A DNA stretch of 39,133 nt, taken from assembly GCA_947632155.1 (NCBI GenBank), contig CANROF010000024.1, forward strand, positions 1 through 39,133, given 5' to 3'. Numbering within the stretch: position 1 is the stretch's first letter; each line of letters opens with the position of its first letter. This document shows positions 1-39,133 of the stretch, piece by piece. This DNA is from an uncultured Oscillospiraceae bacterium (GTDB taxonomy: Bacteria > Bacillota > Clostridia > Oscillospirales > Oscillospiraceae). The notes below the pieces were generated by a model, which had not been told where the DNA came from, made no database searches, and saw only the letters and a program-made list of their open reading frames with translations. The translations under genes were made by a program, and so were the position numbers.

Positions 1-1113
1 ATGCTGGCCGGACTTCAGGCGGGCCTTTGCATCATCCTCATCGAGGGCATCGTTTTCGTGCTCCTTTCCGTGTTCAATATCCGCCAGAAGATCGTGGAGG
101 CCATTCCCCTCGGCGTGCGCCTGGGCATCGGCCCCGGCATCGGCCTCATGCTCATGAACATCGGCTTCGGCTCCAACGCCGGCCAGGGCGCCGCCAGCGA
201 TAAATACGTCATGCGCGACTTCTTCGGCGCGCTGTCCGCCAGCTCCGCCAAGGAGGCCCTGGGCGAGTATTGGCCCGCCATGGTCCTCACCGTGGTCACC
301 ATGTTCATCGGCCTCTTCCTCATCATCGTCCTGGCCCACTACAAGATGAAGGGCGCGGTGCTGGTGGGTATGCTGGGCGCCTCCGTCCTCAACTGGGCCG
401 GCCAGGCCGTCTTCCTGAAGCAGAACCCCTTCGCGGGCCTGAAGACCGCCACCTGGCTGCCCCCCTTCGGCGATATGGCCAAGACCACGCTCTTCAAGTT
501 TGATTTCGCCACCCTCGCCAAAGTCGGCTGGGGCACCGTCATCCTGTTGATCATCACCTTCTGCATCATCGACATGTTCGACACCATCGGCACCGTTCTC
601 GCCACCGCCAACCGGGCCGGCATGACCGACAAGAACGGCAACATGCCCCAGATGCGCGAGACGCTCCTCTCCGACGCCGTGGGTACCGTGGTGGGCGCCT
701 GCACCGGCACCTCCACCGTCACCACCTTCGTGGAGTCCGCCTCCGGCGTGGAGGCCGGCGGCCGCACGGGCCTCACCGCCCTCACCACCGGCATCCTGTT
801 CCTGGCCTGCATGTTCATAAGCCCCATCGCCGCCATCATCCCCGCCGCCGCCACCTCCGCCGCCCTCATCTACGTGGGCATCCTGATGCTCAGCGGTATC
901 AAGAACATCGACTTTAACGACATGGCCATCGCCGCCCCCGTGTTCATCATGCTCCTTGCCATGCCCATCTCCGGCTCCATCGGCCACGGCATTGGCCTGG
1001 GCCTCATCACCTACACCGTCATCAAGGTCTTTACCGGCAAGGCCAAGGACGTCTCCGTCCTGACCTACGTCATCTCCGCCCTGTTCCTCATAAAATTCTT
1101 CCTCGCTATCTAA
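1..1113 (+). CDS. NCS2 family purine (xanthine/adenine/guanine) permease, 5' truncated
   Basis: Multi-spanning membrane protein of the NCS2 family, AzgA/PbuG-like branch, expected to import nucleobases by proton symport. The visible 370 residues contain many hydrophobic helices and the family signature near residues 233-258 (GTSTVTTFVESASG followed by GGRTGLT), plus the DMFDTIGT motif near residue 190. Family members are about 430-460 residues, and the visible start matches the middle of their third or fourth helix, so the ATG at base 1 is internal and some 80 N-terminal residues lie outside the window. A strong terminator follows the stop. The substrate within the purine group cannot be fixed from sequence. 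Confidence 0.85.
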   Translation: MLAGLQAGLCIILIEGIVFVLLSVFNIRQKIVEAIPLGVRLGIGPGIGLMLMNIGFGSNAGQGAASDKYVMRDFFGALSASSAKEALGEYWPAMVLTVVTMFIGLFLIIVLAHYKMKGAVLVGMLGASVLNWAGQAVFLKQNPFAGLKTATWLPPFGDMAKTTLFKFDFATLAKVGWGTVILLIITFCIIDMFDTIGTVLATANRAGMTDKNGNMPQMRETLLSDAVGTVVGACTGTSTVTTFVESASGVEAGGRTGLTALTTGILFLACMFISPIAAIIPAAATSAALIYVGILMLSGIKNIDFNDMAIAAPVFIMLLAMPISGSIGHGIGLGLITYTVIKVFTGKAKDVSVLTYVISALFLIKFFLAI

Positions 1114-1134
1114 GCATACATACCCACCCCAAAG

Positions 1135-1159
1135 GGCCGCCGAATGGCGGCCTTTTTTT
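1135..1159 (+). terminator. Rho-independent terminator of the NCS2 permease gene
   Basis: A perfect 7-bp GC stem (GGCCGCC/GGCGGCC) with a GAAT loop is followed directly by seven T residues, 21 bases after the permease stop codon. Confidence 0.9.
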
Positions 1160-1276
1160 GACGCCCGCAGCCACGGCGGTCTGCCCATCGAGGTTATCCG
1201 GCCCTTACGGGGGGAGAGAGGGAAAACGCGCACCACGGGCCGCCCACGGCGGCCCCACGATTTTTTCGGGTTTGGC

Positions 1277-1305
1277 TTGTCTTTTTTCGCTGGCTGTGGT
1301 ATTCT
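1277..1305 (+). promoter_or_regulatory. sigma-A promoter for the exporter gene pair
   Basis: TTGTCT at 1277-1282 and TATTCT at 1300-1305 are separated by 17 bases. Transcription would begin near 1312. This rules out translation from an ATG at 1277 and supports the start chosen at 1340. Confidence 0.65.
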
Positions 1306-1339
1306 TTGGGTGATTGGGGGTGGGGGAGTGAAATATCCC

Positions 1340-2110
1340 ATGGACGAGGTGCTGGAGACGGCCGTGGACGCGGGGCATATACTGCTTGAGAGCGGCGCGG
1401 AGATCTTCCGGGTGGAGGAGACGATGAAGCGAATCTCCCGCTATTTCGGCGTGGACGAGGAGCACAAGGAATTTTTCGTGCTGGCAAACGGCCTCTTCGC
1501 CTCGGGCAAGACCGAAAAGGGCCGCTACGCCAAGGTCCTCCAGAGCCGCGTCACCTCCGCGCGCCTTTCCAAGGTCGTGGCCATCAACCAGCTCTCCCGC
1601 CAGATCGAGCAGGGCAAGTACACCCTCCCGGAGGTCCGGCAGGAGCTGGAGCGGATAAAAAATATCCCGGAGCCCCCGAAAATGCTTCAGATACTCGCCT
1701 CGGCCTTCGGCTCCGCGGCCTTCTCCGTCATGTTCGGCGGGGATTTTCAGGACGCGCTGGTGTCCTTTATCGCCGGGTTTTTTCTCTACATCTTCGTCCT
1801 CAACGTGGCCGCGCCCCACATGTCCAAGATCTCCGGGAATCTCATCGGCGGGATGTTCGTCACGGTCATTTGCCTTGTCTGCCAGTGGCTGGGGCTGGGG
1901 CACTCCCTGAGCCTCATGATCATCGGCGGCATCATCTCCCTGGTGCCGGGGCTGTCCTTCACCAACGGCATCCGGGACATCGCGGACGGGGACTATATCT
2001 CCGGCGCGGTGCGGCTGTTGGACGCCATCATCGTCTTTGTGTCCATCGCGGTGGGTGTGGGGATTGTCTTCACCGTCTACCGCCACATCTGGGGAGGTGC
2101 TGCCCTGTGA
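1340..2110 (+). CDS. ThrE-type threonine/serine exporter, N-terminal component (DUF1212)
   Basis: 256-residue protein of the DUF1212 half of the ThrE family, which exports threonine/serine or small peptides. The N-terminus (MDEVLETAVDAGHILLESGA and then EIFRVEETM) is the conserved soluble start of this half, and about five hydrophobic helices follow from residue 115 onward. The ATG at 1340 was chosen because it gives the family N-terminus, has a GGGGGAG site 11 bases upstream and lies downstream of the promoter. The stop overlaps the GTG of the next gene (GTGA), which indicates translational coupling of the two exporter halves. Substrate is inferred from the family only. Confidence 0.85.
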   Translation: MDEVLETAVDAGHILLESGAEIFRVEETMKRISRYFGVDEEHKEFFVLANGLFASGKTEKGRYAKVLQSRVTSARLSKVVAINQLSRQIEQGKYTLPEVRQELERIKNIPEPPKMLQILASAFGSAAFSVMFGGDFQDALVSFIAGFFLYIFVLNVAAPHMSKISGNLIGGMFVTVICLVCQWLGLGHSLSLMIIGGIISLVPGLSFTNGIRDIADGDYISGAVRLLDAIIVFVSIAVGVGIVFTVYRHIWGGAAL

Positions 2111-2553
2111 CGCTGCTTGTCCATTTCATCGCCGCGGCGGTGGGCACCGTGGCCTTCGCCCTCATCTTCGACGTGCCGCCCAAGTATTACGCCCTTTGCG
2201 CCGTCATCGGCGGCGGGGGATTCCTGCTCATCGACGTCCTCATGGGCCTCGGCCTCAGCCAGACGGAGGCCACCTTCATCGGTACCATGTTCGTGGCCCT
2301 GGCCTCCCGCGTCTCGGCGGTGTGGCGGAAGTGCCCGGTGACGGTGTTCCTCATCGCCGGCATCATCCCCCTGGTCCCCGGCGGGAGGGTCTACTGGACG
2401 GCGTACTATCTCGTCATGCGGGACATGTCCCAGGCCTTCGAAAACGGCTTTTTAGCCATCCGCGTGGCCATCGCCATCGTTTTGGGCATCGTCCTGGTCC
2501 TGGAGATCCCCAACCGCCTCTTCCACTGGAAAACCACGGGGAAAAGGAATTGA
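2107..2553 (+). CDS. ThrE-type exporter, C-terminal component (DUF3815)
   Basis: 148-residue, almost entirely hydrophobic protein with four to five predicted helices and the glycine/proline-rich segment AGIIPLVPGG typical of the second ThrE half. In Corynebacterium ThrE both halves are one polypeptide; many Bacillota split them as here. The start is a GTG overlapping the TGA of the upstream half, with GGGGAGGTG as ribosome site inside the upstream gene. The two proteins are expected to form one membrane complex. Confidence 0.85.
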   Translation: MTLLVHFIAAAVGTVAFALIFDVPPKYYALCAVIGGGGFLLIDVLMGLGLSQTEATFIGTMFVALASRVSAVWRKCPVTVFLIAGIIPLVPGGRVYWTAYYLVMRDMSQAFENGFLAIRVAIAIVLGIVLVLEIPNRLFHWKTTGKRN

Positions 2554-2610
2554 GCGGACCCGGCGGCTGCGTTAATGCCCCCGGCCAAACCTGAACGGAC
2601 TTTAAAGAAA

Positions 2611-2657
2611 ATAAAAGCTCCGCCCCGGACGCGTGGTCCGGGGCGGAGGTGTTTTTC
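2611..2657. terminator. Bidirectional terminator between the exporter pair and tsf
   Basis: A perfect 13-bp stem (2618-2630 with 2636-2648, loop GCGTG) has GTGTTTTT on its plus-strand side and an A-rich run on the other, read as CTTTTATTTT on the minus strand. It can end both convergent transcripts. Confidence 0.9.
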
Positions 2658-2662
2658 GCCAG

Positions 2663-3577
2663 TTATTTTACGAGCTTGGCGACTTCGGCGGCCAGGTCGT
2701 CCTGGCGCTTTTCGATGCCCTCGCCCTTTTCGAAGCGGACGGCGCCGGCGAAAGCGATGGAGCCTCCCAGGGCCTTGGCGGAGGCGGCGATGTACTTCTC
2801 CACGGTGACGGAGTTGTCCTTCACGAATTCCTGCTGCAAAAGGCAATTCTCGGCGTAGAATTTGCCCAGCTTGCCCATGACGATGCGCTCGCGGACCTGC
2901 TCGGGCTTATTGGCCATGGAGGGGTCGTTGGACATCTGGGCCATCATGATCTTCTTCTCCTCGTCCAGGACGTCCTGGCTCACCTGGGACTTGTCCCAGA
3001 AGCGGGGATTGAGGGCCGCTATCTGCATGGCCACGTCCTTGCCCACAGTCTCCACCTTTTCGGCGGGCAGGTCGGTGGTGAGATTCACGATGACGCCGAT
3101 CTTGCCGCCCATGTGGACGTAGGGCACGGAGACGCCGGAGGCGAAGCGCTCAAAGCGGCGGACGTTGATGTTCTCGCCGATGACCAGGACCTTCTCGTTC
3201 TGGGCCTCCTTGACGGTGAGCTGGGAATTGGGGTACTTGCAGGCCATAAGGGCCTCCAGGTCCGCGGGGCCCTCATGGGCGATGACGGCGGCGACCTGAT
3301 GGACGTAATCCACAAAGACGTCGTTCTTGGCCACGAAGTCGGACTCGGCGTTGACCTCAACGCAGACGCCCACTCCGTCGATGACGGCGGCGTAGGCCAC
3401 GCCCTCGGCGGCGATGCGGCCGGCCTTCTTCTGGGCGGCGGCAAGGCCCTTCTCCCGCAGCCACTCCACGGCCTTGTCCATATCTCCATCGGTGGCGGCC
3501 AGGGCCTTCTTGCAGTCCATCATGCCCACACCGGTCATTTCGCGCAGATTCTTTACATCAGCGGCGGTGATTGCCAT
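2663..3577 (-). CDS. tsf: Translation elongation factor Ts
   Basis: EF-Ts recycles EF-Tu by exchanging GDP for GTP in the cytoplasm. The 304 residues begin with the UBA-like EF-Tu-binding domain (MAITAADVKNLREMTGVGMM, residues 1-55). The nucleotide-exchange signature SDFVAKND follows near residue 80, then the core and dimerisation regions. Length is normal for Clostridia. It lies 30 bases downstream of rpsB on the same strand, the standard rpsB-tsf operon, with AGGAGG upstream of the ATG and a strong terminator after the stop. Confidence 0.97.
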   Translation of the reverse strand: MAITAADVKNLREMTGVGMMDCKKALAATDGDMDKAVEWLREKGLAAAQKKAGRIAAEGVAYAAVIDGVGVCVEVNAESDFVAKNDVFVDYVHQVAAVIAHEGPADLEALMACKYPNSQLTVKEAQNEKVLVIGENINVRRFERFASGVSVPYVHMGGKIGVIVNLTTDLPAEKVETVGKDVAMQIAALNPRFWDKSQVSQDVLDEEKKIMMAQMSNDPSMANKPEQVRERIVMGKLGKFYAENCLLQQEFVKDNSVTVEKYIAASAKALGGSIAFAGAVRFEKGEGIEKRQDDLAAEVAKLVK

Positions 3578-3607
3578 ATCATTTTCCTCCTGTATTCTTA
3601 ACGTAGT

Positions 3608-4357
<750 letters not shown>

Positions 4358-4470
4358 TTTGTTTTCTCCTTTTCGATTTAAGTTCTTACCTCCACGGCCG
4401 TCCGCCTTGGCGCAAGCCTCGCGGCACCATACGCCTTGTCGGGCCGTGTGCGTAATACCCCGTTTGGGGC
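4358..4470 (-). promoter_or_regulatory. Structured 5' leader of rpsB-tsf
   Basis: About 110 bases separate the predicted transcription start from the rpsB ATG. Read on the minus strand, the leader holds a CCCC-AAAC-GGGG hairpin and an ACGGCC/GGCCGT closing helix that encloses two smaller hairpins. This resembles a three-way junction, as in autoregulatory ribosomal-protein leaders. S2 feedback control is known in other bacteria; that this leader binds S2 is inference. Confidence 0.4.
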
Positions 4471-4476
4471 TTTAGC

Positions 4477-4505
4477 ATTATACCAGAGCCTTGCCCGGAT
4501 TGCAA
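4477..4505 (-). promoter_or_regulatory. sigma-A promoter of rpsB-tsf
   Basis: On the minus strand TTGCAA (4500-4505) and a perfect TATAAT (4477-4482) are spaced by exactly 17 bases. Confidence 0.85.
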
Positions 4506-4533
4506 GGATTATTTTGCCCTTTTTTCGATTTTT

Positions 4534-4793
4534 ATACTAATATCCATTTAAAATGAGACACCGAGCGGCGAGGATTTTTTGTGTCAGGCAAGGAAGACGC
4601 CGCAGGGAATACTTTGTGTATTCCCAAGGCGGCTGACGCATCCGGGGTCCCCGGCGGGCAAAGCCCGCTGGGGAGAGGAGGAGCCAAGCCTGCGCCTGAG
4701 GGCGACCAAAGGGAGCCCGAGGTAAAGCGGCTTGAGCGACGACGACGCGAAAAAGCCCGCCGCGAATGGCTTATTTTAAGTGGATATTAGTAT
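4534..4793. mobile_element. MITE-like element with terminal inverted repeats carrying a structured RNA core
   Basis: The ends are inverted copies of each other: ATACTAATATCCA-T/C-TTAAAAT-G/A-AG (4534-4556 against 4770-4793). Weaker pairing extends inward over GCGGCG and a T-run. There is no credible protein-coding gene inside. Element ends could be read with a TA target duplication, as for IS630/mariner-type MITEs, but this is not certain. The interior has a hairpin with a perfect 8-bp GGGAATAC/GTATTCCC stem (4604-4625) within a GTCAG/CTGAC helix, then the core at 4670-4745. Its right end overlaps the stop codon of the GH26-like gene by one base. Confidence 0.6.
4670..4745 (+). ncRNA. Structured RNA core, copy A (shared with 20621-20696)
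   Basis: The core starts GGGGAGAGGAGGAGC and ends AGCGACGACGA, with the internal blocks GCGCCTGA, CGACCAA, GGGAG and GAGGTAAAGCGG. The copy at 20621 keeps these blocks, while the bases between them change in pairs: CAAG/CTTG here against GATG/CATC there, and GGG/CCC here against ACC/GGT there. Such compensatory change is the mark of a folded RNA. Orientation is taken from copy B, which lies sense-strand after lepA. The family was not identified; an IscB-associated (HEARO/omega-like) RNA is one possibility. Confidence 0.6.
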
Positions 4794-6325
4794 CAATCAA
4801 AAAACCGCTCCGGCAGGCCCCGGATGCCCTCGGCGAAGGCCGCGGCCGTCTCCGGCGTCTCCGCCAGCCAGTAGGGGCGGGAAACGGTGTCCTCGGAGAC
4901 GGAGAGGTCAAAGTCCGCGTAGTCGAACCAGACGGCGGCCTTGAGCTCCGGATAGCGGGGGAGGTCCCGGAACATGTCCTCTATCCACGCCGCCTTGTCC
5001 CCGCCCACGGAGGACGAGGCGAATTCCGTGATCATCCAGGGGAAGTCCGCGAAATGGGGCAGGTACTCCGCCCGGACGGCGTCGTAGATGTCCCGGAAGC
5101 TCCGCCAGTCCTCGCCGGTGGAGTCCTTATAATAGGTGCCTGTGTTGTAGCCGGTGACGCCCAGCATGTGTACATACCCGTTCCCCGGCCAGTAGGCCAG
5201 ATACGAGTTCCAGCTTGCCGGCGGGAAGTCCCGGTCGTTGGGATTCCACACCCAGATGAGGTTGCGGGCGCCCTGCGCGTCAAAGAGGTCGTAGACATAC
5301 CGCCACACCGCGCCATAGAGCTCCGGGTCGGAGAGATTCACCACCCCGGACCAGCTCGTCCAGTCGGAGTTCATCTCGTTATTGAGCCGGAAGAGCACCG
5401 GATGCCCGAAATCCCGGAGCCCGCGGGCCATGTCCCGCAGGGCCCCGTCGTATTTGCCCCGGAGCACGTCCAGCAGCGGCGAGGACGCGGCGAAGAGCTC
5501 CGTATTCCCCGTGGCGGTGAGCTGTACGGTGAGCTCCGTCAGCTTCCCCCGGGCGTACCATTCCTCCATTTTGTCCGTGGGCAGCGGGTCGGTCAGCGTG
5601 CAGTAGGTGAGCGCCAGGGGCAGCTCCCGGCCCAGGGCGCCCTCCAGCGCGGCCTCGTCGCGGCTGAAGGCCCCGAAGTAAGGCGTTTCGGCGGAGCGGA
5701 GCTTATCGTAGGCCGCGCGCGTCTCCTCCGTCCAGTCCTCCGGCAGGACGCACTGAAAGTCCGTCTCCAGCCGCTTTTTCTCAAAAGTCACCCGGGGCCG
5801 GAAGGAGGTGATGAAGCTCTCCACGGCGGCCCGGGCGGGGGCGTCGCCGTCGCCGCTTTTATATTTCAGCATCGCCCGGAGGAAGTACCGGGTCAGGGGG
5901 ATGTCCCGGGTGACGTAGGTGTAGGTGTCGGCGAAGCCCTCCGGCATCCCCTCCACCCGGACCGTCAGCACCCGGCAGCCGCCCACCTTGCCGTTTCGCA
6001 GGATACTGGCGCCGTTGGCGCTCTGCCAGGCGCCGCTGAGGACGAAGCGGTGGAAGTAGTGCTCGATGTACGCGTCCTTGTCCAGGTATGGCGAGCGCTC
6101 CACGGAGACGACGGCCTGGAGGTATCCGTTCTCCGCGGCGGTGCAGACCGCATTCATCGAGTTGTCCGTCACCATGTCCTCCGGGAGCCTGGCGCTCCAG
6201 CCCAGGTGCCGGGCCGTTATGCCAAAGGCGTCGTAAAAGAAGACGTAGGCATAAATACCGGCCGCGGCGATAAGCACCGCCGCGGCGATAACGATACTCC
6301 AAACGAGCTTTTTTCTCTTTTTCAT
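4793..6325 (-). CDS. Membrane-anchored GH26-like glycoside hydrolase
   Basis: 510-residue protein with a short basic N-terminus (MKKRKK) and one membrane helix at about residues 8-30, so the catalytic part is predicted outside the cell. The C-terminal half resembles clan GH-A family 26 (beta-mannanase-like). LFRLNNEMNSDW places a likely acid/base Glu at residue 317, and WMITEFASS a likely nucleophile Glu at residue 434; the segment NLIWVWNPND lies between them. The N-terminal 200 residues look like a separate, unassigned domain. GGGAG precedes the ATG. It lies 36 bases downstream of the YlmC/YmxH gene on the same strand. Substrate is not known; a role in cell-surface or spore polysaccharide is only suggested. 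Confidence 0.75.
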   Translation of the reverse strand: MKKRKKLVWSIVIAAAVLIAAAGIYAYVFFYDAFGITARHLGWSARLPEDMVTDNSMNAVCTAAENGYLQAVVSVERSPYLDKDAYIEHYFHRFVLSGAWQSANGASILRNGKVGGCRVLTVRVEGMPEGFADTYTYVTRDIPLTRYFLRAMLKYKSGDGDAPARAAVESFITSFRPRVTFEKKRLETDFQCVLPEDWTEETRAAYDKLRSAETPYFGAFSRDEAALEGALGRELPLALTYCTLTDPLPTDKMEEWYARGKLTELTVQLTATGNTELFAASSPLLDVLRGKYDGALRDMARGLRDFGHPVLFRLNNEMNSDWTSWSGVVNLSDPELYGAVWRYVYDLFDAQGARNLIWVWNPNDRDFPPASWNSYLAYWPGNGYVHMLGVTGYNTGTYYKDSTGEDWRSFRDIYDAVRAEYLPHFADFPWMITEFASSSVGGDKAAWIEDMFRDLPRYPELKAAVWFDYADFDLSVSEDTVSRPYWLAETPETAAAFAEGIRGLPERFFD

Positions 6326-6361
6326 ATGTACGCTCCCACGACCCTGCGTTTTCCTCAGCGG

Positions 6362-6658
6362 TTATTTGTACTGTGCCTCGTGGCCGTATTTCCCACGGGG
6401 CTTTTTCTCCCGGGCCTCCGGACGGTCCTCCTCCACTAAGATGATGTCGTCGCCGATGCGCCGGATGGCGTTCCAGGGAATGACGTAGTCCTCGCCGCGG
6501 CCGAAAAGCCCCAGAATCTTATACTGGCCCGGGACGATAAGCGCCCGCATCTGGCCGGATTCCAGGTCAAAGACGGCGTCGGAGACGAACCCCAGCCGGT
6601 AGCCGGTGTTCACGTTAATGACCTCCTTGTACCGGAGGTCGGATATTTTAGTGTCCAC
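6362..6658 (-). CDS. YlmC/YmxH family PRC-barrel protein (sporulation-associated)
   Basis: 98-residue PRC-barrel protein of the YlmC/YmxH family, small conserved proteins found in endospore-forming Bacillota. Seen: the core RLGFVSDAVFDLESGQMRAL and the segment DYVIPWNAIRRIGDDIILV, both family hallmarks. The start is a GTG at 6658 with GGGGGG just upstream; reading farther upstream adds a low-complexity, Gly/Arg-rich stretch unlike any family member. The function is not established. It is the only sporulation-linked gene visible here. Confidence 0.8.
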   Translation of the reverse strand: MDTKISDLRYKEVINVNTGYRLGFVSDAVFDLESGQMRALIVPGQYKILGLFGRGEDYVIPWNAIRRIGDDIILVEEDRPEAREKKPRGKYGHEAQYK

Positions 6659-6783
6659 GGTGTCACACCCCCCACGGGGAGTATATGGGGGCGGCTGCGC
6701 GGATATGCCCCTCCCACCGCGGCTCTTCCCGGCCGCTGACCCGATTGTACATCCCCCGCCGCGCCGGCGCAATAACGCCGGGG

Positions 6784-7848
6784 TTAATTTTTGTTTAATG
6801 TTTTCTTATTTTTGAACGGCTTTTTGGCCAGCTCAAGGAGCTCGGAGCAGGCGAGGCTGAGGATGAGCAGGAGGGGGAGAGCCAGGAAGACGGATATGAG
6901 ATCGGGGCTGTTCAGGAGCCTTGCGAAAAGCCTCTGGGAGGTGAAATAGCAGTAAATAAAGGAGTGGAGCATGAAGATGTTCCCGCTGTGGCGGCCCAGG
7001 TGCCCGAAGGCCGCGCCGAGGTACGGGATGACGCTCAGCGTACACCTTAAAAAGAGCAGGATGGCCACGGCGAAGAACGTGTCAAAGGCCAGGCCCACCT
7101 GACTGCGGATAAGCGCCGCCGCCAGCACCGCAAGGCCCGTGAGGGCCGTGGAGCGCCAGGGCCGTTTCCCCGCGGAGGCGGCGAATTTCGCCAGCAGATC
7201 CCTCTGCGCCAGAAATACGCCGGCGGCAAACGGGAAAAACCAGTAGATCTCCCGGCAGGTGTCCCAGACGTTGTTCCCCAAAAAGAAATAGAGCGCCAGC
7301 GGCACGGCGGTGACGGGCAGGACTATGTAAGGCGCGCGCCTGACGCCCCGATAGATAAAGGGGAAGCACAGGTAGAGCGCCAGCGCCGCCTCCATGTACC
7401 ACCAGGTCTGGTTGTAGGCGGGAGTCCGCAAAAGGGGCCGCAAGGCGAAAAGCTCCGCGCAGGCGTTGCCGAAGCCCCGGAGGCCCGTGCCGTAGATGGC
7501 CCAGGGCGTGTACTCGGGCCGCGCGAAGAAGATACCCAGCAGTACGGAGATAAAATAGATGAGAAAATACGGCCGCAGGAGCCCGAGAACGTGGCGCCTG
7601 ACGAAGCGCCCCGACCGTTCCTCGCCCTTTTTGAAGCTCATTGCCAGCCCGTAGCCGCTGAGCACCACGAACATCGACACGCAGACCTTGCAGAGGGTCG
7701 CCGCCGTCAGCGGCGGGTACACGCGGAAAATGTCTATGGGCGCGGGCGCGTCGCCCACGTATAGATGGTGGATGAGAAGCAGGAGGATCGCCGCGCCCTT
7801 GGCGATACCGGTATCGCGTTTCGTGTACCCCTCAGATAACGGCTTCAC
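6784..7848 (-). CDS. Acyltransferase 3 (OafA/YrhL-like) integral membrane protein
   Basis: 354-residue protein with about ten hydrophobic helices. The first helix carries the His-His pair of the acyltransferase-3 family ([10 protein letters not shown], residues 22-31), followed by the [15 protein letters not shown] segment. Members move acetyl or other acyl groups onto extracellular glycans or lipids. The start is GTG, with GAGGCGGGA close upstream. It begins 8 bases after the rpoD stop, so it is probably co-transcribed with dnaG-rpoD. Its acceptor cannot be predicted. Confidence 0.82.
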
Positions 7849-7856
7849 GTCCCGCC

Positions 7857-9032
7857 TCAGTTCAAAAAGTCCTTGAGCTTTTTGGACCTGGAGGGGTGGC
7901 GGAGCTTCCGGAGGGCCTTGGCCTCGATCTGGCGGATGCGCTCACGGGTGACGTTGAATTCGCGGCCCACCTCCTCCAAGGTGCGGGAGCGGCCGTCGAT
8001 GATGCCGAAGCGCAGCTCCAGGACCTTCTTCTCCCGGGGCGTCAGGGTGTCCAGGACCTCCATGAGCTGCTCCTTCAAAAGGGTGAAGCTGGCGGCCTCC
8101 GCCGGCTCCGAGGCGGCCTCGTCCTCGATGAAGTCCCCCAGGTGGCTGTCCTCCTCCTCGCCGATGGGCGTCTCCAGACTCACGGGCTCCTGGGCGATCT
8201 TCAGGATGTCCCGGACCTTGTCCACGGGCATGTCCATCTCCTCCGCGATCTCCTCGGGGGAGGGGTCGTGGCCCAGCTCCTGGAGAAGCTGGCGGGAGAC
8301 GCGGATGACCTTGTTTATCGTCTCCACCATGTGTACCGGGATGCGGATGGTCCGGGCCTGGTCGGCGATGGCCCGGGTGATGGCCTGGCGGATCCACCAG
8401 GTGGCGTAGGTGGAGAATTTGTAGCCCTTTTGATAGTTGAATTTTTCCACGGCCTTGATAAGCCCCAGGTTGCCCTCCTGGATGAGGTCCAAAAAGAGCA
8501 TCCCGCGGCCCACGTAGCGCTTGGCGATGGAGACGACGAGGCGGAGGTTCGCCTCGGCCATGCGCTGCTTGGCCTCCTCGTCGCCGTCGGCCATCCTGCG
8601 GGCCAGCTCCACCTCCTCCTCCGGGGAGAGGAGGTTCACCTTGCCGATCTCCTTGAGGTACATCCTCACCGGGTCGTCGATGGCGTAGGCGTCGGCGATG
8701 GAATCGGCGCTCTCCAGCTCCTCCCGGGTGATCTCGTCGATGTCGTCCAGCTCCTCCAAGGGCGCGTCGATGTCCTCTAAAAGCTCCAGGGCCTCCTCGT
8801 CGGTGGTGTCCACGCCCAGGGCCTCCAGGCGCTCGTAGAACTTATCCACCGTCTCCGGGTCCAGGTTCAGCGAGTCGATGACGCTGAGCTCCTTTGAGGA
8901 GAGACTGCCCTTTTTCTGGCCCTCCTTTACCAGGGCCTCTAACTTCTCCAGGGCCGCCTGGCGCTGCTGGGCCGCGGCCTCCTCGCTGAGGGGCGCCTTG
9001 CCGTGCTGGCTGTTTTTCTTGTTTTCGTCCAT
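7857..9032 (-). CDS. rpoD: RNA polymerase primary sigma factor (sigma-A/RpoD)
   Basis: 391-residue housekeeping sigma factor. In order: an N-terminal region 1.1 (residues 15-85), an acidic linker, and region 1.2 at [17 protein letters not shown]. Region 2 follows with [16 protein letters not shown], the -10-reading segment [20 protein letters not shown] and the RIPVHMVE stretch. Region 3 comes next, and region 4 has the -35-reading helix-turn-helix ([20 protein letters not shown]) near residues 350-370. Length is as in Clostridia. It follows dnaG by five bases. The TTGACA/TATAAT-type promoters seen throughout the window fit this factor. Confidence 0.97.
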
Positions 9033-9037
9033 GTTCC

Positions 9038-10786
9038 TTATCCTCCAAGCCCTTTTTTCTTTTGGTATTTTTCCCTGACCGCCAAAAGGTCCCGCTGCCC
9101 GGACTCCTTCAGCTTCTCGGTCTTGATCTTGTCTATGTAGTCGGCCATGGCCTCCCGGGCCTGGCCCAGATTCACCGGCCTTTGCAGCATCCCGGTGAGG
9201 TGCGACGCCTCGTCCGGCTCAAGGCCGGAGGCTATCACCGCCGGGGTTATCGCCGCCCCGGCGTTCCAGCGCTCCTTGATTTTGGCGAACACCCGGCCCA
9301 GGAACGGGGAGGTGAATTCCTCCGGCGTCAGCTCCCCGGTGAAGATGACGAGCTGCGGGTCCGCCATAAGGAGGCTGACGACGCCCTCCTCCGCCGTGGC
9401 GGAGGCCACGTTCTCATACCGGATGCTCTTTGACACCGGCTGGGCCGACACCTCCGGGCGCATCACCGCCCGTTCCCGCTTCTTCTTCTCCGCGGCGGCC
9501 CGGTATCGGCCCTCCCGGCGGACCTCGCTCTTCACCGCGTCCGCCGAGACGCCGATCATCTCCGCCACCCGCCCGGCGTAGAGCTCCCGCTCCACGGGAC
9601 TGGGATTTTCCGCCAAAATCTGCGTGGCCTCCCGGAGGAAGCCCAGGCGCCCGTCGTCCGTATCCATATCGTATTTCGCTTTTGCCGCCAGTATTCTATA
9701 CTCCACATGGTTGGCGCTGCGCTCCAAAAGGAGCTCGAAGGCCTCCGGCCCTTTGGCCTTTATGAATTCGTCCGGGTCCTTGGCCCCCTCCATCCGCAGC
9801 ACCCGGACCTGGAGCCCCGCGGGCTCCAAGAGTCCGATGGCCCTCTGGGCGGCCTTGACGCCGGCTCCGTCGGAGTCGTAGGCGATGACCACCGTGTCCT
9901 TGTACTGCTTCATGAGCCGCGCCTGCTCCGGGGTGAGCGAGGTGCCGAGGCTCGCCACGGCGCAGTCGAAGCCCGCCTGGTGGAGCATCACCACGTCCAC
10001 GTTGCCCTCCACCAAAATAAGCATGTCCCGCTTCGTCTTTTTGGCCAGGTTCAGGGCAAACAGATTTCGGCTTTTTTGGAACACCATCGTATCCGACGTG
10101 TTGAGATACTTCGGCTCCTCGCCGTTCAGGATGCGCCCGGAAAAGCCGATGACGCTCCCGCGCACGTCGATGACCGGAAAGATCAGGCGGTTCCTGAAGG
10201 AGTCGTAGATGCCGCCGCTTTTTCCCCGCTTTGCCAGCCCCGCGTCGATGAGGTCCTGGTCGGCGTAGCCCCGGCGGCGCATCTCGTCCACAAGGGATTC
10301 CCACGAATTGGGGGCCGCTCCCAGCCCGAAGCGCTTTACCGTTTTTGGCAGAAGCCGCCGTTCCCGGATGTACTCCAGTGCCGCGGCCCCCTCGGGCTTG
10401 GAAAGATTTTCAAAAAACCACATGGCCGCGGCCCGGTTGAGCTCCAAAAGCTTAGCGCGCCTGCCTCGCAATTGCCGTTCCTCGTCGCTCTCGGCGGGCA
10501 TCTGCATCCCGGCCCGTCGTGCCAAAAACTCGATGGCGTCTCTGTAGGACAGGTTTTCGATCTCCATGATGAAATTGATGACGCCGCCGCCCTTGCCGCA
10601 GCCGAAGCAGTGGTATGTCTGCTTGTCCTGCCGGACGGAAAAGGACGGCGTTTTCTCGGAGTGGAAGGGGCAGAGCCCAAACAGGTTTGCTCCGGAGCGC
10701 TTTGAAAGCTGCACGTAGTCCGACACCACGTCCACAATATCGCTGCGCGCCACCAGCTCCTCAATAAAGCTGTCTGGAATAGCCGT
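9038..10786 (-). CDS. dnaG: DNA primase with apparent ACG initiation codon
   Basis: DNA primase synthesises RNA primers at the replication fork. Counting from residue 1 at 10786, the CHC2 zinc finger has Cys39, His42, Cys60 and Cys63. The Toprim domain shows [12 protein letters not shown] and [11 protein letters not shown], and a C-terminal helicase-binding region follows; 582 residues is normal. The family N-terminus is MAIPDxFIEEL. Here the reading is (T)[10 protein letters not shown], with ACG where ATG is expected, nine bases after AAAGGAG. No ATG, GTG or TTG occurs in frame between that ACG and an ATG at 10897 inside the upstream dgt gene, and the intervening codons run through a palindromic repeat. 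Initiation at ACG, or a base error, is the simplest reading. Operon: dgt-dnaG-rpoD. Confidence 0.9.
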
Positions 10787-10815
10787 ATGGGACCGCTCCT
10801 TTCCTAAATCTTTTC

Positions 10816-10878
10816 CGGGGCCGGCACGGTGTCCGGCCCCTACGGGGGTGCGTAAGGGCCGGACACCGAGCCGGCCCG
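10816..10878. repeat. Palindromic GGCCGGACA repeat, copy 1 (double palindrome)
   Basis: Between dgt and dnaG, the sequence GGCCGGCACGGTGTCCGGCC is followed by CTACG, a short spacer, and the inverted version CGTAAGGGCCGGACACCG...GGCC. It can fold into one long GC hairpin. The same core recurs at 18677-18722, 29732-29762 and 31346-31380. It separates the dnaG ribosome site from dgt. Confidence 0.7.
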
Positions 10879-10881
10879 CCC

Positions 10882-11895
10882 TTATTTTACTGTCCACGCC
10901 ATGGGGACGAAGATGCTGTTGTGTATTTCGATGGCGTAGGGGTCCGTCATGCCGGAGACGTAGTCCGCCGCCGCCCGCTCCGGGCCCTCGCGGTAGACGA
11001 TTTCAAGGTACTCTGCCGACATTTTTGCCGGATTTTTAACGAAATAATCAAAAATCCCGGAAAGGAGGCCCAGAACCTTCTTCTCCTCGCCCTTTACCAT
11101 GGGATTTTTGTAGACGCGCTCATATAAAAAGTCGGAAAAGACCTGCACCGCCCCGGCCACCTCGTCGCTCATGCGGATGACGCCGGAGCTTGTGCCCTGG
11201 GCGATGACGTCCTCCACGATGGTGTTGATACGGACGCTGTAGCGGCGCCCCAGCACCTCCCGGACGATCTCCGGTATCTCCTCCCCGCGCAGGGTCCCGG
11301 AGCGGATGGCGTCGTCCACGTCGTGGTTTATGTAGGCTATCTTGTCGGAAAGGCGCACGACCTGCCCCTCCAAGGTCCTGGACAGCGGGTCGCAGGTGTG
11401 GCGCAGGATCCCCTCCCGCGTCTCGTTGGTGAGGTTGAGGCCCCGGCCCTCCTTTTCGATGATGTCCACCACCCGGAGGCTCTGCTCGTAGTGGCGAAAG
11501 CCCCCCTGAGCGGCCAGAAGCTCGTTTAAGGCCCGCTCCCCGGCGTGGCCGAAGGGCGTGTGGCCCAGATCGTGCCCCAGGCCGATGGCCTCCGTCAGGT
11601 CCTCGTTCAGCTCCAGGGCCCGGGCGATGGTGCGGGCTATGCGCGTGACCTCTAAGGTGTGGGTCAGGCGCGTGCGGTAGTGGTCCCCCTCCGGCTCCAA
11701 AAAGACCTGGGTCTTCTGCTTCAAGCGCCGGAAGGCCTTGGAGTGGGTGATCCGGTCGATGTCCCGCTGAAAGCAGGTGCGCACGCTGTCCTCCTCCTCG
11801 GGCCGGAGCCTCCCGGAGGAATCCCGGGCCCGGACGCCGGCGTCGGAGACGATGAGCCGCTCCAGCTCCTCGCGACGCTCACGGATATTCGCCAT
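10882..11895 (-). CDS. dgt: dGTP triphosphohydrolase-like HD-domain protein
   Basis: Hydrolyses dGTP (and in some homologues other dNTPs) to nucleoside and triphosphate. The HD metal site is visible as RTRLTHTLEV and then GLGHDLGHTPFGHAGE (the His-Asp pair near residues 106-117), and LSDKIAYINHDVDDAI supplies the later Asp. The 337-residue length fits the short bacterial type. Start 11895 was chosen over the ATG five codons upstream because GGAGG lies eight bases before it. In Bacillota this gene often precedes dnaG, as here. The true nucleotide preference is unknown. Confidence 0.9.
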   Translation of the reverse strand: MANIRERREELERLIVSDAGVRARDSSGRLRPEEEDSVRTCFQRDIDRITHSKAFRRLKQKTQVFLEPEGDHYRTRLTHTLEVTRIARTIARALELNEDLTEAIGLGHDLGHTPFGHAGERALNELLAAQGGFRHYEQSLRVVDIIEKEGRGLNLTNETREGILRHTCDPLSRTLEGQVVRLSDKIAYINHDVDDAIRSGTLRGEEIPEIVREVLGRRYSVRINTIVEDVIAQGTSSGVIRMSDEVAGAVQVFSDFLYERVYKNPMVKGEEKKVLGLLSGIFDYFVKNPAKMSAEYLEIVYREGPERAAADYVSGMTDPYAIEIHNSIFVPMAWTVK

Positions 11896-12026
11896 TTCCG
11901 CCGCCTCCATCCCTCAAATTTTGCCGCATTTACTTTATACGCCGTAAAAACCAAAAATCCTCTTTTTATCTATCGAAATTTTGTATCAAATACCGGCGGG
12001 AAAATCCGCGGAGAGGCAAAAAAGTG

Positions 12027-12055
12027 TTGACTTTCCGGGACGTTTATGGTAAAAT
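12027..12055 (+). promoter_or_regulatory. sigma-A promoter of the str operon
   Basis: TTGACT (12027-12032) and TAAAAT (12050-12055) are spaced by 17 bases. Downstream, before the rpsL ribosome site, lies a strong hairpin (GGGGTTTTTGCGCCC / GGGCATAAAACCCC, 12068-12101) in the leader. Confidence 0.85.
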
Positions 12056-12136
12056 ACCTGCTTGCGTGGGGTTTTTGCGCCCTTTTGGGCATAAAACCCC
12101 CATGAAAAGCCTATTTTTTGAGAAAGGAGGAAAACA

Positions 12137-12562
12137 ATGCCCACAATAAATCAGCTCGTGAGGAAGGGACGTCAGACCAGCGTCTACAAGTCCACCTCCC
12201 CGGCGCTCCAGAGGGGCCTCAACACCCTGAAGAACCGCCCCACCGACCTGAGCTCTCCCCAGAAGAGAGGCGTGTGCACCGCCGTCAGGACCATGACCCC
12301 GAGGAAGCCCAACTCCGCGCTTCGTAAGATCGCCCGTGTCCGCCTGACCAACGGCTTTGAGGTCACCGCCTACATCCCCGGTGTCGGCCACAACCTTCAG
12401 GAGCACTCCGTCGTCATGATCCGCGGCGGCCGTGTCACGGACCTCCCCGGCGTGCGTTACCACATCATTCGCGGCACCCTCGACACTCAGGGCGTCAGCG
12501 GACGTATGCAGGCCCGCTCCAAGTACGGCGCCAAGCGCCCGAAGGCCGGAAAGAAGAAGTAA
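12137..12562 (+). CDS. rpsL: 30S ribosomal protein S12, with Arg56 and Thr101 at streptomycin positions
   Basis: S12 shapes the decoding centre. The 141 residues begin [12 protein letters not shown] and include [10 protein letters not shown] and the C-terminal [11 protein letters not shown]. Two positions where bacteria usually have Lys differ: [13 protein letters not shown] gives Arg56 (Bacillus subtilis Lys56) and [11 protein letters not shown] gives Thr101 (B. subtilis Lys101). These are the two classic sites of streptomycin resistance. AAAGGAGG precedes the ATG. First gene of rpsL-rpsG-fusA-tuf. Confidence 0.97.
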
Positions 12563-12676
12563 GCATCCCATCAGCGTCCTCGCTGTGTTTATATATAATG
12601 TATGGACACCTCGGGGCGCGAACACGGTTTCATCCGTGAGTACCTGTGAATTCTATTTTAGAAGGAGGGAAGCAAA

Positions 12677-13147
12677 GTGCCCAGAAGAGGTAACGTTCCC
12701 AAAAGAGAAATTTTGCCTGATCCTGTTTACAACTCCGTGCTCGTCACGAAGCTTGTAAACTCCATCATGCTGGACGGCAAGAAGGGCGTGGCCCAGAAGG
12801 TGGTCTACGGAGCCTTCGACATCGTCAAGGAAAAGACCGACAAGGAGCCCCTGGAGGTTTTCCAGGCCGCCCTTGAGAACATTATGCCCAGCCTCGAGGT
12901 CAAGGCCCGCCGCGTGGGCGGCGCCACCTACCAGGTGCCTATCGAGGTCCGTCCCGCCCGGCGTCAGACCCTCGGCCTTCGGTGGCTCACCACCTACACC
13001 CGCGCCCGCGGCGAGAAGACCATGAAGGAAAAGCTGGCCGGCGAGATCATGGACGCCGCCAACAACACCGGCGCCTCCGTGAAAAAGCGGGAGGAGACTC
13101 ACCGCATGGCCGAATCCAACAAGGCGTTCGCGCACTTCCGTTGGTGA
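12677..13147 (+). CDS. rpsG: 30S ribosomal protein S7
   Basis: S7 starts assembly of the 16S rRNA 3' domain. The 156 residues start [19 protein letters not shown] after a GTG initiation codon, with GAAGGAGGG upstream, and include the beta-hairpin segment GGATYQVP and the AFAHFRW C-terminus, which are family hallmarks. It is 114 bases after rpsL; that gap includes TATATAAT and a small CACGG/CCGTG hairpin, so a secondary promoter is possible but unproven. Confidence 0.97.
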
Positions 13148-13228
13148 TTTGGCGATACCCATCCCATCGCATCGTAAGTTTGGCTTGAGGCCGTCGGAGC
13201 CTTGAGCGCATCAGGAGAAAGAGTTTTT

Positions 13229-15310
13229 ATGCCCAGACAATATTCCTTAGAGAGAACCAGAAATATCGGCATCATGGCCCACATCGACGCCGGAAAGACC
13301 ACCACCACGGAGCGGATCCTCTTCTACACCGGCCGCACCCACAAGCTGGGCGAGGTCCACGAGGGGGCCGCCACCATGGACTGGATGGTGCAGGAGCAGG
13401 AGCGCGGCATCACCATCACCTCCGCCGCCACCACCTGCTTCTGGAAGGGCACCCGCATCAATATCATCGACACCCCGGGCCACGTGGACTTCACCGTGGA
13501 GGTGGAGCGGTCCCTGCGCGTTCTGGACGGCTCCGTCACGGTGATGTGCGCCAAGGGCGGCGTGGAGCCCCAGTCCGAGACGGTGTGGCGTCAGGCGGAC
13601 ACCTACCATGTACCGAGAATGATCTACGTCAACAAGATGGACATCATGGGCGCGGATTTCTTCAACGTCATCCGCATGGTCCATGAGCGGCTCAAGGCCA
13701 ACGCCGTCCCCATCCAGCTCCCCATCGGCAAGGAGGCGGACTTCCGCGGCATCATCGACCTCATCGAGATGAACGCCGACGTCTACTACGACGAGCTGGG
13801 CCAGGACATGCGCGTGGAGCCCATCCCGGAGAACTTGCGCGACATGGCCGAGGAGTACAGGATGAAGCTTCTTGAGGCCGTGTCCGACTTCGACGACGAG
13901 ATCATGGAGAAGTACCTTGAGGGCGAGGAGGTCAGCTCCGAGGCCATCAAGGCCGCCATCCGAAAGGCCACCATCGCCAACAAGATGGTCCCCGTGGTGT
14001 GCGGCACGTCCTACCGCAACAAGGGCGTCCAGAAGCTCATCGACGCCATCGTGGATTTCATGCCCTCGCCCCTGGACATCCCGCCCATCAAGGGGACGAA
14101 TCCCCAGACCGGCGAGGAGGACCAGCGGCCCGCGGACGACGACGCGCCCTTCTCCGCTCTGGCTTTCAAGATCATGACGGACCCCTACGTGGGGCGTCTC
14201 AGCTTCTTCAGGGTCTACTCCGGCACCGCCGAGGCCGGCTCCACGGTCATCAACCCCGTGAAGCGCCAGCGGGAGCGCCTGGGGCGCATCCTGCAGATGC
14301 ACGCCAACCACCGGGAGGACATCGACAAGGTCTACACCGGCGACATCGCCGCCGCCGTGGGCCTCAAGAACACCACCACCGGCGACACCCTGTGTGACGC
14401 CGACCACCAGATCGTTTTGGAGTCCATGGAGTTCCCCGAACCCGTCATCCGCGTGGCCATCGAGCCGCGCACCAAGGCCGGCCAGGAGAAAATGGCCATC
14501 GCTTTGGCAAAGCTTGCCGAGGAGGACCCCACCTTCAAGACCTACACCGATGAGGAGACGGGCCAGACCATCATCGCCGGCATGGGCGAGCTGCACCTGG
14601 AGATCATCGTGGACCGGCTGATGCGCGAATTCAAGGTGGAGGCCAACGTGGGCCGGCCCCAGGTTTCCTACAAGGAGACGATCAAGGGCACGGCCGACGT
14701 GGACACCCGCTATGTCCGCCAGTCCGGCGGCAAGGGCCAGTACGGCCACGTCAAGATCCGCATCGAGCCCAACGAGTCCGGCAAGGGCTACGAATTCCTC
14801 AACGAGATCACCGGCGGCGCCATCCCCAAGGAGTTCATCCCCGCGGTGGACGCCGGTATCCAGGGAGCCATGCAGGCCGGCGTGCTGGCCGGCTACCCCG
14901 TTGTGGACGTGAAGGTCCACCTCTACGACGGGTCCTTCCACGAGGTGGACTCCTCCGAGATGGCCTTTAAGATCGCCGGCTCCATGGCCTTTAAGGAGGC
15001 CATGGCCAAGGCCGACCCCACCATCCTGGAGCCCATCATGAAGGTCACGGTCATCGGCCCCGACGAGTATATGGGCGACATCATCGGCGACATCAATTCC
15101 CGCCGCGGCGCCGTCACCGCCACGGAGATGGAAAACGGCACCGTCCGCGTCACCTGCGATGTGCCCCTCTCCACCATGTTCGGCTACTCCACGGACCTCC
15201 GGTCGAAGACCCAGGGCCGCGCCAACTACTCCATGGAGCCCAGCCACTTCATCGAGATCCCCAAGAGTCTCCGGGACGAGATCGTGAAAAATCACGGCTC
15301 CGCCAAATAA
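13229..15310 (+). CDS. fusA: Translation elongation factor G
   Basis: GTPase that drives translocation and, with RRF, ribosome recycling. The 693 residues show the P-loop [11 protein letters not shown], switch regions around [16 protein letters not shown] and NKMD, then domain II and the domain III-V region with GMGELHLEI. The ATG at 13229 is used because it gives the canonical [20 protein letters not shown] start with CAGGAGAAAG before it. Third gene of the str operon, 81 bases after rpsG. Confidence 0.97.
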
Positions 15311-15334
15311 ACGGCGGGAAAGCCCACAAAACAG

Positions 15335-15363
15335 TTGCAAAATTCCCGTGAATGTATTAGAAT
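15335..15363 (+). promoter_or_regulatory. Internal sigma-A promoter for tuf
   Basis: TTGCAA (15335-15340) and TAGAAT (15358-15363) are 17 bases apart in the 108-base fusA-tuf gap. A separate tuf promoter would fit the need for EF-Tu in excess over EF-G. Confidence 0.65.
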
Positions 15364-15418
15364 ACACTCAGAATTTGAAAACACCCTTTTCCAAAAACAT
15401 TAAGGAGGATAAGTACCA

Positions 15419-16627
<1,209 letters not shown>

Positions 16628-16635
16628 AAACTGGC

Positions 16636-16662
16636 TTGGGAGGCCGCTTCGCGGCCTCCCAA
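16636..16662 (+). terminator. Perfect hairpin after tuf (no T-run)
   Basis: A 12-bp perfect stem (TTGGGAGGCCGC/GCGGCCTCCCAA) with a TTC loop sits eight bases after the tuf stop. It lacks a T-run, so it may protect the 3' end rather than terminate. Confidence 0.55.
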
Positions 16663-16670
16663 TGCCAATG

Positions 16671-16822
16671 GAAACGTGCGGAAGACCTCCGAGAAAAGCC
16701 TGCGGGCTTTTCTCGGAGGTCTTCCTGCTGTTTTGCTCCGCGCACGGCCCCTTTGGGGCCGCACACTCCGCAAAACAAAAGGGATTTTTCGCGAGGCGAA
16801 GCCCCTCGAAAAATATTGAATC
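16671..16822 (+). ncRNA. Structured 3' element, family C copy 1 (sense, downstream of tuf)
   Basis: The element has conserved linkers ACGTGCGG, TTCCTGCTGT, ACAAAAGGGATTTTT and AAAAATATTGAA around three hairpins. The first is a perfect 20-bp stem (16681-16700 with 16705-16724), the second GCGCACGGCCCC/GGGGCCG, and the third TTTTTCG-C-GAGG/CCCTCGAAAAA. The copy on the minus strand at 21643-21783 keeps the linkers in the same order but has different stem sequences, as expected for a folded RNA or a hairpin-based mobile unit. No RNA family could be assigned. Confidence 0.55.
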
Positions 16823-16860
16823 GAGGATGTGATAACGCGCGATGCCGAAATGAACGATGC

Positions 16861-17634
16861 TTATTTCCTCCCGCCCTTATATTTTATCGCCGCGTAGTAG
16901 ACGGGGACGAAGAGGCCTCCGAGGAAGCAGGTGAGGAAGACGGCGAGGCGCCAGGGGGAGGGGGGCGGGGCGAGGCGGTCTAAGGCGTAGCATAGGGCGG
17001 GGGAGAGGAGCATGGCGGCGGCGGAGAAGCGGCGGAGGGCCTTTATGAGGTGGGGCCAGTTCAGGTTGTTGATGCGCACACCGCTGAGATGCAGGCGCAG
17101 GAAGCCGTCGGTGACGTACCCGATGCGGTTTTCGTCGTAGTATTTCGGCAGCCGGGGCTTCACCGCGAGGAAGAAGTACGCCCCGAACACCGCCCCCAGG
17201 ATTACCCCGGTCCAGAGCATGGCCGTTATGTCCTCCGCCGGGGTCCACTTGAGGTACACCAGCAGCAAGATGAGCTCCGCCGCCGACACCGCGGCGCAGA
17301 GAAGAAAGGTGAGGACGCTTTTTCGCGTGGGCCGCCGCCCCTCCTCGGGCCGGAGATCCAGCGCCGCCCGCAGGAGCTCGTCCGTATCCTGGGGACGCAG
17401 CGTCTCGCCGCTGTCCATCCGGCGGCAATTGAGGAGCTCCGTCACCGTAACCCCCAGCTCCTCCGCCAGCGGCGGCAGAAGCGCGATGTCCGGGAGACTG
17501 GAGCCCGTCTCCCATTTGCTCACCGCCTTGTCGGAGACGCCCACCTTCGCCGCCAGCTCCCGCTGCGTGACGCCCCGCTCCCGGCGCAGGGACGCCACGA
17601 AGGCGCCGAATGCCGATTTGTCGATTTCAAACAT
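16861..17634 (-). CDS. XRE-family transcriptional regulator with membrane segment
   Basis: 257 residues. The N-terminal Cro/C1-type helix-turn-helix (residues 8-65) reads VTQRELAAKVGVSDKAVSKW followed by SLPDIALLPPLAEELGVTV. The C-terminal half has about four hydrophobic helices, so DNA binding is probably coupled to membrane location or an envelope signal. AAGGAGGGA precedes the ATG, and a promoter with TTGACT/TATACT lies at 17657-17686. Target genes are unknown. It is convergent with tuf. Confidence 0.85.
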   Translation of the reverse strand: MFEIDKSAFGAFVASLRRERGVTQRELAAKVGVSDKAVSKWETGSSLPDIALLPPLAEELGVTVTELLNCRRMDSGETLRPQDTDELLRAALDLRPEEGRRPTRKSVLTFLLCAAVSAAELILLLVYLKWTPAEDITAMLWTGVILGAVFGAYFFLAVKPRLPKYYDENRIGYVTDGFLRLHLSGVRINNLNWPHLIKALRRFSAAAMLLSPALCYALDRLAPPPSPWRLAVFLTCFLGGLFVPVYYAAIKYKGGRK

Positions 17635-17656
17635 GATGATCCCTCCTTCTGCCTCA

Positions 17657-17686
17657 AGTATAGCCCCTCCTGCGGCGGACAGTCAA
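17657..17686 (-). promoter_or_regulatory. sigma-A promoter of the membrane XRE regulator
   Basis: On the minus strand TTGACT (17681-17686) and TATACT (17657-17662) are separated by 18 bases, upstream of the ATG at 17634. Confidence 0.65.
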
Positions 17687-17768
17687 CCGATAGACGGTAG
17701 AATTGCCGCTCCGCGCCTCTTGCCGGCGGGGAAAATCGGGCGGGACGGAAAAAAGTTCCCCTCCGCTA

Positions 17769-17798
17769 TTGCGCTGGGGGTATACGATTTGTTATAAT
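17769..17798 (+). promoter_or_regulatory. sigma-A promoter of the dCMP deaminase gene
   Basis: TTGCGC (17769-17774) and a perfect TATAAT (17793-17798) are separated by 18 bases; the ATG follows at 17836 with CAGGAGGGA upstream. Confidence 0.6.
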
Positions 17799-17835
17799 AG
17801 GCTCAGAAAACTATTACACTCAGGAGGGACGATAC

Positions 17836-18327
17836 ATGCACTCTGAACGTACAGACAAGGTCAACTACTATCTGGACATCGCGGAGACTGTGGCCGAGCG
17901 CTCCACGTGCCTGCGCCGCCACTACGGGGCCATTATCGTGAGGGAGGACGAGATCATCTCCACCGGCTACAACGGCGCGCCCCGGGGCAGGAAAAACTGC
18001 GCGGACCTGGGCTACTGCCTCCGGGACGAGCTGAAGATCCCCTCCGGGGAGCGCTACGAGCTTTGCCGCTCCGTCCACGCCGAGCAGAACGCCATCATCT
18101 CCGCGGCCCGCCGGGACTGCCTGGGCGGGACGCTGTACCTGGCGGGCCGGAATCCCAAGACGGGGGAGCTGCTGACCGACACGATCCCCTGCTCCATGTG
18201 CCGCCGGTTCATCATCAACGCCGGCATCCGCCGGGTCGTCTGCCGCACCGGCGAGGGGACCTACACCGTCACCGACGTGCGGGACTGGATATTCAACGAC
18301 GACTCCGTGAACATGAAGGCCGAGTGA
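17836..18327 (+). CDS. dCMP deaminase family protein (ComEB-like)
   Basis: 163-residue zinc deaminase expected to convert dCMP to dUMP for dTMP synthesis. Zinc and catalytic residues are visible as His81-Ala-Glu83 (SVHAEQNAII) and Cys119/Cys122 (PCSMC). The N-terminal segment GYNGAPRG with a Cys-rich insertion (KNCADLGYC) is typical of deoxycytidylate rather than cytidine deaminases. The next gene (small XRE) begins 14 bases downstream and is probably co-transcribed. Confidence 0.85.
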   Translation: MHSERTDKVNYYLDIAETVAERSTCLRRHYGAIIVREDEIISTGYNGAPRGRKNCADLGYCLRDELKIPSGERYELCRSVHAEQNAIISAARRDCLGGTLYLAGRNPKTGELLTDTIPCSMCRRFIINAGIRRVVCRTGEGTYTVTDVRDWIFNDDSVNMKAE

Positions 18328-18341
18328 CGGGAGGGCAGAGC

Positions 18342-18632
18342 GTGAGCCGTCAGTTCCCCGCCATTTTGATGAGCCTCCGGGCCGAGCGCGGCATCTCCCA
18401 GCGCAAGGCCGCGGCGGACCTGGGCATCTCCCAGGCGCTGCTGAGCCACTACGAAAACGGCCTCCGGGAGCCGAGGCTGGAGTTCGTGGTGAAGGCCTGC
18501 GATTATTACGGCGTCTCCGCCGATTACATGTTGGGGCGGTCCTTTGACGGGTATAATGAGCTCAAGAGACTTGTGGGCAAGTTAAACGAGCTCTCCGCCG
18601 AGGCGTCGAAGCTGATGGAGGAGGTCCGGTAG
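18342..18632 (+). CDS. Small XRE-family helix-turn-helix regulator
   Basis: 96 residues, nearly all one Cro/C1 helix-turn-helix: LRAERGISQRKAAADLGISQ then LLSHYENGLREPRLEFVVKA, followed by DYYGVSADYMLG, a common ending in Clostridia. The C-terminal 30 residues (LVGKLNELSAEASKLMEEV) may form a helix for dimerisation. Start GTG at 18342 with GGGAGG upstream; a GTG at 18324 is the alternative. No target is known. It lies between dCMP deaminase and lepA. Confidence 0.8.
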   Translation: MSRQFPAILMSLRAERGISQRKAAADLGISQALLSHYENGLREPRLEFVVKACDYYGVSADYMLGRSFDGYNELKRLVGKLNELSAEASKLMEEVR

Positions 18633-18676
18633 AGCTTTGCCGCGCTTGCCGGGAGGCAGCAGCGAACATGAAGGAC

Positions 18677-18722
18677 GGGCCGGCACAGGTCCGGCGGGGC
18701 CGGCACGGTGTCCGGCCCCTAC
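18677..18722. repeat. Palindromic GGCCGGACA repeat, copy 2
   Basis: GGGCCGGCACGGTGTCCGGCCCC with a preceding related half (GGGCCGGCACAGGTCCGG) lies just upstream of lepA. It matches copy 1 at 10816-10878 over GGCCGGCACGGTGTCCGGCC and the following CCTACG. Confidence 0.65.
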
Positions 18723-18764
18723 GACAGCATTTCCTTTTACATTCTCCTTTTCAGGAGGTCATTT

Positions 18765-20570
18765 ATGACCGATCAATCACGAATCCGCAATTTTTCCATC
18801 ATCGCCCATGTGGACCACGGCAAGTCCACGCTCTCCGACCGGCTCATCGAGCTCACCGGGGCCGTGCCCAGCCGGGAGATGCAGGACCAGCTCCTGGACA
18901 ACATGGACCTGGAGCGCGAGCACGGCATCACCATCAAGGCCCGGGCCATACGGCTTGATTACAAGGCCGCCGACGGGGAAGACTATGTCTTGAATCTCAT
19001 CGACACCCCGGGCCATGTGGACTTCGGGTATGAGGTCAGCAGGTCCCTGGCCGCCTGCGAGGGGGCCGTACTGGTGGTGGACGCCGCCCAGGGGGTGGAG
19101 GCCCAGACCCTGGCCAACACGTACCTGGCCCTGGAGCACGACCTGGACATCCTGCCCGTTATCAACAAGATCGACCTGCCCGCCGCGGACCCCCAGCGGG
19201 TCAAGGAGGAGATCGAGAACGTCATCGGCCTGGAGGCCCAGGACGCGCCGGAGATCTCCGCCAAGACGGGCCTCAACGTGCCCGCCGTCTTAGAGGCCAT
19301 CGTCCGGAAGATCCCCGCCCCCTCCGGGGACAGGGACGCGCCGCTGCGGGCCCTCATCTTCGACTCCCAGTACGACGCCTACCGGGGCGTGGTGGTGTAC
19401 GTGCGGCTCATGGACGGGCAGCTCCACACCGGGGACCGTATCCGCATGATGGCGTCGGGGGCGGAGTATGACGTCATCGAGTGCGGGCACCTCCTGCCCA
19501 AGAGCTACCGGCCCGAGGAGGGCCTTTACGCCGGGGAGGTGGGCTACCTCACCGCCTCCATCAAAAACGTCCGGGACACCGAGGTGGGCGACACCGTGAC
19601 GCTGGCCTCCGCCCCCGCCGCGGAGCCCCTGCCCGGATACCGCCCGGCCCGGCAGATGGTCTACTGCGGCATCTATACCGAGGACGGCAGCAAATTCCCG
19701 GACCTCCGGGACGCCCTGGAGAAGCTGCAGCTCAACGACGCCAGCCTCTCCTTTGAGCCGGAGACATCCGCGGCTTTGGGCTTTGGCTTCCGCTGCGGCT
19801 TTTTGGGGATGCTCCACATGGAGATCATCCAGGAGCGCCTGGAGCGGGAGTTCAACTTGGACCTCATCACAACGCTCCCCTCCGTCATCTACGAGGTCAC
19901 AAAGACCGACGGGTCTGTCGTGATGGTGGATAACCCCCACAACTACCCGGACCCCTCCGCCATTTTGGAGACGAAGGAGCCCTACGTGGCCGCCTCCATC
20001 ATCACGCCGCCGGAGTTCGTGGGCAACATCATGCCCATGTGCCAGGAGCGGCGGGGCGAGTACCGGGACATGCAGTATCTGGACACAAACCTGGCGGAGC
20101 TGCGGTATCTGATGCCCTTGGGGGAGATCATCTACGACTTTTTCGACACGCTGAAGGCCAAGACCCGGGGCTACGCGTCCCTGGACTACGAGTTTTCGGA
20201 GTACCGGCCCTCGGACCTTGTGAAGGTGGATATGCTCCTGAACGGCGACCAGGTGGACGCCCTCTCCTTCATCGCCCACCGGGACAAGGCGTATCCCAGG
20301 GCGCGGAAGCTCTGCGAGAAGCTGAAGGACAACATCCCCCGGCAGCTCTTCGAGGTGCCGGTCCAGGCGGCCATCGGCGGAAAGATCATCGCCCGGGAGA
20401 CGGTGAAGGCCCTCCGCAAGGACGTCCTTGCCAAGTGCTACGGCGGCGACATCACCCGCAAGAAGAAGCTTTTGGAGAAGCAAAAAGAGGGCAAAAAGAA
20501 AATGCGCCAGCTCGGGACCGTACAAATTCCCACAGAGGCGTTTATGGCGGTGCTCAAGTTAGACGAATAA
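18765..20570 (+). CDS. lepA: Elongation factor 4 (LepA) GTPase
   Basis: Ribosome-associated GTPase with roles in subunit biogenesis and, in vitro, back-translocation. The 601 residues include [35 protein letters not shown] and NKIDLP in the G domain, then the EF-G-like domains and the LepA-specific C-terminal domain ending [15 protein letters not shown] at 18765 is preceded by CAGGAGG. The last 69 bases (20502-20570) are repeated at 20698-20766 with only synonymous differences, and a structured RNA lies between the two copies. Confidence 0.97.
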
Positions 20571-20697
20571 CAGACGCGGCGCATTTTCTTTTGGGGCCCC
20601 CGCGCGATCCTTGATCGCGTGGGGAGAGGAGGAGCGATGCCCGCGCCTGAACCCGACCAACGGGAGGGTGAGGTAAAGCGGCATCAGCGACGACGAT
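20571..20697 (+). mobile_element. Insert between lepA and its displaced 3' end, with structured RNA copy B
   Basis: 127 bases lie between two copies of the lepA end. The left part (20578-20592, GGCGCATTTTCTTTT) is the exact reverse complement of 15 bases of lepA at 20494-20508. A long hairpin (CCCCGCGCGATC/GATCGCGTGGGG, 20598-20624) leads into the RNA core at 20621-20696. The core ends directly at the displaced lepA segment. No reading frame inside looks coding. Non-autonomous mobile RNA element is the favoured reading, by inference. Confidence 0.55.
20621..20696 (+). ncRNA. Structured RNA core, copy B
   Basis: It shares with 4670-4745 the blocks GGGGAGAGGAGGAGC, GCGCCTGA, CGACCAA, GGGAG, GAGGTAAAGCGG and AGCGACGACGA in order and at equal spacing. 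The helix arms differ in pairs: GATG (20636-20639) with CATC (20682-20685), and ACC (20651-20653) with GGT (20667-20669). Probably transcribed with lepA. Confidence 0.6.
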
Positions 20698-20766
20698 ATG
20701 CGCCAGTTGGGGACCGTACAAATTCCCACGGAGGCGTTTATGGCCGTCCTTAAATTGGACGAATAA
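20698..20766 (+). pseudogene. Displaced duplicate of the last 22 codons of lepA
   Basis: These 69 bases encode [14 protein letters not shown] then MAVLKLDE and a stop, identical in protein to the lepA C-terminus at 20502-20570. Seven codons differ, all synonymously (for example CTC/TTG, ACA/ACG, GTG/GTC, AAG/AAA). There is no ribosome site for it and it begins exactly where the RNA core ends. It is read as a gene end displaced by insertion of an element, or as one attachment half-site. Confidence 0.75.
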
Positions 20767-20784
20767 TAATATGGAGGTACTTTT

Positions 20785-21585
20785 ATGGGTGAACTTACCG
20801 GAAAGACAGTCATTATCACCGGCGGCGGCCGCGCGACGCTGAAGGACGGCTCCGCGGGCTCCATCGGCTACGGAATCGCCATCGCCTTCGCCAAGGAGGG
20901 GGCGAATTTGGTGATCACCGGGCGGAATGTAAAAAAGCTGACAGACGCCAAAGAGGAGCTGGAGCGGCTCTACGGCATCGAGGTCCTGCCCGTCCAGGCG
21001 GACATCAACGCCGGCGCCGACAACGAGGCCGCGGTCAGGCGCGTGGTGGAGGAGACGGCGGCCAAATTCGGGCACATCGACGCCCTCATCAACAACGCCC
21101 AGGCCAGCGCCTCCGGCGTGACGCTCCAGGACCACACCACCGAGCAGTTTGACCTGGCCATTTACTCCGGGCTCTACTCCGCCTTTTACTACATGAAGGC
21201 GTGCTACCCGTATCTCAAGGAGACGCGGGGCTCGGTCATCAACTTCGCCTCCGGCGCGGGGCTCTTCGGCAACTACGGCCAGTGCGCCTACGCCGCCGCC
21301 AAGGAGGGCATCCGGGGCCTCTCCCGCGTGGCCGCCACCGAGTGGGGCCGCGACGGCATCAACGTAAACGTCATCTGCCCCCTGGCCTGGACGGCCCAGC
21401 TTGAAAACTTCCAGGCCGCCTACCCCGAGGCCTTCAAGGCCAACGTCCACATGCCCCCCATGGGCCACTACGGCGACCCGGAGCGCGAGATCGGCCGCGT
21501 CTGCGTCCAACTCTGCACCCGGGATTTCAAGTACCTCTCCGGCGAGACGCTGACCCTGGAGGGCGGCATGGGATTAAGGCCGTAA
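20785..21585 (+). CDS. SDR family NAD(P)-dependent oxidoreductase
   Basis: 266 residues with a Rossmann fold. The catalytic YAAAK (Tyr-x3-Lys) lies near residue 170, after a Ser in INFASGAG, and NNAQ replaces the usual NNAG motif. The glycine-rich loop is longer than normal: TGGGRATLKDGSAGSIGYGI, reminiscent of the FabI-type SIxxGIA loop. The segment LVITGRN suggests the cofactor-binding end of beta-2. The C-terminus (LSGETLTLEGGMGLRP) is typical of SDR enzymes. ATGGAGG lies upstream of the ATG. Substrate is unknown. It follows the lepA duplicate by 18 bases and may share lepA transcription. Confidence 0.85.
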   Translation: MGELTGKTVIITGGGRATLKDGSAGSIGYGIAIAFAKEGANLVITGRNVKKLTDAKEELERLYGIEVLPVQADINAGADNEAAVRRVVEETAAKFGHIDALINNAQASASGVTLQDHTTEQFDLAIYSGLYSAFYYMKACYPYLKETRGSVINFASGAGLFGNYGQCAYAAAKEGIRGLSRVAATEWGRDGINVNVICPLAWTAQLENFQAAYPEAFKANVHMPPMGHYGDPEREIGRVCVQLCTRDFKYLSGETLTLEGGMGLRP

Positions 21586-21620
21586 AAAAATCAAACCGGG
21601 CGGGTTACAAACCCGCCCGG
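21584..21620 (-). terminator. Terminator for minus-strand transcripts (left arm of a large inverted repeat)
   Basis: A 10-bp stem CCGGGCGGGT/ACCCGCCCGG (21596-21605 with 21611-21620) is followed on the minus strand by TTTGATTTTTTT. It would end CBS-gene transcripts after they pass through the family C element. Confidence 0.75.
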
Positions 21621-21642
21621 TCAGTTTGTCAAAAAACTCAAT

Positions 21643-21783
21643 TTCAATATTTTTTCCAAGGACATGCGCCTTGGAAAAAATCCCTTTTGTCGCACAAGTG
21701 CCGCCTACGGCGGCGCGCAGGGCGACAGCAGGGAAGTTTTCGCTGAATTTCGCAAAATTCAGCGAAAATTTCCCGCACGTTCC
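21643..21783 (-). ncRNA. Structured 3' element, family C copy 2 (sense, downstream of the CBS gene)
   Basis: Read on the minus strand it has ACGTGCGG, a long hairpin (GGGAA-TTTTCGCTGAATT with its complement; plus-strand 21731-21774), CCCTGCTGT, a GCCGCC/GGCGGC hairpin, ACAAAAGGGATTTTT, a TTCCAAGG/CCTTGGAA hairpin and AAAAATATTGAA. Order and linkers match 16671-16822 while the stems are different sequences. Confidence 0.55.
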
Positions 21784-21825
21784 CCTTGTCGGAAAAGCCC
21801 GTCAGGGCTTTTTCGACAGGCTGAC

Positions 21826-21856
21826 CGGGCGGGTTACAAACCCGCCCGCTTTTTTT
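21826..21856 (+). terminator. Terminator for plus-strand transcripts (right arm of the inverted repeat)
   Basis: CGGGCGGGT/ACCCGCCCG (21826-21834 with 21840-21848) is followed by C and seven T residues. It is nearly the same hairpin as 21596-21620 and serves the SDR/lepA side. Confidence 0.8.
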
Positions 21857-22283
21857 ACCGGTCCCTTATGTTTGCGCTGATTCCCGTCAGGGCACGGCGG
21901 GCTTCGGCGTCGCAGACGTCCACGCGGGCCATGTCGCCCAGGGAAAGGATGCCCACTAATTTCCCGTTTTCCGTGACCGGCAGCCGGCGCACCTGGGCCG
22001 CGCCCATGAGCCGGGACGCCCTGGCGATGTCGTCCCCGGGGCTCACGGTGACGACGCTGCGGGTCATGATCTCGCCCACGCTGGTTTTTTCCGGGGAGGC
22101 GTCCGCCGCCACGCACCGTAAAACGATGTCCCGGTCCGTCACCACCCCCCGCAGCTCCCCGTTGGGGCCCCGCACGGGCAGGGACCCCACGTTTCCGCGC
22201 GCCAGGAGCCGCGCCGCCAGGGCCACGGATTCATTCTGGGCCACGGTCACCACCGACGAATTCATAAGCTCAGATACCTTCAT
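21855..22283 (-). CDS. Tandem CBS-domain protein
   Basis: 142 residues that are essentially two CBS domains. Domain 1 begins KVSELMNSSVVTVAQNESVA and ends GVVTDRDIVLRCV; domain 2 begins SVGEIMTRSVVTVSPGDDIA and ends LVGILSLGDMARV. Paired CBS domains bind adenine nucleotides and usually sense energy state. The GEIMTRS/VTDRDI pattern is that of stand-alone stress-type CBS proteins. The ATG at 22283 has GGGAGGG upstream. The partner is not visible; it is divergent from tadA. Confidence 0.88.
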   Translation of the reverse strand: MKVSELMNSSVVTVAQNESVALAARLLARGNVGSLPVRGPNGELRGVVTDRDIVLRCVAADASPEKTSVGEIMTRSVVTVSPGDDIARASRLMGAAQVRRLPVTENGKLVGILSLGDMARVDVCDAEARRALTGISANIRDR

Positions 22284-22345
22284 ATGCAGCCCTCCCGGTG
22301 TTTTGTCTCTATTGTTGCCGGAAGCGGGGAAAAATATACCCGGTC

Positions 22346-22374
22346 TTGCCAAAAGGGCAAAGAAATGGTATCAT
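22346..22374 (+). promoter_or_regulatory. sigma-A promoter of tadA
   Basis: TTGCCA (22346-22351) and TATCAT (22369-22374) are 17 bases apart, 20 bases before the tadA ATG. Confidence 0.65.
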
Positions 22375-22394
22375 GCAAAAAAGGGGGCGGTGAA

Positions 22395-22838
22395 ATGACC
22401 GGGGAAGCGTATATGGAGGCGGCCCTGGAGCTGGCCAGGGAGGCCGCGGCGGCCGGGGAGACGCCGGTAGGGGCGGTGGTGGTGGACGGCGCCGGGAATA
22501 TCGTGGGCCGGGGCCGCAACCGCACGGAGGAAAAAGACGCCACGGCCCACGCGGAGCTGGAGGCCATCCGGGACGCCTCAAAAAATATGGGCGGCTGGAG
22601 GCTTGACGGCTGCGCCCTTTACGTCACCATGGAGCCCTGCCCCATGTGCGCCGGCGCGGCGTACAACGCCCGCCTCTCCGCCGTCTATTACGGCGCGAGG
22701 GACCCCCGTGCGGGGGCGTGCGGGGGCCTTTTCAACCTCTTTATGGAGCCGCTGGACCGGAGGGTCCGGGTCTACGGCGGCATTTTGGAGCCGGATTGCC
22801 GGGAGGTGCTGGCGGCGTTTTTCGCCACCAGGCGGTGA
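22395..22838 (+). CDS. tadA: tRNA-specific adenosine-34 deaminase
   Basis: Converts A34 to inosine in tRNA-Arg(ACG). 147 residues. Zinc/catalytic residues are His52-Ala-Glu54 (AHAELEAI) and Cys82/Cys85 (PCPMCAGA). The later segment YYGARDPRAGACGGLFNL is the TadA-specific loop and distinguishes it from cytidine and guanine deaminases. The ATG at 22395 has GGGGGCGG upstream. Monocistronic by appearance. Confidence 0.92.
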   Translation: MTGEAYMEAALELAREAAAAGETPVGAVVVDGAGNIVGRGRNRTEEKDATAHAELEAIRDASKNMGGWRLDGCALYVTMEPCPMCAGAAYNARLSAVYYGARDPRAGACGGLFNLFMEPLDRRVRVYGGILEPDCREVLAAFFATRR

Positions 22839-22849
22839 GCGCCGCGGGC

Positions 22850-23014
22850 TCATCTCGGAAAGCGCACCTGCCGGAGCAGGTCCGTCACCCCCCGGGCGGC
22901 CAGACCGTAGCGGGAGATGAGCTCCCGGACGATGCGCCTCAGCGCGTCCTTGTCCCCGGCGCCGTTGGCGGTCCGGATGGCGGCTGAAAACCGCCGCCGC
23001 TCCTCATCAGTCAT
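22850..23014 (-). CDS. 54-residue hypothetical protein, divergent from a small XRE repressor
   Basis: A short, highly charged reading frame: MTDEERRRFSAAIRTANGAG to TDLLRQVRFPR. No family was recognised. It is supported by an excellent promoter (TTGACA-17-TATAAT, minus strand 23068-23096) and a modest ribosome site (GGGGA). Predicted to be mostly helical. The promoter overlaps AACAA/TTGTT palindromes that probably bind the adjacent XRE protein. Confidence 0.55.
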   Translation of the reverse strand: MTDEERRRFSAAIRTANGAGDKDALRRIVRELISRYGLAARGVTDLLRQVRFPR

Positions 23015-23067
23015 TCCCCGCCGCTCCGTTCGCCCTCACTCCCGTCTGTCCAACGCCGGACCGGAAG

Positions 23068-23120
23068 ATTATATAACAATTTGTTTTATATGTCAATATA
23101 ACAAAATGTTTTGTCTATAC
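23068..23120. promoter_or_regulatory. Divergent promoter/operator with paired palindromes
   Basis: Minus strand: TTGACA (23091-23096), 17 bases, TATAAT (23068-23073). Within and beside it are the AT-rich palindromes AACAATTTGTT (23075-23085) and ACAAAATGTTTTGT (23101-23114). Such spaced dyads are typical repressor operators. The plus-strand promoter for the XRE gene must lie in the same 60 bases, but no single -35/-10 pair stands out. Confidence 0.6.
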
Positions 23121-23164
23121 TTTCTTTATACGCCATATACGCCATTCCGGGGGAGGGGCTTAGA

Positions 23165-23377
23165 TTGTATAGACGAATCCGGGATCTCCGGGAGGACGCG
23201 GACCTTCTGCAAAAGGACCTGGCGGGGTATCTGGGCTGTACCCAGGTGAACTACTCCCACTACGAGCTTGGCAAGCGCGACATCCCCACGGACGTGCTCA
23301 TTAAGCTCGCGAGGTTCTACCGCACCAGCGCCGACTACATCCTGGGCCTGACAGACCGACGGGAGCCGTACCCATGA
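23165..23377 (+). CDS. Small XRE-family repressor-like protein
   Basis: 70 residues consisting of a Cro/C1 helix-turn-helix: LREDADLLQKDLAGYLGCTQ then VNYSHYELGKRDIPTDVLI and ARFYRTSADYILGLTDR. The start is TTG with GGGGGAGGGG upstream; this gives the expected RIRDLRED N-terminus. It probably autoregulates through the palindromes in the divergent promoter region. Confidence 0.8.
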   Translation: MYRRIRDLREDADLLQKDLAGYLGCTQVNYSHYELGKRDIPTDVLIKLARFYRTSADYILGLTDRREPYP

Positions 23378-23379
23378 GC

Positions 23380-23451
23380 GAACAAGCCCCGGAGGCGATG
23401 TGCCTCCGGGGCTTGTTCGACAGGCTGAAAGGGCCGCCGGAGAGGCGGCCC
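23380..23451. terminator. Two tandem hairpins between convergent XRE and thrS genes
   Basis: The first is a perfect 17-bp stem (23380-23396 with 23402-23418). The second is GGGCCGCC/GGCGGCCC (23431-23438 with 23444-23451). They are joined by GACAGGCTGA, a linker also present at 21815-21824 before the other terminator. Confidence 0.6.
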
Positions 23452-23484
23452 TTGGGGGAATGGGGAAAAGCGTCTTAGGGCTGA

Positions 23485-25242
23485 TTAGAGCAGATTCTCC
23501 CGCGACCTGGTTTTGACCTCCTCTAAGAGCTTCTGGGTGAAGTCCTGGAAGGGCATGGCGCCTTTGTCGCCGGTGAGGGTGCGGACGGCGACTTCGCCGG
23601 TCTGGGCCTCCTTGTCGCCGGCGACTAAGAGGTAGGGAATCTTCTGGGCGCGGGCCTCCACGATCTTTTTGCCCAGCTTCTCGTTGCGCAGGTCCGTCTC
23701 GGCCCGGATGCCCATGGCGTCCAGCTTCGCCGCCAGATTCTTTGCGTAATCGTTGGTGCGGTCGGTGATGGTGAGGACCCGGACCTGGACGGGGGCCAGC
23801 CAGGTGGGGAAGGCCCCGGCGAAGTGCTCGGTGATGACGCCGATGAAGCGCTCGATGGAGCCCAGCACCACCCGGTGAATCATGACGGGGCGGTGCTTCT
23901 GGCCGTCCTCGCCGGTGTACTCCAGCTCAAAGCGCTCGGGGAGCTGGCTGTCCAACTGTATGGTGCCGCACTGCCACGTGCGCCCCAGGGAATCGGCCAG
24001 GTGGAAGTCCAGCTTGGGCCCGTAGAAGGCGCCGTCGCCCTCGTTGACGGTGAAGGTCTTGCCCATGGCGGTGATGGCGGCCTTCAGAATCTCCTGGTTG
24101 CGCTCCCACTCCTCCACGGAGCCGATGTGGTCCTCCGGCATGGTGGAGAGCTCGATCTCATAGGAGAGGCCGAAGACGGAGTAGACCTCGTCAAAGAGCC
24201 GCACCGTCTCCTGGATGACGTCCTGCATCTGCTCCCGGGTCATGAAGACGTGGGCGTCGTCCTGGGTGAAGCAGCGGACCCGGAAAAGGCCGTGGAGCGC
24301 GCCGGAGAGCTCGTGGCGGTGGACCAGGCCCAGCTCGCCCACCCGCAGGGGCAGATCCCGGTAGGAGTGGGGCTCGGACTTATACACCAGCATCCCGCCG
24401 GGGCAGTTCATGGGCTTGATGGCGTAGTCCTCGTCGTCGATGACGGTGGTGTACATGTTCTGCTTGTAGTGGTCCCAGTGGCCGGAGCGCTCCCACAGCT
24501 TGCGGTTTAAGATGATGGGGGTGGAGATCTCCACATAGCCGTACTTCTTGTGGACCTCCCGCCAGTACTCCAAAAGGGTGTTGCGCAGCACCATGCCCTT
24601 GGGGAGGAAGAACGGGAAGCCGGGGCCCTCGTCCCGGAGCATGAAAAGCCCCAGCTCTTTTCCCAGCTTCCGGTGGTCCCGGCGCTTGGCCTCCTCGATG
24701 CGGGTGAGGTAAGCGTCCAGGTCCTCCTTTTTGGGGAAGGCCACGCCGTAGATGCGCTGCAAAGTCTCGCGGTTGGAGTCGCCCCGCCAGTAGGCGGCGT
24801 TGCAGGCGGTGAGCTTTAAGGCGTTGCCCTTGACCCGGCCGGTGGAGTCGAGATGGGGCCCGGCGCAAAGGTCCGTGAACTCCCCCTGCTTATAAAAGCT
24901 GATGACGGCGTCGGCGGGCAGGTCGTTTATGAGCTCCACCTTGAAGGGCTCGCCGGCCATGAGCTTCAGAGCCTCCTCCCGGGGCAGCTCGAAGCGCTCG
25001 ATTTTTAATTTCTCCTTGCAGATCTTCCGCATCTCCGCCTCAATTTGCTCCAAGTGCTCTGGGGTGAAGGCGAAGGGGGCGGAGAGGTCGTAGTACCAGC
25101 CCTCGTCGATGGCGGGGCCGATGGCCAGCTTCACCTCCGGCCAGAGGCGCTTCACGGCCTGGGCCATGATGTGGGAGCAGGAGTGCCAGTAGGTGTGGCG
25201 GTACTCGGGGTTTTCAAAGGTGTACAGGTTTTCTTCGGACAT
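23485..25242 (-). CDS. thrS: Threonyl-tRNA synthetase, short form without TGS domain
   Basis: Class II synthetase charging tRNA-Thr. The 585 residues start directly with the N2 editing domain (HSCSHIMAQAVKRLWPEVKL, His pair near residues 20-24; CAGPHLDSTGRVK). The catalytic core follows with YVEISTPIILNRKLW, KPMNCPGG and the arginine-bearing VGELGLVHRHELSGALHGL and RVRCFTQDDAHVF, then the anticodon-binding domain. Usual bacterial ThrRS is about 640 residues; the missing N-terminal 60 are the TGS domain. The ATG at 25242 has AAAGGAG upstream. A T-box leader precedes it. Confidence 0.95.
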   Translation of the reverse strand: MSEENLYTFENPEYRHTYWHSCSHIMAQAVKRLWPEVKLAIGPAIDEGWYYDLSAPFAFTPEHLEQIEAEMRKICKEKLKIERFELPREEALKLMAGEPFKVELINDLPADAVISFYKQGEFTDLCAGPHLDSTGRVKGNALKLTACNAAYWRGDSNRETLQRIYGVAFPKKEDLDAYLTRIEEAKRRDHRKLGKELGLFMLRDEGPGFPFFLPKGMVLRNTLLEYWREVHKKYGYVEISTPIILNRKLWERSGHWDHYKQNMYTTVIDDEDYAIKPMNCPGGMLVYKSEPHSYRDLPLRVGELGLVHRHELSGALHGLFRVRCFTQDDAHVFMTREQMQDVIQETVRLFDEVYSVFGLSYEIELSTMPEDHIGSVEEWERNQEILKAAITAMGKTFTVNEGDGAFYGPKLDFHLADSLGRTWQCGTIQLDSQLPERFELEYTGEDGQKHRPVMIHRVVLGSIERFIGVITEHFAGAFPTWLAPVQVRVLTITDRTNDYAKNLAAKLDAMGIRAETDLRNEKLGKKIVEARAQKIPYLLVAGDKEAQTGEVAVRTLTGDKGAMPFQDFTQKLLEEVKTRSRENLL

Positions 25243-25269
25243 AAAAACAGCTCCTTTCCGATGTCGGGG

Positions 25270-25503
25270 CAAATAAAAATCCACCCCTGAAATTCTCAGG
25301 GGTGAAGATAACTCCACGGTTCCACCCTGTTTACGGATAGGTTGCCCTGTCCGTCGCTTTCCATGCGCTTTAACGGGCGCACCCGTCCCGGTCCTCCCGG
25401 GCGGCTCCGGAGCGGTCTACCCGCGGTCTTCCCGGCGCGCTCACACCGTCTGCGCGCCTCTCTGAGGGGCCTTACGCGGCTCGTTCTCCATCCTTGCCGA
25501 TTT
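25270..25503 (-). promoter_or_regulatory. T-box riboswitch of thrS
   Basis: On the minus strand the T-box sequence AGGGTGGAACCGTGGAG (25312-25328) is followed by a terminator hairpin CACCCCTGA/TCAGGGGTG (25282-25304) and a T-rich run. The T-box bases would pair with uncharged tRNA-Thr to form the antiterminator. Upstream are GC-rich stem I/II/III-like structures to about 25503. The specifier codon was not assigned with certainty. Confidence 0.9.
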
Positions 25504-25509
25504 GAAAAA

Positions 25510-25538
25510 AGTTTATCACCGCGTCACGGCGTTGTCAA
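25510..25538 (-). promoter_or_regulatory. sigma-A promoter of the T-box/thrS transcript
   Basis: Minus strand TTGACA (25533-25538), 17 bases, TAAACT (25510-25515). Confidence 0.75.
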
Positions 25539-25559
25539 GAGGCGAAATCACAAAATTCC

Positions 25560-26402
25560 TCACACCGACAGCTTGCCCATGAAATACGCCCCCGCGGCGC
25601 CTAAGAGAGCCAGCCCCAGGCCCGCCAGAGCGGACCAGGAGAGGGAGAGGCCGGGGAAGATGAGGGCGGCGGAGACGATGAGAAAGCCCAGCACGGCGTA
25701 ATACGCCCAGCCGTGGAAGCGGTCGAAGAACCACCGGGCGGCCTTCACCGTCAGGATGAAGAAGCCCCCGGCGCCGGCGCACACGAAGAGGATGCTCCAG
25801 ACGTCCACATTGGCGAAAGCGTCCATCATGGCCCGGTACCAGCCCATGTACATGAGGATGAAGGAGGTGGAAACACCGGGCACCACCGTGCCCACGGAGA
25901 CGATGGCGCCGGAGACGGCGGCCATAAGGGGCGTGAGGGACCGGACCTCCGGGACCTGCCCCTCCTCCTGTTCCAGCAGGAGCAGCAGCATCGCCAGGGC
26001 CGCGCCCAGGACGGTGGCCAAAAGGTAGCGCTTTTTAAAGCCCCTCTCGTTGGCCTCCTTGATGAAGGAGGGGACGCCTCCCGCCACGAGGCCGATGAAG
26101 AGCCATATGACCTCCTCATACCAGCGGTCCATGACATTTTTCAGCGCCACGGCCCCCAGGAAAAATCCCAGCGCCGCCCCCAGGCCGATGGGGAGGAGGA
26201 AGATGAAATTCTTTTTCGGGGCCTTGAAAAACCCGGCTATGGCGTCGATCATGGGGACGTAGAGCCCCAGGCTCACCGCCATGACGCCGCCGGACACGCC
26301 GGGAAGTATCCCGCCGATGCCGATGACCGCCCCCACCAGCATGTGCAGCAGGAACGTGGAGCGCGGCGTCAGCTCCCTGTGAAATTTATGCTCGTCTGAC
26401 AT
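25560..26402 (-). CDS. DUF368 family membrane protein (PopT-like undecaprenyl-phosphate translocase)
   Basis: 280 residues with about eight hydrophobic helices. The family signature GGILPGVSGGVMAVSLGLY lies near residue 30, and a second pseudo-repeat SVGTVVPGVSTSFILMYMG lies in the C-terminal half, as expected for the inverted-repeat DUF368 fold. DUF368 proteins such as PopT recycle the lipid carrier undecaprenyl phosphate across the membrane. The ATG at 26402 has AGAAGGG at good spacing; nearer upstream ATGs lack it. Own promoter at 26437-26465. Confidence 0.88.
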   Translation of the reverse strand: MSDEHKFHRELTPRSTFLLHMLVGAVIGIGGILPGVSGGVMAVSLGLYVPMIDAIAGFFKAPKKNFIFLLPIGLGAALGFFLGAVALKNVMDRWYEEVIWLFIGLVAGGVPSFIKEANERGFKKRYLLATVLGAALAMLLLLLEQEEGQVPEVRSLTPLMAAVSGAIVSVGTVVPGVSTSFILMYMGWYRAMMDAFANVDVWSILFVCAGAGGFFILTVKAARWFFDRFHGWAYYAVLGFLIVSAALIFPGLSLSWSALAGLGLALLGAAGAYFMGKLSV

Positions 26403-26436
26403 GGACATACCCTTCTCATGATTTTTCGACATCCGA

Positions 26437-26465
26437 AGTATACCACATAAAACGCTGTCTGCCAA
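26437..26465 (-). promoter_or_regulatory. sigma-A promoter of the DUF368 gene
   Basis: Minus strand TTGGCA (26460-26465), 17 bases, TATACT (26437-26442). Confidence 0.7.
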
Positions 26466-26590
26466 CAGTATTCGTTTAATGTTCTGTTAAGATTATTTTA
26501 TCGCCGGAGTAAATTATTCTAACGCCGGCCGCCGCGGCATATACATACACCACATAAACCGCCGTCGGCGGAGGGCGAGGAGTTAAGCGA

Positions 26591-27193
26591 ATGGACAGAG
26601 CGAACGATATAGTCAGGCTTTGCGGCGTTGCCGCCGGGGCGCCGGTGCTGTCCCACACCGGGCGGGACGGGGCGTATTACAAATTCCCCCTGGCGGTGAG
26701 GCGCCTTTCGGGGACGGAGGACGTCCTCAATATCATCGCGGAGGAGCGTATGCTCCGGGCGCTGGAGATAGGGGAGGAGACGAAGCTCCTCGTCTCCGGG
26801 GAGGTCCGCTCCTACAACAACCGCTCGGGGGAGGGGCCCAGGCTCGTCATAACGGTGCTGGCCAGGGAGATCGCCTTCACCGACGGGGAGTTTGAAAATC
26901 ATGTCGAGGTCACGGGCACCGTCTGCAAGGAGCCGAAGCTCCGGCGCACGCCCATGGGCCGGGAGATATGCGATCTGATGCTGGCGGTGAACCGGAGCTA
27001 CGGCCGCAGCGACTACATCCCCTGCATCGCCTGGGGCGCCGTGGCCCGCCGGGCCGCCGGGTGGAGCGTGGGGACCCAGGCGGCGCTCACCGGGAGGCTC
27101 CAGAGCCGGGACTACATAAAGATGGAGGGCGACACGCCCGTTCGAAAGACGGCCTTTGAGATCTCCGCCGTCAGCGCCGCGGAAATACAATAG
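26591..27193 (+). CDS. Single-stranded DNA-binding protein with two OB folds
   Basis: 200 residues that read as two OB-fold halves. The first runs over about residues 5-92 (VRLCGVAAGAPVLSH, ending RLVITVLAREI) and the second over 100-195 (ENHVEVTGTVCKEPKLRRTP, ending SRDYIKM). The second half has the classical SSB start V-x-G-x-V-x-x-x-P-x-L-R. There is no acidic DDDIPF-type tail, so it is not the canonical replication SSB. A weak promoter (TTAAGA-17-TAAATT) lies at 26487-26515 and GAGGAG precedes the ATG. Confidence 0.72.
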   Translation: MDRANDIVRLCGVAAGAPVLSHTGRDGAYYKFPLAVRRLSGTEDVLNIIAEERMLRALEIGEETKLLVSGEVRSYNNRSGEGPRLVITVLAREIAFTDGEFENHVEVTGTVCKEPKLRRTPMGREICDLMLAVNRSYGRSDYIPCIAWGAVARRAAGWSVGTQAALTGRLQSRDYIKMEGDTPVRKTAFEISAVSAAEIQ

Positions 27194-27221
27194 AATCACC
27201 GATAAAATGCCGATTTTTCCC

Positions 27222-27250
27222 TTGACGTTTATTCACTTTGCATATAAAAT
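27222..27250 (+). promoter_or_regulatory. sigma-A promoter of pyk
   Basis: TTGACG (27222-27227) and TAAAAT (27245-27250) are 17 bases apart. Confidence 0.8.
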
Positions 27251-27315
27251 AGAGGTTGGAAAACGCGGATACGCCCGTTTCCTCTATCCGAAGAAAAGAA
27301 AGGGAGAATCAGCCC

Positions 27316-28728
27316 ATGAGAAAAACCAAGATCGTCTGCACCATCGGTCCCGCCTGCGCCAATGAGGAGACGCTGACAAAAATGTGCCTCGCCGGTATGA
27401 ACGTGGCAAGGCTCAACTTCTCCCACGGCACCCACGAGAGCCACCAGGTCACCATCGACCTCCTCAAAAAGGTCCGGGAGAAGCTGGGCCTGCCCATCGC
27501 CATCCTCCTGGACACCAAGGGCCCCGAGTACCGCATCCGCACCTTTGAAAACGGCAAGATCGCCCTCAAGGAGGGGGACGAGTTCACCTTCACCACGGAG
27601 GAAATCGTGGGAAATCAGGAGCGGGTCACGGTGAGCTACCCGGATCTGCCCCGGGAGCTGGGCGTGGGGGACACCATCCTCTTAAATAACGGCCTTATGA
27701 CCTTCAAGGTCACCGGCACCACCGACACCGAGGTGAAGACGGTGGTGGAGGCCGGCGGCGTCCTCTCCGACCGCAAGTCCATGGCCTTCCCCGGCAAGGT
27801 CCTAAAGCAGGTCTACCTCAGTGAGCAGGACAAGGCGGACATCCTCTTCGGCGTGGCCAACGACGTGGACTTCATCGCCTGCTCCTTTGTCTCCGAGGCC
27901 CAGAACATCCGGGACATCAAGAATCTGCTGGCGGAGCACAACGTCAAGGGCATCGACCTCATCGCCAAGATTGAGAACCGCGCCGGCGTGGACAACATCC
28001 AGGAGATCGCCGCCGAGTGCGACGGCATCATGGTGGCCCGGGGCGACCTGGGCGTGGAGATTCCCTTCGAGGAGCTGCCCGGCATCCAGAAGCACCTCAT
28101 CACCCAATGCAGGCTCCTGGGCAAGATGGTCATCACCGCCACGGAGATGCTGGAGTCCATGATCGAGAAGCCCCGGCCCACCCGCGCCGAGATCTCCGAC
28201 GTGGCCAACGCCGTCTACGACGGCACCTCCGCCATCATGCTCTCCGGCGAGACGGCCTCCGGCAAGTACCCGGTGCTGACGGTCCAGACCATGGCGAAGA
28301 TCGCCGAGGAGGCGGAGCGGGGCATCGACTTTGCCGAGCACTTCCGCACCTTCAAGTTCCCCATCCACAACACCGCCGACGCCATCTCCCACGCCACCTG
28401 CGGCATGGCTATCGACGTGGACGCCAAGGCCATCGCCGTCTGCTCCCTCTCGGGCAAGACCGTGCGCATGGTGTCCCGCTTCCGCTGCCCGGTGGATATT
28501 TTGGGCGTCACCACGGACGAGAAGAGCTGGCGGAAGCTGAACCTCTCCTGGGGCGTCACCCCGGCGCTCTCGGAGCAGTATAACTCCACCGACGTCCTCT
28601 TCTACATGGCCACGCAGCTTGCCAAAAAGGCGTTCCCCTTAAAGTCCGGCGAGCGCATCGTCATCACCGGCGGCGCCTCCACCGGCAAGAGCGGCGGCAC
28701 CAACCTCATCAAGATCGAGAACATATAA
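27316..28728 (+). CDS. pyk: Pyruvate kinase
   Basis: Last step of glycolysis: phosphoenolpyruvate plus ADP gives pyruvate and ATP. 470 residues start MRKTKIVCTIGPA. Motifs: NFSHG near residue 36, LLDTKGPEYR, AKIENRAGV, MVARGDLGVEIP and the active-site helix ITATEMLESMI. The length is that of the basic A-B-C domain enzyme, without the extra C-terminal PEP-utiliser domain that many Bacillus enzymes carry. Start 27316 is used because of AAAGGGAG upstream and the promoter position. Terminator follows at 28754. Confidence 0.97.
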   Translation: MRKTKIVCTIGPACANEETLTKMCLAGMNVARLNFSHGTHESHQVTIDLLKKVREKLGLPIAILLDTKGPEYRIRTFENGKIALKEGDEFTFTTEEIVGNQERVTVSYPDLPRELGVGDTILLNNGLMTFKVTGTTDTEVKTVVEAGGVLSDRKSMAFPGKVLKQVYLSEQDKADILFGVANDVDFIACSFVSEAQNIRDIKNLLAEHNVKGIDLIAKIENRAGVDNIQEIAAECDGIMVARGDLGVEIPFEELPGIQKHLITQCRLLGKMVITATEMLESMIEKPRPTRAEISDVANAVYDGTSAIMLSGETASGKYPVLTVQTMAKIAEEAERGIDFAEHFRTFKFPIHNTADAISHATCGMAIDVDAKAIAVCSLSGKTVRMVSRFRCPVDILGVTTDEKSWRKLNLSWGVTPALSEQYNSTDVLFYMATQLAKKAFPLKSGERIVITGGASTGKSGGTNLIKIENI

Positions 28729-28753
28729 TCGGCCTCAAACGCATGCCGCCTGT

Positions 28754-28782
28754 CCGCCGCGCCTTTGGCGCGGCGGGCTTTT
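28754..28782 (+). terminator. Terminator of pyk
   Basis: A 10-bp GC stem CCGCCGCGCC/GGCGCGGCGG with a TTT loop is followed by GCTTTT. Confidence 0.7.
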
Positions 28783-28810
28783 GGCAGGGTCAAAAAGGCG
28801 CAAATTGGGA

Positions 28811-28839
28811 TTGACTATGGGGGACAAAGGGGATAAAAT
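28811..28839 (+). promoter_or_regulatory. sigma-A promoter of the Mrp gene
   Basis: TTGACT (28811-28816) and TAAAAT (28834-28839) are 17 bases apart. Confidence 0.8.
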
Positions 28840-28884
28840 ATTGTTATCCACAAAAACGTGTACCACAGGAGGTTTTCAAGACAC

Positions 28885-29724
28885 ATGAGCGAAGAATGTA
28901 CCCACGACTGCTCCACCTGCGCCGCCAACTGCTCCAGCCGCGAGAGCGGCAAGCAGCCCAGAGAGAGCTTTTTGGAGCCGGGCAACCCCCACTCCAACGT
29001 CAAAAAGGTCATCGCCGTAGTCTCCGGCAAGGGGGGCGTGGGCAAGTCCATGGTGACGGGCCTTCTGGCCTCCGCCATGCGGAAAAAGGGCCCCAGCGTG
29101 GCCATAATGGACGCCGACATCACCGGCCCCTCCATCCCCAAGTCCTTCGGCGTCCATGAGCGCGCCATGGGCGTGGAGGAGGGCATCGTCCCCGGCCTTT
29201 CCCGCACCGGAATCGAGATCATGAGCATGAACCTGCTCCTGGACGACCCCACCGACCCCGTGGTGTGGCGCGGGCCCATCATCGGCGGCGTGGTCCAGCA
29301 GTTCTGGAAGGAGGTCTACTGGGGCGACGTGGACTACATGTTCGTGGACATGCCCCCCGGGACCGGCGACGTGCCCCTGACGGTCTTCCAGTCCCTGCCG
29401 GTGAGCGGCATCGTCATCGTCACCTCCCCCCAGGAGCTGGTGGGCCAGATCGTGGAAAAGGCCGTGAAGATGGCGGAGCTCATGGACATCCCCGTTCTCG
29501 GTATCGTGGAGAATATGTCCTACTTCGTCTGCCCGGACTGCGGCAAAAAGCACTTCATCTACGGCCAGAGCCGCCTGGAGGACCTGGCGGAGGCCCACGG
29601 CATCAAGGCCGCGTCGCGCCTGCCCATCGACCCCGCCCTCACAAAGGCCGCCGACGCCGGGGACATCGAGGCGGTGGAGACAAATATGCTGGACGGCATT
29701 CTGGCCGCCATTGAGAACGCTTAA
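28885..29724 (+). CDS. Mrp/NBP35-type Fe-S carrier ATPase
   Basis: 279-residue P-loop ATPase of the Mrp/ApbC/Nbp35 family, which carries iron-sulfur clusters to apoproteins. The N-terminus has a Cys cluster (ECTHDCSTCAANC) like eukaryotic Nbp35. The deviant Walker A VSGKGGVGKS lies at residues 47-55, the switch DMPPGTGDVPL near residue 155, and the cluster-binding CPDC pair near residue 216. The ATG at 28885 has CAGGAGG upstream. It is not in an isc/suf cluster here. Confidence 0.92.
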   Translation: MSEECTHDCSTCAANCSSRESGKQPRESFLEPGNPHSNVKKVIAVVSGKGGVGKSMVTGLLASAMRKKGPSVAIMDADITGPSIPKSFGVHERAMGVEEGIVPGLSRTGIEIMSMNLLLDDPTDPVVWRGPIIGGVVQQFWKEVYWGDVDYMFVDMPPGTGDVPLTVFQSLPVSGIVIVTSPQELVGQIVEKAVKMAELMDIPVLGIVENMSYFVCPDCGKKHFIYGQSRLEDLAEAHGIKAASRLPIDPALTKAADAGDIEAVETNMLDGILAAIENA

Positions 29725-29731
29725 TGCGACC

Positions 29732-29762
29732 CCGTAAGGGCCGGACACATCTCCGGCCCGTA
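29732..29762. repeat. Palindromic GGCCGGACA repeat, copy 3
   Basis: CGTAAGGGCCGGACACATCT followed by CCGGCCCG folds into a GGGCCGGA/TCCGGCCC-type hairpin between the Mrp and isomerase genes. Confidence 0.7.
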
Positions 29763-29791
29763 AAAAAAGAGAATATAAGGAGGAAAATAGT

Positions 29792-31267
29792 ATGTCCAAT
29801 ATCCCGGAAGTGAAGCTCGGCATCGTCGCCGTCTCCCGCGACTGCTTCCCCATCGCGCTGTCCACCCAGAGAAGAAAGAACATCGTGGCTGCCTACAAGG
29901 GCGAGCTCTACGAGTGCCCCATCACCGTTGAAAACGAGCACGACGCCATAAAGGCTGTTGAGGACGTGAAGAACGCCGGCTGCAACGCCTTAGTTGTGTT
30001 CCTGGGCAACTTCGGCCCCGAGACGCCGGAGACGCTCATCGCCCGGATGTTCGACGGCCCCTGCATGTACGTGGCCGCCGCCGAGGGCGACGGGGACATG
30101 ATCAACGGCCGCGGCGACGCCTACTGCGGGATGCTCAACTGCTCCTATAACTTAGGGATGCGCCACCTCAAGGGCTACATCCCCGAATACCCCGTGGGCC
30201 GCGCCGACGACATCGCCGGCATGATCGCGGACTTCGTGCCCGTGGCGAGGGCCGTCATCGGCGTCAAGAACCTGAAGATCATCACCTTCGGCCCCCGGCC
30301 CCAGGACTTCTTCGCCTGCAACGCCCCCATAAAGGGCCTCTACGAGCTGGGTGTTGAGGTGGAGGAGAACTCGGAGCTCGACCTTTTAGTGAGCTTCAAG
30401 GCCCACGCCAATGACCCCCGCATCCCCGCCGTCTGCGAGGACATGGCCCGCGAGATGGGCGAGGGGCGCTATTTCCCGGAGATGAACCAGCGCCTTGCCC
30501 AGTTTGAGCTGACGCTCCTTGACTGGGCGGAAGCGCACAAGGGCGCCCGGAAATACGTGGCCTTCGCCAACAAGTGCTGGCCCGCCTTCCCCGAAACCTT
30601 CGGCTTCGAGCCCTGCTACGTAAACTCCCGTCTGGCCTCCCGGGGTATCCCCGTGGCCTGCGAGGTGGACATCTACGGCGCCCTCAGTGAGTACATAGGC
30701 GCCTGCGTCACCGCCGACGCCGTGACGCTCCTGGACATCAACAACTCCGTGCCCAAGTATATCTACGATGAGGAGATCGCCGGGAAGTTCGACTGCAAGC
30801 TCACCGACACCTTCATGGGCTTCCACTGTGGCAACACCCCGGAGTGCAAGATGTGCGAGAGCCGGGCCATCAAGTACCAGCTCATCCAGCACCGCCTCTT
30901 AGAGCCCGAGGGGTCCGACCCCGACTTCACCCGCGGGACCTTAGAGGGCGACATCGCCCCCGGTGACATCACCTTCTATAGGCTTCAGTGCGACAGCGAG
31001 GGGAACCTGCGTTCCTACGTGGCCGAGGGCCAGGTCCTGCCCGTGGCCACCCGCTCCTTCGGCGGCATCGGCATCTTCGCCATCCCGGAGATGGGCCGCT
31101 TCTACCGCCACGTGCTCATCGAGAAGCGCTATCCCCACCACGGCGCCGTGGCCTTCGCCCACTGTGGCAAGGCCCTCTTCGAGGTCCTGAAGTACCTGGG
31201 CGTCCGGGACATCGCCTACAACCAGCCCAAGTCCCTCCCGTACCCCACCGAGAACCCCTGGGCATAA
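29792..31267 (+). CDS. L-fucose/L-arabinose isomerase family protein
   Basis: 491-residue sugar-isomerase-fold protein. It starts VKLGIVAVSRDCFP and has the FucI/AraA-family layout of N-terminal Rossmann-like domains (NALVVFLGNFGPETPETLIA) followed by the substrate domain. FMGFHCGNTPECKMC in the middle and RFYRHVLIEKRYPHH near the C-terminus are recognisable in FucI-like proteins. Members convert aldoses to ketoses. It is alone, with no sugar kinase or transporter next to it, so its physiological substrate is open. AAGGAGG precedes the ATG, and a terminator follows. Confidence 0.78.
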   Translation: MSNIPEVKLGIVAVSRDCFPIALSTQRRKNIVAAYKGELYECPITVENEHDAIKAVEDVKNAGCNALVVFLGNFGPETPETLIARMFDGPCMYVAAAEGDGDMINGRGDAYCGMLNCSYNLGMRHLKGYIPEYPVGRADDIAGMIADFVPVARAVIGVKNLKIITFGPRPQDFFACNAPIKGLYELGVEVEENSELDLLVSFKAHANDPRIPAVCEDMAREMGEGRYFPEMNQRLAQFELTLLDWAEAHKGARKYVAFANKCWPAFPETFGFEPCYVNSRLASRGIPVACEVDIYGALSEYIGACVTADAVTLLDINNSVPKYIYDEEIAGKFDCKLTDTFMGFHCGNTPECKMCESRAIKYQLIQHRLLEPEGSDPDFTRGTLEGDIAPGDITFYRLQCDSEGNLRSYVAEGQVLPVATRSFGGIGIFAIPEMGRFYRHVLIEKRYPHHGAVAFAHCGKALFEVLKYLGVRDIAYNQPKSLPYPTENPWA

Positions 31268-31279
31268 AAAATTTGACAA

Positions 31280-31309
31280 AACCGGCGCCCCCACGGGCGC
31301 CGGTTTTTT
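31280..31309 (+). terminator. Terminator of the isomerase gene
   Basis: An 11-bp stem AACCGGCGCCC/GGGCGCCGGTT with loop CCAC is followed by a T-run. Confidence 0.9.
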
Positions 31310-31345
31310 GTGTGCGAGGAGGCGCAGCAAGGGGTTTACCAACAC

Positions 31346-31380
31346 CCGTAAGGGCCGGACAAATCTCCGGCCCCTGCGGC
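31346..31380. repeat. Palindromic GGCCGGACA repeat, copy 4
   Basis: CCCGTAAGGGCCGGACAAAT followed by CTCCGGCCCCTG, almost the same as copy 3, between the isomerase terminator and the NYN gene promoter. Confidence 0.7.
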
Positions 31381-31404
31381 GGATAAATTCTGCCTCCGCG
31401 GGGG

Positions 31405-31433
31405 TTGAAACGTGGGGCGGGGTGTGGTATAAT
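31405..31433 (+). promoter_or_regulatory. sigma-A promoter of the NYN gene
   Basis: TTGAAA (31405-31410) and a perfect TATAAT (31428-31433) are 17 bases apart. Confidence 0.8.
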
Positions 31434-31470
31434 AATACTAACTGACCAATTTACGGAAGAAGGCGAAATA

Positions 31471-32262
31471 TTGCCGATCATACCTGACGTATCGCAGAAT
31501 AAGCGGCTGGCGGTGCTGATTGACGCGGACAACGTGCCGCGGGGGACGCTGGCGGGAATCATGCAGGAGGTGGCCATCTACGGTACCCCCACCATAAAGC
31601 GCATCTACGGCGACTGGACCGGGCCCCACATCGCCGGGTGGAAAAACTCCCTTTTGGAGAACGCCGTGACGCCCATCCAGCAGTACAGCTACACCACCGG
31701 CAAAAACTCCACGGACTCCGCCATGATCATCGACGCCATGGACATCCTCTACAACGAGCCGGTGGACGGCTTTGTGCTGGTGAGCTCCGACTCCGATTTC
31801 ACGCGCCTGGCCATACGCCTCCGGGAGGCGGGCATGACCGTCTTTGGCATCGGGGAGCGCAAGACCCCGGCGCCCTTTATCGCGGCCTGCGACAAATTTA
31901 TTTACATCGAGAACATCAAGCAGCCCGGCGACGCCCCGGTGAAGGTGGCGGAGGAGCCGCAGCAGCCCCGGGACAGGAAAAAGGCCGCTCAGCCCCAGTC
32001 CGGTCGGGAGGACAAGCTGCCCCGGTCCCTCATCCGCCTTATCGCCCAGTCGGTGGCGGACCTCTCCGACGGCGACGACGGCGTCTACATGGGGGAGCTG
32101 GGGAATCTCATCATGAAGAAAAAGCCGGACTTCGACTGCCGCAACTACGGCTTCAAGTCCCTTTCGGCCCTTATAAAATCCATAGACCGCTTTGAGGTTG
32201 ACTTCCGCCAGACCACCGACCCCAACGTCAAGCACCCCTACGTCCGGGACAAGGAAGCGTAG
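31471..32262 (+). CDS. NYN-domain (DUF88/LabA-like) predicted RNase with C-terminal OST-HTH/LOTUS domain
   Basis: 263 residues. The N-terminal NYN domain (PIN-like) has the acidic motifs LAVLIDADNVPRG, NSTDSAMIIDAMDIL and VLVSSDSDFTRL, which supply the Asp cluster expected of a metal-dependent RNase. A charged linker around residues 165-190 leads to a C-terminal OST-HTH/LOTUS-like winged helix (SLIRLIAQSVADLSD to YGFKSLSALIKSIDRFEV), a domain that binds RNA. The start is TTG at 31471, with AGAAGG seven bases upstream and the promoter just before it. Target RNA is not known. Confidence 0.85.
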   Translation: MPIIPDVSQNKRLAVLIDADNVPRGTLAGIMQEVAIYGTPTIKRIYGDWTGPHIAGWKNSLLENAVTPIQQYSYTTGKNSTDSAMIIDAMDILYNEPVDGFVLVSSDSDFTRLAIRLREAGMTVFGIGERKTPAPFIAACDKFIYIENIKQPGDAPVKVAEEPQQPRDRKKAAQPQSGREDKLPRSLIRLIAQSVADLSDGDDGVYMGELGNLIMKKKPDFDCRNYGFKSLSALIKSIDRFEVDFRQTTDPNVKHPYVRDKEA

Positions 32263-32265
32263 CCC

Positions 32266-33111
32266 ATGGGGAAAAAACGCCGCGGAGGCCGGGGCCTCCT
32301 CGTCTTTCTGGCGCTGGCGGCGGCCTTTGCCGCGCTTTTGTACGACAGCGGCACGCGGATAGTCACGGACGAGTTCAAGATCGGCAATTCGCGCCTGCCG
32401 GAGGGCTTTGAGGGCTTTCGGGTGACGCACCTTTCCGACCTGCACGCCACGCGCTTCGGGGAGGGCAACCGGGAGCTTATCGAGGCCGTGAGGGGCTCGG
32501 ACCCCGACATCATCGTCATAACCGGCGACATGGTGGACGGGGAGGGGCAGCAGGATTACGTCCGGGAGCTTATTCCCGCCCTCACCGCCGTGGCGCCGGT
32601 CTATTACGTCACCGGCAATCACGAGTGGGCCTCCGGCTGGGTCCATGAGCTCTTCCGGCTCCTTGAGGAGCTGGGCGCCGTGGTCCTGCGCAACGAGTAT
32701 GTCCTTTTGGAGCGGGGCGGCGGGCGGATAGTCCTCGCCGGGGTGGACGACCCCAACGGCCCCGCGGACCAGAAGACCCCGGAGGCGCTGGTGGAGGAGA
32801 TCAGGGCTGCATACCCCGGGGAATACATCCTGATGCTGGCCCACCGGGACACCGAGCTTGACATGTGGGCGTCGCTGGGGGTGGACGCGGTGCTGTGCGG
32901 CCACGCCCACGGGGGGCTGATAAGGCTTCCCTTCACCGACGGACTGGCCGCCCCCGGCCAGGGGTGGTTCCCCACGTACACCGCCGGGGTATATGAGCGG
33001 GGCGCCACGCAGATGCTGGTTTCCCGTGGCTTTACCGGCTCCCACGGCGTTCCCAGATTTTTAAATAACCCCCAGGTCGCCGTGGCGGTTCTCACCCGGG
33101 AAAAACCGTGA
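32266..33111 (+). CDS. Membrane-anchored metallophosphoesterase (YkuE-like)
   Basis: 281-residue calcineurin-like phosphoesterase. An N-terminal hydrophobic helix (LLVFLALAAAFAALLY, residues 11-26) anchors it. Metal-binding motifs are in order: SDLHATRF, ITGDMVDG, TGNHEW, LAHRD and GHAHGG. YkuE-type enzymes are secreted or membrane bound and act on phosphoesters, possibly lipid or cell-wall linked. It begins three bases after the NYN gene and is likely co-transcribed. Confidence 0.88.
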   Translation: MGKKRRGGRGLLVFLALAAAFAALLYDSGTRIVTDEFKIGNSRLPEGFEGFRVTHLSDLHATRFGEGNRELIEAVRGSDPDIIVITGDMVDGEGQQDYVRELIPALTAVAPVYYVTGNHEWASGWVHELFRLLEELGAVVLRNEYVLLERGGGRIVLAGVDDPNGPADQKTPEALVEEIRAAYPGEYILMLAHRDTELDMWASLGVDAVLCGHAHGGLIRLPFTDGLAAPGQGWFPTYTAGVYERGATQMLVSRGFTGSHGVPRFLNNPQVAVAVLTREKP

Positions 33112-33193
33112 GAGCCCCGGGGCAAATCAGGAATTTTTTCCGCCCTCCCGCATAAGATGATATGTATACCACTTTTAAGGGAGGGGGAGAGAT

Positions 33194-33283
33194 ATGAGCG
33201 ACAAGAGGGAAAAACCGGCCCCCAAGCCGGATATTGACGACCTTATCTTCGGCGGGGAAAAGCCGAAGAGCTCCGAAAGATAA
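33194..33283 (+). CDS. 29-residue hypothetical small protein upstream of prfB
   Basis: Reading frame MSDKREKPAPKPDIDDLIFG followed by GEKPKSSER. It has a very strong ribosome site (GGAGGGGGAGA, 33180-33189) and ends 22 bases before the prfB ATG, so coupling to prfB is possible. No family recognised; charged, Pro/Lys-rich, no membrane segment. Confidence 0.5.
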   Translation: MSDKREKPAPKPDIDDLIFGGEKPKSSER

Positions 33284-33305
33284 AATATGTGAGGGATCCA
33301 ACGAA

Positions 33306-34415
33306 ATGATAGTTGAATACGAGGATTATAAGACAAAGATCGCCGGCATGAGGCCGAAGCTTGACACCGTCCGCCAGGCCATGAAGCTGGACGAGGTCAC
33401 CGCCGAGATCGACCGCCTCCAGGCCCAGAGCGAGGCCGACGGCTTCTGGAACGACCAGAAAAACTCCCAGAAGGTCCTGCAGCGATTAAAGCAGCTCAAG
33501 ACGAGGCGGGAGAGCTTCGAAAAGCTGGCCGCCCGCTACGAGGACCTGGCGACGCTGTGCGAGATGGCCATCGAGGAGGACGACATCTCCCTCCTGCCGG
33601 AGCTGGAGGGGGAGTACAACGCCTTCGTGGGGGACCTGGAGACTACGCATCTGTCCACCATGCTGTCCGGCGAGTACGACAGATCCAACGCCATTTTGAG
33701 CTTCCACCCCGGAGCCGGCGGCACCGAGGCCCAGGACTGGGCAAGCATGCTCTACCGCATGTATACACGCTGGGCCGAGCGCCACGGCTATAAGTATGCC
33801 ATTCTCGATTACCAGGACGGCGACGAGGCGGGAATCAAGTCCGCCACCATCAAGATCGAGGGCGACAACGCCTACGGCTTCCTGAAAAGCGAGAACGGCG
33901 TCCACCGCCTGGTGCGCATATCCCCCTTTGACGCCTCCGGCCGCCGCCAGACCAGCTTCGCCGCCGTGGAGGTCATGCCGGAGATCACCGACACCGGCGA
34001 GATCGAGCTCAGGGACGAGGACATCAAGATGGACGTCTACCGCTCCTCCGGCGCCGGTGGACAGAAGGTCAACAAGACCAGCTCCGCCGTGCGCCTGACA
34101 CACCTGCCCACGGGGATCGTCGTCTCCAGCCAGGTGGAGCGCAGCCATTTCCAGAACTTAGAAAACTGCAAGGAGATGCTCCGGGCCAAGCTTGCGGAGA
34201 TCAAGGAGCGGGAGCACCTGGAGAAGATCAGCGACATCAAGGGCGTGCAGATGAAGATAGATTTCGGCTCCGCCATCCGCAGCTACATCTTCATGCCCTA
34301 CACGCTGGCCCGGGACGAGCGGACGGAGTTTAAAAACGGCAACATCAACGCCGTCATGGACGGCGACATCGACGGCTTCATAAACGCCTACCTTGCCATG
34401 AAGGCCGAGGCGTAA
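33306..34415 (+). CDS. prfB: Peptide chain release factor 2 without programmed frameshift
   Basis: Class I release factor recognising UGA and UAA. 369 residues. The codon-reading SPF motif is in VRISPFDASGRRQTSF, and the catalytic GGQ in SSGAGGQKVNKTSSAV. The reading frame is continuous from MIVEYEDYKTKIAGMRP; the usual in-frame UGA near codon 25 (CTTTGAC slippery site) is absent, as the corresponding region reads CAGGCCATGAAGCTGGAC. Ribosome site GAGGGA lies nine bases upstream of the ATG. Confidence 0.95.
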   Translation: MIVEYEDYKTKIAGMRPKLDTVRQAMKLDEVTAEIDRLQAQSEADGFWNDQKNSQKVLQRLKQLKTRRESFEKLAARYEDLATLCEMAIEEDDISLLPELEGEYNAFVGDLETTHLSTMLSGEYDRSNAILSFHPGAGGTEAQDWASMLYRMYTRWAERHGYKYAILDYQDGDEAGIKSATIKIEGDNAYGFLKSENGVHRLVRISPFDASGRRQTSFAAVEVMPEITDTGEIELRDEDIKMDVYRSSGAGGQKVNKTSSAVRLTHLPTGIVVSSQVERSHFQNLENCKEMLRAKLAEIKEREHLEKISDIKGVQMKIDFGSAIRSYIFMPYTLARDERTEFKNGNINAVMDGDIDGFINAYLAMKAEA

Positions 34416-34427
34416 GAGGGGGCCGCC

Positions 34428-34592
34428 ATGAGAGAATCGGTCCTGGCGGCGGCGCTCACCGCCCTTGTGGGCATTCTGGGGCTCTTCGTGGGCGCCAGGG
34501 TGGGCATCGGCGGGGAGCTGGGCATCATCCTGGCCCTGGCCGTGGCCGTCCACTTCATCCTCCGCGCCCTGGAGGAAAAGGACAAGAAATAA
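34428..34592 (+). CDS. 54-residue small membrane protein downstream of prfB
   Basis: MRESVLAAALTALVGILGLF then VGARVGIGGELGIILALAVA and a charged end LEEKDKK. Two predicted helices, Gly-rich. GAGGGGG precedes the ATG and it starts 12 bases after prfB, so it is probably expressed with it. Terminator follows. No family recognised. Confidence 0.65.
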   Translation: MRESVLAAALTALVGILGLFVGARVGIGGELGIILALAVAVHFILRALEEKDKK

Positions 34593-34596
34593 AATG

Positions 34597-34636
34597 TACC
34601 GCCCAACGCCGTTTTTCCGCGTTGGGCGGTATTTCT
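34597..34636 (+). terminator. Terminator after prfB and the small membrane protein
   Basis: A 13-bp stem TACCGCCCAACGC/GCGTTGGGCGGTA with loop CGTTTTTCC is followed by TTTCT. It may work on both strands. Confidence 0.75.
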
Positions 34637-34641
34637 CACGA

Positions 34642-35220
34642 TCATTTTTCCTCCAGGAGCCTTTTGAAGGCCGTCAGGGTATCCTCCACGGTACCGGAGG
34701 CGTCGATTTGGCGAAGGCCGGGGATGGCGGACAGCTTCTCCGGGGCAAAGTCCCGCTCATCCGCCAGGTACCGGCGGCACAGCTCGGCGTAATCGGGGCT
34801 TTTTTGCGCGTCCTCCCGCTCCAGGCACCGGTGCAGGCGCTGGCCGTCAGGCAGCGTCAGCAGCACGGGCCGGACGGCCCTGCCGAAGACTCTGAGGAAC
34901 GAGTGGATGCCCTCGAGGGTGGTGATCAGAATGTAATCCCGGCCGGGCTCCGGGTCGAAGGCGGGCGTGAAGTACGTCCAGGGCCCCTGGACGGTGGCGT
35001 AGACCCGCTTTTCAATGACCCGGCCCTGGTCCTCTAACCTTTGAAGCTCCGCGTCGGTGACGAAAAAGTAGTTCTCCCCGTCGATCTCCCCCTCCCGCAT
35101 GGGCCGGGTGGTGCAGGGAATCACCGGGGTCACGGCCCCGGCGTATTTTTTGAGCACGGCCTTGTAGAGCGTGTCCTTTCCGGACCCGCTTTTGCCGGCG
35201 ATACAGAATATCCTCCCCAT
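34642..35220 (-). CDS. Guanylate-kinase-like P-loop kinase
   Basis: 192 residues. The P-loop is IFCIAGKSGSGKDTL (residues 4-18). The next segment, CTTRPMREGEIDGENYFFV, is the GMP-binding signature of guanylate kinases. The rest diverges, and Asp replaces the usual Ser/Thr-x-Gly spacing at the P-loop end, so it may be a paralogue rather than the main GMP kinase. Its ATG is one base from the end of the upstream GNAT gene, indicating coupling. Confidence 0.75.
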   Translation of the reverse strand: MGRIFCIAGKSGSGKDTLYKAVLKKYAGAVTPVIPCTTRPMREGEIDGENYFFVTDAELQRLEDQGRVIEKRVYATVQGPWTYFTPAFDPEPGRDYILITTLEGIHSFLRVFGRAVRPVLLTLPDGQRLHRCLEREDAQKSPDYAELCRRYLADERDFAPEKLSAIPGLRQIDASGTVEDTLTAFKRLLEEK

Positions 35221-35221
35221 G

Positions 35222-35779
35222 TCACACCCCCCGGCGGGCGGTCAGCTCCGGGTACGGGATAAACGGCCGGGGCGGGTCGGGGCTGTCGGCCAGGATTTTC
35301 TGCATCCAGACGATGTCCACCCAGCGCCCGTGCTTGAAGGCGCACTTGGTGAAGCGCGCCACGCGCTCAAAGTCCATATCGGAGTGGAATTTGATGCTGT
35401 TCTTGTTGGGGTAGGAGATGCAGGCGTCCATGCTGGCGATGTTCATCTCCCGCAGTATCCGCTCAAGCTCCGTATACAGTGCCCGGCCCACGCCCTGGCG
35501 GTGGTGGTCCCGGCGGACGTAGACGCTGACCTCGCAGCACCAGATGTAGGCGATCCTCTCCCGGAAAGCGGAGGCGTAGGCGTAGCCCAGTATCACGCCG
35601 TTATCCTCGGCCACCAGATACGGGTAGTGGGTGAGCACCCGGCGGATACGGCCCGCGAACTCCTCCACGGTGGGGACCTCGTACTCAAAGGTCACGGTGG
35701 TGTCGGTGACGTAGGGGGCGTAGATGGCTAAGAGCTCCGGGGCGTCCTCGGGACGGGCGGGGCGTATTTTCAGGGACAT
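35222..35779 (-). CDS. GNAT acetyltransferase (phosphinothricin/methionine sulfoximine acetyltransferase-like)
   Basis: 185 residues. It begins LKIRPARPEDAPELLAIYAP, with the early segment TTVTFEYEVPTVEEF typical of the PAT/YwnH branch. The acetyl-CoA loop is EVSVYVRRDHHRQGVGRALY, and ACISYPNKNSIKFHSDMDFE is the usual motif B. Members acetylate amino groups of small molecules. The ATG at 35779 has AAGGAG 11 bases upstream. First gene of a pair with the kinase. Confidence 0.85.
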   Translation of the reverse strand: MSLKIRPARPEDAPELLAIYAPYVTDTTVTFEYEVPTVEEFAGRIRRVLTHYPYLVAEDNGVILGYAYASAFRERIAYIWCCEVSVYVRRDHHRQGVGRALYTELERILREMNIASMDACISYPNKNSIKFHSDMDFERVARFTKCAFKHGRWVDIVWMQKILADSPDPPRPFIPYPELTARRGV

Positions 35780-35899
35780 GTGGTCAAACGCTCCTTGAAT
35801 CGTATTTCTGTTTCGCGCCGCTATCAGTATAAACCATCCGCGGCCCGAACGGAAGTGCAAATTCGAAAAAAATCCGTGCTTTTCCCGGAGAAAAATCTG

Positions 35900-35928
35900 T
35901 TGACTTGCCGGGAAAGTGCTATTAAAAT
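35900..35928 (+). promoter_or_regulatory. sigma-A promoter of the zinc-ribbon/HIT operon
   Basis: TTGACT (35900-35905) and TAAAAT (35923-35928) are 17 bases apart. Confidence 0.8.
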
Positions 35929-35958
35929 AGGTGTTGTGAAAAAGCCGGAGGTGATGAC

Positions 35959-36408
35959 ATGAGGGTCGTGAGGCTCGCCGACATACTGCTCTCCTATCTG
36001 CTGGTGCTGGTCTGCGCCGCGGGTATCGTGGGCGGGATTTTTGACTTCCGGTACTTCATCGCCGCCGGCGCGGCCCTGGCGGTGTACTTCGTCTGGGGCT
36101 GGCTGCGGCTGCGCTGCCCTTGGTGCGGCGAGCAGGTGGACTCCGGGAAGCTCCTGCGGGGCCTGTGGAGGACCTGCAACTGCCCCAACTGCGGCCATGA
36201 GATCGTCGTCGTCCCCTTTGTGAGCTCCGGCACCCCCGCGAAGCTCCGCCGCGCCCGGGAGGACGGGAAACCGGGCGGGCAGGCCGAAATGACCGATGAG
36301 AACGCCGGCGAAGATACCGGCGAAAAAAGCAAGGATGACCCCGAAGAAAAACCCGAAGAAAATATCGACGAAAATACCGATAATACCGAAAGGAGCGAAA
36401 ACGAATGA
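35959..36408 (+). CDS. Membrane protein with zinc ribbon and acidic tail
   Basis: 149 residues: two hydrophobic helices (residues 8-50), then a zinc ribbon with paired CPWC and CPNC knuckles, then a Glu/Asp-rich tail of about 45 residues. No function is known. CGGAGG lies upstream. It overlaps the HIT gene by four bases (ATGA), so the two are translated together. Confidence 0.75.
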   Translation: MRVVRLADILLSYLLVLVCAAGIVGGIFDFRYFIAAGAALAVYFVWGWLRLRCPWCGEQVDSGKLLRGLWRTCNCPNCGHEIVVVPFVSSGTPAKLRRAREDGKPGGQAEMTDENAGEDTGEKSKDDPEEKPEENIDENTDNTERSENE

Positions 36409-36824
36409 AGGACTCAAACTGCGGCTACTGCGTGGGGGGAGAGCCCCTGGCGGCCTTCGGCATCAAGATCTGCGACCTCACCGTCTCCCAGCTTATCCTG
36501 TTCAAGGAGCAGTCCCACCCGGGCCGGTGCATCGTGGCCTATAAGGACCACGTCAGCGAGATCGTGAATATCTCCGACCAGGAGCGCGACGCCTTTTTCG
36601 CCGACGTGAACCGCGCCGCCTGCGCCATCCACAAGGTTTTCCACCCCGACAAGCTCAACTACGGCGCCTACGGCGACACCGGCTGCCACCTCCACATGCA
36701 CCTGGTGCCCAAGTATCGGGACGGCTTCGAGTGGGGCGGCGTCTTCGCCATGAACCCCGGCGAAAAATACCTGACGGACGCCGAGTACCGGGAAATGATT
36801 GAGAAAATAAAGGCGGCCCTGTGA
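36405..36824 (+). CDS. HIT family nucleotide hydrolase/transferase
   Basis: 139 residues. The histidine triad is His95-x-His97-x-His99 (CHLHMHLVPK). The N-terminal CGYC may bind zinc, as in other HIT proteins. HIT proteins hydrolyse phosphoramidates and dinucleoside polyphosphates. The first residues overlap the preceding gene. Substrate unknown. Confidence 0.9.
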   Translation: MKDSNCGYCVGGEPLAAFGIKICDLTVSQLILFKEQSHPGRCIVAYKDHVSEIVNISDQERDAFFADVNRAACAIHKVFHPDKLNYGAYGDTGCHLHMHLVPKYRDGFEWGGVFAMNPGEKYLTDAEYREMIEKIKAAL

Positions 36825-36874
36825 TCCTCCGCGCCGGCCCCGCCATTTTCCCGGCCGGGCCGGCCAAATTTCTG

Positions 36875-36903
36875 TTGACATTCGGAGAAATTCCGTATAA
36901 AAT
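36875..36903 (+). promoter_or_regulatory. sigma-A promoter of the tRNA-Arg pair
   Basis: TTGACA (36875-36880) and TAAAAT (36898-36903) are 17 bases apart, 11 bases before the first tRNA-like sequence. Confidence 0.8.
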
Positions 36904-36914
36904 ACCATTTGCAC

Positions 36915-36982
36915 GCCCTTGTAGCTCAGCAGGATAGAGCGTTCGCCTCCTAAGCGGCAGTTCGTTCGAGTCCAAACGGGCT
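36915..36982 (+). pseudogene. Degenerate tRNA-Arg(CCT)
   Basis: The D arm and anticodon loop (CTCCTAA, anticodon CCT) are those of tRNA-Arg. However, only about 24 bases follow the anticodon stem where 30 are expected. The T-stem arms (GTTCG against CCAAA) do not pair, acceptor pairing is limited to GCCC/GGGC, and there is no encoded CCA. It shares 36 identical bases (36921-36956) with the intact tRNA 93 bases downstream. Read as a tRNA damaged by deletion or by recombination. Confidence 0.7.
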
Positions 36983-37007
36983 CAAAAATTGAATATTTTT
37001 TATATAC

Positions 37008-37084
37008 GTCTCCGTAGCTCAGCAGGATAGAGCGTTCGCCTCCTAAGCGAAAGGCCGCGCGTTCGAGTCGCGCCGGGGACGCCA
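37008..37084 (+). tRNA. tRNA-Arg(CCT)
   Basis: A complete cloverleaf: acceptor GTCTCCG/CGGGGAC, D stem GCTC/GAGC, anticodon stem TTCGC/GCGAA with CCT at 37042-37044, T stem GCGCG/CGCGC with loop TTCGAGT, discriminator G and encoded CCA. The element carrying the integrase starts just downstream, so the 3' end of this tRNA is the probable attachment site. Confidence 0.95.
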
Positions 37085-37092
37085 GAAAACAC

Positions 37093-37129
37093 GCCGCAAG
37101 CCTTTATTTTCAAGGGTTTGCGGCTTTTC
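37093..37129 (+). terminator. Terminator of the tRNA-Arg operon
   Basis: GCCGCAAGCCTT and AAGGGTTTGCGGC pair over a short loop and are followed by TTTTCTT. A second hairpin with CCTCCCG/CGGGAGG arms and ATTTTTT follows at about 37139-37190. From there to 37295 nothing else is evident. Confidence 0.75.
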
Positions 37130-37295
37130 TTATCCCTACCTCCCGACAGGCTGCTCCACCGTGCTGGCCGTTTCTGCCGGGAGGATTTTTTATGCAATGC
37201 AAGCTGTATTCTTGCTAAAAGGAATCGAACGGTTTTCACAAATCTGCTAAGAAAAAATCTCTCTTTGCTAATTTGAGGTCCCCGCCGTTCCCGAA

Positions 37296-38690
37296 CTATC
37301 TGACGGCTGGTTGCGCCGCGATCAGCGCGGCCAAGGCGTTTGCCAGCTCTGGTGACTTCTGAAGCTGCTCTACCAGGCTTGCCAGGTCGATAGGCACCGG
37401 CGCCGGTTCCTTCGGTTCTTCGGGAGGCCGCACACCCCGCAGGTCGGGGTTCGAGTAGAAGGCCGTCTCAAATTTCTGGGCGTTCACCTTCCGGTCCTCA
37501 TCGAGGATATGGGCGTAAATGCTGGTGATCATGTCGATCTCCGCATGGCCCGTGTCGCCCTGGGTGGCCTTCAGATCTCCGTGGTTGAGCTTCAGTTTGT
37601 AGGTGGTACTGGAATGACGGAGCGAATGAAAGACCACTCTGGGCAGCCCTGCGTCCTCACGGAGCTTTTGAAACTCCTTCAGGATGATACGGTCCTCGCA
37701 GGGCCGGCCGTTTGGAAGGGCTACCACCAGATCGAAGTCCTGATACTCGTCCCCCAGGAAGCCTTTGATTTCCTCCTGAGCCTTCCTCCATTCCCGCAGA
37801 ATGTAGGCAAGGGTTTTCGGGAGCCACACCTTGCGGATACTGGAATCCGTTTTCGGCTTTTTCAGGATCAGCCTTGTGCTGGTGTTCGGCATGAGCGGGG
37901 TGAAAATGTAGTAGATATCCTTCTCGCCCAGCGTTTCGATTGCCCGTTTGGAGGCCCGCGCCAGCTCCTGCTCGATGTAGACATAGGCGTTATCCGCCGC
38001 GATATCTTCATCACTGATATGGACGTTCTTCCAGGTGAGCCCTAATATCTCCCCCATACGGAGGGAACAGGCAAAGGCCAGGTTCATAGCCACATAGAGC
38101 TTGCTGTCCGTACACTTGTCCAGGGCGGTGCGGATCATATCCGCGTCCCAGATATCCCGTTTCGTGTACTCCGTCTTTGGGAGGATCACATTGTCAAAGG
38201 GATTTCTCCCGATGAGCTCCCAGCGGACCGCCTGCTTGAACGCGCAGCGAAGGAGCTTGATGATCTTCTCAATCGTCTTGTCGCTGACATAGGTTGCGGT
38301 GGCCTTCCTCGTTTTGGTGGAGACGCACTTTGTTTTCTGCAAGGTCTGAATGTAGCTGTCCACCGCGCGGGGCGTGACCGCCTGCACCTCCATATCCCCG
38401 ATGATGGGGGTTATGTAGTTTGCAATCAGCGCGGTCTGGCTGTCATACATGGAGACTCCCCACTTCTTTTCCCCGTAGAGGGAAACAAAGTCCTTCAGGA
38501 ACTCCGATACGGTCTGATCGCTCGGAGGAAGGAAGGTCCCCTGGAACTGCTGGTTCTCCACCTCCGCCTTGCGCTTCAATGCGTCCTTGTAGGTGTGGCA
38601 GGTCTCCCATTTCTGCTTCGTCTCGCCGTTCTCGTCAACATAGTTATAGATCACGGAATAATTCTTTTTTCGTTTGATGATGGATGCCAT
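37296..38690 (-). CDS. Tyrosine-recombinase integrase
   Basis: 464-residue phage/ICE-type integrase. The N-terminal arm-binding region has NYVDENGETKQKWETCHTYK; a SAM-like core-binding domain spans about residues 65-150. The catalytic tetrad is visible as Arg211 (CSLRMGEILGL), the HSLRH segment with Arg358, the GHAEI histidine near 383 and Tyr392 (SIYAHIL). GAAAGGGG precedes the ATG. Its 3' end faces an intact tRNA-Arg gene, the usual arrangement for an element integrated at a tRNA. Confidence 0.93.
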   Translation of the reverse strand: MASIIKRKKNYSVIYNYVDENGETKQKWETCHTYKDALKRKAEVENQQFQGTFLPPSDQTVSEFLKDFVSLYGEKKWGVSMYDSQTALIANYITPIIGDMEVQAVTPRAVDSYIQTLQKTKCVSTKTRKATATYVSDKTIEKIIKLLRCAFKQAVRWELIGRNPFDNVILPKTEYTKRDIWDADMIRTALDKCTDSKLYVAMNLAFACSLRMGEILGLTWKNVHISDEDIAADNAYVYIEQELARASKRAIETLGEKDIYYIFTPLMPNTSTRLILKKPKTDSSIRKVWLPKTLAYILREWRKAQEEIKGFLGDEYQDFDLVVALPNGRPCEDRIILKEFQKLREDAGLPRVVFHSLRHSSTTYKLKLNHGDLKATQGDTGHAEIDMITSIYAHILDEDRKVNAQKFETAFYSNPDLRGVRPPEEPKEPAPVPIDLASLVEQLQKSPELANALAALIAAQPAVR

Positions 38691-38711
38691 TGTATTTACC
38701 CCTTTCTAAGG

Positions 38712-38918
38712 TCAAAGATTGAGTGAGTCAAGCCACTCGTCAAATGAACGCTTAGAAACGCGTATGGCATTGCCGATTCGTACAATCTTGAAGTGTCCCT
38801 CCTTCACAAGAATATAGGCGGAGGTCCTGCCGATCCCTAATATCCGGGCGACTTCCTCAACCGTATAGGTCCTGCGTTCAGGGGAACCCTTCTTCGTACC
38901 GTCCCATGTCTGCGACAT
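38712..38918 (-). CDS. Excisionase-like helix-turn-helix protein
   Basis: 68 residues. The core RRTYTVEEVARILGIGRTSA then YILVKEGHFKIVRIGNAIRV is the MerR-like winged helix found in excisionases, ending SKRSFDEWLDSLNL. The ATG at 38918 has GGGGGAG just upstream; earlier ATGs at up to 38972 would add 18 residues. It lies directly upstream of the integrase and is expected to control excision. Confidence 0.82.
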   Translation of the reverse strand: MSQTWDGTKKGSPERRTYTVEEVARILGIGRTSAYILVKEGHFKIVRIGNAIRVSKRSFDEWLDSLNL

Positions 38919-38972
38919 GTTCTCCCCCTTTCCAGACTGAAACGGCACGGACATAATGACTTCCATCATCAT

Positions 38973-39133
38973 TCTACCGCGCCGTTTTTGTTTTGTCTGC
39001 TGCTAATAGAAAAATTTACGATTTATCCATAAATGCAAAAAACTTTGATCTATCGGAAAATGAGCGAATACGGACGGCCGCCGGCTGCGGCTCCACAGGG
39101 TTTTCACCTCGGCCCATGCTTATGGGTGCGGCG
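38973..39133. other. Non-coding end of window inside the integrated element
   Basis: This AT-richer stretch upstream of the excisionase-like gene holds no supported gene. The far attachment site of the element is not in the window. Confidence 0.4.

Follow-up and report, generated by a model that had tools for sequence, protein, structure and literature searches.

How can a gene end twice, in two versions that spell the same residues with different codons, and what is the structured RNA that lies between them? The lepA locus of the window (the whole analysed stretch of DNA, 39,133 nucleotides long) raises this question. The genome that contains it is called G000, and other G and L numbers are genome and locus labels. 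The features of the locus are as follows.

18765..20570, + strand: lepA (elongation factor 4), closing in the first tail; NCBIfam TIGR01393, E 7e-298, residues 6-600; ATG and TAA in frame
20494..20508, + strand: A1, lepA bases across the duplication start, codons KKKMR; inverted repeat I4, 15 nt, 100% complementary to 20578-20592
20502..20570, + strand: T1, first copy of the lepA 3' end and the one in use; direct repeat D1, within the lepA frame
20578..20592, + strand: A', guide-like inverted copy of A1 that adjoins the RNA on its left; a 12-20 nt counterpart lies at the same place in relatives
20593..20695, + strand: R1, 103-nt structured RNA repeat, a hairpin and then a tandem-GA stem; model R1 115.5 bits, covariation, 29 matches in this genome
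20698..20766, + strand: T2, second, displaced copy of the lepA 3' end with 8 silent differences; direct repeat D1, codon comparison

The first-pass annotation of this DNA had reported that the last 69 bases of lepA occur twice, and the repeat search of the window returns exactly the stretches it named, 20502-20570 and 20698-20766, with 88% identity. Codon comparison bears out its further statement that seven codons differ and every change is silent: the 8 base differences give the codon pairs CTC/TTG, ACA/ACG, GCG/GCC, GTG/GTC, CTC/CTT, AAG/AAA and TTA/TTG, 7 of 7 synonymous. The duplicated host-gene sequence flanks the insert, and the upstream copy completes lepA. T1 and T2 share 58 of 66 bases, while the tails of 24 other species of the genus share at most 57 with T1 and 59 with T2; the window tails are therefore about as far apart as species are. 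Nine of these 24 tails are nearer to T1, ten are nearer to T2 and five tie, and which of the two is native to the window genome cannot be told from the genus tails.

The 127-nt spacer (20571-20697) folds better than shuffled sequences (z -3.0, folded as 20571-20700) and holds a structured RNA, as had been annotated. This RNA, R1, is a repeat found throughout the genus, and its structure covaries, with 20 of 30 pairs changed on both sides among 13 sequences. It is matched 29 times in G000 and in 30 of 34 genus genomes at E 1e-3. No Rfam family reaches threshold for R1 in a search of the window and spacer, where the sole match is a tRNA at 37008, and phages and plasmids yield no R1 match. Beside it, A', which the first-pass annotation does not mention, is a perfect 15-nt reverse complement of the lepA bases that straddle the start of the duplication.

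R1 is a dispersed repeat that elsewhere mostly lacks duplicated flanks, and it differs from the R2 scaffold described below. As a general carrier of gene tails it was rejected: a flanking direct repeat scoring at least 25 is present at 12 of 121 loci, against 3 of 123 controls, and several of the 12 are tRNA or other repeats. Guide-like inverted matches were likewise dismissed as a general property of R1 and belong to the lepA copy only; among 127 copies, the upstream inverted matches of all the others are at most 11 nt long, a length that mismatched flanks attain as well. The dispersal of R1 and the rarity of duplicated flanks would suit an old tandem duplication of the tail that was later hit by an unrelated R1, with A' being a chance or secondary feature. 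This explanation can be set against the lepA loci of related genomes.

Inserts at gene ends in related genomes

Within the genus, lepA mostly has a single tail without an insert. A second tail is present in 4 of 34 genomes, namely G000, G026, G029 and G021. The last three have a common spacer unlike that of the window, with an inverted target copy (degenerate in G021), and a third, partial lepA tail ahead of the next gene; the G026 spacer has no repeat elsewhere in the G026 genome. In G006, R1 and an A'-like stretch lie 3' of lepA, with no second tail.

For the family, a 28-residue profile of the LepA end was searched against 400 genomes, with follow-up in 18 + 80 genomes plus locus stretches. 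A duplicated lepA tail is present in at least 26 of the 400: G000, G026, G124, G129, G139, G141, G234, G254, G263, G264, G266, G276, G289, G290, G314, G320, G321, G357, G377, G380, G413, G429, G445, G446, G461 and G499. The figure is a lower bound, as genomes with a second profile match were re-examined in part, and G320 and G461 were found via R2. Classed by reading, the inserts comprise 18 with full or near-full R2, four with a shorter variant (G026, G263, G380, G445), two with R1-type RNA (G000, G321) and two of other kinds, an ORF in G139 and a lipoprotein-like ORF in G276. In 22 of the 26 genomes the order is T1, A', hairpin RNA (R2 or the shorter variant) and T2, at nearly the same codon; at the R2-type loci, T2 begins on a Gly or Lys codon of EGKKK (profile positions 3-5). 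T2 is broken in G124, interrupted in G445 and partial in G321.

Comparison of lepA 3' regions with and without the insert, which the first-pass annotation had suggested, gives a single tail wherever the element is absent in the cases examined. A duplicated tail always has an insert between its copies in the genomes examined, and a second tail standing as a tandem duplication without an element, which was to count against the proposal, was met in none of them. These observations speak against an old tandem duplication, as does the recurrence of A' at the same distance in independent genera. R1-like repeats do interrupt or truncate second tails, lying inside T2 in G445 and before the partial T2 in G321, which is in keeping with that explanation. 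Already weakened, it is regarded as very improbable.

An assembly or binning artefact is scarcely credible. The window belongs to an 89-contig assembly and some MAG contigs end at lepA tails, which would fit an artefact, but the same layout is found in the one-contig G314, the two-contig G234 and named cultured isolates such as Pseudoflavonifractor phocaeensis An507.

Several lepA loci depart from the common layout. At L202 (G234, two contigs), five lepA tails stand in a row; the array behind lepA has four units, each about 220 bp long, in which two tail variants alternate. At L201 (G276, 1012-1596), a lipoprotein-like ORF lies between two lepA tails, with neither R2 RNA nor A'. In G139, lepA and a second copy of its end are separated by an ORF (L200, 3589-4563, minus strand) in which a GIY-YIG-like motif was recognised by eye; the ORF matches DUF4357 weakly and has no Pfam endonuclease match at E 1. 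The 92 duplicated lepA codons of G139 contain 6 silent and 0 replacement differences, and the locus looks like a homing-endonuclease version at the same lepA end. Other candidates were discarded: the displaced tails of G301, G471, G322 and G444 are contig ends, G378 has a single tail only, and G333 has two full lepA genes instead of a duplicated tail.

The model R2 was built from 12 lepA scaffolds, with 25 of 38 pairs changed on both sides. In an alignment of 94 distinct sequences, 97.4% of the cells in the five helices are paired and 31 of 38 pairs are changed on both sides. Covariation scores 0.450, compared with no more than 0.076 once partners are slid by 1-3 columns; these values refer to alignment A4, which was fitted to the R2 structure, while alignment A3, from the model building, was not. 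Since the cells include 67 G-U and 18 A-C combinations, the folded strand is the one with A' on its 5' side. A search of Rfam with eight R2-type or other lepA insert loci gives only weak, unrelated matches.

R2 matches 149 of 400 family genomes and 57 of 106 genera (E 1e-4, at most 8 scored candidates per genome), and among the matches listed most are away from lepA. At the best 30 loci, a direct repeat crosses the scaffold in 30 of 30 cases (score 34-85) and begins 0-3 nt past it in 29; the mismatched-pair control for these loci (median 12.5, 95th percentile 49) is inflated by lepA-lepA pairs. A better control comes from 129 copies of the R2 core, which include copies from three viral contigs and of which 16 at contig edges were excluded. 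A flanking duplication scoring at least 25 is found in 76 of the 113 copies tested and in 1 of 113 mismatched controls. The other 37 copies are without duplication at this threshold, which counts against the main reading developed below; they are often found beside tRNA genes or in a phage- or ICE-like context, mostly without the outer hairpins. A search up to 6 kb around these 37 copies, many of whose contigs end sooner, found no autonomous form in which duplicated ends enclose an ORF.

The exact R2 core pattern occurs in at least 120 stretches of named genomes. Among the matches listed (80), most are from Flavonifractor (including F. plautii ATCC 29863), Pseudoflavonifractor, Intestinimonas, Oscillibacter and Oscillospiraceae; for some the label goes no further than Clostridiales, Clostridia or bacterium, and a single match is from a Ruminiclostridium sp. 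On balance, the element appears to belong to this family of gut bacteria, namely Flavonifractor, Pseudoflavonifractor, Intestinimonas, Oscillibacter and their kin. The search of phages and plasmids returned R2 only as partial matches in two phage records.

At L271, L273, L281, L304, L326, L347 and L364, the R2 core without outer hairpins is near tRNA genes and is often followed by a terminator-like hairpin; such cores are perhaps a stand-alone RNA gene or a source copy. R2-like RNA is also seen in a plasmid-, ICE- or phage-like setting at L289, L317 and L388, in two of them just upstream of a ParA-like gene (by eye).

Most of the duplicated copies lie 10-34 codons before a stop codon with the gene end on both sides, so that the gene reads through to its stop. 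This holds for 66 of 95 non-redundant duplicated R2 copies, in 31 tail classes that were built from the last residues and count at least one gene twice; 18 copies in opposite sense and 11 unclear ones were left out of the codon analysis. Host genes confirmed by NCBIfam are lepA, asnS, aspS, rpsI, serC, ackA, infB, mnmG, uvrB, ychF, fhs and eutL, and further hosts encode an OmpR-type response regulator and a malic-enzyme-like protein (both below the cut-offs) and a conserved hypothetical protein. An R2 copy at the 5' end of lepA was seen at L256. The gene-end inserts in relatives point to a little-known mobile element able to enter a gene without breaking it. The element had been annotated as one that supplies a replacement lepA end; its tail-carrying layout is largely upheld, but its restriction to lepA is not, R2 being present at many genes.

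Origin of the silent differences

Counted over the 66 non-redundant gene-end loci, the two tails differ by 221 silent and 53 non-synonymous codons, a non-synonymous share of 0.19. A simulation in which T2 drifts freely and T1 accepts only silent changes gives 0.66, and the copies were thus usually working gene ends at the time they diverged. This agrees with the earlier proposal that both tails diverged while each was in use. By the same measure, the chance of 7 silent codons in 7 under free drift of T2 is about 0.34^7, or roughly 5e-4 by our own arithmetic. For lepA itself, 20 intact tail pairs have 87 silent and 10 replacement codons; in this count, the G234 pair is T1 against the third tail. 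The silent excess is uneven, and this counts against the main reading: 11 of 22 loci with at least six differing codons have two or more replacements.

The excess can be read in two ways. The insertion may have happened in place, with a long target duplication only, in which case T1 would be the original and T2 its copy, and the silent changes would have arisen after the insertion, with gene conversion or some other function keeping T2 similar. Identical copies at several loci (e.g. L240 with 67 nt, L251, L241) are consistent with this, as are low-divergence lepA cases that contain mostly replacements (e.g. 0 silent and 2 replacement in G129) and the likeness of the tails found in one genome (G021, G026 and G029, each with three tails). 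The difference between 0.66 expected under free drift and 0.19 seen argues against it, as do the 7 silent changes in 7 in the window at a between-species distance. As a full explanation, duplication in place is considered rather unlikely.

Alternatively, one tail may have been imported with the element, as the first-pass annotation proposed. G499 contains an element-free lepA on another contig, which over 84 nt has 2 differences from T2 and 8 from T1. With 17 differences in 289 upstream bases, the two alleles of G499 are not from one strain. In G290, the 70 nt past T2 match the region downstream of lepA in the empty relative G227 (score 51, against 9 for the T1 side), a result that would fit duplication in place equally well; the coding part does not discriminate (66 of 72 bases for T1, 65 of 72 for T2). 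The comparisons for G377 and G289 likewise favour neither tail. The proposal of import is thus borne out in part: the T2 of G499 is nearly that of an element-free lepA, but where T1 and T2 are identical, duplication in place suffices.

The reading favoured for the window, with moderate confidence, is that it contains a derived copy of a small ORF-less mobile element that has moved with a donor gene end between strains and species. The standard element of about 150-170 bp would consist of A', a short inverted target copy, followed by the structured RNA R2. It would enter near a gene end with a target duplication of about 40-110 bp, presumably with the help of an enzyme acting in trans, and then pass from one strain or species to another by way of the flanking gene, through recombination or homing. 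Such spread would bring the donor gene end as T1 and leave the native end of the recipient as T2. An imported T1 next to a native T2 would explain why the silent differences are present from birth and why T2 decays slowly later.

In the lineage of the window, R1 would then have taken the place of the R2 scaffold together with some of the second target copy, leaving A' and both tails. In the window, R1 follows A' directly, and the first half of the target copy is missing from T2. The R2 model finds no match in G000 at E 1e-4, and R1 occupies the place of R2; what ties the window to R2 is therefore A', the duplicated tail and the common site. The probable replacement of R2 by R1 is the weakest step in the account.

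If this account is true, many gut bacteria carry RNA-only mobile elements that enter conserved genes near their ends and leave them unbroken, with targets including lepA, infB, asnS, aspS, rpsI and uvrB. It would show how a gene-less parasite can exploit the safest and most conserved targets, offer a natural parallel to engineered rescue drives, and set up a direct search for the enzyme. It would also account for silent variation at conserved gene ends and for contig breaks at some of them.

The inverted target copy and known systems

At lepA, A' was scored in the reverse complement of the first 45 nt past the stop codon. Scores are 12-20 in 21 of 22 element loci (8 in G264); six empty loci score 7-9, and the two with other inserts score 6. 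Most of the lepA matches cover the 20 bases AGAGGGCAAAAAGAAGATGC with 0-4 changes. Shuffled letters score 13 at the 99.9th percentile and 16 at maximum, and the lowest A' scores are therefore not significant singly.

A' may be the 5' guide of the R2 RNA, with a nuclease acting in trans that cuts the empty target A, repair that then copies in the element, and T1 serving as a recoded rescue end. Its fit to its own gene at differing genes is consistent with RNA-guided homing: an A' score of 9 is reached by 28 of 73 non-lepA elements, while the same-gene controls reach it in 3 of 146 cases and the other-gene controls in 59 of 5150. The match starts 3-8 nt ahead of the duplication in 22 of these 28, as if the cut fell a few bases inside the match, and the folded strand inferred from the G-U and A-C counts has A' on its 5' side. 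Against this stand the 45 of 73 non-lepA elements that score below 9 and the lack of a consensus beside the match in 18 sites, where alignment on a short guide is uncertain. Moreover, A1 is intact in the element-bearing allele (perfectly so in G357 and the window), so that the nuclease would cut its own allele. An IscB-type RRXRR protein, found in 1 of 47 genomes and 1 of 30 R2-rich ones and absent from G000, was rejected as the partner of R2. A' could also be a by-product of insertion, which explains more simply than a guide why each site has its own A'. On this sequence evidence a guide role of A' is no more than possible, and RNA-guided homing as a whole is held to be improbable. The fuller idea of a natural home-and-rescue element, in which an ORF-less guide RNA would home into empty alleles with an enzyme in trans, bring a recoded end that keeps the host gene working, and be spread over dozens of genes in one bacterial family, is equally doubtful.

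Some features of the favoured element have counterparts in known systems. Prophage e14 in the E. coli icd gene brings an alternative gene end that differs from the other by 12 SNPs, of which 10 are silent and 2 are replacements (PMC4759930). It resembles the present case in being an element in a gene 3' end with a replacement end and flanking direct repeats. It differs in being a prophage that uses site-specific recombination, whereas the present element is a structured RNA of about 130-250 bp without an ORF, with an inverted target copy, at many genes. A replacement end with mostly silent differences is present in the window (7 of 7 codons), and the window insert contains no integrase or recombinase, for which 127 nt leaves no room. 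The suggestion in the first-pass annotation that the pattern is that of site-specific elements is not sustained, as no integrase or other enzyme was found.

In the mitochondria of Glomus and Allomyces, mobile endonuclease ORFs carry an inserted C-terminus ahead of the native one (PMC3630166). The likeness extends to a duplicated end whose inserted copy is used, a native end downstream, changes that are mostly silent at the protein level, and occurrence in several genes. These fungal elements carry a LAGLIDADG or GIY-YIG ORF, unlike the R2 copies, and no endonuclease ORF lies between the two ends in the window; G139, with its GIY-YIG-like ORF, looks nearer to the fungal type than the R2 copies do. 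In effect, e14 and the fungal elements work as the present one would, but both have an enzyme gene, and neither is RNA-only at many genes.

The omega RNA of IscB/HEARO is comparable in having a guide-like 5' stretch followed by a structured scaffold (PMC9755519). R2 elements differ from it in their long target duplication and in having no target motif that was found. Neither the window, the spacer nor the eight loci with R2-type or other lepA inserts has a match to RF02033 (HEARO). A search of open PMC papers, which comprise neither preprints nor most subscription papers, found no description of an RNA-only element of the kind proposed here.

Diversity-generating retroelements have near-identical template and variable repeats at a gene 3' end, and the near-identical repeats at the lepA end are similar in this respect. 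The T1/T2 changes are of several kinds, extend beyond adenines and are all silent, leaving the protein unvaried.

Further observations on R1

R1 occurs alone or inside a MITE with the ends ATACTAATATCC...GGATATTAGTAT. One such MITE of about 260 bp is located at about 4534-4793 of the window, with R1 RNA inside it at 4644-4744 and many sister copies throughout the genome. At about 21665-21740, the window contains a palindromic repeat (tgtcgcacaagtg ... gcgcgcagggcgacagcagg) without R1, and in relatives (L093, L117 and L120) this repeat is found split by an R1 copy. By its sequence, the window repeat looks like an empty R1 site. The centre of palindromes was rejected as a target of R1, the permutation result (p 0.02) being driven by a few nested repeats. 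R1 copies often adjoin the 3' ends of tRNA genes (L014, L099, L107, L139 and others), and in three genomes they recur upstream of a gene whose product starts with MGKAYLILENG, probably carA as judged by eye.
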